From Marinimicrobium koreense (GTDB lineage: Bacteria; Pseudomonadota; Gammaproteobacteria; Pseudomonadales; Cellvibrionaceae): DNA of 64,000 bases. The stretch is from assembly GCF_003762925.1 (NCBI RefSeq), contig NZ_RJUK01000001.1, forward strand, positions 2,232,001 through 2,296,000, in the 5' to 3' direction. Positions 1 through 64,000 of the stretch are shown one piece after another. The notes under the pieces were generated by a model. That model made no database searches, was not told the origin of the DNA, and was given only the letters and a program-made list of their open reading frames with translations. The first letter of the stretch is position 1; the number at the start of each line of letters is the position of its first letter. The translations under genes and the position numbers were made by a program.

Positions 1-1464
1 GATGGGCGAGCGGCGATCATCGCCGTATTCCTTGGCCACCTGCTGCAGCTCTTTGCGAATCAGGGTTTTCAGGCGAGTGGCGGACCCGAGGGTTTTCTCC
101 AGTTGGTCCCGCTCTTTTTCCAGGGCTTCCTGCTCGCCCCGGATCTTCATTTCCTCAAGACGCGCCAACTGGCGCAACTTGGTGTCCAGAATGTAGTCGG
201 CCTGAACGTCGGACAGTTTGAAGCGCTCCATCAACACCGCTTTGGGCTCGTCCTCGGTGCGGATGATGTGGATGACTTCATCGATGTTCAGATAGGCGAT
301 CAGCAAGCCTTCCAACAGGTGCAGGCGCTTCTGCACCTTGTCCAGGCGGAACTGCAGACGACGCCGGGTGGTGACCGTGCGGAAGCTGAGCCACTCGGAC
401 AGAATGACATCCAGGCTTTTCACGCCCGGACGACCATCGATGCCGATCATGTTCATATTGACCCGGTAGGTTTTCTCCAGGTCGGTACTGGCGAACAGAT
501 GCTGCATCAACTGCTCGGCATCCACCCGGTTGGAGCGTGGGGTGATCACCAGCCGGGTGGGGTTTTCGTGGTCCGATTCATCCCGCAGATCGGTGACCAT
601 GGGCAGTTTCTTGGCCTGCATCTGGGCCGCGATCTGCTCCAGAATCTTGGCGCCACTGACCTGATGAGGCAGTGCGGTAATGATGATATCCCCGCTGTCC
701 TTTTCCCTGGTCCAGACACCGCGCATGCGCAGACTGCCCCGGCCGGTCTGGTACATCTTGATCAGATCTTCCCGGGGCGTGATCAGCTCCGCCTCGGTGG
801 GCATATCCGGGCCCTGAATAAACTGGCACAGTTCGTTCACATCCGCCTTGGGGTTATCGAGCAGATGAATACAGGCCTCGACCACCTCCCGCAGGTTATG
901 GGGCGGGATGTCCGTGGCCATCCCCACGGCAATGCCGGTGGTGCCATTGAGTAGCACATTAGGCACCCGGGCGGGCAGCACCTTGGGCTCGTCCATGGTG
1001 CCGTCGAAATTTGGCTGCCAATCCACCGTACCCTGGCCCAACTCCTCCAGCAGCACCTCACTGTAGCGCGCCAGACGCGACTCGGTGTACCGCATGGCGG
1101 CAAACGACTTGGGATCATCCGGCGACCCCCAGTTCCCCTGCCCGTCCACCAGGGTGTACCGGTACGAAAACGGCTGGGCCATCAACACCATGGACTCGTA
1201 AGCGGCCGAATCCCCATGCGGGTGGAACTTACCGATCACATCGCCCACTGTACGGGCCGACTTCTTGAACTTCGCCGTCGCCTTCAGCCCCAGCTCGCTC
1301 ATGGCATAGACAATACGGCGCTGAACCGGCTTGAGCCCGTCACCGATATTGGGCAGGGCGCGATCGAGAATGACGTACATGGAATAATCCAGATACGCCT
1401 TCTCGGTATAGTCTTTGAGGGGAATGCGCTCTTCAGCGTCGGGGGATACTACGACTTCGTTCAT
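1..1464 (-). CDS. parC: DNA topoisomerase IV subunit A (partial)
   Basis: Breakage-reunion subunit of topoisomerase IV, which decatenates daughter chromosomes together with ParE. The 488 codons seen are the N-terminal two thirds; the C-terminal DNA-wrapping domain lies beyond the left edge of the window. The quinolone-resistance region reads [13 protein letters not shown], with Ser86 and Glu90 in the places of E. coli Ser80 and Glu84, so it is the sensitive-type sequence. The catalytic tyrosine is Tyr126 in AAMRYTESR. The start MNEVVV is the first ATG, and the reading frame stays open to base 1. ParC is distinguished from GyrA by the close match to the ParC motif ([29 protein letters not shown]). 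Confidence 0.95.
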
Positions 1465-1485
1465 GCAAATTCCTGGTCGTTATCG

Positions 1486-1941
1486 TTAATACTGCAGCTT
1501 GATCTCGCCCTGCTCCGAGACCCGCATGGACGGCAACCACTGGCTGAAATCCAACTTGGCGTCGAAATTGTAACTGACCCGGTCACTGACCGCCCGCTGG
1601 CTGAAGTGCTGGACCAACCGCGCAATGGACAACAGGTTGGCAGAGACCTCCACGGTCACCGGAGTCTCCTCATACGCCTTGAGGGTGGGCACCTGGCTGG
1701 AAACGCCACTCAAGACATCGATGTTTTCGATGCCGATGTTATAAGAGATCCCGCGCACGGACAAATCCCGCGCATTGGGATTGGTGATACCGAGATGAAC
1801 CGCAATGCGCTGCTCCATACCCTGAGCCGGCAAAAGCTCAAGCCCCGTGACCTTGACCTGGGGCTCCTGAATACCGAAAGGAATCTGGGAGCAGGCGGCG
1901 AGCATTAAGGCCACCACGGCCAAAAGCCCGGTACGAAGCAC
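1486..1941 (-). CDS. LEA type 2 family lipoprotein
   Basis: Small exported protein of the LEA-14/WHy (water stress and hypersensitive response) fold, found in many gammaproteobacteria next to parC; its molecular role is not established. From the GTG at 1941 it is 151 residues. A signal peptide VLRTGLLAVVALMLAAC ends in a lipobox with Cys17 as the probable lipidated residue. The rest (ITNPNARDLSVRGISYNIGIENI, then a sandwich-like domain) matches the family pattern of a repeated beta-sandwich with an NPN motif. The start is uncertain: no Shine-Dalgarno sequence is visible before the GTG, because a palindromic element ends only 7 bases upstream. The frame stays open back through that element to 2160, but that upstream sequence encodes no credible protein. 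Confidence 0.7.
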   Translation of the reverse strand: MLRTGLLAVVALMLAACSQIPFGIQEPQVKVTGLELLPAQGMEQRIAVHLGITNPNARDLSVRGISYNIGIENIDVLSGVSSQVPTLKAYEETPVTVEVSANLLSIARLVQHFSQRAVSDRVSYNFDAKLDFSQWLPSMRVSEQGEIKLQY

Positions 1942-1948
1942 TGAGGCG

Positions 1949-2103
1949 CGGATAGGGGTAGACCGTTCCTGGACCGTAGAGCGCGGGAAGCGCGGTTGCG
2001 AGCCCCCAGGGGCCGCTCCTTGGCATCCATGCCATCGCGGCATTCGTGCATCCATGCACATCATGGGTTTACGGCGTGTCCAGGAACGGTCTACCCCTAT
2101 CCG
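1949..2103. repeat. Structured palindromic element, copy A
   Basis: Two perfect 26-base inverted arms (1949-1974 and 2078-2103) enclose 103 bases. The core carries the family motifs GCGAGCCCCCAGG (from about 1998) and CATGGGTTTACGGCGTGTC (ending 2080). This copy is longer than the others because the middle holds two extra hairpins, at 2022-2033 (GGCATCCATGCC) and 2046-2059 (GTGCATCCATGCAC), whose loops read TGGA on the minus strand. A further hairpin with GGGA in its loop lies near 1983-1995. The element fills the upstream region of the LEA lipoprotein gene. Confidence 0.85.
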
Positions 2104-2262
2104 TGCCGGACGTCCTGCACCCATCAAACGTTCTATAACCGTCAACAATTGATACCACATGCGCTCTACTCTCCTATCTAGCAGCAGACTGAAACCAGTC
2201 CAGTAATGTTTCCAAGCAGACTACACCACCCCGTGGATTGCAGTGACGGCCCCTGAAGCTTT

Positions 2263-2278
2263 TGTGAGGTATATCACA
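2263..2278. promoter_or_regulatory. CRP/Vfr-type binding site
   Basis: The sequence TGTGA-GGTATA-TCACA is a perfect match to the CRP half-site consensus TGTGA-N6-TCACA. Its centre (2270.5) lies about 41.5 bases before the transcription start predicted from the extended -10 element at 2297-2305. That is the spacing of class II CRP-activated promoters. It faces the hypothetical gene starting at 2375. That a CRP-family protein binds here is inference. Confidence 0.7.
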
Positions 2279-2296
2279 TGACATCCGGGAGCGCTG

Positions 2297-2305
2297 TGGT
2301 GTAAT
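2297..2305 (+). promoter_or_regulatory. Extended -10 promoter element
   Basis: TGG-TGTAAT: an extended -10 (TGn) followed by a hexamer differing from TATAAT at one position. There is no good -35 hexamer; the CRP-type site occupies that place, as expected for an activator-dependent class II promoter. Transcription would start near 2312, giving a leader of about 63 bases to the ATG at 2375. Confidence 0.5.
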
Positions 2306-2374
2306 CCCGCACGGACTGGCCAAAATGGACCACCCCAACAAGAATCAACCGAGCCAACAACACCGAGAGAGTCT

Positions 2375-2719
2375 ATGCCCAAGCACCCGCTCAGCACCGA
2401 CGAACTACTGGGCAGCCGGGAAATTCGTTTCATCGATCGCCAGGAAACCAACTACCCCAACCTCATGCGCCTGTGCCTGGACTTCGACTTCTGCGTCCTG
2501 CAATTGTTGCACAAAACCCCCGTGCCCACCGCCAATAAATCCTTCGTACTCGTCACCCGGGACTACCGGCTGACACCCACAGCCGCCATCAGCCCCGCCT
2601 TCGCCGAACTCGAACAACTCGAAACCTACGTCCACCTGCACCAGGTCGACATCCTCCACGACTACCTGTTCGGATTCGTCGACGAAGACATCGCCAACAG
2701 CGCCAGAGGCGGAGAATAA
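2375..2719 (+). CDS. Hypothetical protein, 114 aa
   Basis: I do not recognise a family. The protein is 114 residues, soluble, without signal peptide or membrane segment. It contains a cysteine-bearing aromatic stretch (LCLDFDFCVLQLLHK near residues 34-48) and ends acidic. The ATG follows a purine-rich ribosome site (GAGAGAG) at a good distance. Codon use is like that of its neighbours, and the GC-rich third positions support real coding. It lies behind the CRP-type promoter at 2263-2305. The next gene, an FAD oxidoreductase, follows after 102 bases on the same strand and may be co-transcribed, though a weak TATGCT near 2790 could serve it separately. Confidence 0.6.
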   Translation: MPKHPLSTDELLGSREIRFIDRQETNYPNLMRLCLDFDFCVLQLLHKTPVPTANKSFVLVTRDYRLTPTAAISPAFAELEQLETYVHLHQVDILHDYLFGFVDEDIANSARGGE

Positions 2720-2821
2720 CCGCTAACCACCCCAACCAGTCACTGTCAGAATTACCGGCACTCCGTAGACGCTGGGCACCGGGTTCGCTATGCTCTCGGC
2801 TTTTGCCTGAGCGCCGTTGTT

Positions 2822-3949
2822 ATGCGAACTCTGCTTCTGGCCGGTGGCGGCCTGACGCACGCCCTCTACTTGGCCAACGCCCGCCACCTGCTACCCGACG
2901 ATGTGCGAGTGATACTGGTGTCACCAGAGCGGTTTGTTCCCTACTCGGGCATGCTGCCCGGGCTGATTGCCGGACGCTTTCGCTTTCGGGATTGCCACAT
3001 CGACCTGGGCCAGCTCTGCCGGGCCACGCACACCGAATTACAGTTCGGCCGCCTGGCCTCCCTGGACCTGGCGCAACGCCGTGCACAGCTCGACAATGGC
3101 GACGCCATTGGCTTTGACCTCCTGTCAGTCAACACCGGTCTGCAGGCCACCGATACCATCCCCGGACTGGCCGAGCACGGCATGAGCACACGTCCGATCA
3201 GTGGGTTTTTGCCCCGCTGGCAGGAAACACTGGCGGACCTGTGTGCCCGGGATCGGAACAACCCGGCCAACCTGGCCGTCATCGGCGGAAACCTCGATGG
3301 TGTGGAAATGGCCCTGGCCGTTCGCCAGCGGCTGCTGCATGAAGACAACCTGAAGGCGCCGGTGAGCATCCACCTGGTCCACGGTGGCGGTAAGCTGCTG
3401 CCCGAGTTTCCCCTGGCCGCTCAGCTACGCGCCGCACAATTACTGCAGGAGCGGGAGATTCGAGTCCACCCCCTGTTTGATGTGGCACGCGTGGATGACC
3501 AACAGATCTACACCGATCGCCATCAGCACCTGCCCATGGACAGCGTGATCTGGTGTGTTTCCGGGCAACCGGGCGCCTGGGTCAAAACATCGGGGCTGGC
3601 ACTGACCGACCGGGGCCGGATTCAGGTCAATGCACATCTACAGGCGGTCAATCATCCGTTCGTGTTCGCCGCCGGCGCGGTCGCCAGTGTGACCGGCGGC
3701 CCAGAGCCCGGAGCCGCGGCAAACCTGGCACTGCGGCAGGCGCCAGTGCTGGCCGCCAATCTGGCCCGCGCTCTGGCCGGTGAACCACTCAGACGCTACA
3801 AGTCCGGCCGACGGACGCTGTCGATCATTACCACCAGCAATGATTACGCGCTGGCCCGTTACGGCAATCAGGTCTGGGGTGGCAAGTGGATAGAACGCTG
3901 GAAATATCGGCGGGACCGGAAGGTCATGGCGAGCTTCCCCCGGGCCTGA
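2822..3949 (+). CDS. FAD-dependent NADH dehydrogenase-like oxidoreductase
   Basis: A 375-residue two-dinucleotide-domain flavoprotein of the NDH-2/pyridine nucleotide-disulfide reductase fold. The N-terminal FAD motif LLLAGGGLTHALYL (residues 4-17) is a variant of GxGxxx. VSPERFVPYSGMLPGLIAG is characteristic of the branch that also forms the N-terminal half of some selenide-dikinase (SelD) fusions. A second nucleotide site, LAVIGGNLDGVEMALAVRQRL, lies near residues 151-171, and the C-terminal FAD contact FVFAAGAVASVTGGPEPGAAANLALRQAP follows. No redox-active CxxC is present, so a disulfide reductase is unlikely. No selD partner is adjacent. The electron acceptor is unknown; transfer from NAD(P)H to a quinone or small acceptor is the family expectation. 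Confidence 0.75.
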   Translation: MRTLLLAGGGLTHALYLANARHLLPDDVRVILVSPERFVPYSGMLPGLIAGRFRFRDCHIDLGQLCRATHTELQFGRLASLDLAQRRAQLDNGDAIGFDLLSVNTGLQATDTIPGLAEHGMSTRPISGFLPRWQETLADLCARDRNNPANLAVIGGNLDGVEMALAVRQRLLHEDNLKAPVSIHLVHGGGKLLPEFPLAAQLRAAQLLQEREIRVHPLFDVARVDDQQIYTDRHQHLPMDSVIWCVSGQPGAWVKTSGLALTDRGRIQVNAHLQAVNHPFVFAAGAVASVTGGPEPGAAANLALRQAPVLAANLARALAGEPLRRYKSGRRTLSIITTSNDYALARYGNQVWGGKWIERWKYRRDRKVMASFPRA

Positions 3950-3957
3950 AGGCCCGG
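3940..3957. terminator. Hairpin between convergent genes
   Basis: CCGGGCCT-GA-AGGCCCGG is a perfect 8-bp stem with a 2-base loop. It overlaps the stop codon of the FAD oxidoreductase gene and faces the convergent DUF2750 gene. There is no U-tract on either strand, so termination is uncertain. Confidence 0.3.
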
Positions 3958-3984
3958 AGTTGGGGCGGATCAGGTACGCAGTCG

Positions 3985-4347
3985 CTACTCCATTTCCTGC
4001 TCAAACTCCTCGAGCAGGTCCATGGGCTCAATTTCTTCCCCTTCGAGGGACTCATCCCAGTTCACCCCGACCAGCAGTTCATCGTCGTGCATACCGGGCA
4101 GCCAGTCGTCCAGAAACTCTTCCAGATCGATCGGCACGGGTTTGTAGTCTGTCCACTCCTCCCGACAGTGCACCTGTGCCAAGGCCAGCTCGGACCACAG
4201 GGGCATCACATCGCTGTCATCATATTTCTCGGAAGGACACAGCGCCCAACCATCCGGGCCTTCGAGCCCGTAAACACAGCCGTGGTCCATCGCTTCGACA
4301 ATAAAACGATCGAGGTTTTCAGCGGGGTCATCGCTCAGTGCGGTCAT
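3985..4347 (-). CDS. DUF2750 domain protein
   Basis: A 120-residue acidic cytoplasmic protein of the DUF2750 family, function unknown. Family hallmarks seen are YGLEGPDGWALCPSEKYDD (near 26-44), DVMPLWSELALAQVHC (near 46-61), EEWTDYKPVPIDLEEFLDDWLPGM and the conserved VGVNWDESLEG. The C-terminus is rich in Glu. Length is typical for the family. It is convergent with the FAD oxidoreductase gene and is followed 3' by nothing on its own strand. The protein may bind a partner through its acidic tail, but nothing in the sequence shows this. Confidence 0.85.
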   Translation of the reverse strand: MTALSDDPAENLDRFIVEAMDHGCVYGLEGPDGWALCPSEKYDDSDVMPLWSELALAQVHCREEWTDYKPVPIDLEEFLDDWLPGMHDDELLVGVNWDESLEGEEIEPMDLLEEFEQEME

Positions 4348-4381
4348 GATGGGCGTTTCCTTGGGCTTCTAACGACAGGGG

Positions 4382-5065
4382 TTACAATACCAGACAGCGG
4401 CCATTGGCTTTAAGCCAATCCCGCTGACGGAGATAATCGGGGCACACTTGTCCGACCAGTTGCCAGAATGCCCGACTGTGGTTCATGTGACGCAGGTGAC
4501 AGACTTCGTGAGCGACAAGATAGTCCACAACCGCCTCCGGGGCCAGAAGAATCTGCCAGTTGTACTGAATCTCACCCGAGCGGGTGCAGTGCCCCCACTT
4601 TGATCGGGTCACTCTCACTCTGACCCCGGAGTGGCTCAGCTCCATCTGACGAGTCAACGCATCGGTTTTCGCGCGCAATCGCTCCAGTCCCTGCTCCCGG
4701 TACCACCCCTGCACCAGCCGCCGGGCCTGCGCCTCAGGTTCCAGCCGACTGCGTCGCGAGCAACAGACCGCCAATCGGTCACCCACCTGCTCTACCCGGC
4801 CACAACTCCCCATGGTCACCGAGAGCGTCAGTTGTTGCCCCATGAAAGGCAGGCGGGTGCCGGATACATAGCGATACTCCGGAATCCGGGCCAGCATCTG
4901 CTGCTGAGCGCGCACTTTGCGCGCGATCCAGTCGCTTTTCTGACGGACAAACCGGTCCAGATCCCGCTCCGCTATGCCCACCGGGGCTCGCACCAGCAAC
5001 TGGGCATCGCGTACCTCCAGGCTGACCGTGCGGCGGCGCGAGGATCGTTTAATGGTATAGCGCAC
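4382..5065 (-). CDS. YgjP/DUF45-family zinc metalloprotease
   Basis: Putative cytoplasmic zinc protease of the M48-related YgjP-like (DUF45) family, 227 residues. The zinc motif HEVCH spans residues 186-190, with Glu187 as the general base, and the third ligand is probably His196 in HMNHSRAFW. Upstream, RVTRSKWGHCTRSGEIQYNWQILLAPE (about 151-177) is the family signature SRWGSC...INWRLILAP. The N-terminal third is basic (MRYTIKRSSRRRTVSLEV). Substrates are not known. It lies just downstream of the GNAT-C39 gene on the same strand with a 32-base gap and may share its transcript. Confidence 0.85.
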   Translation of the reverse strand: MRYTIKRSSRRRTVSLEVRDAQLLVRAPVGIAERDLDRFVRQKSDWIARKVRAQQQMLARIPEYRYVSGTRLPFMGQQLTLSVTMGSCGRVEQVGDRLAVCCSRRSRLEPEAQARRLVQGWYREQGLERLRAKTDALTRQMELSHSGVRVRVTRSKWGHCTRSGEIQYNWQILLAPEAVVDYLVAHEVCHLRHMNHSRAFWQLVGQVCPDYLRQRDWLKANGRCLVL

Positions 5066-5097
5066 AGGCAGGGCTCGCTTTGCGTAACATCAAATTT

Positions 5098-6276
5098 TTA
5101 TTCCCCCGGACCGGACAACTCACGGGACAGAATCACCGCGGTACGCAGCCGGCTTCGGCCGAAACTGGTCATCCGCTCGAAATCGGCCCGCGCCAGAGGA
5201 AGGTATTGGCAATCCAGCGCGGTCTGCCCCTGGCCATCCGGATCCGGATCGTGAACATAAATACACTCTTCGTCATAGCCACTCATGACGACCCAGTGGG
5301 GCGCTTTTTTGCTGTCCATCCGGTAGGTACTGATCAGGATGATCGGTACCCCACCGCGATCAAACGCCGCGATCAGATCATCCTGACGAACCTCGCGATA
5401 GTGAACCGGAACGGCCCGCGCCTCAAGCGCGTGGCGATAATCCTCATGCACCAGCATCATGACCGGCTTTTTGGTCTCATCGCGCACCCCATCGAGAAAC
5501 AGCGGCCCATCATGGTTGACCCAGACTTCCGCCCGGTAGCCCCGGGTGTCGGCGGCCAGCGCCATACCCATGGGGTGACAACCGCCATGCCCCGAGGTCA
5601 TGAAGATGGTCGTGGATTCACGCCACAGACGCAGCTCCTCGGTATCGGAAGGCTGGTAGTCCGGTTTCAGGGCGGCCATGGCCATCATCAGCGACGCGGG
5701 ACCGCAGGTAAAGCGGGTACTCTGGGCCAACCAGGGAATGGCCCGATGATAGGCCGTATCGCCCACCACCCGGATCCGTTTCTGGTAACGCAGCGCATCG
5801 GTGTGGTCCTCGTAGTAGTCCTGATACAGCCCGAACTGTTTGTACCCCAGGGTCTCGTAGAGGGCGATGGCGCTGGTGTTTTTACTGCTGACCTCCAGGC
5901 GCATGTAGAACCGGCCGCTGTCCCGCGCGCCGTCTTCCCCGGCGCCGATCAGGCGCCGCGCCAACCCCTGGCCCCGGTAGTCCGGATCCACCGCCAGAGA
6001 GTACATGCGGGCCAGGCGCGTCCCCCGGTGAAACAGAACCAGTATGTAACCGGCCAGACAGTCGCCATCGCGCGCGACCAGAAATACCCGCTGGTCACCC
6101 TCCAGCCAGCGGCGAAAGCTGCGGCGACTGAGGCGGTCGCTGGTAAAACAGCGTTGCTCCAGAGCGACAAGGGCGTCGAGATCATCGGGCCTTACGCTCT
6201 CAAGGGGGAGGGAGGACATGGATACCGCCTTCATCAGATTCACTTGCGATTGTTTCGAACGCTCAGGGCTATCCAT
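5098..6276 (-). CDS. GNAT acetyltransferase / C39-like peptidase fusion
   Basis: A 392-residue two-domain protein. Residues 24-168 form a RimI-like GNAT domain; the acetyl-CoA loop is VDPDYRGQGLARRLI (97-111), followed by NTSAIALYETLGYKQFG. Residues 180-385 form a papain-like C39 domain: Cys191 in QSTRFTCGPAS, His327 in KAPHWVVMSGY and Asp343 in HDPDPDG fit the Cys-His-Asp triad, and Gln185 sits where an oxyanion-hole residue would. C39 peptidases usually cut double-glycine leader peptides inside an ABC transporter, but here no transporter is attached and there is no membrane segment. The ATG at 6276 begins 10 bases after the stop of the Na/Pi symporter gene, suggesting coupling. Methionines at residues 15 and 20 are alternative starts. 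Confidence 0.8.
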   Translation of the reverse strand: MDSPERSKQSQVNLMKAVSMSSLPLESVRPDDLDALVALEQRCFTSDRLSRRSFRRWLEGDQRVFLVARDGDCLAGYILVLFHRGTRLARMYSLAVDPDYRGQGLARRLIGAGEDGARDSGRFYMRLEVSSKNTSAIALYETLGYKQFGLYQDYYEDHTDALRYQKRIRVVGDTAYHRAIPWLAQSTRFTCGPASLMMAMAALKPDYQPSDTEELRLWRESTTIFMTSGHGGCHPMGMALAADTRGYRAEVWVNHDGPLFLDGVRDETKKPVMMLVHEDYRHALEARAVPVHYREVRQDDLIAAFDRGGVPIILISTYRMDSKKAPHWVVMSGYDEECIYVHDPDPDGQGQTALDCQYLPLARADFERMTSFGRSRLRTAVILSRELSGPGE

Positions 6277-6285
6277 TACTTGGGC

Positions 6286-7854
6286 TCAGGGCTGCTGATA
6301 ATTCAATTCCCGGGTATGTACGTCGATGCGCCCGATGTGCACGGCGACCCGCTGCAGCCAGCGCACGACCTCCATCCGGGCGACCCCCTGCTTCAGCTCC
6401 AGTCGTCCCTGGGCAATGTCGTTCATGGTCTGCCGCCGGGTAGTTTGCTCGATTTGGGTGATTTGTGCGACCCGTTCCTGCACCTGGTCGGCGGGAAGCG
6501 AACGTTTTCCCCAGAGCGACAGCACCAGCGGACTGAGGGCGGCCTTGGCCTCGGCCAGATCGTCCCCGTTGCGCAACGTCACGGCCACGCTTTTATTGTC
6601 GCAACGCTCCAGCAGACGCTGCAGATGCTCGACGATCTGGATCGCCGCCAGTAGCCGCTCCCACTGACTGCCCGAGGTCCCTTCCAGGTGAATGGCATCC
6701 AGATATTCCTGCACATCGGACAGCTCTCGGGCAAGGTCCACCAGGGGGACCGAGCGACCAGACTCTCCGAGAATGTATTCCAGTTGCTCCGCCACCCGCT
6801 CAAACTGGGAGATCATGACCTTCTGCACCGCGGTCAGTGCCAGTTCGGGGTACTTGAGCAGCCCCCGATCCAGAATCTGCTGATAGCCGAAAGGCTTGTC
6901 CGGGAACAGACGCTCGACCATGTGAGCAAACTGTCCCGCAAACGGCACCACCAGCAACACGCCCAACAAATTGAACGCGGAGTGGAAACCCACCAGCGCA
7001 AACTCCTCGTGAACCACAAATGTCTCGGGCGCCACAAACCGCCAGGCGGCGATGTAGGGCACAATCAGAAACAGCGCCAGCGAACTCACGCAGGTGTTGT
7101 ACAGCACATGGGAAAAACCGGTGCGTCGCACCGACACATTGCCACCGATGGTGGCCGCTGCCGCCGTGAAGCTGGTGCCGATGTTCATTCCCACCACCAA
7201 CGATGCGGCCTGCTCGAAGACGATGGTATCCGTATGCAGTGCCGTCAGTGCCGCCACCACACCTGCACTGGAAGATTGCGTCACAACGGTAAACAGTACA
7301 CCAATGACCACCAGTTGAAACTTGCCCCACAGATCGTCCGCCGGGAACTGACTGAAGTCCATCTGCTCCCGCAGGCCTTCGAGCCCGCCCTGAAGCGTAT
7401 CAATACCGATGAAAATCAGACCAAAGCCGGCCAGCGCATATCCCAGCCCGCCCAGAGACCGGCGCCCAAACAGCTTGAGCATGGCCCCGGCAAACACAAA
7501 CAGGGCGGCCAGCAGGGACAGCTTGAGCTTGAAGCCGATCAGGGCCACGATCCAGCCCGTGACCGTGGTCCCCAAAGCCGAACCGAAAATGATGCCCAGT
7601 GCCTGGGAGAAACCGATCAAGCCCGCGCCAACAAAACCCACGGTGGCCACAATGGTGGCACTGGAGGATTGCAGCACGGCGGTGCCTACCAGCCCCGCCA
7701 GAACCCCGCTGACCGGGCTGCGGGTAAAGCGCATCAACACCCGGCGAATGGCGTCTCCGGCCATGGCCTTCAGGCCCTCGGTCATGAGCGTCATTCCCAA
7801 CAGGAACAAGCCCAGACCGCCCAATACTTCCACCAGCACCCGAATTAATTCCAT
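6286..7854 (-). CDS. Na/Pi cotransporter family protein
   Basis: Inner-membrane sodium-dependent phosphate importer (or exporter) of the PNaS/NptA family, 522 residues. The two inverted membrane repeats carry the diagnostic QSSS motifs: GTAVLQSSSATIVATVGF in the first and VVTQSSSAGVVAALTAL in the second. GMNIGTSFTAAAATIGG marks the second substrate region. After the last helix (near residue 300) comes a cytoplasmic PhoU-like helical domain up to the C-terminus. A second, unrelated phosphate system (DUF47-Pit) is present at 46.4-48.4 kb. The gene is divergent from psd with a 92-base gap and is probably the first gene of a run that includes the GNAT-C39 protein and the metalloprotease. Confidence 0.92.
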   Translation of the reverse strand: MELIRVLVEVLGGLGLFLLGMTLMTEGLKAMAGDAIRRVLMRFTRSPVSGVLAGLVGTAVLQSSSATIVATVGFVGAGLIGFSQALGIIFGSALGTTVTGWIVALIGFKLKLSLLAALFVFAGAMLKLFGRRSLGGLGYALAGFGLIFIGIDTLQGGLEGLREQMDFSQFPADDLWGKFQLVVIGVLFTVVTQSSSAGVVAALTALHTDTIVFEQAASLVVGMNIGTSFTAAAATIGGNVSVRRTGFSHVLYNTCVSSLALFLIVPYIAAWRFVAPETFVVHEEFALVGFHSAFNLLGVLLVVPFAGQFAHMVERLFPDKPFGYQQILDRGLLKYPELALTAVQKVMISQFERVAEQLEYILGESGRSVPLVDLARELSDVQEYLDAIHLEGTSGSQWERLLAAIQIVEHLQRLLERCDNKSVAVTLRNGDDLAEAKAALSPLVLSLWGKRSLPADQVQERVAQITQIEQTTRRQTMNDIAQGRLELKQGVARMEVVRWLQRVAVHIGRIDVHTRELNYQQP

Positions 7855-7946
7855 GATGATCCGTCGTTCGACTCCGGTCAGCCTGCCAGAGGGATATTTG
7901 CTATGATGGCGCCTCCGGAAACCGACCCTGCAGGCCCCCTGACACC

Positions 7947-8798
7947 ATGAATGAAAAACTGTTCGCTGCCCTTCAGTATATCACCCCCCAGCACGGGCTC
8001 TCCCGGGCGGCGGGTTGGCTGGCCAACCAGCGTACGGACTGGATCAAAAACCACTTTATCGAATGGTTCATCCAACGCTACGGGGTGGACATGAGCGAAG
8101 CGCTGGAAGAAAACCCCCGCGCCTATGCCCACTTCAATGACTTCTTTACCCGAGCGCTCAAGCCCGATGCGCGCCCGCTGGACGCCTCAGCGGACAGCAT
8201 CGTCTGCCCCGCTGACGGGGCCATCAGTCAGCTCGGCGCCATTGAGGACGGGCGGATTTTTCAGGCCAAAGGCCAGCTCTACACCACCCGGGAGCTGCTC
8301 GGTGGCAGCGAGGCGTTGGCCGCCGAATTCGACCAGGGACAGTTTGCCACCGTCTATCTGTCGCCCAAGGATTATCATCGCGTTCACATGCCCTTTGGCG
8401 GCCAGCTGCGAACCACCGTGGCGATACCCGGCGACCTTTTCTCGGTTAATACCGCCACCGCCAACCAGGTGCCGCGACTGTTTTCACGCAATGAGCGGTT
8501 GGTGGCAATTTTCGATACCGACATCGGCCCCATGGCGGTCGTATTGGTCGGCGCCATGATCGTCGCGGGTATCGAAACCGTGTGGGGCGGCGAGGTAGCG
8601 CCGATCAAGCGGACGATTCAGACCCGGGACTTCCGACCCCGCGCGCCCATCACCTTGAATAAGGGGGAAGAAATGGGCCGCTTCAAGCTAGGCTCCACCG
8701 CAATCGTGTTGTTTGGCAAGGACAGAGTGCGCTGGGATGCCGCGTATCAGGCCGGCAGTGGAACGCGGATGGGGGAACGGTTGGGAGTCAGACTGTAA
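7947..8798 (+). CDS. psd: Phosphatidylserine decarboxylase proenzyme
   Basis: Makes phosphatidylethanolamine by decarboxylating phosphatidylserine at the inner membrane. The 283-residue proenzyme cleaves itself at the LGST motif (Gly249-Ser250) to form a small alpha chain bearing a pyruvoyl group from Ser250. His residues of the YLSPKDYHRVHMPFGG segment and the aspartate in CPADGAISQLG are the expected catalytic positions. Length is normal for the bacterial type I enzyme. It stands alone on the plus strand between two minus-strand genes; the Shine-Dalgarno sequence is weak. Confidence 0.96.
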   Translation: MNEKLFAALQYITPQHGLSRAAGWLANQRTDWIKNHFIEWFIQRYGVDMSEALEENPRAYAHFNDFFTRALKPDARPLDASADSIVCPADGAISQLGAIEDGRIFQAKGQLYTTRELLGGSEALAAEFDQGQFATVYLSPKDYHRVHMPFGGQLRTTVAIPGDLFSVNTATANQVPRLFSRNERLVAIFDTDIGPMAVVLVGAMIVAGIETVWGGEVAPIKRTIQTRDFRPRAPITLNKGEEMGRFKLGSTAIVLFGKDRVRWDAAYQAGSGTRMGERLGVRL

Positions 8799-8837
8799 GG
8801 GCAACCACACCTTACCCTGCGGCGGGCCTGGTGCGCC

Positions 8838-10205
8838 CTAGGGCGTGAGCTTGTCGAGCAGCGACATCAGACCCGATTTTTCTTTCTTGAGGATATAGTT
8901 GTCGCGTATTGCGGCGATGTCTACCTCGTAAGAGCCGGGTTCCAGGTCTCGGGCAATTTCAATTTTTTCCACTTCCGCCGCCGTTTTTTTGCCCGAATCG
9001 ATCAGTGCCTGCTTGCGCTTATCGTCCTCGGCCAGATCAATCAGTTGCGGATCCATGGGAGACTTGACGGCATCCAACACCAACATGATCTTGGGCTTGA
9101 GGCGCCGCTCAAAATTCTGCTCCACCACCACACCCACCTCGCCGGAACTCAACTCGACCAGGGTGCCGGTGGGATAAAGGCCAATGGCGCGAATGAACTC
9201 CACCACCAGCTCTTCCTGAAATTGGGTATTGCGCAGTTCGTATAACTTGCTGACGGCCTTGGAGGGCGCAATGGGCTGACTGGCACCCCGCGGATTGGTG
9301 GTATTGTCATAGAAGGTGACGATCCCGGCGATCTTACCCAGCAAGGGAATCTTGTCGCCCTGCAGGTGCAACGGAAAACCACTGCCGTTCAATCGTTCGC
9401 AGTGGGTTTTCACCACGCTGATCACCCTCGGTTCTACTCCCGGGGTTTTGCGCAAAATCTCAACGCCCTGCTCCACAAAGGTTTCATACAGGCGCTCTTC
9501 ATCGGAGGAGCGGGATACTTTGGTCAGCAGCCCCTGATCGAGCTTGACCTTGCCCACATCCTTGAGCAGAACGCCCATGGCAAGCACGTCCAGGTCCCGC
9601 TTGGGCAGGCCGATATGACGCCCGAACAGGATGGCCCAGACCGAGCACCGGATGGCGTGACTGTAGGTATATTCGTCTTTCTCCTGCACGCGGGACAGCC
9701 AGGTGAAGGCATCCGGATTGCGCAGCACGCTGTCCACCATATCGCTGGCCAACCGCTTGGTCTCGACAATCGGTACCCGATGCAGCTCATTGTTACCCAG
9801 GTAATCGAGCACCTCGCCCACGGCATGGTAGACATTCTGATGCAGCTGGCGGGCACGTTTGATTTCTTTTTTGAGCGGTTGGACCGGCGGGTACTGATTG
9901 CGCTGTATGCGCAGGGGGGCCACTTTGACGTTGGCCGGGGTATGGACGTTCTCCCGGGCGCTGATCCGGCTGCGCAAGCTCTCCTGAGGCAGTGTCTGTA
10001 AATTGGAGGAGACTGGTGGGCGACCTTTGACGACGTCGATGTAGACGTGTTTGCACAGGCTTTTCAGCTGTTTGATTTCGTCCAGGTCACGGACATAGAA
10101 GCCTTGCAGCGGGAATGGAGTCTGAGTCCACGGACGGTCGAGTCCGGAGACATACATGCCAACAGTGACTTCGTTGACGTCGACTTTGACTTGCTTGATT
10201 CCCAC
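8838..10205 (-). CDS. DUF3391/HD-GYP domain protein, metal site degenerate
   Basis: 455 residues. The N-terminal DUF3391 domain (VDVNEVTVGMYVSGLDRPW...) is followed by an HD-GYP-type domain of the cyclic-di-GMP phosphodiesterase family (about residues 175-330). Several catalytic positions are changed: the HD pair of HDIGK reads KD in LLKDVGKVKL (codon AAG), GYP reads GFP in LNGSGFPLHL, and the second HHE region is KTHCERLNG. The enzyme may therefore bind rather than hydrolyse c-di-GMP, or may be inactive. The C-terminal 120 residues contain a PilZ-like beta-rich stretch (GTLVELSSGEVGVVVEQNFERRLKPKI) typical of this subfamily. The GTG start at 10205 has a good ribosome site (AGAGAGGA); an upstream in-frame ATG lacks one. 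Confidence 0.82.
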   Translation of the reverse strand: MGIKQVKVDVNEVTVGMYVSGLDRPWTQTPFPLQGFYVRDLDEIKQLKSLCKHVYIDVVKGRPPVSSNLQTLPQESLRSRISARENVHTPANVKVAPLRIQRNQYPPVQPLKKEIKRARQLHQNVYHAVGEVLDYLGNNELHRVPIVETKRLASDMVDSVLRNPDAFTWLSRVQEKDEYTYSHAIRCSVWAILFGRHIGLPKRDLDVLAMGVLLKDVGKVKLDQGLLTKVSRSSDEERLYETFVEQGVEILRKTPGVEPRVISVVKTHCERLNGSGFPLHLQGDKIPLLGKIAGIVTFYDNTTNPRGASQPIAPSKAVSKLYELRNTQFQEELVVEFIRAIGLYPTGTLVELSSGEVGVVVEQNFERRLKPKIMLVLDAVKSPMDPQLIDLAEDDKRKQALIDSGKKTAAEVEKIEIARDLEPGSYEVDIAAIRDNYILKKEKSGLMSLLDKLTP

Positions 10206-10406
10206 GCGTTGTCCTCTCTGCCGGCGGTGCGGCAAAAATCCGTCTATGGCGCCAGTTTAGACAAAAAACGGGCCGGAGGATACGGATAGTGGGGCATGCA
10301 ACGGACGTCGTCAAGCCTGTCGGAGGGCTATACAGTAGTGGTGAGAAGCGGATCACAGGGTTCGGTTACAGGATATGCGATCAGTTCAAATCACGTCCGG
10401 GCCGAG
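10206..10406. other. Intergenic region upstream of the HD-GYP gene
   Basis: About 200 bases between the HD-GYP start and palindromic element B. It must hold the HD-GYP promoter, but I see no convincing -35/-10 pair. No coding potential is visible. Confidence 0.4.
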
Positions 10407-10500
10407 AAGGGGAAGCCCTTTCAAGACACGCCGTAAACCCGTCCATGGGGGCTCGACGCGCGGAGTCCCTCCGCTTACGGTCTTGAAAGGGCTTCCCCTT
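10407..10500. repeat. Structured palindromic element, copy B
   Basis: Perfect 21-base inverted arms at 10407-10427 and 10480-10500. The core is in the minus orientation: read on the minus strand it gives CGTAAGCGGAGGGACTCCGC, then GAGCCCCCATGGACGGG, then TTTACGGCGTGTC. Hairpin 1 is at 10460-10474 (loop GGA on the minus strand) and hairpin 2 at 10438-10449 (loop ATGGAC-like). It lies between the hemE stop and the HD-GYP gene, both on the minus strand. Its left arm and adjoining core are nearly identical to those of copy E near 38.08 kb. Confidence 0.88.
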
Positions 10501-10533
10501 CCCGTCCCTCTGTGCCACCCAAAAACTTTTTAC

Positions 10534-11601
10534 TTACTGACCGTGGTACTCGGCCGACAGCTCGTGGACCGCGCGGATAAAGGCGCCGGCGTGTTCCGGG
10601 TCGACTTCCGGGGTGATGCCGTGGCCCAGGTTGAAGACGTGGCCTGAGCCTTTACCGTAAGAGGCCAGAATCTGACCGACTTCCTCGCGAATCCGCTCGG
10701 GGCTGGCGTAGAGAATGGTCGGGTCCATATTGCCCTGTAGCGCGACCCGGTCACCGACCCGGGCGCGGGCGCGGCCGATGTCGGTGGTCCAGTCCAGACC
10801 CAGCGCATCGGCGCCGGTGTCGGCCATGGCCTCCAGCCACTGGCCGCCGCCTTTGGTGAACAGAATCACCGGTACTTTGCGGCCGTCGTGCTGACGGATC
10901 AGGCCTTTGACAATCTGCTCCAGGTAGCGCAGGGAGAATTCCCGGTAGGCATTGTGGGACAGGGCGCCGCCCCAGGTATCGAAAATCTGCACCGCCTGGG
11001 CGCCCGCCAGAATCTGGCCGTTCAGGTAGCGGATAACGGACTGGGCCAGGGTGTCGAGCAGGTGATGCATCAGCTCGGGCCGGTCGTACATCATCTGCTT
11101 GGCGCGGCGAAAATCCCGGCTGGAGCCACCTTCAATCATGTAGGTGGCCAGGGTCCAGGGGCTACCGGAAAAACCGATCAGGGGCACCCGACCGCCCAGC
11201 TCGCGGCGAATGGTTTTCACCGCATCGAGGACGTAGGGCAGATCCGCTTCTGGATTGACCACATCCAGTGCCATGATATCGGCTTCAGTACGCACCGGCT
11301 TTTCAAACTTGGGGCCTTCACCGGGCTCAAAGTACAAGCCCAACCCCATTGCATCAGGGATAGTGAGAATGTCCGAGAACAGAATGGCCGCATCCAGCGG
11401 GTAGCGCTCCAGGGGTTGCAGCGTCACCTCACAGGCCATGTCCGGGTTGCCGCACAAACCCATGAAGTTGCCGGCCCGCTCGCGGCTGGCCCGATATTCC
11501 GGTAGGTAGCGACCGGCCTGACGCATCATCCACACCGGAGTGACGTCCACCGGTTCGTGGGCCAGGGCGCGCAGGAAGCGGTCGTTTTTCAGCTCGGTCA
11601 T
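10534..11601 (-). CDS. hemE: Uroporphyrinogen decarboxylase
   Basis: Removes the four acetate carboxyls of uroporphyrinogen III to give coproporphyrinogen III in heme synthesis; cytoplasmic dimer. 355 residues from the ATG at 11601. The N-terminal signature [16 protein letters not shown] and the second signature [17 protein letters not shown] are both intact, as is the [10 protein letters not shown] region. Earlier in-frame starts lie in low-complexity, palindrome-containing sequence and give a non-homologous N-terminus. hemE follows gltD on the same strand, an arrangement also known from Pseudomonas (gltB-gltD-hemE). Confidence 0.96.
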
Positions 11602-11659
11602 AGTAATGGTCCGGTACAGTCGGAGAACGGGGGAGGGGAGCGGCGGATGCGGAGGTGTC

Positions 11660-11700
11660 GTAGGGCGGATAAGTGCGAAGCACGCATCCGCCGTCACCCA
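11660..11700. repeat. Short palindromic repeat (second family)
   Basis: GGCGGAT (11664-11670) pairs with ATCCGCC (11686-11692), enclosing GTGC-GAA-GCAC. It is flanked by GTAG and CACCC as in the other members near 37.17, 44.13, 44.20, 48.38 and 48.45 kb. It sits between the gltD stop and the hemE start. Confidence 0.7.
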
Positions 11701-11705
11701 AGTTC

Positions 11706-13187
<1,482 letters not shown>

Positions 13188-13222
13188 CTAGTGTCCTGTG
13201 CGCCCGAAGGCGCACCGGCGGG

Positions 13223-16200
13223 TTATTCGCCGCGTTTTTCCATGTCGTTGAGCAAACCGCTCAGGCTCGCCGCCTTGGGCTTGACCAGCCAGAATTTACC
13301 GACGTAATCATCGAAGTTGTCCAGCAGGTTCTGGCCCCACTCGCTTTCGGTCTCTTCGGTAAATTCCGTGATGACCCGACGCAGGTAGTTGCGGTGCGCT
13401 TCCAGCGATTCGCCATCCACCCGGTGAATGTCCACCAGTTCGTGGTTGTAGCGATCCACAAAGCTGTTGTCCTCATCCAACACGAACGCAAAGCCGCCAG
13501 TCATACCCGCACCGAAGTTCACCCCGGTGCGACCGAGTACGGTCACCACGCCACCGGTCATGTACTCACAGCAGTGGTCACCGGCACCTTCCACGACGAC
13601 GTGAGCACCGGAGTTACGAACGCCGCAGCGCTCGCCCGCCTGACCGGCCGCGAACACCTTACCGCCGGTCGCGCCGTACAGACAGGTGTTACCCATGATG
13701 CTGGTGTCCTGGGACTTGAAGCCGGAGTTGCGCGGTGGGCGCAGCACCAGTTTGCCGCCGGCCATGCCTTTGCCGACGTAGTCGTTGGCATCGCCTTCCA
13801 GGTAAATATACAGGCCACCGGCGTTCCACACACCCAGACTCTGACCGGCCACACCGGTGAGTTTTAGCGTAATGGGCTTATCCGCCATGCCCTGGTTGCC
13901 GTGGCGCTTGGCAATTTCACCGCTGATGCGCGCGCCGATAGAGCGGTCGCAGTTGGTCACGGTAAAGGCGTATTCACCGCCGGATTTGCTCTCAATGGCC
14001 GGCAGCACTTCATTGACCATCGCCTCGGCCAGCTCGCCCTTGTCGAACGGTTCGTTACGATCCACCGCGCACAGCTGCGGCTTGGTTTCCAGGAACTTGT
14101 CGGTGTAAGTGATGCGGCTCAGGTCCAGACGCTTCTGCTTGCTGGTCTGGCCTTCGATCGCTTCGAGCAGGTCGACGCGACCGACCAGATCACCCAGACT
14201 GCGCAGTCCCAGTCGGGCCAACCACTCACGGGTTTCCTCGGCAATAAACTTGAAGAAGTTCATCGCCATTTCAACGGTGCCGATGTAGTGGTTTTCACGC
14301 AGGTCGTCGCGCTGGGTGGCCACACCGGTGGCGCAGTTGTTCAGGTGACAGATCCGCAGGTACTTACAGCCCATGGCCACCATCGGGCCAGTACCGAAGC
14401 CGAAGCTCTCGGCGCCGAGCATGGCCGCCTTGATCACATCCATGCCGGTTTTCAGGCCGCCGTCGGTCTGCACCCGGACCTTGTCGCGCAGATCGTTGGC
14501 GCGCAGGGTCTGGTGGGTTTCACTCAGGCCCAGCTCCCAGGGAGAGCCCGCATAGCGGATGGAGGTCAGCGGGCTGGCCGCGGTACCGCCGTCGTAGCCG
14601 GAAATGGTGATCAGGTCCGCGTAGGCCTTGGCCACACCGGCGGCAATAGTGCCGACGCCGGGACGAGACACCAGCTTGACCGACACCTGGGCGTCCGGGT
14701 TGACCTGCTTGAGGTCAAAGATCAGCTGCGCCAGATCCTCGATGGAGTAAATGTCGTGGTGCGGCGGCGGTGAAATCAGGGTCACACCGGGCACCGAATA
14801 GCGCAGCCGGGCGATCAGATCATTGACCTTGCCACCGGGCAACTGGCCACCCTCCCCGGGCTTGGCGCCCTGGGCAACCTTGATCTGCAGCACTTCGGCA
14901 TTGACCAGGTAGTGCGGGGTCACACCAAAGCGGCCCGAGGCGATTTGCTTGATTTTGGAGACCTTATCGGTGCCAAAACGGGCCGGATCTTCACCACCCT
15001 CGCCGCTGTTGGAGCGGCCACCGAGACGGTTCATGGCCTGCGCCAGACACTCGTGCGCTTCCGGCGACAAGGCCCCGAGGGACATACCGGCGGAGTCAAA
15101 GCGCTTGATGATGGCCTCGATCGGCTCCACTTCGCTCAGTGGAATGGCCTGAGCACTGTCTTCTTTGACTTTCAGCAGGTCGCGCAGCGTCGCCACCGGG
15201 CGCTCATTGACCAGGCTGGAGTAATCGCGCCACAGGCTGTACTCACCGGTCTGCACGGCACGCTGCAGGGTCTGGATCACGTCCGGGTTGAAAGCGTGGT
15301 ATTCCTGACCGTGAACGTATTTGAGAATGCCGCCCTGCACCAGGGGCTTACGCGCCAACCAGGCGGTACTGGCGATGATCTTCTGGTCTTCTTCCAGATC
15401 CGGGAAGCCGGCGCCCTGAATGCGGGACTGAGTACCTTCAAAGCAGGTGTCCACCACTTCATCGGCCAGACCGACTGCCTCAAACAACTGCGCACCGCGG
15501 TAGGAGGTGATGGTGGAGATGCCCATTTTGGACAGAATCTTCAGCAGGCCCTTGTCGACGCCCTTGCGATACCCCTTGTACGCCTGATCGGTATCCAGCT
15601 GCAGTTCGCCGGTTTCCATCAGGTTGTTGAGCACGTAGTAGCTCAGGTACGGGTAAACCGCCGTCGCACCGTAGCCGATCAGTGTTGCGATCTGGTGGGA
15701 GTCGCGGGCCGTGCCGGTTTCCACAATGATGTTAGCGTCACAGCGCAGCCCCACCTTGGTCAGGTGGTGGTGCACCGCGCCGGTGGCCAGCAGGGCGTGG
15801 ATCGGCAGCTGGCCTTTTTCCAGATGGTTGTCGCTCAGTACCAACAGCACCTTGCCCGCCTTCACCTGCTCGGCGGCGTCATCGCACAGCTTGGCGATGG
15901 CCTGCTTGAGGTTGTACTGGGCCGGATCGTAATTGAGCGACAGAACGGTCGCCTCATACCCCGGACGGGGAATATCCATCAGGGCACGGAACTTCGCCGG
16001 TGACAGCACCGGTGAGCGCAGAATCACCCGATCGGCGTGCTCTTCGGTCTCTTCGTAGACCGACAGTTCGCGTCCCAGACAGGTTTCCAGGGACATGACG
16101 ATGGCTTCACGCAGCGGATCAATCGCCGGGTTGGTCACCTGGGCGAACTGCTGGCGGAAATAGTCGTACAGCGGCCGCTGCTTGGCGGACAAGACAGCCA

Positions 16201-17677
16201 TGGGGGTATCGTCACCCATGGAGCCGACCGCTTCCTGGCCGCCCTCGGCGAGCGGACGCAGCACCTGATCACGCTCCTCGAAGGTGACCTGGTACATTTT
16301 CATGTAGGCCTTGAGCTGCTCTTCGGTGAGGCCGTTTTCGGCCACATCGTCTTCCAGAGTGGATTCGATGCGCAGCGCCTTCTCTTTCAGCCACTGCTTG
16401 TAGGGCTGGCGCCCCTTGAGCTGCTCGTCAATGTCCTTGGTGTGGTACAGCTTGCCGGTCTCGGTATCCACCGACAGAATCTGGCCCGGTCCAAGACGGC
16501 CCTTGGCCACCACGTCTTCCGGCTTGTACTTGTACACGCCGACTTCGGAGGCCACGGTGATGATGTCGTCTTTGGTGATCACCCAGCGCGACGGACGCAA
16601 GCCGTTGCGGTCCAGGGTACAGACCGCGTAGCGGCCGTCGGTGATCACCAGGCCCGCCGGGCCATCCCAGGGCTCGACGTGCATGGAGTTGTATTCGTAG
16701 AACGCACGCAACTGCGGATCCATGTGCTCGACATTCTGCCAGGCCGGCGGTACCAGCATGCGCACCGCACGGTGCAGCTCCATGCCGCCGGTGATCAGCA
16801 CTTCGAGCATATTGTCCAGGCTGGAGGAGTCGGACCCATCGCGGTTGACCAGGGGCGCCACGCGATCCAGATCCGGCAGCAGGGGCGTGCTGAACTTGGA
16901 GGTGCGGGCCACGGACCAGTTACGGTTGCCCATCACGGTATTGATTTCACCGTTGTGCGCCAGCATACGGAACGGCTGGGCCAGGGGCCACTGGGGCAGC
17001 GTATTGGTGGAGAAGCGCTGGTGGAACACGCAGATGGCGGTTTCCAGGCGCGGATCCGCCAGGTCGGTAAAGAACTTGGGCAGGTCCACCGGCATCATCA
17101 ACCCTTTATAGGAGATGACCGTGGAGCTGAAACTGGCAATATAGAACGCCTTGTCTTCGGCCAGGCGCTTTTCGGCCTGACGCCGGGCGAGGAACAGCCG
17201 GGCGTTAAACTGCTCGAGACTCAGGTCTCCATCGTTGTTGATAAACAGGTGATTGAAACGCGGCAGTGACTCCAGGGCAATCGGCCCCAGGCAGCTGCTG
17301 TCCACCGGCACCTCGCGCCAGCCCGCCGGGCTGAGCTCCTGAGCGCGCAGCTCCTCCTCAACCACATCGCGGGCCTTCTGGGCCTGGGCATCGTCGGTGC
17401 TGAGCATGATCGAGCCGACGCCGTAAACGTCAGTCAGCTCGGCGCCGCAGGCCTCCTTGGCCACGGTGCGCAGAAAGCCGTCCGGCTTCTGAAGCAGCAG
17501 GCCGCAACCGTCACCGGTCTTGCCGTCCGCCGCGATACCGCCGCGGTGGGTCATGCAGGTCAACGACTCGATGGCGGTTTCCAACAGGCGATGACTGGCC
17601 TTGCCCTTCAAATGGGCAATCAAGCCAAAGCCGCAGTTGTCTTTAAACTCATCTAACCTGTAGAGGCCCGTGGTCAT
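13223..17677 (-). CDS. gltB: Glutamate synthase (NADPH) large subunit
   Basis: Alpha subunit of glutamate synthase, which makes two glutamates from glutamine and 2-oxoglutarate. 1484 residues. The class II amidotransferase nucleophile is Cys15 in [11 protein letters not shown], so the first 14 residues are probably removed. The central and FMN/2-oxoglutarate synthase domains follow, with the [3Fe-4S] cluster region [19 protein letters not shown]. The C-terminal right-handed beta-helix (GXXGXXX repeats such as [21 protein letters not shown]) is complete. The start [18 protein letters not shown] at 17677 is chosen because earlier in-frame codons overlap the leader terminator hairpin. A sigma-70 promoter lies about 100-130 bases upstream. 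Confidence 0.97.
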
Positions 17678-17739
17678 ACGCTGTCTCTCTCGATACCGAT
17701 AGAATCCGGAACATGGCTCGCTCCGCTCACGCCCCAGAC

Positions 17740-17763
17740 AAAAAAGCCCCTCCAAAAAGGGGC
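17740..17763 (-). terminator. Intrinsic-terminator-like hairpin in the gltB leader
   Basis: On the minus strand GCCCCT-TTTTGG-AGGGGC is followed directly by six U residues (17745-17740), a standard intrinsic terminator. It lies only about 12-36 bases after the predicted transcription start of gltB and about 63 bases before its ATG. A second GGGGC (17731-17735) downstream could compete for the left arm, so this may be an attenuator rather than an upstream gene's terminator. Confidence 0.6.
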
Positions 17764-17781
17764 CAGGCAAATGGGCGCAGC

Positions 17782-17810
17782 ATATTACCCGCAAGTGGCC
17801 CCAAAGGCAA
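17782..17810 (-). promoter_or_regulatory. Sigma-70 promoter for gltB
   Basis: On the minus strand: -35 TTGCCT (17810-17805), a spacer of exactly 17 bases, and -10 TAATAT (17787-17782). Transcription would start near 17775, placing the intrinsic-terminator-like hairpin at the very beginning of the transcript. Confidence 0.6.
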
Positions 17811-18179
17811 GACGAGCGGGGCTCTCAGCGCCCAACAGTAAAGCTAATTTCGGCAAAATGGTGGTAAAAAGTCGAAATATTCAGTGATTTTCCGAGAACT
17901 CCCCCGGCTCCAGACAGACTGCCTGAATGACCGCTGAAGCCGGGCCCGTAGCACCGTCCGTCAGAACAGTCAGCAACACGGAGGGCCCACTCGACAAGCT
18001 ACCACAGTTTTCCGAAGATACCTATACGGCCCGAACCGGATAAACGGTCAATTTGAGCGACCTTGCGCATTAGACAGCAATTCCCGGAGCCAGCTAGAAT
18101 GGGGGCTCAGTGACACATTGGGTCGAAAGCAGCCCGGGTGTCAGCAGGAGAAACCAAAATCAAAACATCGGGACTTTGC
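17811..18179. other. Intergenic region between gltB and the lipoprotein gene
   Basis: About 370 bases upstream of both divergent genes, with lower GC between 17830 and 17900. No gene is visible. The promoter of the plus-strand lipoprotein gene should be here, but I cannot identify it confidently. Confidence 0.4.
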
Positions 18180-19421
18180 ATGCAGCTTACACATCTTTCG
18201 GGAAGCTTCCCTCGCGCTTTTTGGCGCATAGGCAAAACCGTCACCCTAACCTTTTTCTCCGTACTGCTTTTCTCAGGTTGCGAATGCGACACGGCGTGCG
18301 ATGAGCGCATAACCGGAGGCTCCGACCCCAATAGCGGCGGCAGCAACGGTAGCAGCAGCTCAAGCGGCGGCACCCCAAACGGTGGTTCGGCCGACGATAT
18401 TGCTTTGAACTGTTCCGAGTTAGACCCGGACACCGTTTATTTGTTGGGCTCGTTCCAGGAGTTCACGGGCGACCGGAGGGTTTTGATCGATCCGGAAGAA
18501 CCAGAAGCACTATGTACGGCGTTTCCGGATGGAGTCGACGGAGGCGCTGTGACCAGTTCGGGCTCTCTGATCTATACCCACCATGGCAACAACGTTACCT
18601 TCGATGGAGGAACCATCTACCAGTTGACTCAGGATCCCCTGACCCTGAGCAGCGATGGATTGGAGTGGACTTACCCGATCAACCCTAACAACAACGACGA
18701 GCAGTTGCTATTTGGCAAATCCACCCAGCTGTTTATCCATCACGATAGCTCTGCCGCCGAGGTCGTTGACATCTACCAGGCGAAACTGGAATCAACCGAC
18801 AAAGTCATATACCGTAACGACGAGTCTGATCCCTACTACACGCTGGAGCGCTCCGATCCATTCGACTCGCAAGTCTACATGCTGGGCGTCACACCTGATG
18901 GCTCGCTGTTGATGGGCGACTCTCAAACAGGCCTCATACTGGTAGACACCGACAGACAACTGACCCGGCTAGATGCTCCCGGCACACCGCCCTACCGCTT
19001 CAAGGAAACATCACGCCTGTTCACGGACTCAGTGACCGGGAGCCCAAGCGTCTGGGTCGTGCTCGAAGAGTTCAACGGCGCTGACACACCCAGCGACTGG
19101 CGTCGGTGGAGCCTGGACCTGACCACCCTGACCGTCAGCGACGACGGCCTGTTTGCCACACCCCCTCAGGACGTGGCGACGGAAACCGACAAGCTGAAGC
19201 TGGACGCTGACGGGGTGCTATGGCAGATCGCCTACAGCCCACTTGATGCCGAGCAGAACCTGACCTCTTACCTTGTGCGCAAACCCACACAGGCCTCGGG
19301 AGAGAGCTCCGCGATCATATACAGTGACGCCTACAACCCTGACGACACACGCTCCTGGAGCCGACAGGAACGTCCGTTCGCGAGAATTGGGCTCATCGGC
19401 GAGCTTGTCACGGCTCCTTAG
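18180..19421 (+). CDS. Hypothetical lipoprotein, lineage-specific
   Basis: 413 residues from the ATG at 18180; a GTG at 18138 in the same frame is the alternative start. The signal peptide (TVTLTFFSVLLFSGC) ends at a lipobox with Cys34. It is followed by a Ser/Gly/Asn-rich linker (GGSDPNSGGSNGSSSSSGG, about residues 46-65), which suggests a tethered domain at the cell envelope. The remaining 340 residues are rich in Asp, Thr and beta-strand-like segments (VYLLGSFQEF, GSLLMGDSQTGLILVDTDRQL) that could form a beta-propeller; this is a guess. I recognise no family. It separates damX from gltB, which are neighbours in Pseudomonas, and it is on the opposite strand to both. The ATG has only a weak ribosome site (GGGA). 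Confidence 0.65.
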   Translation: MQLTHLSGSFPRAFWRIGKTVTLTFFSVLLFSGCECDTACDERITGGSDPNSGGSNGSSSSSGGTPNGGSADDIALNCSELDPDTVYLLGSFQEFTGDRRVLIDPEEPEALCTAFPDGVDGGAVTSSGSLIYTHHGNNVTFDGGTIYQLTQDPLTLSSDGLEWTYPINPNNNDEQLLFGKSTQLFIHHDSSAAEVVDIYQAKLESTDKVIYRNDESDPYYTLERSDPFDSQVYMLGVTPDGSLLMGDSQTGLILVDTDRQLTRLDAPGTPPYRFKETSRLFTDSVTGSPSVWVVLEEFNGADTPSDWRRWSLDLTTLTVSDDGLFATPPQDVATETDKLKLDADGVLWQIAYSPLDAEQNLTSYLVRKPTQASGESSAIIYSDAYNPDDTRSWSRQERPFARIGLIGELVTAP

Positions 19422-19435
19422 TCTCGCCTTTTAGG

Positions 19436-21025
19436 CTACAAGCCTCGCAGCTCCCGTATCTCGCCATGCAGCTCACCCAATCGGCGGGGCCAAGGCCCCG
19501 CCTTCCTCTGGTCCTCAGGTAAGTCATTGATCGCCTCTCTGGCTGACTCAGTGCTTGAATAGCGACCGGTTACCACCACAAACCAGGGCTTCCCCTGACG
19601 GAGGGTTTCAAAGCTCAGGAGCTGTTGCCGGTTGGGCTGTGCCTCAATATAGCGATCCACCGATGCCCGGGAGCTGGCACCCAGAAGCTGTAGGGTATAC
19701 TCGGAGGCGCGCCAGGAGAGCAGCACCTGCTCGTCTTCCGGAATGTCGGGCAAGCTGGAAGCCTGAGCAACGGCCGGCTCTTCCGAAGGGGGCTGCTCGG
19801 TCGGAGTTTTCGCCCCGGCCGCCGGCGCCGATGTTTCCTCGGGCTCAGACGCTTCATCGGGCTGTGGGATCTCCGGACGCTCCTCCACCGATGGTTCGGG
19901 GGACGGCGATTCGGGCAGCGCCCGCTCTGGCGCGGCCGACTCGGGTGTCTGGACGGTTTCTGCAGCGGGCTCCGATTCTGCAGAGGACTCCAGCTCTGTA
20001 CGGTTGGACGCCTCGTTGCTGGGAGACAGCGTCAGGGTCTGGGTTTCTCTCGACTCGGGCAGCCGTGTCGTCGACTCACGCTCAGGGGCTCCGGAATCAC
20101 CCTGATAGATAAACACCATCAACAGCACACCAAGCAGCACAGCAATCACCACAATATGCACCAGCGGCAGGGCATTGCGGCGCTCCCCCGGCCTGCCCGA
20201 GCTGGCGCGGGCGGAAACCGATTCAAGCAGCCAGCGACGGGCCTGCTCGTGCAGCCGGGGAATCCGCCCCTCAGCCCGACGCCACCAGGGTTCCACCTTT
20301 TCCTCGGTGAACAGCTCCGGCCCCATATAGTCGGCCATTTCCATGCGGAAGTTGAGGTAATCGGTGGCTTCTTCAAGGGAGAGTGGCGCCAGGTCGAAAT
20401 CGTGGATCAGCACGTCGTGCATGTTGAACTGATCCAGCCGTGTGACCATCTCAGAGTCGGCAAACAGCACGATGTGCAGGCGCCGACCGGTGGAGTCCTG
20501 CCCCTGCAACAGACTGATCAGGGCTCCAAGTGTTTTCTCATCCAGATGATGGGCATCATCGATGATGGTCAGCGCCAGGCGGTCTTCTTCATCCGCTATC
20601 TGGGCGAAATGACGAAGCGCGGCGAGCAACCGACCCACCGAGGGGTTGTCGTCTACCGAGAGGGCAAAGTGCCTGGCCATTTGCCCCAGCACCGCTTCGG
20701 CGCCCGCGCCAGGCTCGGCGGTGAGCAGGCAAATGTCATCATCGAATTGAAAACTGTTGGCCAGCTCAAGGGCAACGCGACTTTTACCCACCCCGGATTT
20801 GCCCAGCACCGCCAGCAAACTGGCACTGAACTGACACAGGTGCTGTAACTGTTCGAGCAGAGCGCGTCGGCCACCGCCGCCAAAGAACGCAAATTCCGGG
20901 TCATCCCGGAAGGGATCTTCACTCAAACCGTAGTATTGACGATAATCCGCCACAGGGGATTCCGGGGCGGCCGATTGACCCGCTAGGTTGTCGTGCTCCG
21001 AGCTGTCTGTTGGGTCGGTGTTCAT
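19436..21025 (-). CDS. damX: DamX-like AAA ATPase with SPOR domain
   Basis: Membrane-anchored division-associated protein, 529 residues. The N-terminal ATPase domain is of the ExeA/GspA type: Walker A is GKSGVGKS (75-82) and Walker B is LTIIDDAHHLD. A single membrane helix (IVVIAVLLGVLLMVFIY, about 291-307) is followed by a long acidic Pro/Glu/Ser-rich periplasmic linker and a C-terminal SPOR domain (YTLQLLGASS...GKPWFVVVTGRYSSTESAREAI) that should bind denuded septal peptidoglycan. Enterobacterial DamX lacks a clear ATPase, but this longer architecture is usual in Pseudomonas relatives. It is the last gene of the pilM-to-damX run, 26 bases after aroB. Confidence 0.88.
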   Translation of the reverse strand: MNTDPTDSSEHDNLAGQSAAPESPVADYRQYYGLSEDPFRDDPEFAFFGGGGRRALLEQLQHLCQFSASLLAVLGKSGVGKSRVALELANSFQFDDDICLLTAEPGAGAEAVLGQMARHFALSVDDNPSVGRLLAALRHFAQIADEEDRLALTIIDDAHHLDEKTLGALISLLQGQDSTGRRLHIVLFADSEMVTRLDQFNMHDVLIHDFDLAPLSLEEATDYLNFRMEMADYMGPELFTEEKVEPWWRRAEGRIPRLHEQARRWLLESVSARASSGRPGERRNALPLVHIVVIAVLLGVLLMVFIYQGDSGAPERESTTRLPESRETQTLTLSPSNEASNRTELESSAESEPAAETVQTPESAAPERALPESPSPEPSVEERPEIPQPDEASEPEETSAPAAGAKTPTEQPPSEEPAVAQASSLPDIPEDEQVLLSWRASEYTLQLLGASSRASVDRYIEAQPNRQQLLSFETLRQGKPWFVVVTGRYSSTESAREAINDLPEDQRKAGPWPRRLGELHGEIRELRGL

Positions 21026-21051
21026 AAACGCTCTCCCGGAAAGGATTGTCG

Positions 21052-22158
21052 CTAGGCGCCCGGTGGCGCGGTATGTTCATCCGCCCGACAGGCTGCAAAT
21101 GTTTCCTGTAATAGATCCTGTTCGATATCGCTGGTGATCAACGCTTCGCCGAGTTTGCTCAGCAACACCAACCGCAGCCGACCGTCGACCACTTTTTTAT
21201 CCACCCCCATCAACTGCAGGAAATCGTCGGGAGTCATGCTGGCCGGTGCTTTCACCGGCAGGTGGGCCCGCTCCAGCAGGCGAACAATCCGGTCCAGCTC
21301 ATCAGCCGTAATGGCCTCTCGTCGATGGGACAGGTCTGCCGCCATCACCATACCTGCGGCGACTGCTTCACCATGCAACCAGACGCCATAGCCCTGATGG
21401 GTTTCAATCGCATGGCCAAAGGTATGCCCCAGGTTGAGAATGGCGCGCAGCCCACCTTCTCGCTCATCCCGGGCCACAACCTGCGCCTTGTTCTCACAAG
21501 AACGCTTGACGGCATAGGCCATCGCTTTAGGGTCCCGCGCCAGGAGATCGGGCAGATTCGACTCCAGCCATTCAAAAAATTCCCGATCGGATATCAGGCC
21601 GTATTTGATCACCTCGGCGATACCCGCCGACAGCTCGCGCGGAGGTAGAGATTCCAGCACGGACATGTCCGCGATCACCGCTTGCGGCTGATAGAAAGCG
21701 CCGATCATGTTTTTGCCGAGCCGGTGATTGACACCGGTCTTGCCCCCCACAGAGGAGTCCACCATGGATAACAGGGTGGTCGGCAACTGAATGAAATCCA
21801 CTCCACGCTGATAACACGCAGCGGCGAAGCCCGCCATGTCACCCACGACACCACCGCCCAAGGCCATGATTGTCGTCGTACGATTGTGTCGAGCCTCGAG
21901 CAGACCATCAAAAATCTGATTCAGCGTCTCCAGATTCTTGAACGATTCTCCGTCGGGTAACACGGTAGTATCGACCTGATAGCCGTCGAGAAGTTCGATC
22001 AGAGCGGGCAGGTAAAGCGGCGCGATGGTATCGTTGGTGACGATGTATACCTGCTTGGCGCGCACGTGGCGTACCAGCAGCTCCCGGTTCTTCAGGAGCT
22101 GCTCGCCAATATGAATCGGGTAGCTGCGATCGGCGAGATCAACGGTCAGAGTTTGCAT
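21052..22158 (-). CDS. aroB: 3-dehydroquinate synthase
   Basis: Second step of the shikimate pathway: cyclises DAHP to 3-dehydroquinate using NAD+ and a divalent metal in the cytoplasm. 368 residues from the ATG at 22158 ([18 protein letters not shown], the usual beginning); a GTG three codons earlier is less likely. The NAD-binding segment is [47 protein letters not shown]. The metal ligands are in [21 protein letters not shown] and [11 protein letters not shown]. It follows aroK by 68 bases, and the two are evidently co-transcribed with the pil genes. Confidence 0.97.
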
Positions 22159-22226
22159 AGTCGGCACTGCGTTCGGGTTGTCGGAAAACCCTCATCTTAG
22201 CACACCGCCCGAAACTTTAACCGAGC

Positions 22227-22739
22227 TCAATCCTGGCCTAGACGTTCGGCAATATCCCGCGCCACCACCTTCGGCGGGCGTCGGTCGGTCACCACCACCC
22301 AGTCCGCTACCGCCCGGTACAGAGGGTCGCGCTGCTCAAGCAACTCGACGATTTTCTGGCGGGGGTTGTCCACCTGCAACAGCGGGCGCTTTTTGTCCTT
22401 GGCGGTGCGCTCTACCAAGTGTTCCACCGAAGCGGTCAGGTAGCACACGCGGCCACCGCGGTGCATCACCTCGGCATTTTCGGGGCGCAATATGATGCCG
22501 CCTCCGGTGGCAATCACGGCGCCGGGCTCCTCGGCCAGCTCGGCCAGAACCGCCGACTCGCGATCACGAAAACCGGACTCGCCTTCGACATCAAAAATCC
22601 AGGGGATATCGGCACCGGTGCGCTGCTCGATCACACGGTCGCTGTCATAGAAGGGGACTTTCAACTCGGCCGCAAGAAGGCGGCCGATGGTTGATTTGCC
22701 GGCCCCCATGGGGCCGACCAGAAACACATTATTGGGCAT
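22227..22739 (-). CDS. aroK: Shikimate kinase
   Basis: Phosphorylates shikimate at the 3-hydroxyl with ATP. 170 residues, the family's normal length. The P-loop GPMGAGKST spans residues 9-17, shikimate contacts are in [13 protein letters not shown] and the FRDRES motif, and [12 protein letters not shown] forms the Walker B-like GGG region. The ATG lies three bases after the pilQ stop, so translation is probably coupled. Confidence 0.97.
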
Positions 22740-22742
22740 GGA

Positions 22743-24908
22743 TCAGTCAGTTAAGGTATCGGCCATGATTTTGGGGGTAATGAACACCAACAGCTCGCGT
22801 TTTTCCTGACTGGTAATGTCCCGCTTGAACATACGTCCCAGTACCGGGATGTCGCCCAGGAACGGAACCTTGTCTTCGCCCTTGACCTGTTCAACCTGGA
22901 AGATACCACCGAGCACGACCGTTTGGCCATTTTGCACCAGCACTTTGGTCATCACCTCGGTCACATCAATGGTGGGAATACCGGAAGCCTGGTTAAGAGC
23001 GCCGACAGAATCCTGATTGATCACGAGGTCCATGATGATGCGGTTATCAGGCGTAATCTGTGGTGTGACATCGAGCTTCAACACGGCTTCTTTGAACGCT
23101 GTGGTGGTCGCACCACTGGCCGAGGCTTCCTGATAGGGAATTTCCGTACCGGACATGATGGTCGCCTGCTGCTTGTCCCCGGTGATCACCTTGGGCTGGG
23201 AAACGATCTCGGCCTGACCATTGTTCTCCAGAGCGGACAGCTCCAGGTCGATAAAGGCACTGTCGGACAGAACGCTGAAAGCGAAGCTACCGGCCGAATT
23301 GTCGACCCCCAGGTCCACCATCATGTTCTCTTCCAGATCCAGTGTGCCGGTTCCGGTGAGCCACTCGGCGGGCGAGCCCGGGTTAGAGTCGAGACCGGCT
23401 GTGGAGCCCGCCACTTCGACCAGCGTATCGGAGGAGCGATCAAAGCCGACGCCACCCCAGCGAACCCCCATTTCACGACGGAAGTCGGTGTTGGCAATCA
23501 CCAGACGGGCCTCGATCATCACCTGGCGGATCGGAATATCAATCTGTTCCACCAGGCGCTTGAAGGCTTCGATACGATCAGCGGTATCGGTGATGATGAT
23601 GGAGTTGGTGCGCTCATCGACGATCGCATCACCCCGCTCGGACAGAACACTGCCAGTCGCGCGGTTACCGCCCTGACCACCCGATGAGCCACCACTGCGG
23701 CCACCCTCGCCTTCCTCACCACGGAACAGTTCAAACATCTCCCGGGCATTGGCGTAGCGAACCCGAATGTACTCGGTGCGCAGCGGTGCCAGCTCTTCCA
23801 ACTGTTGACGGGACTCGAGCTCCTGACGCTCACGCTCAGCGATCTCGGCCGCCGGCGCCACCATCAGAACATTGCCGTTCTGACGCTTGTCGAGGCCTTT
23901 GGTTTTCAACACCAGATCCAGCGCCTGATCCCAGGGCACATTATCCAGACGCAGGGTAATCCGGCCCTGGACCGTATCACTGGCCACAAGGTTGAGGTCG
24001 GTAAAGTCGGCAATGATCTGCAGTACACTGCGCACTTCGATGTCCTGGAAGTTCAGGGACAGTTTGTCGCCGGTGTAACTGAACTCCTGATCCCGCGCTT
24101 CAATTTCCCGCTCGGTCAACGGCTTAACGCTGATCACATACTCATTGTCGGCCTGGTAGGCCATGTAGTCATATTCGCCATTGGCATCAATATTCAGGAT
24201 GGTTCCGCGGCGGTCCTGAGAGGCCGACACCATGGTCACAGGGGTGGCGAAATCCACCACGTCGAGACGACGGCGGAGCGCTTCCGGCAAATTGACCCCA
24301 CCCAGCTCAAGCTCAATGCCTTTGGCCGTTTCGGTGACATCGGCACTGATGTTGTCATCGGACAGGTTGATGATAACTCGGCCTTCGCCTTCCTCACCAC
24401 GACGGAAGTCGATATTGGTGACCCGAGGTTCACTGTCGGCGCGGGGGGCCGTTTGCGACTGACGGTCGCCCGCAACGCTGGTCGCCTGTGCGGGGCGGGA
24501 AACATAGCCGCCCTGGGCCGCGCCCACCTCGAGCACATAGGTATTACCGTCCACCCGTGCACTGTAAGTGGTCAGTTCGCTAAGGTTGAGAATCAGGCGC
24601 GTGCGGCCTTGGGAACTAAGCACCAGCGCGCTCTTGCTGTTCTCGAACGACAGGGGGAAACGCCGCTGTTCCAGTGCGCTGGTTACCTCCGGGAAGTCGA
24701 GCACGATACGTGCCGGCTGCTCGATGGTGTAGCCCTCGGGTTCCGGCGGCATGTCATCGAAGCCCAAACGGACTTCGAATCGCTCCCCCGGCAACTCCGA
24801 GAACTGGATGTTGTTCAGTGACTTGGCCCACACAAGGGAAGGCGCCAGACAGACCAGTAACAAGGCTAGATTTCGCATGGTTAACCCCAATAAGCACAGT
24901 GCTCGCAT
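22743..24908 (-). CDS. pilQ: Type IV pilus secretin PilQ
   Basis: Outer-membrane secretin through which the type IV pilus passes. 721 residues: signal peptide (LALLLVCLAPSLVWA), two AMIN domains (about 30-130 and 160-260) that bind peptidoglycan, an STN/N0 domain (LSLNFQDIEVRSVLQIIADFTDLNLV), an N1 domain and the secretin barrel with the VPFLGDIPVLGRMFK signature near the C-terminus. A Gly/Ser-rich loop (EGGRSGGSSGGQGG) interrupts N1. The ATG at 24908 has AAGGAA at 9 bases; a second ATG at 24878 gives a shorter signal peptide. It begins six bases after pilP. Confidence 0.96.
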   Translation of the reverse strand: MRALCLLGLTMRNLALLLVCLAPSLVWAKSLNNIQFSELPGERFEVRLGFDDMPPEPEGYTIEQPARIVLDFPEVTSALEQRRFPLSFENSKSALVLSSQGRTRLILNLSELTTYSARVDGNTYVLEVGAAQGGYVSRPAQATSVAGDRQSQTAPRADSEPRVTNIDFRRGEEGEGRVIINLSDDNISADVTETAKGIELELGGVNLPEALRRRLDVVDFATPVTMVSASQDRRGTILNIDANGEYDYMAYQADNEYVISVKPLTEREIEARDQEFSYTGDKLSLNFQDIEVRSVLQIIADFTDLNLVASDTVQGRITLRLDNVPWDQALDLVLKTKGLDKRQNGNVLMVAPAAEIAERERQELESRQQLEELAPLRTEYIRVRYANAREMFELFRGEEGEGGRSGGSSGGQGGNRATGSVLSERGDAIVDERTNSIIITDTADRIEAFKRLVEQIDIPIRQVMIEARLVIANTDFRREMGVRWGGVGFDRSSDTLVEVAGSTAGLDSNPGSPAEWLTGTGTLDLEENMMVDLGVDNSAGSFAFSVLSDSAFIDLELSALENNGQAEIVSQPKVITGDKQQATIMSGTEIPYQEASASGATTTAFKEAVLKLDVTPQITPDNRIIMDLVINQDSVGALNQASGIPTIDVTEVMTKVLVQNGQTVVLGGIFQVEQVKGEDKVPFLGDIPVLGRMFKRDITSQEKRELLVFITPKIMADTLTD

Positions 24909-24914
24909 GATGGC

Positions 24915-25448
24915 CTATTCCTTTTCTTGTAATTCAATAATTCTGGGACGCTCGACCCAGCCGTTGGCGCCATCGGCGACGATTTCCAAAAGTTCAAGCT
25001 GTGACCGCGATGCGGACACGATGCGTCCATGATTTTTACCCAGGTAATTACCCTCCGTGACCGCGTGAACACCGCCTTGGCCGTCGTTGATCAACGCCCA
25101 AAGCTGACCGTTTTTGGTCAAGGTGCCGACCATGGTCAGGTTGGCCACGTTAAAGCTTTCCAGATACTCTTTTTCCCGATTCAGATCCGGCTGAACCTGT
25201 TTACCACTTAGCTGCACCCGCCGCTCCTCTTCCCGGGCCGGCGGATCAAACGGGCTGCGCAGGGTCATGGCGCTGTAGCTAAACGGCCGGTATGGCTGGA
25301 ACGCCGGCAGGGGCTCGATCTGCCCCGCCGGACGGGCCTTGGTCTGCTGGATATACTGCTGCAGGTCGCGGTGATCGGACGAACTACCACAGGCGGTCAG
25401 CGCGGCCAGACAGATGGCTAAACTGGTAAACGTTATAATTCTATTCAT
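24915..25448 (-). CDS. pilP: Type IV pilus lipoprotein PilP
   Basis: Inner-membrane lipoprotein that joins PilNO to the secretin. About 177 residues from the ATG at 25448; an ATG at 25460 is possible but its AGGA is too close. The lipobox LAALTAC puts the lipidated cysteine at residue 20. A disordered Pro-rich linker is followed by the HR-like beta domain (FNVANLTMVGTLTKNGQLWALINDGQGGVHAVTEGNYLGKNHG). It overlaps pilO by eight bases. Confidence 0.94.
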   Translation of the reverse strand: MNRIITFTSLAICLAALTACGSSSDHRDLQQYIQQTKARPAGQIEPLPAFQPYRPFSYSAMTLRSPFDPPAREEERRVQLSGKQVQPDLNREKEYLESFNVANLTMVGTLTKNGQLWALINDGQGGVHAVTEGNYLGKNHGRIVSASRSQLELLEIVADGANGWVERPRIIELQEKE

Positions 25449-26064
25449 CACTAGATTCATCCTGTGACTTATAGCGATAGGTCTTCGCCCCGATCTGCAT
25501 GGTCAGCGTTCCGCTGTCTTGTTGGCGGGCAATCGTGAAGTTGTGCAGCGTCACGATACGCGGCATGCCGGCAACACCACTGACGAACGTACCCAGATCG
25601 TGATAGCCGCCTTCAACATCAATGCTGATGGGCAGTTCCACGTAGTACTCGGACTGCTGCTCGGACTCCAGGCGGATACTGTTGATGTCCAGTCCGCTTT
25701 CAGACCCCCGGGCATCAATGTCTTCCAACAGACCCGGCACCTCGGTATCACTGGGCAAACGGGAGAGCAGTGCGCCGAACGACTTTTCCATTTCAACCAT
25801 CTGCGCCCGGTACTCTTCCAGGTTGGCGGCCTGGAAACTCTTGGTCTCGAAGGTCTGGCGCAGATTGGTCTCTTCAGCCACCACGCGATCAAGCTGGGTA
25901 TTCAGATCTTTGACTTTCAGGTAATAGGTCAGCGCAAAGACCACGACCACCAACAGCACACAGACGAATATCTTGCCCGGCAGAGGCCAGACACCAATGC
26001 GTTCAAAGTCGATGTCGTTGACATCAAAGTTTTTCAACTGCTCCAGGGTATCGGAAAATGCCAT
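25441..26064 (-). CDS. pilO: Type IV pilus assembly protein PilO
   Basis: Inner-membrane bitopic protein that forms a heterodimer with PilN in the alignment subcomplex. 207 residues: a short cytoplasmic N-terminus (LEQLKNFDVNDIDFERIGVWP), one transmembrane helix (IFVCVLLVVVVFALTYYL, 31-48), a coiled-coil stretch (48-95) and a periplasmic ferredoxin-like domain. It starts two bases after the pilN stop. Confidence 0.95.
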   Translation of the reverse strand: MAFSDTLEQLKNFDVNDIDFERIGVWPLPGKIFVCVLLVVVVFALTYYLKVKDLNTQLDRVVAEETNLRQTFETKSFQAANLEEYRAQMVEMEKSFGALLSRLPSDTEVPGLLEDIDARGSESGLDINSIRLESEQQSEYYVELPISIDVEGGYHDLGTFVSGVAGMPRIVTLHNFTIARQQDSGTLTMQIGAKTYRYKSQDESSDE

Positions 26065-26066
26065 GA

Positions 26067-26641
26067 TCAGTTTCCTCCCTCATCAACACCGGCCTGATCT
26101 GCCGGCGCAGAGGTGCGTACCGACATTCTGAAGGCATTTGCCTGTTCACCCTGCTCCGGTGCGGCGGTCACCGAGCTCAAATTGGGCGCCGCGAACCAGT
26201 CGGACTCATCAAGATTGCGCATAAAACTGGAGACCCGATTATTGGACTCCGCGATGCCTTCGAGCAGAATCACTTCGCCTTGGCGCTCCAGCCGGTTCAG
26301 ATAGACCCCGTCAGGTACGGCACGCACCATCTCATCGAAATAGCGCACGATTACCGGCCGCTTGCCCTCCAGGTCCTGAATCACCCGCATGCGGGCCAGC
26401 AACTCTTCGCGTTTCTCGCGCAGCTCCCGGATCTCGGCCACCGCCGCTTCCAGAGCCGAAATTTCGGTCTTGAGCAGTCGGTTGCGGGCTTCCTGATCAG
26501 AAATTGAGGACTGGATGCTCGATACCCACAAGTAGGCCACCAGGCCCGCGAGAATCAGCACACCCACCAGGATGCCGATAAACTCTTTTTTCTTCTCCTG
26601 GCGGTAGGCTTCCCGCCAGGGCAATAAGTTGATTCTTGCCA

Positions 26642-26642
<1 letters not shown>
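26067..26642 (-). CDS. pilN: Type IV pilus assembly protein PilN
   Basis: Partner of PilO; its cytoplasmic N-terminus binds PilM. The MARINLLPWRE motif (residues 1-11), the PilM contact, is intact. One membrane helix (FIGILVGVLILAGLVAYLWV, 21-40) is followed by a coiled coil (50-90) and a periplasmic domain. 191 residues. Its start codon overlaps the pilM stop. Confidence 0.96.
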
Positions 26643-27730
<1,088 letters not shown>

Positions 27731-27745
27731 TTAGAGGAAGTTTAT

Positions 27746-27773
27746 GTTATAGGACTTTAAGTTAAGCCTGCAA
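27746..27773 (-). promoter_or_regulatory. Putative promoter for the pilM operon
   Basis: On the minus strand: TTGCAG (27773-27768), a 16-base spacer, then TATAAC (27751-27746). It sits about 37 bases before the pilM start codon. Confidence 0.45.
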
Positions 27774-27808
27774 CAAGACCGCGCATATGTAAACAGGCAA
27801 AAAGCCCG

Positions 27809-27814
27809 TATAAT
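27809..27814 (+). promoter_or_regulatory. -10 element for mrcA
   Basis: A perfect TATAAT, 50 bases before the ATG at 27864. The -35 region is weak. The sequence between it and the ATG contains a GCGGCGACTTGCCGCC hairpin in the presumed leader. Confidence 0.5.
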
Positions 27815-27863
27815 GCGGCGACTTGCCGCCATTTTCGCTAACTTATTAATTCTCATAGAAAAA

Positions 27864-30374
27864 ATGCCTATCAAAAAGTCTTATCTGAACCTGCTTTTCT
27901 GGTTGTTTATCGCCGGAACTGGCGCCTCCCTCACCGTTTTGGCGGGGTTGTACCTCTATCTGAGCCCCAAACTGCCCCCAGTGGAGAGCCTCAGGCAAGT
28001 TCAATTACAGACCCCTCTGAGGGTTTATTCAAGCGACGGCAAGCTGATTGGCGAGTTTGGTGAACAGCGTCGCACACCGGTTTCGTTCGAAGAGCTGCCT
28101 GACCTTTACATTAAAGCGTTATTATCCGCCGAAGATGCGGAATTTTACGACCATCCGGGCGTATCTATTCGCGGACTTTTGCGAGCCGCGTCACAATTAT
28201 TGAAAACAGGTGAGATTCAATCGGGGGGAAGCACCCTCACGATGCAGTTGGCCAGGGATTTTTTCCTGAGTCGGGAGCAGGTTTTTTCCCGTAAATTCAA
28301 TGAGATCCTGCTGGCTCTTCAGATTGAGAACGAGCTCACAAAACAGGAAATTCTTGAGCTGTTCAGCAATAAAATGTTCTTCGGCAATCGCGCCTACGGT
28401 ATTCAGGCAGCGGCCCAGATTTACTACGGCGAGGACATTGACGAGCTGGAGCTTCATCAGTGGGCCATGATAGTGGGCGTTCTCAAAGCCCCCTCGGCCT
28501 ACAACCCCCTGGCCAACCTCGAGCGAGCCATGATTCGGCGCAACTGGATTCTCGGCCGCATGCTGGAGCTGGGGCACATTGATCAGGCCACCTATGAAGT
28601 CGCCATGAACACGCCAGACGATGCCCGCTATCACGGTGCCACTCTGGAGCTCTATGCGCCCTATGTCGCCGAGCTGGCCCGCCGCGAGGCCGTTGACCGG
28701 TTTGGCGAGAACGCCTACAACGCTGGTTACAAAGTCTACACCACGATCCACAGTGACTATCAGGCGGCGGCCCAGCAGGCAGTGGTTGACGGGCTGCTGA
28801 CCTACGATTGGCGTCACGGCTATCGCGGTCCCGAGCAACAGCTCGGTGAGCGCCCGGAAGACCTGTCCAGCTGGCAGGAACTGCTTTCGGACACCCCGGT
28901 CTACGGCGGCCTACTTCCCGGCCTTGTGCTTTCGCTGGAAGAGCGCTCGGCCGAGATTCTGCTGGCCAATGGAGATACCATTGAGCTGGGGTGGGATCAG
29001 AGCCTGTCGACCGCGCGCCGCTATCTCAACGAAAACGCCCGCGGCCCGCTACCCGAGAGCGCAAGCGATGTCCTGGCGGTCGGCGACCTGATCCGCCTGC
29101 GCCAGATTGGCGGCGTGTGGCATTTGCGCCAGCTCCCCCAGGCCCAGGCCGCGCTGGTCAGCCTCGACCCGCGCGATGGTGCTGTGCGCTCGCTAGTAGG
29201 TGGGTTTGACTTCCGCCAGAGCAATTTCAATCGCGCCCTGCAGGCGGCCCGCCAACCCGGGTCCAGCTTCAAGCCATTTGTTTATACCGCCGCGCTGGAG
29301 AATGGCTTTACCCCGGCGACCATCGTCAACGATTCCCCCATTGTCATCGAAGACGCCAGCCTGGAAGGCGCCTGGCGTCCGGAGAACGACGGCGGCACCT
29401 TCCTCGGGCCGACCCGGTTGAGGGAAGCGCTGTACCGCTCCCGCAACCTGGTCTCGATCCGGGTGCTGCGCAGCATCGGCCTGCCGGCGCTCCTCGACAC
29501 GCTCGAGAAGTTTGGCTTTGACCGCGAGGCCTTGCCGCGCAACCTGTCCCTGGCACTGGGGAGTCACGCCCTGACCCCCATGGATATGGCGCGCGGTTAC
29601 GCCATCTTCGCCAACGGCGGCTTCCGCATTGCACCCTATCTGGTTGAACGCATTGACGATGATCACGGTGAAGCGCTGCATGTCGCTCGCCCCGCCACCG
29701 TCTGCGAAGACTGTGAGCGCGAGCAGGAAGAAGAGGAAGAGCCGGTCAGCCTGATCGCCGACATCTACGCCAGCGAGCCCGAACGCGCGGCCGAGACCGG
29801 CCCGGACGAACGCCTGGCGCCAGAGCAACCCGCCCAACTGGCGCTGCTGGATGAAGACGAAGCGACCCTGGAGCCGCTCCCCATCGCCCCACGAGTGCTG
29901 GGTGAGCGCACCGCGTTCATCATAGACTCGATGCTGCGCGACGTCGTGGCCCGAGGTACCGGCCGTCGAGCCAGAGTGCTGGACCGGGCGGACCTCGCCG
30001 GCAAAACCGGTACCACCAACGGCCCACGTGATGCCTGGTTCGCCGGTTACAACCCCGACCTGGTCACCGTCGCCTGGCTGGGCTTCGACCAGAACACGCC
30101 GCTGGGTCGAGGCGAGTACGGCGGCACGGCCGCACTGCCGATCTGGATTGATTACATGCGGAGCGCACTTGCCGGTAAGCCGGACCGCCCGGCACCGCAA
30201 CCCGAAGGCATCGTGACCGTGCGCATTGACCCAGAGAATGGCCAGCGGGCTCAGCCCGGGGACCCGGATGCGATCTTTGAGATTTTCCGTGCCGAAGAGG
30301 TACCGCCGTACAACGATAATGGCAACGGCAATGGCAGCAGTGACAGCGAACGACTGCCGGAGGAGCTGTTTTAG
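27864..30374 (+). CDS. mrcA: Penicillin-binding protein 1A
   Basis: Bifunctional class A peptidoglycan synthase anchored in the inner membrane. 836 residues from the ATG at 27864 (MPIKKSYLNLLFWLF); an earlier in-frame ATG overlaps the TATAAT. One N-terminal helix (about 8-31) is followed by a glycosyltransferase domain with Glu90 in SAEDAEFYDHPG. The transpeptidase domain has Ser467 in the SSFK motif, SRN in YRSRNLVS and KTGTT near the C-terminus. An OB-like insert lies between the two domains, and an acidic stretch (CEREQEEEEEP) interrupts the transpeptidase domain as in relatives. Divergent from pilM, a conserved arrangement. Its stop overlaps that of the convergent nuclease gene by four bases. 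Confidence 0.96.
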   Translation: MPIKKSYLNLLFWLFIAGTGASLTVLAGLYLYLSPKLPPVESLRQVQLQTPLRVYSSDGKLIGEFGEQRRTPVSFEELPDLYIKALLSAEDAEFYDHPGVSIRGLLRAASQLLKTGEIQSGGSTLTMQLARDFFLSREQVFSRKFNEILLALQIENELTKQEILELFSNKMFFGNRAYGIQAAAQIYYGEDIDELELHQWAMIVGVLKAPSAYNPLANLERAMIRRNWILGRMLELGHIDQATYEVAMNTPDDARYHGATLELYAPYVAELARREAVDRFGENAYNAGYKVYTTIHSDYQAAAQQAVVDGLLTYDWRHGYRGPEQQLGERPEDLSSWQELLSDTPVYGGLLPGLVLSLEERSAEILLANGDTIELGWDQSLSTARRYLNENARGPLPESASDVLAVGDLIRLRQIGGVWHLRQLPQAQAALVSLDPRDGAVRSLVGGFDFRQSNFNRALQAARQPGSSFKPFVYTAALENGFTPATIVNDSPIVIEDASLEGAWRPENDGGTFLGPTRLREALYRSRNLVSIRVLRSIGLPALLDTLEKFGFDREALPRNLSLALGSHALTPMDMARGYAIFANGGFRIAPYLVERIDDDHGEALHVARPATVCEDCEREQEEEEEPVSLIADIYASEPERAAETGPDERLAPEQPAQLALLDEDEATLEPLPIAPRVLGERTAFIIDSMLRDVVARGTGRRARVLDRADLAGKTGTTNGPRDAWFAGYNPDLVTVAWLGFDQNTPLGRGEYGGTAALPIWIDYMRSALAGKPDRPAPQPEGIVTVRIDPENGQRAQPGDPDAIFEIFRAEEVPPYNDNGNGNGSSDSERLPEELF

Positions 30375-31246
30375 GGGCGGCCCGCAGCCGGTCGCTCGAT
30401 GGCGAAGCCGGACGGTACGGACAGGACCAGCGGTTTGAACCCGCGGCGAACCGCACGGCTTCCGGCGCGACTGGTCACCCAGCCCCGAACTTCGATCCTC
30501 TGACCGGGCGCCAGAACCGGACTGGACGACCACACGGAATCGGGCACCTTCAGTACGAGGGGCCCGTCAAGCTCCAGCCAGACCGAGCCACCGCCTCGGC
30601 TGACATCCGTGATCGTTCCACGGATTCGCTGAAAACCGGTGTCCTGCAAGGTCAGGCCGCTCGCCTCAAGGGCCGGCCATTGGTTCTCGGCCCACACCCC
30701 ACGGGACGCCGCCCGCGCCTCACCTTCCGCCTCAGACAGGCAGGAGGCCAAGGTCATGTTCGGCGGTATCGCGATATGAAAACCCAGCCCCTGACGCAAC
30801 AGGGCGGCTTCCAGGCTCTTTCCCTCCAGGGTGAACAGGTGTCCCAGGGTGCGGCCGTAGTGGTCGTGCCGCTCCTGATCCTGGACCAGCAGAACCTCAC
30901 TCTCAACAAGCTGTTTTTTTAATTCCTCGCGCGCTGCTTTTGCCAGCGGCTCTGCGGGCCGCCCCTCGCGCGCCAACTCCGGCGCGTTGATGCCAATCAG
31001 GCGCACCCGGCGCCCATCGGCCAGGCGTACGCTGTCGCCGTCATGAACCCCAGCCACCTGTACCGACTCGTGCTCAAGCCCCTCCGGCAAGGGGCAGGCA
31101 GCGCCGGGAAACGCGCTCAGGGCCAGTAGGGCACCCAAAAAAACGCCGCGGGTTTTATATGAGAATACGCTGAAGGCTCTGCAGGAAAATACGCTGAAGG
31201 CTCTCCATAAAAAAACGCCGAGGGCTCTCGCCCCCGGCGTTTTCAT
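30371..31246 (-). CDS. Exported thermonuclease-family protein
   Basis: Secreted nuclease of the staphylococcal nuclease (TNase/SNc) fold. The domain spans HDGDSVRLADGRRVRLIGINAPEL to GRTLGHLFTLEGKSLEAALLRQGLGF; the active-site Asp, Arg and Glu pattern (D in HDGDSV, R in RLIGINAPE, R in HYGRTLG) looks intact. An OB-like extension follows (GTITDVSRGGGSVWLELDG). The hydrophobic segment VFLGALLALSAFPGAAC suggests export. The start is doubtful: the ATG at 31246 lies inside the rpmE terminator hairpin, and the first 35 residues consist largely of two 8-residue repeats (RAFSVFSC/RAFSVFSY). A TTG near 31133 is another possible start. Confidence 0.7.
   Translation of the reverse strand: MKTPGARALGVFLWRAFSVFSCRAFSVFSYKTRGVFLGALLALSAFPGAACPLPEGLEHESVQVAGVHDGDSVRLADGRRVRLIGINAPELAREGRPAEPLAKAAREELKKQLVESEVLLVQDQERHDHYGRTLGHLFTLEGKSLEAALLRQGLGFHIAIPPNMTLASCLSEAEGEARAASRGVWAENQWPALEASGLTLQDTGFQRIRGTITDVSRGGGSVWLELDGPLVLKVPDSVWSSSPVLAPGQRIEVRGWVTSRAGSRAVRRGFKPLVLSVPSGFAIERPAAGRP
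31155..31204. repeat. Two 24-base tandem repeats
   Basis: The unit AATACGCTGAAGGCTCT occurs twice, 24 bases apart, in the 5' end of the nuclease gene. The string AAAAAAACGCCG flanks both sides (31136 region and 31206 region). In the nuclease frame this yields RAFSVFSC-RAFSVFSY. Confidence 0.65.
31206..31245 (-). terminator. Intrinsic terminator of rpmE
   Basis: On the minus strand, CGCCGGGGG-CGAGAG-CCCTCGGCG forms a 9-position stem with one mismatch and is followed by TTTTTTT. It lies about 40 bases after the rpmE stop codon. The plus strand also has TTTT after the stem, so it may act weakly in both directions. Confidence 0.8.
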
Positions 31247-31286
31247 GTCGCTTATCAGCAAGGGCCCAAGGGCCATGCCAATCGCC

Positions 31287-31502
31287 TTATTTGGCGGCGA
31301 TGCGGCTGCCGAAACGCTTCTTGAAGCGATCGATACGGCCGCCGGTGTCTACCACTTTCTGCTTACCGGTGTAGAAGGGGTGACATTCTGAACAAACGTC
31401 AACCAGGAAATCTTTACCCAGAGTAGAGCGAGTCTTGATGGTATTGCCGCAGCTGCAGGTCGCAGTTACGTCTTCGTATTTGGGGTGTAAATCAGCTTTC
31501 AT
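31287..31502 (-). CDS. rpmE: Ribosomal protein L31
   Basis: Protein of the 50S subunit, bridging to the small subunit. 71 residues, the zinc-binding (C+) form: Cys16, Cys18, Cys37 and Cys40 (TCSCGN and DVCSEC). This is the form replaced by a zinc-free paralogue under zinc starvation in many bacteria. It is a single gene with its own terminator and is divergent from priA, as in E. coli. Confidence 0.97.
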
Positions 31503-31747
31503 GGTGAATGCCTTTCATCTTTGTGCCGCCACTCAGTCGACCTGAGCCCATCTGGAACGCAGGATTTTGCCGAGCACCGCACAACGGTTAATGGATACGG
31601 CTGGTTTTGAGAGCTGGGCATACTACCAGAAACACCCGGCAACGCAAGGACTTTAGAGCATTTTTCGTACAGGCACGAGCGCTGCCAAAGGGGCCGTCAA
31701 TCGGTTATTCTGGGCGCCTTTTGAATTCAACCACGCGACGGGAGTAC

Positions 31748-33955
31748 ATGGCCGCCCCTACTGTTCTGGAAATCGCCCTGCCCACACCGCTGCGCCGCCG
31801 GTTTGATTACCTGCCGCCAGAAGGGGTAGACACCACCCTGCTGAAGCCGGGGCAACGGGTACGGGTGCCCTTCGGCAACCAGCGTCTGATCGGGCTCATT
31901 CTCCGGGTAAAAAGTGAGTCATCACTCCCGCTGCAGAACTTGCGCCCGGCCGAGGCCCTGCTCGACACCAAGCCACTGTTGCCGGACGATCTGTGGCGCC
32001 TGTGCCTCTGGGCGGCCGATTACTATCAGCACCCCATTGGCGACGCCCTGCACACGGCCCTACCGGTGCTGCTGCGCCAGGGCGAGCCCGACCGGGAGAA
32101 AGGCGAGCCCTACTGGCAACTGACCACCGAAGGCAAAGGCCTCCCCGAGGGCGCCCTGAAGCGGGCCCCTCGCCAGGCGGAACTGCTCGCCGCCCTGCAA
32201 CAACGGGGGGCATTGAACCGGGCGGACCTGGCGGCATTGGGCATCGCCCGCAGCCACGTCAAGACACTGGAAGACAAGGGACTGGTATTCAGCCGTGAGC
32301 AAGTGCTCACACCATCGCCGGAACCCAATATTCTGAGGGATACCCCGCTTACGCTCAGCGATGAGCAGGCCGCCGCCCTGGCCCAGATTCCAGAGGACGG
32401 CTTTCACATCAGCCTGCTCGACGGCACCACCGGCAGCGGCAAAACCGAGATTTACCTGCAGGCCATCGCCCGCACCCTGTCTCAAGGTCGGCAGGCCCTG
32501 GTACTGGTACCGGAAATTGGCCTGACCCCCCAGACCCTGGCCCGCTTTCAGCGCCGCTTCGCCCAACCCGTGGTGGCCCTGCATTCGGGCATGAATGACC
32601 GCGAGCGGCTCGATGCCTGGCTGCAGGCCCGGGACGGTCGAGCCCGGATCGTGATCGGCACCCGCTCCGCCATTTTCACCCCCATGGCTGATCTGGGCAT
32701 CCTCATTGTGGACGAAGAGCACGACAGCTCCTTCAAGCAGCAGGACGGTTTTCGCTACTCGGCCCGGGACCTGGCCGCCCTCCGCGCCCACCGCCTGAAC
32801 ATTCCACTGATTCTGGGCAGCGCCACGCCGTCGCTGGAAAGCCTGCACAACGCGCGCACCGGCCGCTACCATTACCTGCGCCTGACCCACCGGGCCGGCA
32901 ATGCCCGGGCACCGGAGTTGCTCACTCAGGATATTCGCCGCCAGCCCCTGGATGAAGGCTTCAGCCGCGATACCCTGGAGCGGATTCGCACCACCCTCGA
33001 TGCGGGCAACCAGGTTCTGGTCTTTCTCAACCGACGCGGCTACGCCCCCACACTGGAATGCCCGGACTGCGGCTGGCTGGCCGAGTGCCGCCACTGCGAC
33101 ACCCGCCTGACCCTGCACCAGACTCCGCGCCATCTGCACTGCCACCACTGCGACCATCAGCGCGCGGTGCCCCGGGCCTGCCCATCCTGCAAGAGCACCC
33201 GCCTGCAGCCGCTCGGCCAGGGCACCGAACGCAGTGAAGAAGCCCTGCAACGACACTTCCCTGACACCCGGGTGCTGCGGGTCGACCGGGACTCCACTCG
33301 CCAGAAAAACGCATTCCGCGATCTGGTTGAGGAAGTTCACCGGGGCGACCCCTGCATTCTGGTGGGCACCCAGATGCTGGCCAAAGGCCATCACTTTGCC
33401 GACGTGACGCTGGTGGTCATTCTCGACTCGGATGCCGGTCTGTTCAGTACCGACTTTCGCGGCCCCGAGCGCATGGGCCAGTTATTGCTTCAGGTCGCCG
33501 GACGGGCCGGGCGCGCGGACAAACCGGGGCAGGTCATCATTCAGACCCACCACGCCGAGCATCCTCTGGTGCGCACCCTGCTCGAGCGGGGCTATCACGC
33601 CTTTGCCGAGCTGATTCTCAGTGAACGGCGCCTGACAGGGCTGCCCCCGTTCCGGCACATGGCGCTGATCCGCGCCGAGTCCAAGCGACCGGAAAATGCG
33701 GTCGCCTTCCTCAAACAGGTTCGAGCCCTGGCCGAGCAGCGTCACCCACCCGGTCACGAGCTGGGCTATCTGGGGCCTTTGCCCGCCATGCTGGAAAAGC
33801 GCGGTGACCGGTTCCGCTACCAGTTGCAAGTCAATGCGGCCAACCGGGGAGCACTGCAAAAGCTGTTGAGCCAGTTGGCCCCGGAAATGGAGCAGCACGC
33901 CCTGGCCAAGCGCAATCGCTGGTCCATTGATGTCGACCCACAGGATATGGGCTAG
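31748..33955 (+). CDS. priA: Primosomal protein N' (replication restart helicase)
   Basis: 3'-to-5' helicase that recognises stalled or D-loop forks and reloads DnaB. 735 residues from the ATG at 31748, which has GGGAG just upstream. The N-terminal 3'-end-binding domain (VLEIALPTPLRRRFDYLPPEG) is followed by a winged helix and helicase lobe 1, with Walker A GTTGSGKTE (about 226-234) and DEEH box. Eight zinc-binding cysteines lie in CPDCGWLAECRHC and CHHC...CPSC, followed by helicase lobe 2 and the C-terminal domain. It heads the priA-ftsN-hslVU neighbourhood known from E. coli. Confidence 0.97.
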   Translation: MAAPTVLEIALPTPLRRRFDYLPPEGVDTTLLKPGQRVRVPFGNQRLIGLILRVKSESSLPLQNLRPAEALLDTKPLLPDDLWRLCLWAADYYQHPIGDALHTALPVLLRQGEPDREKGEPYWQLTTEGKGLPEGALKRAPRQAELLAALQQRGALNRADLAALGIARSHVKTLEDKGLVFSREQVLTPSPEPNILRDTPLTLSDEQAAALAQIPEDGFHISLLDGTTGSGKTEIYLQAIARTLSQGRQALVLVPEIGLTPQTLARFQRRFAQPVVALHSGMNDRERLDAWLQARDGRARIVIGTRSAIFTPMADLGILIVDEEHDSSFKQQDGFRYSARDLAALRAHRLNIPLILGSATPSLESLHNARTGRYHYLRLTHRAGNARAPELLTQDIRRQPLDEGFSRDTLERIRTTLDAGNQVLVFLNRRGYAPTLECPDCGWLAECRHCDTRLTLHQTPRHLHCHHCDHQRAVPRACPSCKSTRLQPLGQGTERSEEALQRHFPDTRVLRVDRDSTRQKNAFRDLVEEVHRGDPCILVGTQMLAKGHHFADVTLVVILDSDAGLFSTDFRGPERMGQLLLQVAGRAGRADKPGQVIIQTHHAEHPLVRTLLERGYHAFAELILSERRLTGLPPFRHMALIRAESKRPENAVAFLKQVRALAEQRHPPGHELGYLGPLPAMLEKRGDRFRYQLQVNAANRGALQKLLSQLAPEMEQHALAKRNRWSIDVDPQDMG

Positions 33956-34041
33956 TGTTCGCCCGCCCCAAAGACCACTGGCCGGGCGGGTCGGCGATGG
34001 GTACAATTGCCGCGCTGTGACCACTGGAAACCAACGCGATC

Positions 34042-34623
34042 ATGACCCGAGACTACGCCAAGAAAAATCGTCCTGCCCCCCGTCGCAACCGGCCCAAGAG
34101 CCAGGTGCCCGGCTGGGTGTGGCTGTTTACCGGGGCGGTGCTCGGGGGCTTTATCGTGTTTCTGATGCGCCTGACCGATGTCGAGGTCCCGGAAACCGAC
34201 CCGGCGGACACCGCGACCCAAGAAACCCAGACCGCGCAGCCGGTGGAGCCCCAGGCCGAGCCCAGCAACCCCAAACCGCGCTTCGATTTCTACAAGCTGC
34301 TGCGAGAGAGCGAAGTGATCGTCCCGGCGACCGAGCCCAGCGAGAGCCAGGCAAATGCCGAGCAAAACGACACCGCCAACCGGGACGAATTCATCCTGCA
34401 GGTGGGCTCCTTCCGCAAGGCCACCGAAGCGGACAGCCTGCGCGCCCAGTTGCTGCTGCTGAACCTGGACGCCTACACCGAGCAGGTAACTCTGAACAAC
34501 AACGAGACCTGGCACCGGGTGCTGGTGGGACCATTCAGCAACCAGTCCCGCCTGGCCAGCGCCCGCTCTACCCTGGTGTCCAACGACTACCACGCGCTGG
34601 TGCTCAAGCGGAAGAAACAATAA
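34042..34623 (+). CDS. SPOR-domain protein, FtsN-like
   Basis: Bitopic inner-membrane protein with a C-terminal peptidoglycan-binding SPOR domain, 193 residues. A basic cytoplasmic N-terminus (KKNRPAPRRNRPK) is followed by one transmembrane helix (VPGWVWLFTGAVLGGFIVFLM, 22-42), an acidic linker (45-110) and SPOR (DEFILQVGSFRKATEADSLRAQL...NETWHRVLVGPF, about 113-188). It lies between priA and hslV, where E. coli has ftsN, so it is probably the FtsN orthologue. It is much shorter than E. coli FtsN (319 residues), and the linker carrying the essential periplasmic helices is compact. Confidence 0.8.
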   Translation: MTRDYAKKNRPAPRRNRPKSQVPGWVWLFTGAVLGGFIVFLMRLTDVEVPETDPADTATQETQTAQPVEPQAEPSNPKPRFDFYKLLRESEVIVPATEPSESQANAEQNDTANRDEFILQVGSFRKATEADSLRAQLLLLNLDAYTEQVTLNNNETWHRVLVGPFSNQSRLASARSTLVSNDYHALVLKRKKQ

Positions 34624-34647
34624 CCGCCCGTCCGCCTCCCTTGCTTG

Positions 34648-34676
34648 CTTGAAATCCCGGGGCCCAGCCCCCACTT
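34648..34676 (+). promoter_or_regulatory. Sigma-32 heat-shock promoter for hslVU
   Basis: CTTGAAA (34648-34654), a 14-base spacer, then CCCCACTT (34669-34676). This matches the sigma-32 consensus CTTGAAA-N13-15-CCCCATNT except at one or two -10 positions. It lies about 46 bases before the hslV start codon. hslVU is a heat-shock operon in E. coli. Confidence 0.75.
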
Positions 34677-34721
34677 CTGCCATTCAGACTTCATACTTAT
34701 TGCATTGATAAAGGATGGCTT

Positions 34722-35261
34722 GTGGAACAATACCGAGGAACCACGATTCTCTCCGTGCGCCGCAACGGCCAGGTCGCCATTGGCGGCGACGGGCAGGTGT
34801 CGCTGGGCAACACCATCATGAAAGGCAACGCCCGCAAGGTTCGCCGCCTGTACAAAGATCAGGTGATCGCGGGCTTCGCCGGCGGCACCGCCGATGCCTT
34901 CACCCTGTTCGAGCGCTTTGAAGCCAAGCTTGAAGCCCACAACGGCCAACTGACCCGCGCCGCTGTGGAACTGGCCAAAGACTGGCGCACCGACCGGGCC
35001 CTGCGCCGCCTGGAAGCCCTGCTGGCAGTGGCCAACGCCGAAGCGTCCCTGATCATTACCGGTAACGGCGATGTCATTCAGCCGGAAGATGACCTGATTG
35101 CCATTGGCTCCGGTGGCGCCTTCGCCCAGTCCGCCGCCCGCGCCCTGCTCGATAACACCGAACTGGATGCCCAAAGTATCGTCGAAAAAGGACTGACCAT
35201 CGCCGGCGACATCTGCATCTACACCAATCACAACCAGACCATCGAGACCCTCGGCTACTGA
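34722..35261 (+). CDS. hslV: ATP-dependent protease subunit HslV
   Basis: Proteolytic core of the HslUV (ClpQY) protease, a double hexamer with an N-terminal threonine nucleophile. 179 residues. The GTG start at 34722 has AAGGA at 7 bases. The first six residues (MEQYRG) must be removed to expose Thr7 in [20 protein letters not shown] and the sodium-binding region [13 protein letters not shown] are conserved. hslU follows after 33 bases. Confidence 0.97.
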
Positions 35262-35294
35262 GCCTCGCTGGCCTGACGAACTGACGAGTCCGTT

Positions 35295-36614
35295 ATGTCA
35301 AACATGACCCCCCGGGAAATTGTCCACGAACTGGACAAACACATCATCGGCCAGAACGAAGCCAAGCGAGCCGTGGCCATCGCCCTGCGCAACCGCTGGC
35401 GCCGGATGCAGGTGGATGAAAACCTGCGCGCCGAAATCACCCCCAAAAACATCCTGATGATCGGCCCCACCGGGGTCGGTAAAACCGAAATCGCCCGCCG
35501 CCTGGCCAAGCTGGCCCACGCGCCCTTCATCAAGGTCGAGGCGACCAAATTCACCGAGGTCGGCTACGTCGGCCGCGACGTGGAATCCATCATCCGCGAC
35601 CTGGTGGACATCTCCATCAAGATGCACCGCGAACAGGCCATGAAAACCGTCCAGCACCGCGCCGCCGAAGCCGCCGAAGAGCGCATCCTGGACGTACTGC
35701 TGCCCCCGGCCCGTGGCGGCGACACCGAAAACACCGGCGAATCCGGCACTCGCCAGATCTTCCGCAAAAAACTGCGCGAGGGTGAGCTGGACGAGAAAGA
35801 AATCGAAATCGATGTCGCCAGCACCCCCATGGGCGTGGAGATCATGGCCCCTCCCGGTATGGAGGACATGACCAGCCAGCTGCAGAACATGTTTTCTTCC
35901 CTGTCCAAAGACAAGAAGAAGACCACCAAAATGACCGTCAAGCAGGCCTTCAAACAGCTTCAGGAAGAAGAAGCCGCCCGCCTGATCAACGACGAAGAAG
36001 TCAAAGCCGACGCCATCAAAGCGGCCGAACAGAACGGCATCGTCTTTATCGATGAAATCGACAAAGTCGCCAAAAAAGGCGAAACCAGCGGCGCCGACGT
36101 CTCCCGCGAAGGCGTCCAGCGCGACCTGCTGCCGCTCATTGAAGGCTGCACCGTGAGCACCAAACACGGGATGATCAAAACCGACCACATCCTGTTCATC
36201 TCCTCGGGCGCCTTCCACCTGAGCAAGCCTTCGGACCTGATTCCGGAGCTACAGGGCCGACTGCCCATCCGCGTCGAACTCAACGCCCTGACCCCGGATG
36301 ACTTCGAACGCATCCTCACCGAACCCAGCGCCTCCCTGACCGAACAACACCAGGCGCTGCTCAAAACCGAAAGCGTCGAAGTGGTCTTCAAACCCGACGG
36401 CATCCGCCGCATTGCGGAGACCGCCTTCGAAGTCAACGAAAGCACCGAAAACATCGGCGCCCGCCGCCTCCACACCCTGCTCGAACGCCTCCTCGAAGAC
36501 GTCTCCTTCGACTCCGGCAGCCAGCAGACCAGCGTGGAAATCGACGCCGATTACGTGCAGAAGCAGTTGGGTGAACTGGCGAAGGATGAGGACCTGAGTC
36601 GGTATATCCTGTAG
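35295..36614 (+). CDS. hslU: ATP-dependent protease ATPase subunit HslU
   Basis: AAA+ unfoldase that feeds substrates into HslV. 439 residues, the normal length. Walker A is GPTGVGKT (57-64), Walker [11 protein letters not shown], and the pore motif GYVGRDVE is intact. The intermediate I-domain (about 110-235) is present. The C-terminal EDLSRYIL activates HslV by docking between its subunits. A palindromic element (copy C) lies 36 bases downstream. Confidence 0.98.
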
Positions 36615-36649
36615 TTGGGTCAACAAGGTCGCTCCATAACAGGGGCGAG

Positions 36650-36745
36650 CCCCGGGGTGTTGTTGCAAGACCGTAAGCGGAGGGACTCCGCGAGGCGAGC
36701 CCCCAGGGATGGGTTCACGGCGTGTCTTGCAACAACACCCCGGGG
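36650..36745. repeat. Structured palindromic element, copy C
   Basis: Perfect 22-base inverted arms at 36650-36671 and 36724-36745. Plus orientation: hairpin 1 is GCGGAG-GGA-CTCCGC (36677-36691) and hairpin 2 is CCCA-GGGA-TGGG (36702-36713), followed by TTCACGGCGTGTC. It is the cleanest copy and may be taken as the type. It sits between hslU and the DUF971 gene, in their sense orientation. Confidence 0.9.
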
Positions 36746-36788
36746 ATCGACCCGGCGCTAGAGGCACCTAAACCACAGGACCATCTAC

Positions 36789-37160
36789 ATGACGCCCGAC
36801 AAAATCCTGCTCCACAAGAAATCCCGCCAACTGGAACTCACCTACGGCGACCAAAACTACCGCCTGGACGCCGAGTACCTGCGTGTCCACTCGCCGAGCG
36901 CCGAAGTGCGCGGCCATCACGGTCAGGGCGGGCAACTCCCGTTCGGCAAAAAACAGGTCGCCATTGCCCACATCGAAGCAGCCGGCAACTACGCCCTGCA
37001 CATCGTTTTCGACGACGGCCACGATTCTGGCATCTACACTTGGGATTATCTGCACGATTTGTGTGTCAATAAAGAAACCCATTGGCAGAAATACCTGGAC
37101 GATTTACACCAACAGGGTAAATCCCGGGATCCCGACACACAGATTGTAAAATTGATGTAG
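36789..37160 (+). CDS. DUF971 domain protein
   Basis: Small protein of the DUF971 family (GBBH-like N-terminal domain), 123 residues; it resembles the N-terminal domain of gamma-butyrobetaine hydroxylase and of some Fe-S scaffold proteins. Conserved features are LELTYGDQNYRLDAEYLRVHSPSAEVRGH and YALHIVFDDGHDSGIYTWDYLHDLC. Its single cysteine and several histidines could bind metal. The gene commonly lies beside hslVU in gammaproteobacteria. Its precise role is unknown. Palindromic elements lie on both sides (copies C and D). Confidence 0.88.
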   Translation: MTPDKILLHKKSRQLELTYGDQNYRLDAEYLRVHSPSAEVRGHHGQGGQLPFGKKQVAIAHIEAAGNYALHIVFDDGHDSGIYTWDYLHDLCVNKETHWQKYLDDLHQQGKSRDPDTQIVKLM

Positions 37161-37169
37161 TAACGGTAG

Positions 37170-37195
37170 GTCGGATTAGCGAAGCGTAATCCGAC
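37170..37195. repeat. Short palindromic repeat (second family)
   Basis: GTCGGATTA (37170-37178) pairs perfectly with TAATCCGAC (37187-37195) around GCGAAGCG. It lies ten bases after the DUF971 stop codon and has no U-tract. Confidence 0.75.
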
Positions 37196-37272
37196 ACTTT
37201 ACCGACGGCCTTGAAGACAAGTGACAAGGCAATCCTTCGTTCAACCTACGATACTAAAGGGTAGCCCGGCGT

Positions 37273-37372
37273 CTGCAGGGTCTATCGTTCAGAGACCCGC
37301 CGTGAATACATCCCTGTAGGCTTCTCGTCGACATCCATGTCTCCGAGAGTCTCTGAACGATAGACCCTGCAG
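37273..37372. repeat. Structured palindromic element, copy D
   Basis: Perfect 24-base inverted arms at 37273-37296 and 37349-37372. Minus orientation. On the minus strand hairpin 1 is GACA-TGGA-TGTC (37341-37330) and hairpin 2 is TACA-GGGA-TGTA (37318-37307), followed by TTCACGGCGGGTC. The stems differ from copy C but remain paired. It lies in the 320-base gap between the DUF971 and DUF4136 genes. Apart from this and the short palindrome, the gap shows nothing else recognisable. Confidence 0.9.
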
Positions 37373-37480
37373 CCACCTCAGTGCCATTAGCGCACGTAGG
37401 TGGAAGAGTGTGAACCTACCCATGAAGCCACGTTGTCGGTCGGAGTTTCTACCAACACGCAGCCAGAACAGGACTCAACA

Positions 37481-38017
37481 ATGAATCGTTTGACTAGACT
37501 ATCTTTCGTTTTCATCTTGCTGGCCGTCATCACCGCCTGCGCCGGCCCCAAGGTCTCACAGGACTATAACGAAGACACCGAATTTGATCCCGGCTGGGGC
37601 CGCTATGAATGGCGCGGTGGCACGTCGCAGATCGACGGAGTGTCCCACAGTCGGTTGCAGCGCATCACCGAGCAGGCGATGGTGCAACGCGGTTACCGGC
37701 TTGATCCCGACAACCCCCAGCTTTATGTCAGCGTCAGCGGCACTACGCGCGCCGCGGTAGGTGGCGGCAAGTCGGTGGGCATTTCCATCGGGTTGCCCGT
37801 GGGTAATAGCGGCAGTATCGGACTTGGGGGTAGCAAGAGCCTGGAAGACCGCAAGCAGGAGGGGGTGATCATTGTGGATATCACGGATGCCGAGAGCAAT
37901 GAGCTGGTCTGGCGTGGTAGCGCGGAAGGGATTGCCTTGCGGGATTTTGAGTTGGCGCGAGAGCAGCAGTTACGAAAAGTCATTGGTCGGTTATTGGCGC
38001 AGTTTCCGCCGGAATAA
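37481..38017 (+). CDS. DUF4136 family lipoprotein
   Basis: Envelope lipoprotein of 178 residues, function unknown. The ATG at 37481 follows AGGA at 7 bases. The signal peptide ends at VITAC with Cys20 lipidated. The DUF4136 domain follows: DYNEDTEFDPGWGRYEW, an ITEQAMVQRGYRL helix, LYVSVSGTTRAAVGGGKSVGISIGLPVGNSGSIGLGG (Gly-rich, strand-forming) and VDITDAESNELVWRGSAEG. It is bracketed by two structured palindromic elements (D and E), which suggests an insertion-prone stretch. Confidence 0.85.
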   Translation: MNRLTRLSFVFILLAVITACAGPKVSQDYNEDTEFDPGWGRYEWRGGTSQIDGVSHSRLQRITEQAMVQRGYRLDPDNPQLYVSVSGTTRAAVGGGKSVGISIGLPVGNSGSIGLGGSKSLEDRKQEGVIIVDITDAESNELVWRGSAEGIALRDFELAREQQLRKVIGRLLAQFPPE

Positions 38018-38088
38018 ACTCAGGCATTTATGCGGCGCCAACTTCAGTGAAGCGTCACGCCCGGGCCGGGGAGGGGAAGCCCTTTCAA

Positions 38089-38156
38089 GACACGCCGTGA
38101 ACCCATGACGTGAAGGGATTCACTAATGCCGAGATGGCATGGGTTCACGGCGTGTC
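38089..38156. repeat. Structured palindromic element, copy E (dimer-like)
   Basis: A perfect 19-base inverted pair, GACACGCCGTGAACCCATG (38089-38107) and its complement (38138-38156). The arms here are the conserved core end itself, so the copy looks like two core ends facing each other. Inside is GTGAA-GGGA-TTCAC (38110-38123) and a TGCC/GGCA hairpin. The outer sequence before 38089 matches copy B; the outer sequence after 38156 pairs with it only partly. It lies between convergent DUF4136 and msbA. Confidence 0.8.
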
Positions 38157-38213
38157 TCACAAGGGGTTACCCAGGCGGAGCATTCCAATACGAAGCACAG
38201 AACCGATAGCGAA

Positions 38214-40088
38214 TTACAACTCGTCGCGGAACTGCATGGAGTGCAGGCGGGCGTACTGGCCGCCGGCGGCAAGGAGTTCGGTGTGGCTGCCGACTTCCAG
38301 AATTCGGCCTTCTCCCATCACCACGATCCGGTCCGCTCGCTCGATGGTGGACAAGCGGTGCGCTACCACGAACGTGGTGCGGTTTTTCATCACCTGCTCC
38401 AACGCCGCCTGAATATGACGCTCTGACTCCGTATCCAGGGCCGAAGTGGCCTCATCCAGAATCAGGATGGGGGCGTCTTTGAGAATGGCGCGGGCGATGG
38501 CCAAACGCTGACGCTGCCCGCCGGACAGACGTGCGCCGCTCTCACCGATCAGAGTGTCGTAGCCCTGGGGTAACTGCTCGATAAACTCGTGCGCATGAGC
38601 CGCTTTGGCCGCTTCGCGCACTTTCTCCGGGTCCGTGGCCGCCAGCGCGCCGTATGCGATGTTGCCCGATACCGAATCATTGAACAGCACCACGTTCTGA
38701 TTGACCAACGCCACCTGCTCGCGCAGGTTATCCAACCGGTAGTCTTCCAACGGGTGGCCGTCCAGCAGAATGCGGCCTTCACCCGGATCGTAAAAACGGG
38801 TCAGCAGGCTCACCAGGGTGGATTTGCCGCTGCCGGAGCGTCCCACCAGGGCAATGACTTCGCCCGGTTTCACATCCAGATCAATGTGTTGTAAAACCCA
38901 GTCGTCACTGCTGTCGTAACGGAAGCTGACGTCCTCAAAACGCACCTCGCCCTGGGCTCGCTTGACCGTGCGATCACCGGTATCTTTTTCCGTCGGTTCA
39001 TCCAACAACTGAAAAATACTGTCCGCCGCCGCGACGCCTTTCTGAATGGTGGGAACGACTTCACTCAGTTGGCGTAGCGGTTTCAACACCAGGCCCGCGG
39101 CCGTGAAATAGGCAATGAAAGCACCCGGATCATTGATCTCCATCACCGTCAGGGCGACATAGAGCATCAGCCCCATTGAGAGCGCGACCAACATTTGCAT
39201 AATCGGGGTATTGAGAGAAGAGGTGAACACGATTTTCATGTTTTGCAGATAGTTGCGCCAGCTGGCCTGATTGAAGCGACGCTTTTCATACTCTTCGCCG
39301 CCAAAGCTGCGCATGACCCGATAGCCATGGATCATCTCGGAAGACACCTGGGTAATGTCCCCCATACTGTGCTGCACCTTGGCACTCAAACGACGCAGGC
39401 GCTTACCGACATACCCGACAATGCCTGCAATCAACGGCGCCACCAGAAGCAATAGCAATGTCAGCTTCCAGTCTTTGTAAAGCAGGAAGCTCATCAGCGC
39501 GAGTACGGTAGCGCCTTCGCGAATCAGTATTTTCAGGGCATCGGTTGCCGCCGTCGTCACCCCATTGACGTTATAGGTGATCACCGACATCAGGTGCCCG
39601 GAACTGTGCCGATCAAAGTACTGACCGGGAAGCAGGGCCATATGATCAAACAGACTGACCCGCAGTTTGTGCACGATGCGAAAGGCCAACTGCGAAATGA
39701 AATAATTCCCGAGAAAAGCCCCGACACTGCGAAAGAAAACAATGCCCACAATAATGAGCGAGGGCATATAGGCCGGACCGCGCCCATCGAGCGTGGTGGC
39801 AGAAGCGTCTGCTGAGGCCTGGCCACCTGCAAAGGGGTTCGCCAAGTAGGCAGGCTCACTGGTTTTCTCGGCGCCAATAAAGTCCAGCAGGTATTCCATG
39901 AACTGGGCCATGGCCGGCTGGGAGGCGGAGTAGATCACAAAACCAAAGACACTGATGGCAAATAACACCCAGTAGGGTTTGATATAGGCCAGTAAGCGAA
40001 GATATACCTTGAGGGAAGCGGTATCGGTCTGCCGCAGCGTGTCTCGGGAATGAAGGTCGTGAGAGAGCGGCGTGCCTTTATCGCTCAT
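38214..40088 (-). CDS. msbA: Lipid A export ATP-binding/permease protein
   Basis: Inner-membrane ABC half-transporter that flips lipid A-core; works as a homodimer. 624 residues. Six transmembrane helices lie in the first 340 residues. The nucleotide-binding domain has Walker A GRSGSGKST (about 416-424), the LSGGQRQRLAIA signature, Walker B ILILDEATSALD and a switch histidine in VVAHRLST. A loop with GGQASADASATTLDGRG between helices 1 and 2 is longer than in E. coli. It follows ilvE on the same strand, with a strong hairpin between them. LpxK, usually adjacent, is not here, so a related exporter cannot be excluded. Confidence 0.85.
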   Translation of the reverse strand: MSDKGTPLSHDLHSRDTLRQTDTASLKVYLRLLAYIKPYWVLFAISVFGFVIYSASQPAMAQFMEYLLDFIGAEKTSEPAYLANPFAGGQASADASATTLDGRGPAYMPSLIIVGIVFFRSVGAFLGNYFISQLAFRIVHKLRVSLFDHMALLPGQYFDRHSSGHLMSVITYNVNGVTTAATDALKILIREGATVLALMSFLLYKDWKLTLLLLLVAPLIAGIVGYVGKRLRRLSAKVQHSMGDITQVSSEMIHGYRVMRSFGGEEYEKRRFNQASWRNYLQNMKIVFTSSLNTPIMQMLVALSMGLMLYVALTVMEINDPGAFIAYFTAAGLVLKPLRQLSEVVPTIQKGVAAADSIFQLLDEPTEKDTGDRTVKRAQGEVRFEDVSFRYDSSDDWVLQHIDLDVKPGEVIALVGRSGSGKSTLVSLLTRFYDPGEGRILLDGHPLEDYRLDNLREQVALVNQNVVLFNDSVSGNIAYGALAATDPEKVREAAKAAHAHEFIEQLPQGYDTLIGESGARLSGGQRQRLAIARAILKDAPILILDEATSALDTESERHIQAALEQVMKNRTTFVVAHRLSTIERADRIVVMGEGRILEVGSHTELLAAGGQYARLHSMQFRDEL

Positions 40089-40110
40089 GATGCAGGGGGT
40101 CCTCCTGAAG

Positions 40111-40132
40111 CGCGCCCTCCGGAGAGGGCGCG
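40111..40132. terminator. Strong hairpin between ilvE and msbA
   Basis: CGCGCCCTC-CGGA-GAGGGCGCG, a 9-bp GC stem with a 4-base loop. On the minus strand (the direction of ilvE and msbA) no U-tract follows; on the plus strand TTTT follows. It may reduce read-through into msbA or stabilise the ilvE 3' end. Confidence 0.4.
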
Positions 40133-40147
40133 TTTTGGATCAGCGGT

Positions 40148-41077
40148 TCAGCCAGCCACCGGTGCCAGCCATTCGGTGTGGCCGGACAACTTGCCCTTGA
40201 CCGCATCGAAGTAGAGTGACTGCAGCTGGGTGGTGATCGGGCCGCGACGACCCTCGCCAATCACCCGACCGTCCAGCTCACGAATGGGCAGAACCTCGGC
40301 CGCGGTACCGGTAAAGAAGGCTTCATCGGCAATGTAGACTTCATCCCGGGTGATGCGCTTTTCCCGGACTTCGTAACCGCAATCCGCCGCCAACTGGAAA
40401 ATGGTGTTGCGGGTAATGCCGTCCAGACAGGAGGTCAGCTCCGGCGTGTAAAGGACGCCATCACGCACCAGGAACACATTCTCGCCGCTGCCCTCGGCCA
40501 CATAGCCTTCATTGTCCAGCAGCAGGGCCTCTTCACAGCCGCTGTCCAGCGCCTCGCGCAGGGCCAACATCGAGTTGATGTAGTTGCCGTTGGCCTTGGC
40601 CTTGCACATGGTGATGTTCACATGGTGGCGAGTGTAGCTGGAAGTGCGCACCTTGATGCCCATGTCCCGCGCTTCCGGGGACATGTAGGACGGCCAGTGC
40701 CAGGCGGCGACCATCACGTGCACCTTCAGGTTATCGGCGCGCAGGCCCATGCCCTCGGAACCGAGAAACGCCATGGGACGCAGGTAGCTTTCATGCAGGC
40801 CGTTTTCCCGCACCACCAGCTTCTGGGCTTCGTTCAGCTCATCTTTGCTGTAGGGCAGGTCCATCCGCATGATATGGGCGGAACGGAACAGCCGGTCGGT
40901 GTGCTCCTTCAGGCGAAAAATACAGGTGCCCCGGTCGCTGCTTTCGTAGGCGCGCACGCCCTCGAACACGCCCATGCCATAGTGCAGGGTGTGGGTCAGT
41001 ACGTGAACCCGGGCATCCCGCCAGGGCACCAGTTCGCCATCCAGCCAAATAACGCCGTCGCGATCGGCAAATGACAT
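40148..41077 (-). CDS. ilvE: Branched-chain amino acid aminotransferase
   Basis: PLP enzyme for the last step of leucine, isoleucine and valine synthesis. 309 residues from the ATG at 41077, which has GGAG at 6 bases; a TTG two codons upstream is less likely. The fold-type IV signature is present: the PLP lysine is in NITMCKAKANGNYINSMLA, and EALLLDNEGYVAEGSGENVFLVRDGVLYTP is the diagnostic class-IV stretch. DEAFFTGTAAEVLPI follows. Confidence 0.95.
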   Translation of the reverse strand: MSFADRDGVIWLDGELVPWRDARVHVLTHTLHYGMGVFEGVRAYESSDRGTCIFRLKEHTDRLFRSAHIMRMDLPYSKDELNEAQKLVVRENGLHESYLRPMAFLGSEGMGLRADNLKVHVMVAAWHWPSYMSPEARDMGIKVRTSSYTRHHVNITMCKAKANGNYINSMLALREALDSGCEEALLLDNEGYVAEGSGENVFLVRDGVLYTPELTSCLDGITRNTIFQLAADCGYEVREKRITRDEVYIADEAFFTGTAAEVLPIRELDGRVIGEGRRGPITTQLQSLYFDAVKGKLSGHTEWLAPVAG

Positions 41078-41133
41078 AACCAACTCCTAAATATGAAATT
41101 CGTGGGGCCGTGGTCGACGCTCGGCAGGACCGA

Positions 41134-44088
41134 TCATTGATGGGATTCCAGCAGTTGCCGCCACAGGCCAGTTACTCGGCGCCGCTCCTCGGCAAAGGGC
41201 GCGCCATCCTCCAAGACTGCCTCCTGGCGCTGTAGCGCGAGGCGGTGGCCGGTGGACCGATAGGCCTTGTAGGCATCAATCAACTGGGCGACGGCTTCTG
41301 CGCCCAACCGGCCGGATTGTTCCAGCGCACCGAGTATGCGGATGTTGTCGGTATACTCGGTGAGCCCAGGCTCACTCTCGGCCCAGGCTAAAACCGTATA
41401 TTGAACCATAAATTCAATATCGACGATACCTCCAGCGTCCTGCTTGAGATGAAAAGGCGTCTTTTCATCATCGCCCTGAGCGCCCGGCTTGGGGCGGGTT
41501 CCGAGGTGCTCGCGCATTTTCTGGCGCATCTTGATCACCTCCTCACGCAGCGCCGCCAGGTCCCGCGACTGACACAGCACCTGTTGCCGGACCTGCGCAA
41601 AGGCCTCGGCCAGCTCGGCATCGCCGGCCACCACGCGGGCCCGCACCAGCGCCTGATGCTCCCAGGTCCAGGCTTCCTGTTGCTGATACTTCTCAAACGC
41701 CGGTAAGGAAGTGGCCAGCATGCCCGCATCGCCATTGGGGCGCAGGCGCATGTCCACCTCGTACAGGGTGCCCGAGGGCATCCGGGTATTCAGAATGTGG
41801 ATGATCCGCTGGCCCAGGCGGGTGTAGAACACGTTGTTGTCCACCGACTTTTCGCCATCGGTTTTGCCTTCCGGGTCGCTGTTGTGAATAAACACCAGGT
41901 CGAGGTCCGAGCCATGGGCCAGCTCGATCCCGCCCAGCTTGCCATAGCCGACGATCACAAAGTTGGGGTGTTGCTCCGGTTCGCCCCGGGAATTGCTCGG
42001 GCGACCGTGGCGCGGAATCAACTGCTCCCAGGCCAGCTCCAGAACGTGCTCCAGAATCACTTCGGCCAGATCGGTCAGGTAGTCACTGACCTTCATCAGC
42101 GGCAGGGCCCCGGTCACCTCGCTGGCCGCCACCCGCAGCGCGTGGGCGGAACGGAAATAGCGCAGCGCTTCCATATGCCCCTCAAGGTCATCCCAGGCGG
42201 TGCGCAGCAGCTCACGGCGCAGTTCATCGCGCAGCTCGTCTTTACCCGGCGGCGCGTAGAGGCTCTCCGGGGTGAGCAGCTCATCCAGCAACGCCGGGAA
42301 CCGGGCCAGCTCATCCGCGATCCAGGGGCTCGCCGCACAGAGCCGGACCAGTTGCTCCAGCGCCACGGGGTTTTCCACCAGCAACACCAGATAGGCACTG
42401 CGGCGCACGATCGAGACCACCAGCGGCTGAATCCGCGCCAGGGTATCGCCCACCGACTCCCCCTCGCCGAGCATGGCGAGCAGGCGGGGCATAAAGGCAT
42501 CCAGACGATCCCGGCTGCTGGCCTGCATGGCCACCACCTGACGGTGCGAGCGGATGTCCGCCAACACCGACAAGACCCGCTCGGGCTGATCAAAGCCCTG
42601 CCCGGTCAGCCAGTCCACGGCTTCGTCACCCTCCAGGCTGCCCTCCCAGAGTGACACCCAGTCCTGCAGGTTCTCGGGCTCCTGCCCCTGATCGGCATCC
42701 GGGTCGGCGATCACCTCCTGGAACTCGCGATTGACCCGCGCGCGGTGCTCGGCAAGAGTGTCGGAAAACGCCTCCCAGTTCTCAAAGCCCAACACCCAGG
42801 CCATCCGGCACTGTCCATCGGGGTCGGACGGCAGAGCCTGGGTCTGCCGATCCTGATAGCCCTGGATCGCATGCTCGGTGTTGCGCAGAAACTCATAGGC
42901 ATCCAGCAGAGCCTGACCACTGCCCTCGGGCAGATAGCCCTCCGCCTCCAGCAGGGGCAGCAGCTCACACACCTGTCGCTCACGAAGGCGCGGGTCCCGC
43001 CCACCGCGAATCAGTTGGAACACCTGGACCACAAACTCGATTTCCCGAATACCGCCCTCACCGAGCTTCACATCCTCGCTCATGCCCCGGCGTTGCACCT
43101 GGCGGCTGATCAGTCCCTTCATGGCCCGCAGGGATTCAATCACGCTGAAATCGATGTACTGGCGATAGGTGAACGGCCGCAGCAACTCCACCAACTCCTC
43201 CGCCGCCGGCTTGGCCCCCTCACCGCTGGCCGCCACCGGACGGGCCTTGATCATGGCATAGCGCTCCCAATCCCGGCCCTGGCTCTGGTAGTATTCCTCC
43301 ATGGCATCGAAATTCGACACCAGCGCCCCGCTCTGACCATAAGGGCGCAGGCGCATATCCACCCGGAACACAAAACCTTCCGCGGTGGGCGCATCCAGGC
43401 TTTTGATCAACCGCTGCCCCAGGCGGGTGAAAAACTCCTGATTGCCCAGCGAGCGCGACCCACCCTGGGTCTCCCCCGCCTCCGGGTAGGCGAAAATCAG
43501 ATCGATGTCCGAAGACACATTCAGCTCCCGGGCCCCCAACTTGCCCATGCCAAGCACAATCAACGGCTGCGGCTTGCCGCTGTGCTTACCGGTCGGCACC
43601 CCCCAACGGGGTTTGAGCTGCTCAAAATGATAATCCAGCGTGCTCTGAATAGCCGCCTCGGCGAAGCGGGACAACTCATCGGTAATCTCCCGCATGGAAC
43701 CCAGACGATTCAGGTCCCGCCAGATGATGCGCACCATGGCCCGGTGACGCTCCCGACGCAGCACCTTATCCAACGCCCCATCATCCTCACAGGCCGCCAC
43801 GGCCTCGACCAGATCGGGAAAAGAGTCGTCCTCCAGCGGCGCAAACAACGCCCCGGAACGCACCAACTCCAACAACAGCTCCGGTCGGGTCGTAGCGGTT
43901 TTCGCGATGTATTCGCTGGCGGCGAACGCAGTGTTCATCTGTTCGCGGAACGCCGCTTCCGACACCCCTTTGGGCAAGAGTGACTCCGGACGATCCAGCT
44001 CCCTCTGCTCGATGACCTCGTAAAAGTCATCGAAGCGTTTGCGGGTGGCTTCGTGGAGTTGGGTGGGGACCTGGTTTGGGTCGAACAT
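41134..44088 (-). CDS. glnE: Glutamine synthetase adenylyltransferase/deadenylase
   Basis: Bifunctional enzyme that adenylylates and deadenylylates glutamine synthetase in response to glutamine and PII. 984 residues. The two nucleotidyltransferase domains carry their Asp pairs: DIDLIFAYPEAG in the N-terminal deadenylase half, and HGSDLDLVFIHNSD in the C-terminal half. Helical PII-binding and linker domains lie between them. Its promoter must lie in the repeat-rich gap upstream. Confidence 0.96.
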   Translation of the reverse strand: MFDPNQVPTQLHEATRKRFDDFYEVIEQRELDRPESLLPKGVSEAAFREQMNTAFAASEYIAKTATTRPELLLELVRSGALFAPLEDDSFPDLVEAVAACEDDGALDKVLRRERHRAMVRIIWRDLNRLGSMREITDELSRFAEAAIQSTLDYHFEQLKPRWGVPTGKHSGKPQPLIVLGMGKLGARELNVSSDIDLIFAYPEAGETQGGSRSLGNQEFFTRLGQRLIKSLDAPTAEGFVFRVDMRLRPYGQSGALVSNFDAMEEYYQSQGRDWERYAMIKARPVAASGEGAKPAAEELVELLRPFTYRQYIDFSVIESLRAMKGLISRQVQRRGMSEDVKLGEGGIREIEFVVQVFQLIRGGRDPRLRERQVCELLPLLEAEGYLPEGSGQALLDAYEFLRNTEHAIQGYQDRQTQALPSDPDGQCRMAWVLGFENWEAFSDTLAEHRARVNREFQEVIADPDADQGQEPENLQDWVSLWEGSLEGDEAVDWLTGQGFDQPERVLSVLADIRSHRQVVAMQASSRDRLDAFMPRLLAMLGEGESVGDTLARIQPLVVSIVRRSAYLVLLVENPVALEQLVRLCAASPWIADELARFPALLDELLTPESLYAPPGKDELRDELRRELLRTAWDDLEGHMEALRYFRSAHALRVAASEVTGALPLMKVSDYLTDLAEVILEHVLELAWEQLIPRHGRPSNSRGEPEQHPNFVIVGYGKLGGIELAHGSDLDLVFIHNSDPEGKTDGEKSVDNNVFYTRLGQRIIHILNTRMPSGTLYEVDMRLRPNGDAGMLATSLPAFEKYQQQEAWTWEHQALVRARVVAGDAELAEAFAQVRQQVLCQSRDLAALREEVIKMRQKMREHLGTRPKPGAQGDDEKTPFHLKQDAGGIVDIEFMVQYTVLAWAESEPGLTEYTDNIRILGALEQSGRLGAEAVAQLIDAYKAYRSTGHRLALQRQEAVLEDGAPFAEERRRVTGLWRQLLESHQ

Positions 44089-44130
44089 AAATTTGGGAGC
44101 TCCGTTGTTTGTTCTGTTGGGGCTTTAAAG

Positions 44131-44185
44131 TTGGGTTACGGCGGATGCGCTTCGCATTCCGGGGCGTCGGGCCGATCCGCCTTAG
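44131..44185. repeat. Short palindromic repeat (second family), spaced copy
   Basis: TTGGGTTACGGCGGATGCGC and, later, CCGATCCGCC. It begins with the same sequence as the copy at 44201-44237 but has a longer, less regular interior, so it is probably a decayed copy. Confidence 0.55.
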
Positions 44186-44200
44186 CCAATCATTCACTTT

Positions 44201-44237
44201 GGGTTACGGCGGATGCGCTTTGCTTATCCGCCCTACG
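44201..44237. repeat. Short palindromic repeat (second family)
   Basis: GGGTTACGGCGGATGCGC followed by TTTGCTTATCCGCCCTACG: GGCGGAT pairs with ATCCGCC. It is a direct repeat of the sequence starting at 44131. Confidence 0.7.
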
Positions 44238-44256
44238 CGAACTTTGGTACTGAGGG

Positions 44257-44361
44257 CTGTTGAGGGGTATAGCCTTTGGAGACTCTCGGAGGCAGGGAGC
44301 CGACGAGAAGCCCCCAGGGAAGGGTTTACGGCGGGTCTCCAAAGGCTATACCCCCCAACAG
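44257..44361. repeat. Structured palindromic element, copy F
   Basis: 27-base inverted arms at 44257-44283 and 44335-44361 with 26 of 27 positions paired; the exception is a G-U-type change. Plus orientation. Hairpin 1 is GGC-AGGGA-GCC (44291-44301) inside CTC/GAG and TCG/CGA flanks, and hairpin 2 is CCC-AGGGAA-GGG (44313-44324), followed by TTTACGGCGGGTC. It lies between the GspE-like gene and glnE, antisense to both. Confidence 0.9.
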
Positions 44362-44391
44362 ACCGGACCTCCACAGAACCACCCACAATCA

Positions 44392-46179
44392 TCAGCGTTC
44401 TTTTTCGGGAGGTGGAGCGACGCGCATGACTTCTTCTACGGTGGTCAGGCCGGCGGCGACCTTCTGGGCGCCGGATAAGCGAAGCGTGCGCATCCCCTCG
44501 CGCATCGCCTGCTTGCGCAACTCCCCCAGACTCGTCTCAGTCCCGATCCGATCCTTCACCGACTCCGACAACAGCAGAATCTCATACAACCCCTGACGCC
44601 CCAGATACCCCGTATTGCGACACTCAAGACAACCCACCGGCCGATAAATCCGCTGCGGCACCGACACCTTCCAGGGCGTCACCAACTGCTGCCAGTCCTC
44701 CGAACTGATCTCCCCCTCCTCCTTACAGTGCGGGCACAACGTGCGTACCAGACGCTGCGCCATCACTCCCAAGAGAGTCGCATTGATCAGATAGGGCGGA
44801 ATGCCCAGGTCCAGAAGACGCGCCACCGTCGCCGGCGCATCGTTGGTATGCACCGTGGACAACACCAGATGTCCCGTCAAGGCCGCCTGCACGGCCATCT
44901 GCGCCGTCTCCAGATCGCGGATCTCCCCGACCATGATGATGTCCGGGTCCTGACGCATCAGGGTGCGAATGCCCGCCGCGAAATCCAGCCCGATCTTGTG
45001 ATGCACCTGGGTCTGATTGAAATGCTCCTCCACCATCTCGATCGGGTCCTCGATGGTGCTGACATTCACCTCCTCCGTGGCAATCTGGCGCAGCGAGGAA
45101 TAAAGCGTGGTGGTTTTCCCCGACCCCGTGGGGCCAGTCACCAGAACAATCCCGTTGGGCCGCTCAAGCATGCCCCGCCAGCGTTCGTAATCTTCGCCCA
45201 CCAGGCCTAGGTCGGCAAAGCTGCGCAGCAGCACGTCCGGGTCGAAAATCCGCAGTACCAGCTTTTCGCCAAAGGCGGTCGGCAAGGTAGACAAGCGCAG
45301 CTCCACTTCGCTGTCATCGCTGCGCCGGGTCTTGATCCGACCATCCTGGGGCTTGCGCTTCTCGGCGATGTTCATCCGGGCCAGCACCTTGAACCGGCTG
45401 GTGACCGCGTTGGCGACATTAGCGGGCAATTCGTACACCGGATGGAGCACCCCGTCGATGCGAAACCGCACCCGGCCCACTTCCCGGCGCGGCTCGATAT
45501 GAATGTCACTGGCGCGCTGGTCGTAGGCGTACTGCAGCAGCCAGTCGACGATTTTCACCACATGCTGGTCGTTGGCCTCCGGGTCCTCGCTGAAGCTGCC
45601 CAGGTCCACCAACTGTTCGAAGTTACCCGCACCGCTGGCGCCGGGGCCGCCGCTGGCCCGATTCACCGAGCGGGCCAGGGTGTAGAACTCCACTAGATGC
45701 CGGTCAATATCCGCCGGGTTGGCGAACACCCGTTTGACGCTGCGCCGCGCCACGTGCTCCAGCTGGGGCTCCCAGCCGGTGATAAAGGGCTGGGTGCAAG
45801 CCACTACCACAGTTTCCTGGGTCACTTCCACGCAGAGGATGCCATGGCGCTTGGCGAAGGCGTAGGACATTACATCCGTCACCTTGGGCACGTCGATTTT
45901 GAGCGGATCGATGTGATAGACCGGCAGCTCGGCCTTATCCGCCAGCCAGGCAGTCAGGGTATCGCCATCGAGTACCTTGCCCGGGCGGGCCAGATCCTCC
46001 AGCCCCTGGGAGGCAATATAGGCCAGGGGGTGCATCATTGCCTGCTCGCGGGTCCGGACGGCACCCAGCAAGCGATTGGCGTCTTCCTGCCCCAGGCGAT
46101 CATCCTTGACCAGATCATCCACCAGGCGGCGTAAATCGAGGCTATGCTGTGCAGTAGCAACTGAGGCCATAAGGCGCAT
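44392..46179 (-). CDS. GspE/PilB-family secretion ATPase, orphan
   Basis: Cytoplasmic hexameric motor ATPase of type II secretion/type IV pilus systems, 595 residues. The N-terminal MshEN-like domain (DLARPGKVLDGDTLTAWLADKAELPVYHI) is followed by a central Arg-rich N2 domain and the RecA core: Walker A GPTGSGKTT (349-357), the Asp box (STIEDPIE), Walker B LMRQDPDIIMVGEIRD and the His box (GHLVLSTVHTND). The zinc-binding region CPHC...CLEC is intact. No gspC-N, pilC or pilD gene is nearby; the pil genes of this window lie 18 kb away. Whether it is a true GspE with distant partners or an independent motor cannot be told. An ATG at 46170 is an alternative start. Confidence 0.88.
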   Translation of the reverse strand: MRLMASVATAQHSLDLRRLVDDLVKDDRLGQEDANRLLGAVRTREQAMMHPLAYIASQGLEDLARPGKVLDGDTLTAWLADKAELPVYHIDPLKIDVPKVTDVMSYAFAKRHGILCVEVTQETVVVACTQPFITGWEPQLEHVARRSVKRVFANPADIDRHLVEFYTLARSVNRASGGPGASGAGNFEQLVDLGSFSEDPEANDQHVVKIVDWLLQYAYDQRASDIHIEPRREVGRVRFRIDGVLHPVYELPANVANAVTSRFKVLARMNIAEKRKPQDGRIKTRRSDDSEVELRLSTLPTAFGEKLVLRIFDPDVLLRSFADLGLVGEDYERWRGMLERPNGIVLVTGPTGSGKTTTLYSSLRQIATEEVNVSTIEDPIEMVEEHFNQTQVHHKIGLDFAAGIRTLMRQDPDIIMVGEIRDLETAQMAVQAALTGHLVLSTVHTNDAPATVARLLDLGIPPYLINATLLGVMAQRLVRTLCPHCKEEGEISSEDWQQLVTPWKVSVPQRIYRPVGCLECRNTGYLGRQGLYEILLLSESVKDRIGTETSLGELRKQAMREGMRTLRLSGAQKVAAGLTTVEEVMRVAPPPEKER

Positions 46180-46378
46180 TCCCGTTCTTTAATCAATGCG
46201 CCCGATTGTAGCCTGTCTGATCCGCGGACAACACCAAGGAAAGGCGCTTCGCCCCGTACGAACCATACACGGCAGGGGTATGACCAGGGATTCTGTCATA
46301 AAAATGTCAAATTCAAGGGTGACCTGCCGGGCATAAGTTTTTATACTGCCCGCACTTTCGCAAGGGGGAACTACCGCT

Positions 46379-47059
46379 ATGGCTATCAACAACCCTTTCT
46401 CGAACCTGTTTGGGCGCTCTCCGATCAAGCCCATGCAGGAGCATATGGCCGTGGCCATCCGCGCCACCGGCGAGCTGCAGCGCTTCTTTGAGTGCGTGAT
46501 CGCCGACGATTGGGAGCAGGTCGAAACCGTTCAACAGCGCATTGTCGAGCTGGAGCGCGAGGCCGATGCCCTGAAGAAGCAGCTCCGCCTGCACCTGCCC
46601 AAGAGCCTTTTCCTACCCGTCCCGCGCACCGATCTGCTGGAACTGCTGAGCATGCAGGACCGCATCGCCAACCGCGCCAAAGACATTGCCGGCATCATGC
46701 TCGGCCGCAAGATGACCATTCCCGCCACCATGCAGGACATGACCCTGGAGTATGTGGGCGCCGCGGTGAAAGCCGCCGAGCAGGCGCTGGTGGCCATCAA
46801 CGAGCTGGATGAACTGCTGGAAACCGGCTTCAGCGGTCGGGAACTGGGCATTGTGGAAAAGATGATTCAGGAGCTGGATGCCCTGGAACGCAAGACCGAC
46901 CAACTGGAAGTGGAAATGCGCGCCACCCTGTACAGCCTGGAGGCCGACCTTCCGCCGGTGGACGTGATGTTTCTGTATAAGGTGATCGACTGGATCGGTG
47001 ACCTCGCCAATCGCGCTCAGGATGTCGGTGGCCGTCTCGAACTGCTGCTCGCGCGTTAA
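46379..47059 (+). CDS. DUF47/TIGR00153 PhoU-like protein
   Basis: Cytoplasmic all-helical PhoU-like protein, 226 residues, of the DUF47 (TIGR00153) family that accompanies and probably regulates Pit transporters. It begins MAINNPFSNLFGRSPIKPMQEHM, typical of the family. Regions rich in Glu and Asp (AKDIAGIMLGRK, LEREADALKKQL) resemble metal-binding PhoU helices. The pit gene follows after 33 bases on the same strand and must be co-transcribed. Confidence 0.92.
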   Translation: MAINNPFSNLFGRSPIKPMQEHMAVAIRATGELQRFFECVIADDWEQVETVQQRIVELEREADALKKQLRLHLPKSLFLPVPRTDLLELLSMQDRIANRAKDIAGIMLGRKMTIPATMQDMTLEYVGAAVKAAEQALVAINELDELLETGFSGRELGIVEKMIQELDALERKTDQLEVEMRATLYSLEADLPPVDVMFLYKVIDWIGDLANRAQDVGGRLELLLAR

Positions 47060-47092
47060 TTCAATCCTGCAAATGACTATTGGGGTAACCAC

Positions 47093-48367
47093 ATGACCGT
47101 GATCGCAGAATACGGCCAGACGCTGCTCATCCTCGCCTGCATCTTTGGCGTCTTTATGGCCTGGGGCGTTGGCGCCAACGACGTCGCCAATGCCATGGGC
47201 ACCTCGGTGGGCTCTCGAGCCCTGACCATCAAACAGGCCATTCTGGTGGCCATGGTGTTCGAATTCCTCGGCGCCTACCTCGCCGGCGGCGAGGTGACCT
47301 CCACCATCCGCAAAGGCATTGTCGACCCCGTCATCATGGCGGAAAACCCGGACCTTCTGGTCTTCGGGATGCTATCCGCCCTTCTGGCGGCCGGCACCTG
47401 GCTGTTGATCGCCAGTATTCTCGGCTGGCCGGTATCCACCACCCACTCCATCGTCGGCGCCATTGTCGGTTTCGCCGCCGTGGGCATTTCCATGGAAGCC
47501 GTGGCCTGGAACAAGGTGGGCACCATTGTGGCGAGCTGGGTGGTATCGCCCCTGCTGGCGGGTACCATTTCCTTCTGGCTGTTCCGCTCGGTACAGAAGC
47601 TGATCCTCAATACCGAAGACCCCTTCAGCAACGCCAAGCGCTATATTCCACTGTACATGTTCGCCGTAGGCTTCCTGATCGCCATGGTAACCCTGGTGAA
47701 AGGCCTCAAGCATGTGCTGAGTGATTCGGCTTTTCAGCCCAGTTTCTTCCAGAGCATGGGAGTATCCGCCGTGATCGGCGTCCTGGTCGCGCTGCTCGGC
47801 ATGCGCATGATGCGCGGCATCAAGAGAGACAACGAGGCCGACTCGGTCAACCGCTTCACCAGCGTTGAACGGGTATTCGGCATTCTGATGATTTTTACCG
47901 CCTGTGCCATGGCCTTCGCCCACGGCTCCAACGATGTGGCTAACGCCGTGGGGCCGCTGGCGGCCGTGGTCAGCGTGGTGCAGACCCAGGCGGTCAGCGC
48001 ACAGGCGGTGGTACCCGCCTGGGTCCTGCTGATCGGTGCGGCAGGCATCGTCGTGGGCCTGGCGACCTACGGCTGGAAGGTGATTGCCACCATTGGCAAG
48101 AAAATCACCGAACTGACCCCAAGCCGCGGTTTTGCCGCCGAACTGGGCGCGGCCGGCACGGTGGTTCTGGCCTCCGGCACTGGCCTGCCGGTATCCACCA
48201 CGCACACCCTGGTAGGTGCAGTATTGGGTGTTGGCCTGGCACGGGGCATCGGCGCTCTGAATCTGCGGGTGATTGGCACCATTTTCATGTCCTGGGTTAT
48301 CACTTTGCCCGCTGGGGCCGGTTTGGCCATTCTGTTTTTCTTCTTCTTCAAAGGCGTGTTCGGGTAA
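47093..48367 (+). CDS. pitA: Low-affinity inorganic phosphate transporter
   Basis: Pit-family H+/metal-phosphate symporter in the inner membrane, 424 residues with about 10-11 helices. Both signature repeats are present: GANDVANAMGTSVGSRAL near residues 23-40 and GSNDVANAVGPLAAV in the second half. The STTH motifs of each repeat (VSTTHSIVGAIVG and VSTTHTLVGAVLG) are intact. Together with the upstream DUF47 gene it forms a two-gene operon. Whether it carries phosphate or another oxyanion is not shown by the sequence. Confidence 0.9.
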   Translation: MTVIAEYGQTLLILACIFGVFMAWGVGANDVANAMGTSVGSRALTIKQAILVAMVFEFLGAYLAGGEVTSTIRKGIVDPVIMAENPDLLVFGMLSALLAAGTWLLIASILGWPVSTTHSIVGAIVGFAAVGISMEAVAWNKVGTIVASWVVSPLLAGTISFWLFRSVQKLILNTEDPFSNAKRYIPLYMFAVGFLIAMVTLVKGLKHVLSDSAFQPSFFQSMGVSAVIGVLVALLGMRMMRGIKRDNEADSVNRFTSVERVFGILMIFTACAMAFAHGSNDVANAVGPLAAVVSVVQTQAVSAQAVVPAWVLLIGAAGIVVGLATYGWKVIATIGKKITELTPSRGFAAELGAAGTVVLASGTGLPVSTTHTLVGAVLGVGLARGIGALNLRVIGTIFMSWVITLPAGAGLAILFFFFFKGVFG

Positions 48368-48380
48368 TCCCAATATCACC

Positions 48381-48476
48381 AAGGTGGATGACGGCCCCTT
48401 GGGCCTTATCCACCCTACCGACGCCACGACATTCATGCCTCGCGCCAAATTTCGGGTTACGCCTTTGGCTAACCCG
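48381..48476. repeat. Two short palindromic repeats (second family)
   Basis: GGTGGAT (48383) pairs with ATCCACC (ending near 48413) around GGCCCCTTGGGCC. A second, CGGGTTA (48453-48459), pairs with TAACCCG (48470-48476). Both lie in the gap between pitA and argE and share the GTAGG/TACC-type edges of the family. Confidence 0.65.
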
Positions 48477-48560
48477 ACCTACCCGGGTTTGTTGGCGTGC
48501 CCTACCGATGATTTCCGTCCTGTATTACACTGCCGATACATTCTCTGAATCCGGCCGTGT

Positions 48561-49760
48561 ATGACTTTCGATCTCAAACTGTATTCTGACCAGCTGGCCC
48601 AGTTGGTCGCCCAACCGTCGGTGAGCTGCTCCGACCCCCAATGGGATATGGGCAACCGCAAGGTGCTCGACCTGCTGGCCGACTGGCTCGAGGCTCGCGG
48701 CTTCCAGTGCGAGCTTCTGGCAGTGCCGGGCAAGAGCGGCAAGCACAACCTGATTGCCACCAAGGGCTCCGGCGCCGGTGGGCTGGTTCTGTCTGGCCAC
48801 AGCGATACCGTACCCTACGATCAGAACCGCTGGCAGAGCGACCCCTTTTCGCTCACGGAAAGAGACGGCAAGCTCTACGGTCTGGGCGCCACCGACATGA
48901 AAGGTTTTTTCCCGGCGGTGCTCGCGGCCATCGATGCGGTTGCTGATCAACCTCTGGCGCAACCCTTGATCGTCATCGCTACGGCCGATGAAGAGAGCAG
49001 CATGAGCGGCGCCCGGGCGCTGATGGAGCTGGGGCGCCCCAAGGCGCGCTACGCGGTGATTGGGGAACCGACCGAGCTGCGCCCGGTGCGCATGCACAAG
49101 GGCATCATGATGGAGTCGATTCGGGTGCGCGGCGCCAGCGGGCACTCCTCGAACCCGGCGCTGGGCAAGAACGCTCTGGAAACCATGCACGGGGTCATCT
49201 CCGAGCTGCTCACATACCGGAGTGAACTGCAGACCCGCTACCGCAATCCCGGCTTTCAGGTGGATGTGCCCACCATGAACCTCGGCTGCATCCATGGCGG
49301 CGACAACCCCAACCGGATTTGCGCCGAGTGCGAATTGCATTTCGACCTGCGGGCGCTGCCCGGCATGGACAACGACGAGCTGCGCGCGGCCATTTACCGG
49401 CGCCTGCGCCCCATTGCCGAGCGCTCGGGTACCGACATTGTGTTATCGGAACTGTTTGCTGGCGTGGAGCCCTTCGAGCAGGACGAGCACTCCGCCCTGG
49501 TAAAGGCCTGTGAGCGTCTCACGGGCCACACCAGTGAGGCGGTGGCCTTCGCCACAGAGGCCCCGTTTCTGCAATCCTTGGGCATGGAGACGCTGGTGCT
49601 CGGGCCCGGCTCGATCAACCAGGCCCATCAACCCGACGAGTTTATCGACATTCAACAACTGGCACCGGCGGTGGACATTCTCAGCGGGCTGATTGATCGC
49701 TTCTGCATCCAGCCCGACACGGCGGCGTCCGAAGCCCCTGTGTCTGACAAAAGGAACTAA
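48561..49760 (+). CDS. argE: Acetylornithine deacetylase
   Basis: Releases acetate from N-acetylornithine; cytoplasmic M20 metallohydrolase. 399 residues. Metal and catalytic positions: His80 and Asp82 in SGHSDTVPYD, Asp112 in GATDMKGFF, and the Glu pair in TADEESSMSG (144-145). The dimerisation domain is normal. Followed immediately by argA, so early and late steps of arginine synthesis are coupled here. Confidence 0.95.
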   Translation: MTFDLKLYSDQLAQLVAQPSVSCSDPQWDMGNRKVLDLLADWLEARGFQCELLAVPGKSGKHNLIATKGSGAGGLVLSGHSDTVPYDQNRWQSDPFSLTERDGKLYGLGATDMKGFFPAVLAAIDAVADQPLAQPLIVIATADEESSMSGARALMELGRPKARYAVIGEPTELRPVRMHKGIMMESIRVRGASGHSSNPALGKNALETMHGVISELLTYRSELQTRYRNPGFQVDVPTMNLGCIHGGDNPNRICAECELHFDLRALPGMDNDELRAAIYRRLRPIAERSGTDIVLSELFAGVEPFEQDEHSALVKACERLTGHTSEAVAFATEAPFLQSLGMETLVLGPGSINQAHQPDEFIDIQQLAPAVDILSGLIDRFCIQPDTAASEAPVSDKRN

Positions 49761-49764
49761 CGCT

Positions 49765-51078
49765 TTGACCGGTTCAACCCAAGACTACGTCAAATGGTTC
49801 AGGCACTCCTCGCCCTACATCAATGCACACCGGGGTAAAACCTTTGTATTGATGTTGCCCGGCGAAGCCCTGGTGCACCCCAACTACGGCAACATCATCT
49901 ACGACATCGCCCTGCTCAGCAGCCTGGGAGTACGACTGGTGGTAGTGCACGGTGCGCGACCGCAGATTGATGCCCGACTGGCCGAGTCCGGCATCGAGAG
50001 CCAGTTTCACCGCAACCTGCGAGTCACCGACGCCGCCAACCTGGAACAGGTCACCCAAGCCATTGGCCAGGCCCGCATTCAGATGGAGGCGGCCCTGTCC
50101 ACCGGGGTGCCCAACTCCCCCATGCACGGCGCACGCATGCAGGTGATCAGCGGCAACTTTGTGGTGGCCATGCCCCACGGCGTGCTCGACGGCGTCGATC
50201 TGCAGCACACCGGCAAGGTCCGCCGGATCAACACCCGCTCACTCAATACCGTACTCGACTCCGGCGCCATCGCCCTGCTCTCGCCGCTGGGTTACTCCAC
50301 CACCGGTGAAGCCTTCAACCTTTCCTTCACCGATGTCGCCACTCAAGTGGCCTCCGCACTGAAAGCGGACAAGCTGTTGGCCTTCATTGAAGCCGAGGGG
50401 GTCAGCGATGCCAGCGGCGAACTGGTCAGGCAGTTGGCTGTGCAGGAGTGCCGGGACTTTCTGGAACAACAGGGCGAACAGATCAGCGGCGATATCCGTC
50501 AGGCACTCTCGGCCTGTTACCTGGCCTGCCTGCAGGGCGTGCCCCGCGCCCAACTGTTCAGTTACGCCGCCGACGGCGCCATGCTCAGCGAGCTGTTCAC
50601 CCGGGACGGTATGGGCACCATGGTGCACTCGGACAGTTACGAACAACTACGCCGGGCCACCATCGATGATGTGGGCGGGATTCTGGAGCTGATCGCGCCG
50701 CTGGAGAATGAGGGCATTCTGGTGCGCCGCTCCCGGGAGCTTTTGGAGACGGAGATCGACCGGTTCCATGTGCTGGAAAAGGACGGCACCATCATCGCCT
50801 GTGCGGCCATGTATCCCTTTGAGGAGAGTGCGGAACTGGCCTGTGTGGTCACCCATCCGGAGTACCGCAAGGGCGGCCGGGCGTCGACGCTGCTCACTCA
50901 GATGGAGAAAATGGCGCGGCGTCAGGGCATCAAGCAATTGTTTCTGCTGACCACCCAGACGGCTCATTGGTTTATCGAGCAGGGGTTTGTTCAGGCGCAG
51001 ATTGATGACCTCCCTGTTGCGCGGCGTCGGTTGTATAACTATCAGCGGAATTCGAAGATTTTTATCAAAAACCTATAG
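49765..51078 (+). CDS. argA: N-acetylglutamate synthase
   Basis: First step of arginine synthesis: acetyl-CoA plus glutamate. 437 residues. The N-terminal amino-acid-kinase-like domain (LPGEALVHPNYGNIIYDIALLSSLGVRLVVVHGARPQID) serves as the arginine sensor; the C-terminal GNAT domain (VTHPEYRKGGRASTLLTQME) is catalytic. The TTG at 49765 is chosen as start: AAGGA lies 9 bases before it, and MTGSTQDYVKWFRHSSPYIN is the usual N-terminus. No ATG is available in frame nearby. It begins four bases after argE. Confidence 0.93.
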   Translation: MTGSTQDYVKWFRHSSPYINAHRGKTFVLMLPGEALVHPNYGNIIYDIALLSSLGVRLVVVHGARPQIDARLAESGIESQFHRNLRVTDAANLEQVTQAIGQARIQMEAALSTGVPNSPMHGARMQVISGNFVVAMPHGVLDGVDLQHTGKVRRINTRSLNTVLDSGAIALLSPLGYSTTGEAFNLSFTDVATQVASALKADKLLAFIEAEGVSDASGELVRQLAVQECRDFLEQQGEQISGDIRQALSACYLACLQGVPRAQLFSYAADGAMLSELFTRDGMGTMVHSDSYEQLRRATIDDVGGILELIAPLENEGILVRRSRELLETEIDRFHVLEKDGTIIACAAMYPFEESAELACVVTHPEYRKGGRASTLLTQMEKMARRQGIKQLFLLTTQTAHWFIEQGFVQAQIDDLPVARRRLYNYQRNSKIFIKNL

Positions 51079-51124
51079 GACAGGTTGAGAAACCGTTAGA
51101 GCTTCGTATCGAAACGCTGCGGTT

Positions 51125-51213
51125 GGGTATACTGTTCCCGGACCGTGGAGCGGGGGACCCGCGATGCGAGCCTACATGGATGTATTCACGGCGTGTCCGG
51201 GAACAGTGCACCC
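51125..51213. repeat. Structured palindromic element, copy G
   Basis: 19-base inverted arms at 51125-51143 and 51195-51213 with two mismatches. Plus orientation. Hairpin 1 is GCGGG-GGA-CCCGC (51150-51162) and hairpin 2 is TACA-TGGA-TGTA (51173-51184), followed by TTCACGGCGTGTC. It lies between argA and ilvD, in their sense orientation. Confidence 0.88.
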
Positions 51214-51298
51214 TACACCGGACCGGACGCGACACCACCCACAGGGTTTTCTGCTATTATTGACGCCTTTTTTATTACGTCAGACGAAGAGTAGAACC

Positions 51299-53137
51299 AT
51301 GCCCGTTTATCGCTCCAAGACCACCACCGCTGGCCGGAATATGGCTGGTGCTCGCGCCCTGTGGCGTGCCACCGGGATGAAAGACGAAGACTTTCATAAA
51401 CCCATTATCGCCGTCGCCAACTCCTTTACCCAATTTGTGCCCGGCCATGTTCATCTCAAGGACATGGGCCAACTGGTCGCAAGGGAAATCGAAAAAGCCG
51501 GTGGTGTGGCCAAAGAGTTCAACACCATTGCGGTCGACGACGGCATCGCCATGGGCCATGACGGCATGCTCTACAGTCTGCCCTCGCGAGACATCATCGC
51601 CGACTCCGTCGAGTACATGGTCAATGCCCACTGTGCCGACGCCCTGGTGTGCATCTCCAACTGCGACAAAATCACCCCCGGAATGCTGATGGCCGCGATG
51701 CGCCTGAACATCCCTGTGATTTTTGTATCTGGCGGTCCTATGGAAGCGGGCAAAACCAAACTCGCAGATCACAACCTGGATCTGATTGATGCCATGGTCA
51801 TTGCCGCCGACGACTCGGTGGACGACGAAACCGTGGCCGAGTACGAGCGCTCCGCCTGCCCGACCTGCGGTTCCTGCTCCGGGATGTTCACCGCCAACTC
51901 CATGAACTGCCTGACCGAGGCACTGGGTCTGTCACTGCCCGGTAACGGCACTCTATTGGCGACCCACGCCGACCGGGAGGAGCTGTTTCTTGAGGCCGCC
52001 CGACGTATCGTGGACATCACCAAGCGCTACTATGAGGAAGACGACGAGCGGGTGCTGCCACGCTCAATCGCCAACTTCAAAGCCTTTGAGAACGCCATGG
52101 CCCTGGATATTGCCATGGGCGGTTCCACCAATACCATTCTGCACCTGCTGGCGGCCGCGCAGGAAGGCGAAGTCGATTTCACCATGTTCGATATCGACCG
52201 TCTGTCCCGCGAGATTCCTCAGCTGTGCAAAGTCGCACCCAACACTCAGCTCTATCACATTGAAGACGTGCACCGCGCCGGTGGGGTCATGAGTATTCTG
52301 GCCGAACTCAACCGGGCCGGTCTGCTCCATGCCGACCTGCCCACCGTTCACAGCAACACCTTCCAGGAGGCGCTGGATCACTGGGATATTACGACGACCA
52401 CCTCCGATGAGGTACGCACCTTTTACAAGGCCGGTCCGGCGGGTATCCCGACCCAACAGGCGTTCAGTCAGGCCACTCGCTGGCCCAGCCTCGATGACGA
52501 CCGCGCCAACGGCTGTATCCGCTCACTGGAGCACGCCTTTACCCGCGAAGGGGGCCTGGCAGTCCTGAAGGGCAATATCGCCCTGGACGGCTGTGTGGTG
52601 AAAACCTCGGGGGTCGATGAGAGCTGCTGGGTGTTTGAAGGGCCGGCGCGCGTAGTGGAAAGCCAGGACGAGGCGGTCGATGCGATTCTCAGTGGGAAAG
52701 TCAGAGCCGGCGAAGTGGTAATTGTCCGTTATGAAGGGCCTCGCGGTGGTCCCGGTATGCAGGAAATGCTGTATCCCACCAGCTACCTGAAATCCAAGGG
52801 GCTGGGTAAGGATTGCGCACTGCTGACCGACGGCCGTTTCTCCGGCGGGACTTCTGGCCTGTCGATCGGACACGTATCGCCGGAAGCGGCGGCGGGTGGC
52901 GCCATTGGTCTGGTAGAGGACGGCGACACCATTCTGATCGATATTCCCAACCGCAAGATCGAGGTGCGCCTGAGTGACGAACAACTGCAGGCGCGCCGCG
53001 ACGCCATGAATGCGCGGGGGGCGTGGAAACCCCAAGAAGCCCGTCCGCGCAAAGTCAGCACCGCCCTGAAAGCCTACGCCATGCTGGCGACCAGTGCCGA
53101 CAAAGGCGCCGTACGGGATCTGAGTAAGCTCGACTGA
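51299..53137 (+). CDS. ilvD: Dihydroxy-acid dehydratase
   Basis: Fe-S enzyme that makes the 2-keto acid precursors of valine and isoleucine. 612 residues from the ATG at 51299 ([26 protein letters not shown]). Cluster cysteines are in [11 protein letters not shown] and [20 protein letters not shown]. The C-terminal swivel domain with [23 protein letters not shown] is complete. It is a single gene with a terminator shared with the convergent TPR gene. Confidence 0.97.
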
Positions 53138-53197
53138 GCCCGTCTTGCGGGCACTTGGCAGGGACGCCTCGCGCGCTGCATTCAATTTTGCCCGATA

Positions 53198-53230
53198 CAA
53201 AAAAACCGGCTCGAGGCCGGTTTTTTTGTG
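53198..53230. terminator. Bidirectional intrinsic terminator
   Basis: AAAAAAACCGGC-CTCGAG-like loop-GCCGGTTTTTTT: a GC-rich stem with A and U runs on both sides. It serves ilvD on the plus strand and the TPR gene (end of the TonB operon) on the minus strand. Confidence 0.85.
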
Positions 53231-53246
53231 CGTTGAGAGCAGAGGC

Positions 53247-54701
53247 TTAAGCGCCTGGCAATACCAGACCGTCTTCCTCTTCCCACTTACGCTTGCGCTC
53301 CTGATAACGCTCTTCTTCTTTACGAGCCTTCTCTTCGCGCGCTTTCTCTTTCTCGGCGAAACTGATCCACTGCTTGGCCGCTTCTTCGCTGCGCTTGTCT
53401 TTGGCCGCTTCCTTCAGAGTCTCAATCGCATCGTCATACTGCTCCAGATTGACATAGGCAGTGCCCATGCGCAGATACACCTGGTCAGCACGTTCAACCC
53501 CTTTATCCAACGCTTCACGAGCTGCGTCGATAGAGTCTTCGTAGCGATCGTTCAACATGTAGATAGCGGACAAGCGCGCAAACAGATCGCCCTCGTCAGA
53601 CTTCTCGGCCGCCTTTTCCATTTCAACCATGGATTTTTCAACTTCCTGAGCCATGCTCCAGGCATTGGCAAGAAGCTCCAGATTGCGGGAGGTCGGCTCG
53701 ATGATCTCATCCTCGTAGATACCTTTTTCAAGGACCTTGGCGGCCTTGTAAGGGATATCCCGATCGAGATACATGGAAGCCATGGATACCAGGATGTTTT
53801 CCTTGTCCAGGCCGTCGAGCAGATACACCACTTCCAGGGAGTGCAGACGATTGTCGAACTCTTCCAGCAGGCTGTACATGTCAGACAGCTGGCGCCAGGT
53901 CGACACCTTCGGGTAGTCCCGAACCATCTTCTTCAGCACATTCAGCGTGTTTCTGTAATCTTCTTTTTCGAAGTACAACAGACGCTGCATGGCATACCAG
54001 TTTTCTTCGGGAACCTCGCCATCCTGCTCGGCCATCTCAACCGCTTCGTTGACATGAACCAGCGCACGATCCGCATCACCCATCTGGTAGAACAGCAGAG
54101 AGAACACGTAGTACTGGTCGGCGTCGATACTGGTGACCATGTTGGTCCAGTTTTCGAAGGCGTCCAGTGCTGCATCAAAGTTCTCTTCCTGCATGTGCAG
54201 CTTGCCCAGAACCTGCCATGTGGAAGTTTCCAGACCCGATGGAATCTGCGGAGAACGAGCTACAACCTTTTCGAACGCATCAATGGTGCGATCCATGTTA
54301 TCCATCTGGAAATGGACATTGGCAACGAAGTTGTAGATCTGAGCCTGCTCATAGGCGTTGTATTCGCCGATGTTGCGTTCCATTTCCTGCAACAGACGCA
54401 ACGCTTCGTTCAGGTCCGGCTCACGACCGGAATCTTCTTCCGGATCAATGAAACTCTGAACCTCAGAGAGCTCTTCGTTCAACCGCTGACTGATACCGGG
54501 AATCCGGCGGGTTTCCGGCGGCGTGCTGGACGGCCTGATGAGCTCCTGGGCCATAACACTGCCCTGAAGCCAACCACTGGCCTCCGGTGCCACCTCATTC
54601 ACAACCACAGTAGAGACGGCAGGAGCGGTGATCAGCGCCGCCGCCAACAGGCTGCGATTCAGCGTACCGGCAAAAAATGCTTGTAGTTTATTCACTGTCA
54701 T
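53247..54701 (-). CDS. TPR protein of the TonB2-type system
   Basis: Exported tetratricopeptide-repeat protein, 484 residues from the ATG at 54701. Signal peptide LLAAALITAPAVSTVV (about 16-31). At least six TPR-like helix pairs cover residues 90-420 (for example YNFVANVHFQMDNMDRTIDAFEKVVARSPQ and AYVNLEQYDDAIETLKEAAKDK), and a charged coiled tail (EKEKAREEKARKEEERYQERKRKWEEE) ends it. It is the last gene of the DUF3450-TtpC-ExbBD-TonB run, matching the VC1543 position of the Vibrio cholerae TonB2 cluster. Its role is unknown; a scaffold near the TonB complex is likely. Confidence 0.85.
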   Translation of the reverse strand: MTVNKLQAFFAGTLNRSLLAAALITAPAVSTVVVNEVAPEASGWLQGSVMAQELIRPSSTPPETRRIPGISQRLNEELSEVQSFIDPEEDSGREPDLNEALRLLQEMERNIGEYNAYEQAQIYNFVANVHFQMDNMDRTIDAFEKVVARSPQIPSGLETSTWQVLGKLHMQEENFDAALDAFENWTNMVTSIDADQYYVFSLLFYQMGDADRALVHVNEAVEMAEQDGEVPEENWYAMQRLLYFEKEDYRNTLNVLKKMVRDYPKVSTWRQLSDMYSLLEEFDNRLHSLEVVYLLDGLDKENILVSMASMYLDRDIPYKAAKVLEKGIYEDEIIEPTSRNLELLANAWSMAQEVEKSMVEMEKAAEKSDEGDLFARLSAIYMLNDRYEDSIDAAREALDKGVERADQVYLRMGTAYVNLEQYDDAIETLKEAAKDKRSEEAAKQWISFAEKEKAREEKARKEEERYQERKRKWEEEDGLVLPGA

Positions 54702-54711
54702 AACCCCCAAC

Positions 54712-55338
54712 CTACTCGTCCGCCAGTTCAAAGACGAAACGATAGCTAACACCGGCCACTTCCACCGGCTCGCCGTCTACAGTCCGCGGACGGAACTTGA
54801 AACGCTCTGCAGCGCGAATCGCCGAACGGTTGAAGATACTGGTCTCGCGACCTTCGGTATCCACAGCATCCACCACCACTACGTCACGAGTTGAACCGTT
54901 AGTCGTCACGGTAAAGCTTACCGTCACAAAACCCTCGATTCCGCGCTGAGCCGCGCGACGTGGATACTCGGGCGCCACGGCCACGATAGGCATATATTCG
55001 CCGTCACCGGAGAAGTTGCCACCCGTGCCCATGTTCATGTCGAGCCCCATACTCGGCGCGGCCATGTTCAGAGCACTCGCATCAACATCCGGAGAGTCAA
55101 ACTCGGGCTCCGGAATATCCGGCGGAGGCTCATTGGGATCCTCCGGCTTCTGTGGCTTAGCCGCCTCGTACTGAGTTTCAATCTCCGTATCCGGCATATG
55201 GATGTCGGCGATTTTACGGTCTTCCGGCTTTTCGTCCTGACCAAGGTCGGAGTTGATCAAGGACTGCATCAAAAACAGCAGGGCCACCGTCACGACGACC
55301 GACAACCCCCCCGCGATACCTACTCTTGCAAAATTCAT
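54712..55338 (-). CDS. Energy transducer TonB (TonB2-type)
   Basis: Links the ExbBD proton motor to outer-membrane TonB-dependent receptors. 208 residues: one N-terminal membrane helix (GIAGGLSVVVTVALLFLMQSL, 8-28), a short Pro/Glu linker (QKPEDPNEPPPDIPEPEFD) instead of a long Pro-rich one, and the C-terminal TonB domain (PEYPRRAAQRGIEGFVTVSFTV...AAERFKFRPRTVDGEPVEVAGVSYRFVFEL). The short linker is typical of TonB2 proteins. Confidence 0.93.
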   Translation of the reverse strand: MNFARVGIAGGLSVVVTVALLFLMQSLINSDLGQDEKPEDRKIADIHMPDTEIETQYEAAKPQKPEDPNEPPPDIPEPEFDSPDVDASALNMAAPSMGLDMNMGTGGNFSGDGEYMPIVAVAPEYPRRAAQRGIEGFVTVSFTVTTNGSTRDVVVVDAVDTEGRETSIFNRSAIRAAERFKFRPRTVDGEPVEVAGVSYRFVFELADE

Positions 55339-55344
55339 AGCAGC

Positions 55345-55749
55345 CTAGTTCTCTTCAGTGGAGACAGCGACGTTGGTAATACCCAGCTCGCGTGCGGATT
55401 CTGTAATGGCGATAACAAACTCCATATCCGCACCCTGGTCCGCCTGGATAACCACTGTCCCATTCGGGTTTTCGGCCTGCAAACGCTCAATTTGAGCCCG
55501 GACACCACGTTTGTCCACCTGCTGTTTGTCGATCCAGATTTCGTTATTTGCGTTAACGGCAATCAGAATCGCAGCCTCTTCCTTCGGATCCGCGGTGGTC
55601 GCTTCAGGACGATTGACTTCAATCCCCGTCTCTTTAATGAATGTAGCAGTCACGATGAAGAAGATCAGCATGATGAACACCACATCGAGCATGGGCGTCA
55701 AGTCAATGGCCTGAGCTTCTTCTTCGGCTTTCTGATTGTTCCTGCTCAT
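55345..55749 (-). CDS. exbD: Biopolymer transport protein ExbD (TonB2-type)
   Basis: Proton-channel stator of the TonB motor, 134 residues. The membrane helix VVFIMLIFFIVTATFI is preceded by the essential aspartate in IDLTPMLDVVFI (about Asp24). The periplasmic domain is complete. It lies 6 bases before tonB and 41 bases after exbB. Confidence 0.95.
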   Translation of the reverse strand: MSRNNQKAEEEAQAIDLTPMLDVVFIMLIFFIVTATFIKETGIEVNRPEATTADPKEEAAILIAVNANNEIWIDKQQVDKRGVRAQIERLQAENPNGTVVIQADQGADMEFVIAITESARELGITNVAVSTEEN

Positions 55750-55790
55750 GGGATATCTCTTAAATACCGGGTTTAAACTGGGTGCTCGCC

Positions 55791-56318
55791 TTAGTGATCC
55801 ATCGTCAGGTGATCGGCAAACAGGTGATTTTCGCGATCGGCAATCCGCTCAAGGTAAGTGTTGGCAAACAGGCCGGAAAGGGCCGCCACCATACCTGCCA
55901 TGGTCGGAATTGTTGCCCGCGATACGCCGCCGGCCATCTGTTTGGCGTCGCCGCCGCCCGTCATCGCCAGAACGTTAAACACCTCGATCATACCGGTCAC
56001 GGTACCGAGCAGACCCAACAGAGGGCACAGACTTACCATGGTGGCAATCATGTCCATGTTGGTGTTGATCTTCTCGGAGATCCGGGAAATCATCGCCTCA
56101 CGAATTTGGTGGGCATTCCACGATTTCCGCTCACTACGGCTTTCCCACTGATCCAGTGCCGCCTGGACATCGCTTTTCAGACCACCTTTGAAGTACCAGA
56201 CCCTCTCAAAGATGAGGGTCCACATCAGGAAGGTTAGGATGGCGATGAGCACAAGCACACCGCCCCCTTGATCCAAAAAGGCTTTAATGGCTGCAAACGC
56301 TTCCATTATTGCCGTCAT
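55791..56318 (-). CDS. exbB: MotA/TolQ/ExbB proton channel protein (ExbB2)
   Basis: Short ExbB, 175 residues, three membrane helices: VLVLIAILTFLMWTLIFERVWYF near 20-42, and two helices in MDMIATMVSLCPLLGLLGTVTGMIEVFNVLAM and the Gly-rich segment TIPTMAGMVAALSGLFANTYL. It forms the pentameric channel around ExbD. It is one of two MotA/TolQ/ExbB proteins in this operon. Confidence 0.94.
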   Translation of the reverse strand: MTAIMEAFAAIKAFLDQGGGVLVLIAILTFLMWTLIFERVWYFKGGLKSDVQAALDQWESRSERKSWNAHQIREAMISRISEKINTNMDMIATMVSLCPLLGLLGTVTGMIEVFNVLAMTGGGDAKQMAGGVSRATIPTMAGMVAALSGLFANTYLERIADRENHLFADHLTMDH

Positions 56319-56328
56319 GGTCTATCTC

Positions 56329-57714
56329 CTACTTATTGCGCTCGGAGTTCTCGGCAACGATGCCGGTAGTCTGCTCATCCAGAATGTGGATGATACGCTT
56401 GGCGCGACCGTTAACAATGGTGTGCAGCAATACTGTCGGAATTGCCACAACCAGACCCAGAACGGTGGTGATCAGAGCGGAGGAGATACCGCCTGCCATG
56501 TTCTTCGGATCGCCGGCACCAAAGATGGTGATCGCCTGGAAGGTCAGAATCATACCGACCACGGTACCCAACAGACCCATCAGCGGCGCGACGGCAGCAA
56601 TGATCTTCAGCAGGGCCAGACCACTTTCGATCTTCGGACGCTCTTTCAGAACGGCTTCTTCAAGCTTCAGTTCCAGAGTCTCGGGATCAACCCCTTTGTT
56701 GTCCTCAGCCACCTGCAGCACACGACCCAGCGGGTTGTTGGCGCTCGGGGTGCTGGACTTCAGCTGAGAGGTCACTTTGGCACTGACCGCACTCAGGACG
56801 ATGATCCGCCAGATACCCAGCAGGAAGCCGAAGATACCCACGGCGGTGATGACGTAGCCTACGCCGCCGCCCTGATGCCAGCGCTCACCCCAGGTGGGGC
56901 TGTCGATCAGCGCGGTCAGCAGAGAACCGCCGGTCGGGCCAGTCGGGTCGATACCCACACGAACGAGGCCAGAATCGGCCGCTTGCAGGTTGGCAGCCGC
57001 GTCCTGAATGTTGCCGGCAGGCTGACGAGCCAGCTCTTCCATTTTGGCACCATCCGGAATAAAGGCCAGGTACTTGCCTTCGGACACCAGGTTGTAGGAA
57101 CCGATACGGACAACTTCCTGATCCACCTTGTCGCCATTGGGCTTGATCACTTCGCCATTAAACGTGACGATGCGACCGCTTTCGACCATCTGACGCTGCA
57201 CTTCGTACCACAGGCGCTCGATTTCCTCGATGCTGGGCAGACGAGTGTTGCTGTTCATCTTGTCGATCAGGCCATTCAGGAACTCACCCCGGTTCGGGTA
57301 TTGAGCACTGATGATTGAAGTCTGAATGTTAGAACGCAAGTCACCTGCAGTTGAGGTCAGGTGACCGAACAACTCACGCAGAGAACCCAGACGCTCATTC
57401 AACTGGTTGCGCTTGGCATCCACTTCGAGCTCTTGCTCGTCGTAGCGGGCTTCCAGGGTTTCAGAGCGGTTTTCTTCTTGAGCCCGGGTATTGCGAGCCT
57501 GTTCCAGCAACTGCTGCTGCTGGCCGCGCTCCTGACGGAACTCAGCTTCGCGCTGACGGTGCTCCTGGGATTCGTTGACACGTGACTCACGCACCATCTC
57601 CAGCAGCTCGTCGAGCGAACCGGCCTGGTCATCGTCTTGGGCCAGAGCGACATTGGCGCTCAGCAGACCCGCGGTCAGGGCAACCAGAGAGCCCTTCAAA
57701 AACGTCATCTTCAT
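56329..57714 (-). CDS. TtpC-like MotA/TolQ/ExbB protein with periplasmic domain
   Basis: Long ExbB-family protein, 461 residues. A signal peptide (GSLVALTAGLLSANVALA) and a periplasmic N-terminal half, coiled-coil from about 30-120 (QEHRQREAEFRQERGQQQQLLEQ), come first. A MotA/TolQ/ExbB channel domain follows (helices near 275-295, 370-400 and 415-440, with MGLLGTVVGMILTFQAI). This architecture matches TtpC, which Vibrio species require for TonB2 function. Its start overlaps the DUF3450 stop (ATGA). Confidence 0.92.
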   Translation of the reverse strand: MKMTFLKGSLVALTAGLLSANVALAQDDDQAGSLDELLEMVRESRVNESQEHRQREAEFRQERGQQQQLLEQARNTRAQEENRSETLEARYDEQELEVDAKRNQLNERLGSLRELFGHLTSTAGDLRSNIQTSIISAQYPNRGEFLNGLIDKMNSNTRLPSIEEIERLWYEVQRQMVESGRIVTFNGEVIKPNGDKVDQEVVRIGSYNLVSEGKYLAFIPDGAKMEELARQPAGNIQDAAANLQAADSGLVRVGIDPTGPTGGSLLTALIDSPTWGERWHQGGGVGYVITAVGIFGFLLGIWRIIVLSAVSAKVTSQLKSSTPSANNPLGRVLQVAEDNKGVDPETLELKLEEAVLKERPKIESGLALLKIIAAVAPLMGLLGTVVGMILTFQAITIFGAGDPKNMAGGISSALITTVLGLVVAIPTVLLHTIVNGRAKRIIHILDEQTTGIVAENSERNK

Positions 57715-58493
57715 TGTGCTGCCTCCGGAGCCTGAACGGGTAACATCATGATGTCCTGGCTTGCCTGGTCACGGGCAATGCGCAGACCCTTGAGAATGTG
57801 ATTCCGGTAAGAATCATCGAGCGGAACCCAGGCTTCCTGTTCTTTATCCCAGGCGCCCTGCTGCTCGGTATCTGTGGTCTGATACATGAGGGAGATACGA
57901 CCAACGCGCAGAATGTTCACTTCGCGCTCCTGGCCATCCACTTCCAGCGAATCGCGGTAAGTATCGAGGAAGCGACCGTATTCAGATTCGATGCGATAGG
58001 CTTCCAGAACCTGGCGGAACTTTTCCGCCACGGAAATATCGGCGCGATCCTGATTGTCACGCAACATCTGCAAGCGGGCACGACGTTCGTCCAGGTGGAA
58101 AGGCATGTCCAGCTCTACGAACTGCTCCAGTGCGTCCAGCATGTTCATGACCAGCGGCTGAATCTGACGCTCGATCACGGTGACCTGCTCGATGGACTGA
58201 TCCAGATCGCGCAGTACGCGCTGCTGGGCTTCGATTTGACGCTCCAGCTGGAGATTGTAGGTACGCAGACCTTCAATTTCCTTGTTTACCACCTTGAACT
58301 GCTGCAGCAGATCGTCGGTTTCCTGGGCCAGGCGGTCAATCCGCTGTTGAGATTCCTGGGCCATTGCGGTTTTGGCCTCACCGACCTGGAGAATCTGCTC
58401 CAGGGTTTCATCTGCCACGGCAACGCTACCCATTAGCGCGCCGGCAGAAAGCGCGGTGGTCAGAGCCACGGCTTTCAATCGCTGCTTTTTCAT
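57711..58493 (-). CDS. DUF3450 periplasmic coiled-coil protein
   Basis: First gene of the TonB2-type operon, 260 residues from the ATG at 58493, which has GGGGGAAAT just before it. Signal peptide (AVALTTALSAGALMGSVAVA). A long coiled coil (about 35-110: QRIDRLAQETDDLLQQFKVVNKEIEGLRTYNLQLERQIEAQQRVLRDLDQ) precedes a globular part (FHLDERRARLQMLRDNQDRADI). DUF3450 proteins occupy this place in TonB2 clusters of Vibrio and Alteromonas; the function is not known. It probably interacts with the coiled coil of TtpC. Confidence 0.9.
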   Translation of the reverse strand: MKKQRLKAVALTTALSAGALMGSVAVADETLEQILQVGEAKTAMAQESQQRIDRLAQETDDLLQQFKVVNKEIEGLRTYNLQLERQIEAQQRVLRDLDQSIEQVTVIERQIQPLVMNMLDALEQFVELDMPFHLDERRARLQMLRDNQDRADISVAEKFRQVLEAYRIESEYGRFLDTYRDSLEVDGQEREVNILRVGRISLMYQTTDTEQQGAWDKEQEAWVPLDDSYRNHILKGLRIARDQASQDIMMLPVQAPEAAQ

Positions 58494-58579
58494 ATTTCCC
58501 CCAACTCGGGTGCTTGCATCAGATGAGTTTGCGACAGGCAGCTGCCACACAACACGTTATCCACACAGTGCCTTCAAAA

Positions 58580-58608
58580 GGCTGGCAAAAACCTCTACGA
58601 GGCAGCCA
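58580..58608. other. Nested hairpin in the TonB-operon leader
   Basis: GGCTG pairs with CAGCC around an inner CCTC-TAC-GAGG stem. It lies in the presumed 5' leader of the DUF3450 mRNA. Confidence 0.35.
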
Positions 58609-58618
58609 AGAACGCAGC

Positions 58619-58648
58619 ATTGTAATAAGAGGCTTACTTCACATTCAA
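58619..58648 (-). promoter_or_regulatory. Putative promoter for the TonB2-type operon
   Basis: On the minus strand: TTGAAT (58648-58643), an 18-base spacer, then TACAAT (58624-58619). Transcription would start near 58612, about 119 bases before the DUF3450 start codon. Confidence 0.5.
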
Positions 58649-58655
58649 TGCTTTA

Positions 58656-58670
58656 AGGAAACCGTTTCCT
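58656..58670. promoter_or_regulatory. 15-bp palindrome, possible operator
   Basis: AGGAAAC-C-GTTTCCT is a perfect 7-bp inverted repeat with a single central base. Its centre is about 50 bases before the predicted transcription start, just upstream of the -35. It resembles sites of LacI-type regulators more than a Fur box. Confidence 0.4.
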
Positions 58671-58770
58671 AAGTGGGTAGATCGGTATCACTCAGGTAAC
58701 AAATTGTCCCGCTGACTGTCTGATTAAAGTAACACCTGCTTAAAAATTGACCAATGCTTTTGCGCTGTCA

Positions 58771-59271
58771 TCAAACGGTAATACGATCGTACCGTTGAAA
58801 GACGTGCCCCACCGAAGCGTCATTCGCTCCGGGCTGCTCGTCGGTGAGGTGCCACTCTTCGCCATTGAGCGACGGAAAGTGGGCATCCCCTTCCACCTCC
58901 AGGTCGATCCGGGTCAGATAAACCCGATCGGCCAGAGGTAAACTCTGGCGGTAAATCTCTTCACCGCCCATAACCATGATTTCCTCAGCGTCCGGCTGCT
59001 CCCGGCGGGCCAAGGCTATCGCGGCCTCGATACTGGTCACCCAGCGCAGGCTCGGATCCCGCGCCTCTCGAGACTGCCGGCTCACCACAATGTTGAGTCT
59101 TCCGGGCAGCGGGCGCCCGATGGACTCATGGGTCTTGCGTCCCATGATGACCGGTTTGCCCAGAGTAACCGACTTGAAATACTTCAGGTCGCCGGGCAGA
59201 TGCCAGGGCAGCTCATTGTTCCGGCCAATGACTCCATTGCGGGCGGCCGCCACTATTAAGGCCACAGTCAT
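58771..59271 (-). CDS. folA: Dihydrofolate reductase
   Basis: Reduces dihydrofolate with NADPH; target of trimethoprim. 166 residues from the ATG at 59271 (MTVALIVAAARNGVIGRNN). The catalytic acid is Asp28 in HLPGDLKYFK, and the NADPH contacts GRKTHESIGRPLPGR and MVMGGEEIY are in place. It follows thyA by 31 bases, the usual functional pair: ThyA makes the dihydrofolate that FolA recycles. Confidence 0.96.
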   Translation of the reverse strand: MTVALIVAAARNGVIGRNNELPWHLPGDLKYFKSVTLGKPVIMGRKTHESIGRPLPGRLNIVVSRQSREARDPSLRWVTSIEAAIALARREQPDAEEIMVMGGEEIYRQSLPLADRVYLTRIDLEVEGDAHFPSLNGEEWHLTDEQPGANDASVGHVFQRYDRITV

Positions 59272-59302
59272 ACGTCGAGGTTCCCCTTTTCTGTGACGAA
59301 CT

Positions 59303-60142
59303 TCACACCGCAATCGGTGCCTTGATTCTCGGATGGGGGTCGTACCCCTCGAACTGGAAATCTTCCAACTGGTAATCAAACACCGATTCCGGTCGGCGCC
59401 CGATCACCAGCTTTGGCAACGGCCGGGGTTCGCGGCGCAGTTGCTCGTAGACAATATCGTCGGTCAGGTGATTGTGGTACAGGTGACAATCACCGAAGGT
59501 GTGCACAAAGTCCCCCACCCCCAGGTCACACTGCTGAGCAATCATGTGGGTCAGTAGCGCATAGCTGGCAATATTGAAAGGCACCCCCAGGAACAGGTCG
59601 GCGCTGCGCTGGTAGAGCTGACAGGACAATTTCCCGTCCGCCACGTAAAACTGGAACAGGGTATGGCAGGCCGCCAGGGCCATCCGCCCCTGCTCGGCGT
59701 TCTTCTGGGGGCTCAGGGACTCATCCGGCAGGTCCGCCGGATTCCAGGCACTGACAATCAGGCGCCGGGAGTTGGGGTTGGTGCGAATCTGCTCGATCAC
59801 CTCGCCGATCTGATCGATGGTGCGACCATCGGGGCAGGCCCAACTGCGCCACTGCTTGCCGTAGACCGGGCCCAGATCTCCCTCCGCCGTGGCCCATTCG
59901 TTCCAGATTTTACAGCCACGCTCTTGCAGCCAGGTGACATCCGTGCGCCCCTGCAGAAACCACAAGAGCTCGACAATCACACTTTTCAAGTGCACGGTTT
60001 TGGTGGTGACCAACGGAAAACCGTCAGACAGATCAAACCGAAGCTGTCGCCCGAATACCGACCGGGTGCCGGTTCCCGTCCGGTCCCCACGATCCAGACC
60101 GTTGTCGATGACATCGCGCATCAGCGCCAAATACTGTTGCAT
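59303..60142 (-). CDS. thyA: Thymidylate synthase
   Basis: Methylates dUMP to dTMP with methylene-tetrahydrofolate. 279 residues; the nucleophile is Cys159 in [13 protein letters not shown]. dUMP phosphate contacts are in the [12 protein letters not shown] and [10 protein letters not shown] segments, and [20 protein letters not shown] is conserved. It is about 15 residues longer than the E. coli enzyme, mainly because of the insert [13 protein letters not shown] just before the active site. Confidence 0.97.
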
Positions 60143-60175
60143 GTTGAATTACCTGATCCCCAAAAACGTTCGAAC

Positions 60176-61009
60176 TCAGCGTCCCGACTGCCGGCGCTTG
60201 ACCTGTTGCTGCCAGCTCCACACCAGCAGTCCGATACCGAGAATGAGCATCGGCAAGGAGAGCAATTGCCCCCGGGTAACCCAGCCAAACAGGTCAAAAC
60301 TGATGTGCTGATCCGGTTCGCGGAAAAATTCGGCAAAAATTCGGAAACAGGCGTAGAGCACCAAAAACAGCCCCGCCACCGTGCCCCTGGGGCGAGGTTT
60401 GGATGAATACCAGTACAGCACAGTAAAGAGTACCAACCCTTCCAGGGTTGCCTGATAAAGCTGCGAGGGATGCCGTGCAATGCCCTCGGGGTCTTTGGGA
60501 AATACCATGGCCCAGGGCACATCGGCCGCGCGCCCCCACAGCTCCTGACCAATAAAGTTACCCAGGCGCCCCAGCCCGAGACCAATAGGGACGAGTGGCG
60601 CGACAAAATCCGTCAGTGCCAGGAATGACACTTTGCTCCGCCAGGCGAACAGGGCGAGCGCCACGATGACCCCGAGCAGCCCACCGTGGAAGGACATTCC
60701 CCCTTCCCAGACCCGAAACAACCAGATCGGGTCGCTCAGCCAATAATTGAAATGGTAGAAGAAGACATAGCCAAAGCGCCCCCCCAAAATCACCCCGAAA
60801 GCCACATAAGTCGTGAGGTTTTCCACCTGGGAGCGCTGGACCACCGTATGCGGAAAACCAGCCCGGCGCAGAGCCAGAAGCCAGGCGCCGGCAAAGCCGA
60901 GCAGGTACATCAGACCATACCAGTGAATATCCAACGGACCATAGGACTGGCCGGCAAACTCAAACGGGCCAATACTCACGGCCACCGGGTCAATTTCGGG
61001 GTATTTCAT
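60176..61009 (-). CDS. lgt: Prolipoprotein diacylglyceryl transferase
   Basis: Adds diacylglycerol to the lipobox cysteine of prolipoproteins at the inner membrane. 277 residues, about seven helices. The Lgt signature GRLGNFIGQELWGR (near 143-156) and the HGGLLGV motif (103-109) are intact. It lies 33 bases before thyA and about 100 bases after ptsP on the same strand; lgt-thyA pairing is widespread. Confidence 0.97.
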   Translation of the reverse strand: MKYPEIDPVAVSIGPFEFAGQSYGPLDIHWYGLMYLLGFAGAWLLALRRAGFPHTVVQRSQVENLTTYVAFGVILGGRFGYVFFYHFNYWLSDPIWLFRVWEGGMSFHGGLLGVIVALALFAWRSKVSFLALTDFVAPLVPIGLGLGRLGNFIGQELWGRAADVPWAMVFPKDPEGIARHPSQLYQATLEGLVLFTVLYWYSSKPRPRGTVAGLFLVLYACFRIFAEFFREPDQHISFDLFGWVTRGQLLSLPMLILGIGLLVWSWQQQVKRRQSGR

Positions 61010-61109
61010 AAGCCTTGCTTATCGCAGTCAGTGAACGGTGGGACAAATCAGTGCGGGGGAATACTACCACTGTTGGATGACGAACACAGTGCCTTCGCCC
61101 GACCGGCAC

Positions 61110-63374
61110 TCAATCGGTGGAGCTGGCGGGGCGAATCAGGCGCGTTGCGCCGAGATCACGCAGGGTGTCGTCGACGCGCTGGCGGATCTGATCGGCGTCC
61201 GGCAAGGTCATCACCTCAGAAAGCAACGCTCGCGCCTGCTCCAGGCTGATACTGCGAATCACCGACTTGACCTTGGGCAGGTTGGTGGCGTTCATCGACA
61301 GCACGTCATAACCCATGGCCATCAGCAGAATGGCCGCCCCCGGGTCACCGGCCAACTCACCACAGATCCCCACGCTGACGCCCTCGGCGTGACCGTCGTC
61401 GACCACGCTGCGCAGCGCCCGCAGCACCGCCGGATGGTACGCCTGATAGACATCGGCGACCCGGGCGTTATTTCGGTCCACCGCCAGCAGGTATTGGGTC
61501 AGGTCGTTGCTACCCACCGACAGGAAGTCCACCCGGGCCGAGAGCTCTCGGGCCTGATAGACCGCCGAGGGCACTTCGATCATTACCCCGAGCGGCGGCA
61601 GCTTGACCGAGTGGCCCTCTTCCAGCAATTCATTGAAGGCCCGATAGATCAGTACCTTGGCCGCCTCCAGCTCGGGCACGCTGGTAATCATCGGCAGCAG
61701 AATCCGCAGGTTATCCAGGCCCTCGCTGGCCTTGATCATGGCGCGAATCTGGGCCAGAAAAATCTCCGGATGGTCCAGGGTGACGCGGATGCCGCGCCAG
61801 CCCAGGAAGGGGTTTGCCTCTTCGATGGGGAAGTAGGGCAACGCCTTGTCCCCGCCGATATCCAGGGTCCGCATGGTCACGGTGTGAGGCGCGAACGCCG
61901 AGAGCTGCTCCTGATAAATGGAGCGCTGCTCCTCCTCACTGGGAAAGCGATCGCGCAGCAGAAAAGGGACTTCAGTGCGGTACAAGCCGACCCCTTCGGC
62001 GCCGCGCTCCAGGGAGCGAACCACGTCGGTCATCAGACCGGTGTTCACCCATAGCGGCAGCCGGTAGTGATCGGTGGTTTCACAGGGCAGGTCCTTGAGC
62101 GCTTCCAGGCCCTTGACCAACTCCTGCTCTTCGAGATAGATCGCCTTGTAGTGCTTGCGCAGCTCCGGGCCCGGGTCGGTGTATACCGTGCCCTTGTAGC
62201 CGTCGACAATCAGGGTCCGCCCATCCACCTGAGTGTAGGGCAGGTCCACGGCCGCCATCACCGTGGGGATATCCATGGCCCGGGCGAGAATGGCCACGTG
62301 GGAGTTGCTCGAGCCCTGCACCGACACCAGGCCGGCCAGCTTGTCTTTGGGAATTTCGCCGAGCATGGAGGCGGTCAGCTCTTCACCCACCAGAATGGTC
62401 TGATCGGGATAAATGCGGCACTTCTGGTTGGACTCCTGCAGGTAAGCGAGTACTCGCCGACCCAGATCTCTCAGGTCCGTCGCCCGCTCTCTGAGATAGG
62501 CATCATTCATGCTGCTAAAGGTGCGTTCGTGCTCCAGAATCACATCGGCCCAGGCCGAGGGTGCGGCAGTCCCCTGGCGAATCCGTTCCGTGACTTCTTT
62601 CCCCAGAGACGCATCATTGAGCATCGCCAGATAGGCATCAAAAAGCGCCTGCTCTTCCCGGTTCAGCCGGGTTTTAAGCTGCTCTCCCAGGCCTTTGATA
62701 TCTTCCCGCACCGCCTGCAGGCACTTCTGGAAAAAGGCGAGCTCCGCCTCCACATCGGTGCAGGTTTTATAGGGTACCGAGCGCAGATCGGCCGGCGGGG
62801 TGATCACCACCGCCTCGCCCATGGCAATCCCGGAGGCTCCGGACACACCGGCAAATTTGGCTTGCGCCGCCTTTTCGCCAATGGCCACCATCACTCCGGT
62901 CGCTTCGGCGTGGGCGATCACCCCCGCCAATTGGGCCGACATGGTGACCAGAAACGCTTCATCGCCCTCATCGAACCGCCGCCGCTCCACCTGCTGGACC
63001 ACCAGCACCCCCAGCACTTTACGGTGGTGGATAATGGGAACGCCGAGGAACGAGCTGAAGCGCTCCTCACCGGTTTCGGGGAAGTATTGGTAACTGGGGT
63101 GGGTTTCAGCCTGCTCGAGGTTGATGGGTTCTTCCCGGGTAACGACCCGGCCAACCAGACCTTCACCGTCTTTCAGTCGCACCCGACCGACCGCGTCGGC
63201 GTTGAGCCCCTCGGTCGCCATCAGTACGTAGTCGCCCTCGGGGCCGCGCAGATACACCGAGCAGACCTCGGTTTTCATGGCGGTCTTGACCCGGGAGACG
63301 ATGATCGCCAGCGCGGTCTTCAGGTCCCGCGCCGCGTTAACCTCCTGGACGATGGAACGCAGGGAGTTCAGCAT
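61110..63374 (-). CDS. ptsP: Phosphoenolpyruvate-protein phosphotransferase, nitrogen PTS (GAF-EI)
   Basis: Enzyme I of the nitrogen-related phosphotransferase system. 754 residues: a GAF domain (about 15-155), then the PTS enzyme I N-terminal domain with the active His359 in [17 protein letters not shown], and the PEP-binding TIM barrel with [28 protein letters not shown] and a C-terminal Cys in [13 protein letters not shown]. It phosphorylates NPr. It overlaps rppH by seven bases; the rppH-ptsP order is conserved in gammaproteobacteria. Confidence 0.96.
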
Positions 63375-63895
63375 GTGCGGCTCGCCGGTGCACGGGCCGG
63401 ATCAAACCAGGCGGCCTCGAGTTGGCTGTGGTAGGGAGAGAGCTCCTTGAGCGCTCGGCGGTAGACCTCGCGCTTGAAGGCAACCACTTTCGCCAGCGGA
63501 TACCAGTAGCTGACCCAACTCCAGTCATCGAACTCGGCCCGACCGCCATTTTCAAGGCAGATCCGGCTCTCGGGAGATTTCAGTCGCAACAGAAACCACT
63601 TCTGTTTCTGACCCAGGCAGAGCGGCTGGGAATTGTGGCGTACCAGCCGGCTGGGCAGCCGGTAGCGAAGCCAGCCCCGGGTGCAGGCGAGCATTTCCAC
63701 ATCCGCCCGGGTCAGCCCTATCTCTTCCTGCAGCTCCCGGTACAGCGCCTGCTCCGGGGACTCACCTTCATGAATACCACCCTGCGGGAACTGCCAGGCA
63801 TCCTGCCCCCCAACGCGCCGCGCCCAGAGCAACTGGCCCTGGTCATTGGTCAATACAATACCCACATTGGGGCGAAAACCTTCGGCGTCTATCAC
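63368..63895 (-). CDS. rppH: RNA pyrophosphohydrolase
   Basis: Nudix enzyme that removes pyrophosphate from mRNA 5' ends and so starts RNase E decay. 175 residues. The Nudix box [23 protein letters not shown] lies at about 38-60. [27 protein letters not shown] at the N-terminus and QKWFLLRL are characteristic. Followed immediately by ptsP. Confidence 0.97.
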
Positions 63896-63916
63896 GGGAC
63901 TCAGCCAATCCTTATT

Positions 63917-64000
63917 TCAGTCGTTATAAAAGTACTCTGGCCTATTGTTCCATAAAGTCATTGCGCTCAGCAATTGGCGCAGTTGAGCCCGGCCTGAGGA
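63917..64000 (-). CDS. Possible C-terminal end of an unidentified gene
   Basis: A minus-strand frame is open from the right edge to a TGA at 63917-63919, giving 27 residues (SSGRAQLRQLLSAMTLWNNR...). In Pseudomonas a HAD-type hydrolase gene precedes rppH, so this could be its tail. The fragment is too short to identify. Confidence 0.3.
   Translation of the reverse strand, partial: SSGRAQLRQLLSAMTLWNNRPEYFYND

Follow-up and report, generated by a model that had tools for sequence, protein, structure and literature searches.

Transcription attenuation is best known from biosynthetic operons with leader peptides or riboswitches. In the Escherichia coli greA leader, the source of GraL, 19 nt precede the terminator hairpin and about two-thirds of the transcripts stop; autoregulation of GreA and a role of GraL in trans are reported in the same article (PMC6829880). 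The rimP-leader is a short, highly conserved terminator that is the only leader element in most species and lies 4 to 130 nt from the gene, with no visible antiterminator, and the study describing it infers that a protein acts in termination or antitermination (Naville and Gautheret 2010, PMC2965389). In Bacillus subtilis, attenuation of pyrG is prevented by reiterative G addition at the start site (PMC4448216).

The gltB leader of Marinimicrobium koreense, analyzed here in a stretch of 64,000 nt (the window), is best read as a bare attenuator close to its promoter, comparable to the leaders of greA/GraL and rimP. As in greA/GraL, a promoter-proximal intrinsic terminator would have to be read through, which differs from a classical attenuator, and about 12 nt lie ahead of the hairpin here; the gene and the sequence are different, however. 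It shares with the rimP-leader a bare, conserved terminator at a variable distance from the gene, but the rimP-leader stem (GGGc/gCCC) has the opposite polarity to GCCCC/GGGGC at gltB, and the rimP operon encodes NusA, whereas gltB encodes a metabolic enzyme. The pyrG attenuator is likewise a leader terminator, regulated without a riboswitch; unlike pyrG, the predicted gltB start has no G-run.

A known RNA family or riboswitch was rejected because no Rfam match came near its threshold. The window region gave a single match (anti-hemB, 18.1 bits against a cut-off of 49.5), and 11 related leaders gave eight weak matches, all far below the cut-off, including isrK at 21 to 25 bits (cut-off 50) in three leaders of the Microbulbifer type. 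With the rimP-leader model (RF01770), the window region gave nothing at E values of 1 or below, and the 11 leaders gave one match, at 27.8 bits against a cut-off of 47, in L243 on the strand opposite gltB. The searched literature, which included few subscription papers, yielded no paper that describes such a terminator in the gltB leader of these bacteria. The terms "gltB" and "glutamate synthase" are absent from the main text of PMC2965389, and PMC13236596 names both gltB and attenuation, with a gltB passage that concerns knock-down vulnerability and not a gltB attenuator. In genus g106, which belongs to another family of the order, three loci (L251, L252, and L255) show TATAAT, about 15 nt, AAAAGCCCCTCACGTCAGGGGCTTTTTAG, and then the rimP gene, the same bare promoter-terminator layout as in the gltB leader; rimP was identified by RimP_N in L251 and judged by the same frame in L252 and L255.

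Promoter and terminator ahead of gltB

The elements of the leader, all on the minus strand of the window, are as follows.

17805 to 17810, minus strand: −35 element TTGCCT, from sequence and conservation, with TTGC almost invariant in the family
17782 to 17787, minus strand: −10 element TAATAT, from sequence and conservation, with a promoter at the corresponding place in outgroups
17768 to 17780, minus strand: conserved discriminator and transcript start CTGCGCCCATTTG, with the predicted +1 at about 17776-17775
17746 to 17763, minus strand: terminator hairpin GCCCCT-TTTTGG-AGGGGC, about −11 kcal/mol (left arm GCCCCT, 17763-17758; loop TTTTGG, 17757-17752, species-variable in sequence and length; right arm AGGGGC, 17751-17746)
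17740 to 17745, minus strand: terminator U-run TTTTTT, from sequence and conservation
17736 to 17739, minus strand: conserved GTCT abutting the 3′ end of the U-run and fitting the G-10 / Y-1 G+1 pause pattern
17731 to 17735, minus strand: GGGGC segment, which in this genome is predicted to contribute to the 5′ arm of a hairpin further downstream
13223 to 17677, minus strand: gltB, glutamate synthase large subunit (Pfam GATase_2, Glu_syn_central, Glu_synthase, and GXGXG)

The Pfam domains confirm that the downstream gene, named as gltB in an earlier note on this DNA, encodes GltB; its ATG is at 17677-17675. The promoter that the note called near-consensus is present as TTGCCT and TAATAT with a 17-nt spacer, but it matches the consensus at 8 of 12 positions, so that the term is generous, and a promoter scan with a cut-off of 9 of 12 matches does not list the pair. 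From the promoter spacing, transcription is predicted to start near 17776. The hairpin begins about 12 nt past this start, an RNA ending at the terminator would be about 37 nt long, and 62 nt separate the end of the U-run from the ATG. The GCCCCT-TTTTGG-AGGGGC-U6 element described in the earlier note was read on the minus strand right behind the promoter and ahead of gltB and agrees with the family conservation described below. An intrinsic terminator is therefore placed by sequence between the predicted gltB promoter and the start codon.

Judged from the window sequence alone, the leader terminator is within chance expectation, because both the scan count and the fold energy match those of shuffled sequences. 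A terminator scan of the 2.2-kb region lists two sites, which overlap, where shuffled sequences lead one to expect 1.7; for the 41-nt RNA, the folding energy is −13.4 kcal/mol (z of −0.52), a value equaled or bettered by 54 of 200 shuffles. The case for its reality rests on conservation between genomes.

Conservation in the family

By kinship comparison, the family of the window's genome includes Gilvimarinus, Exilibacterium, Pseudoteredinibacter, and Microbulbifer. GltB is present in all 58 genomes of a first set (37 of the family and 21 others of the order). A scan for a hairpin followed by a T-run, which makes no sequence requirement, finds the same GCCCC/GGGGC terminator recurring 5′ of gltB. 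The 58 genomes contain 22 exact copies of the 15-mer GGGGCTTTTTTGTCT, distributed over 21 of the 37 family genomes and missing from the 21 others; 20 of the 22 sites are at gltB, and the remaining 2 are a terminator-like stretch away from gltB. A covariance model built from 14 sequences gave 82 strong hits (at least 41 bits) among the 144 family genomes, never more than one in a genome; 81 of them lie at most 1 kb upstream of gltB on the gltB strand and one lies at a contig end, with gltB opening another contig. No hit of at least 41 bits was found outside the family with this model among 390 genomes of the order. Weak hits (30 to 37 bits) were obtained in 15 order genomes outside the family, and neither the 11 of these that were inspected nor five weak or pattern hits within the family precede a GltB-like frame, in a check that covered the longest frames only.

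Leader conservation in relatives, which the earlier note had named as a check, is broad. Excluding the 48 genomes of genus g4 (the Microbulbifer type) from the 144 leaves 96 family genomes, 93 of which have a GltB match, and a hairpin with a U-run lies upstream of gltB in 81 of these 93. The 81 comprise 74 pattern-aligned sequences, G014, G023 (degenerate, with a bulge), G028, G062, G063, G066, and G083; G078, at a contig break, is outside both tallies. The hairpin is absent in 11 of the 93 (G012, G013, G019, G022, G025, G030, G095, G151, G153, G154, and G155), and it is therefore dispensable in some lineages; other, weaker hairpins appear in scans of some of these genomes. The layout that the earlier note described as that of an attenuator or a very short RNA, with a promoter and then an immediate intrinsic terminator, is thus kept in most of the family.

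Conservation is confined to the element itself. Among 25 genus representatives, the mean pairwise identity is 0.87 for the −35 element, 1.0 for the right arm, and 0.90 for the U-run and GTCT, this last value being inflated in the U-run columns by the choice of rows through a TTTTT-then-TC pattern, against 0.27 for the 30 nt upstream and 0.25 for the 40 nt downstream. The upstream terminator scan and the GGGGCTTTTTTGTCT search are free of this bias. The distance from the end of the motif to the GltB match ranges from 52 to 461 nt across members, and the long ATG spacing in some of them makes a second, downstream promoter possible there. The 141-bp region has no match in plasmid or phage collections and so shows no sign of a mobile element.

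With G023 left out, all five core stem pairs form in 79 of 80 sequences, in a tally that takes the best-pairing window as the left arm and whose rows are related and not independent events. One-sided stem changes that preserve a pair lead to G-U in these 80 sequences, and the loop-adjacent pair is U-A in 65, A-U in 3, G-C in 1, G-U in 2, and nonstandard in 9.

Microbulbifer-type leaders and outgroups

Genus g4 is assigned to the Microbulbifer type because its leaders resemble those of the named records L068, L071, L085, and L087. The 26 sequences of this type are from 22 of the 48 g4 genomes and the four named records, between which overlap is possible. Their leader is longer (about 60 to 120 nt by reading) and carries a similar terminal hairpin and U-run in 26 of 26, and the hairpins are weak, with a median of −5.4 kcal/mol and a score d not above 0 in 5 of the 26. 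In five Microbulbifer genomes the end of the U-run lies 16 to 36 nt from the ATG, which leaves no space for a later promoter, so gltB transcripts must cross the terminator. A block downstream of the terminator, CTGCGGCACCTTTGGCTCGAGAGTAGATAAATATACCCCC, is highly conserved in an alignment of nine Microbulbifer leaders (A3) and may be a second promoter. By eye, an additional 5′ hairpin and, in many sequences, one more hairpin are seen in the Microbulbifer leader.

Outgroups, including Pseudomonas, Marinobacter, Porticoccus, and Spongiibacter, carry TTTGT...TGTAAAAT or a near variant, which resembles a promoter, and then a start similar to CCTTTTGC; the distance to the ATG is about 100 nt in most cases, and we take this sequence to be the same gltB promoter. 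When all groups were scored by one method, a terminator with d above 0 between the −10 element and gltB was found in 71 of the 74 short leaders and 21 of the 26 leaders of the Microbulbifer type but in 0 of 66 outgroup loci. These 66 are what remains of 78 loci once 12 without a promoter-like box are removed, and at least one genome is represented by two of them (L041 and L138). A more permissive scan lists weak hairpins past the promoter in 6 of the 66 outgroup loci and hairpins in 72 of the 74 family members; a scan whose stems run on into the U-run was discarded, since it detects 38 of the 74 and none of the 26. Because the outgroups share the promoter and lack any terminator with d above 0, the terminator appears to be a later addition to an ancient promoter-leader.

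The start segment GCGCCCATTT persists in some family members without the terminator and, in altered form, in the terminator-less outgroups; in G066 and G083 the terminator is retained and the promoter and start sequence have diverged. The parts are therefore conserved separately. Three loci of genus g29 (L011, L226, and the Simiduia record L066) have no terminator; in them the start is followed by a CCGCAGAAACTGC-type stretch, a possible other hairpin with no U-run.

Sequences downstream of the U-run

GTC follows the U-run in 67 of the 74 aligned sequences, whose rows were chosen by a pattern favoring TC, and a scan without the TC requirement mostly shows the same GTC. A G is present at −10 from the end of the U-run in all 74 and an additional G at +1 in 68. 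The elemental pause signal is described as G-10 / Y-1 G+1 (PMC12288461), and since the leader fits this pattern, GTCT would be expected to strengthen pausing at the release point. GTCT was rejected as a general terminator tail of the genome for a 400-kb sample of the window's own genome, where none of the 38 other terminator-like sites with four or more T residues is followed by it. Pairing of GTCT with the Shine-Dalgarno region, or a role as the beginning of a second hairpin, is unsupported by pairing probabilities: the probability of pairing with the next 66 nt is 0.529 versus 0.502 in base-shuffled sequences, with a higher value in 44 of 74, and several sequences with GTCT lack its AGAC partner. 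A second hairpin is predicted right after the U-run in the window's genus (17704-17739, minus strand; GTCTGGGGCGTG / CATGTTCCGGAT), and its bases differ but pair in L003 and mostly do so in L004.

The earlier note had also proposed that the GGGGC segment at 17731-17735 pairs with the left arm and opens the terminator. This antiterminator was rejected on timing and poor conservation. The segment is 3′ of the U-run and cannot open the terminator, because it is still untranscribed when RNA polymerase makes the termination decision. Its position reads GTCTGGAA in G002, of the window's genus, and GTCTCAGG, GTCTTGAA, or GTCTACGG in other relatives; in the window's genome, its predicted pairing partner lies further downstream still. 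No alternative antiterminator or leader peptide fits the approximately 12 nt ahead of the hairpin in the short leader, and a classical two-state attenuator is not claimed for it. An out-of-frame ATG at 17714 opens a 21-codon frame (17649-17714, minus strand) that extends over the gltB start. The corresponding position in L003 is not an ATG, so the frame is unconserved in the genus.

Interpretation and alternative explanations

We assign a probability of about 0.72 to the reading that the element attenuates transcription of gltB in cis from a promoter-proximal position, and probably also that of gltD behind it. RNA polymerase would start at the gltB promoter, transcribe about 37 nt, and reach the GC hairpin and six U residues with a pause-favoring G at the exit; a fraction of the polymerases would stop at the U-run, and the remainder would read through to give gltB mRNA. 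RNA polymerase thus probably has to escape the leader terminator before gltB is expressed. The short leader has no room for a peptide, a riboswitch, or an upstream antiterminator, so the most likely determinant of read-through would be the elongation machinery or a factor acting in trans, in line with the proposals for rimP and greA/GraL. We infer actual termination, its efficiency, and its regulation from the leader sequences, and a fixed, unregulated attenuation would give the same picture. A more specific proposal, which is doubtful at present, is that a bare terminator without an RNA sensor controls gltB across most of the family, that read-through reports the state of RNA polymerase (nucleoside triphosphate pools at the U-run and the following G, or a Nus/Gre-type or dedicated antitermination factor), and that the ~37-nt product may double as a small RNA.

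The terminator might instead be the 3′ end of an upstream aroKB-damX operon that falls beyond the gltB promoter by chance, which we consider quite unlikely. At family loci where damX is the immediate upstream neighbor in the same orientation, the scan of the damX-gltB spacer lists the leader terminator and almost never another, as this explanation would have it; the exception is L017, with a further downstream hairpin, and the spacer scan listed nothing in L015, L016, and L022, though the leader hairpin is present there. However, the nearest long upstream open reading frame is divergent in 10 of 19 loci examined, the window's genome included, in a survey that used open reading frame evidence only and in which L009 and L067 are one genome. 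With a divergent neighbor there is no upstream operon needing a terminator, and yet the terminator is kept behind the gltB promoter; its spacing is also constant to the promoter and not to the damX stop. In some species, it could serve both the damX end and the gltB leader. In the window, the reading frame between damX and gltB (427 amino acids, 18138-19421, plus strand) is divergent from gltB, has no Pfam match and, by eye, a lipoprotein-like N terminus, and in a tblastn search of 46 stretches upstream of gltB it matched only its own genome.

A trans-acting small RNA of about 37 to 45 nt with its own promoter and terminator, with gltB using another promoter, would account for a promoter-RNA-terminator unit that is single copy and conserved, and GraL, from the greA leader, also works in trans (PMC6829880). 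This explanation is nevertheless improbable: the survival of GCGCCCATTT without the terminator argues that it is not kept as the seed of a terminated RNA, the loop and linker vary, the strong hits are all at gltB except the one at a contig end, and short-spacer genomes have no space for a second promoter.

The position of the gltB hairpin, about 12 nt from the predicted 5′ end, would suit an ompA-like 5′ stabilizer, with a role in protecting or shaping the mRNA 5′ end rather than in termination. A stabilizer needs neither the U-run nor GTCT, however, and both are conserved about as well as the stem, which makes it very unlikely that this is the main function.

Implications of the proposed gltB attenuator

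Under the attenuator reading, one family of mostly marine bacteria seems to have acquired a conserved promoter-proximal terminator at glutamate synthase, one of the main routes by which ammonium becomes glutamate. The element is present in Gilvimarinus agarilyticus (L067) and Pseudoteredinibacter isoporae (L070), and a ~37-nt RNA is predicted in cultured genera such as Gilvimarinus and Pseudoteredinibacter. If the terminator is regulated, it would be a compact case of switching a terminator without a visible sensor.
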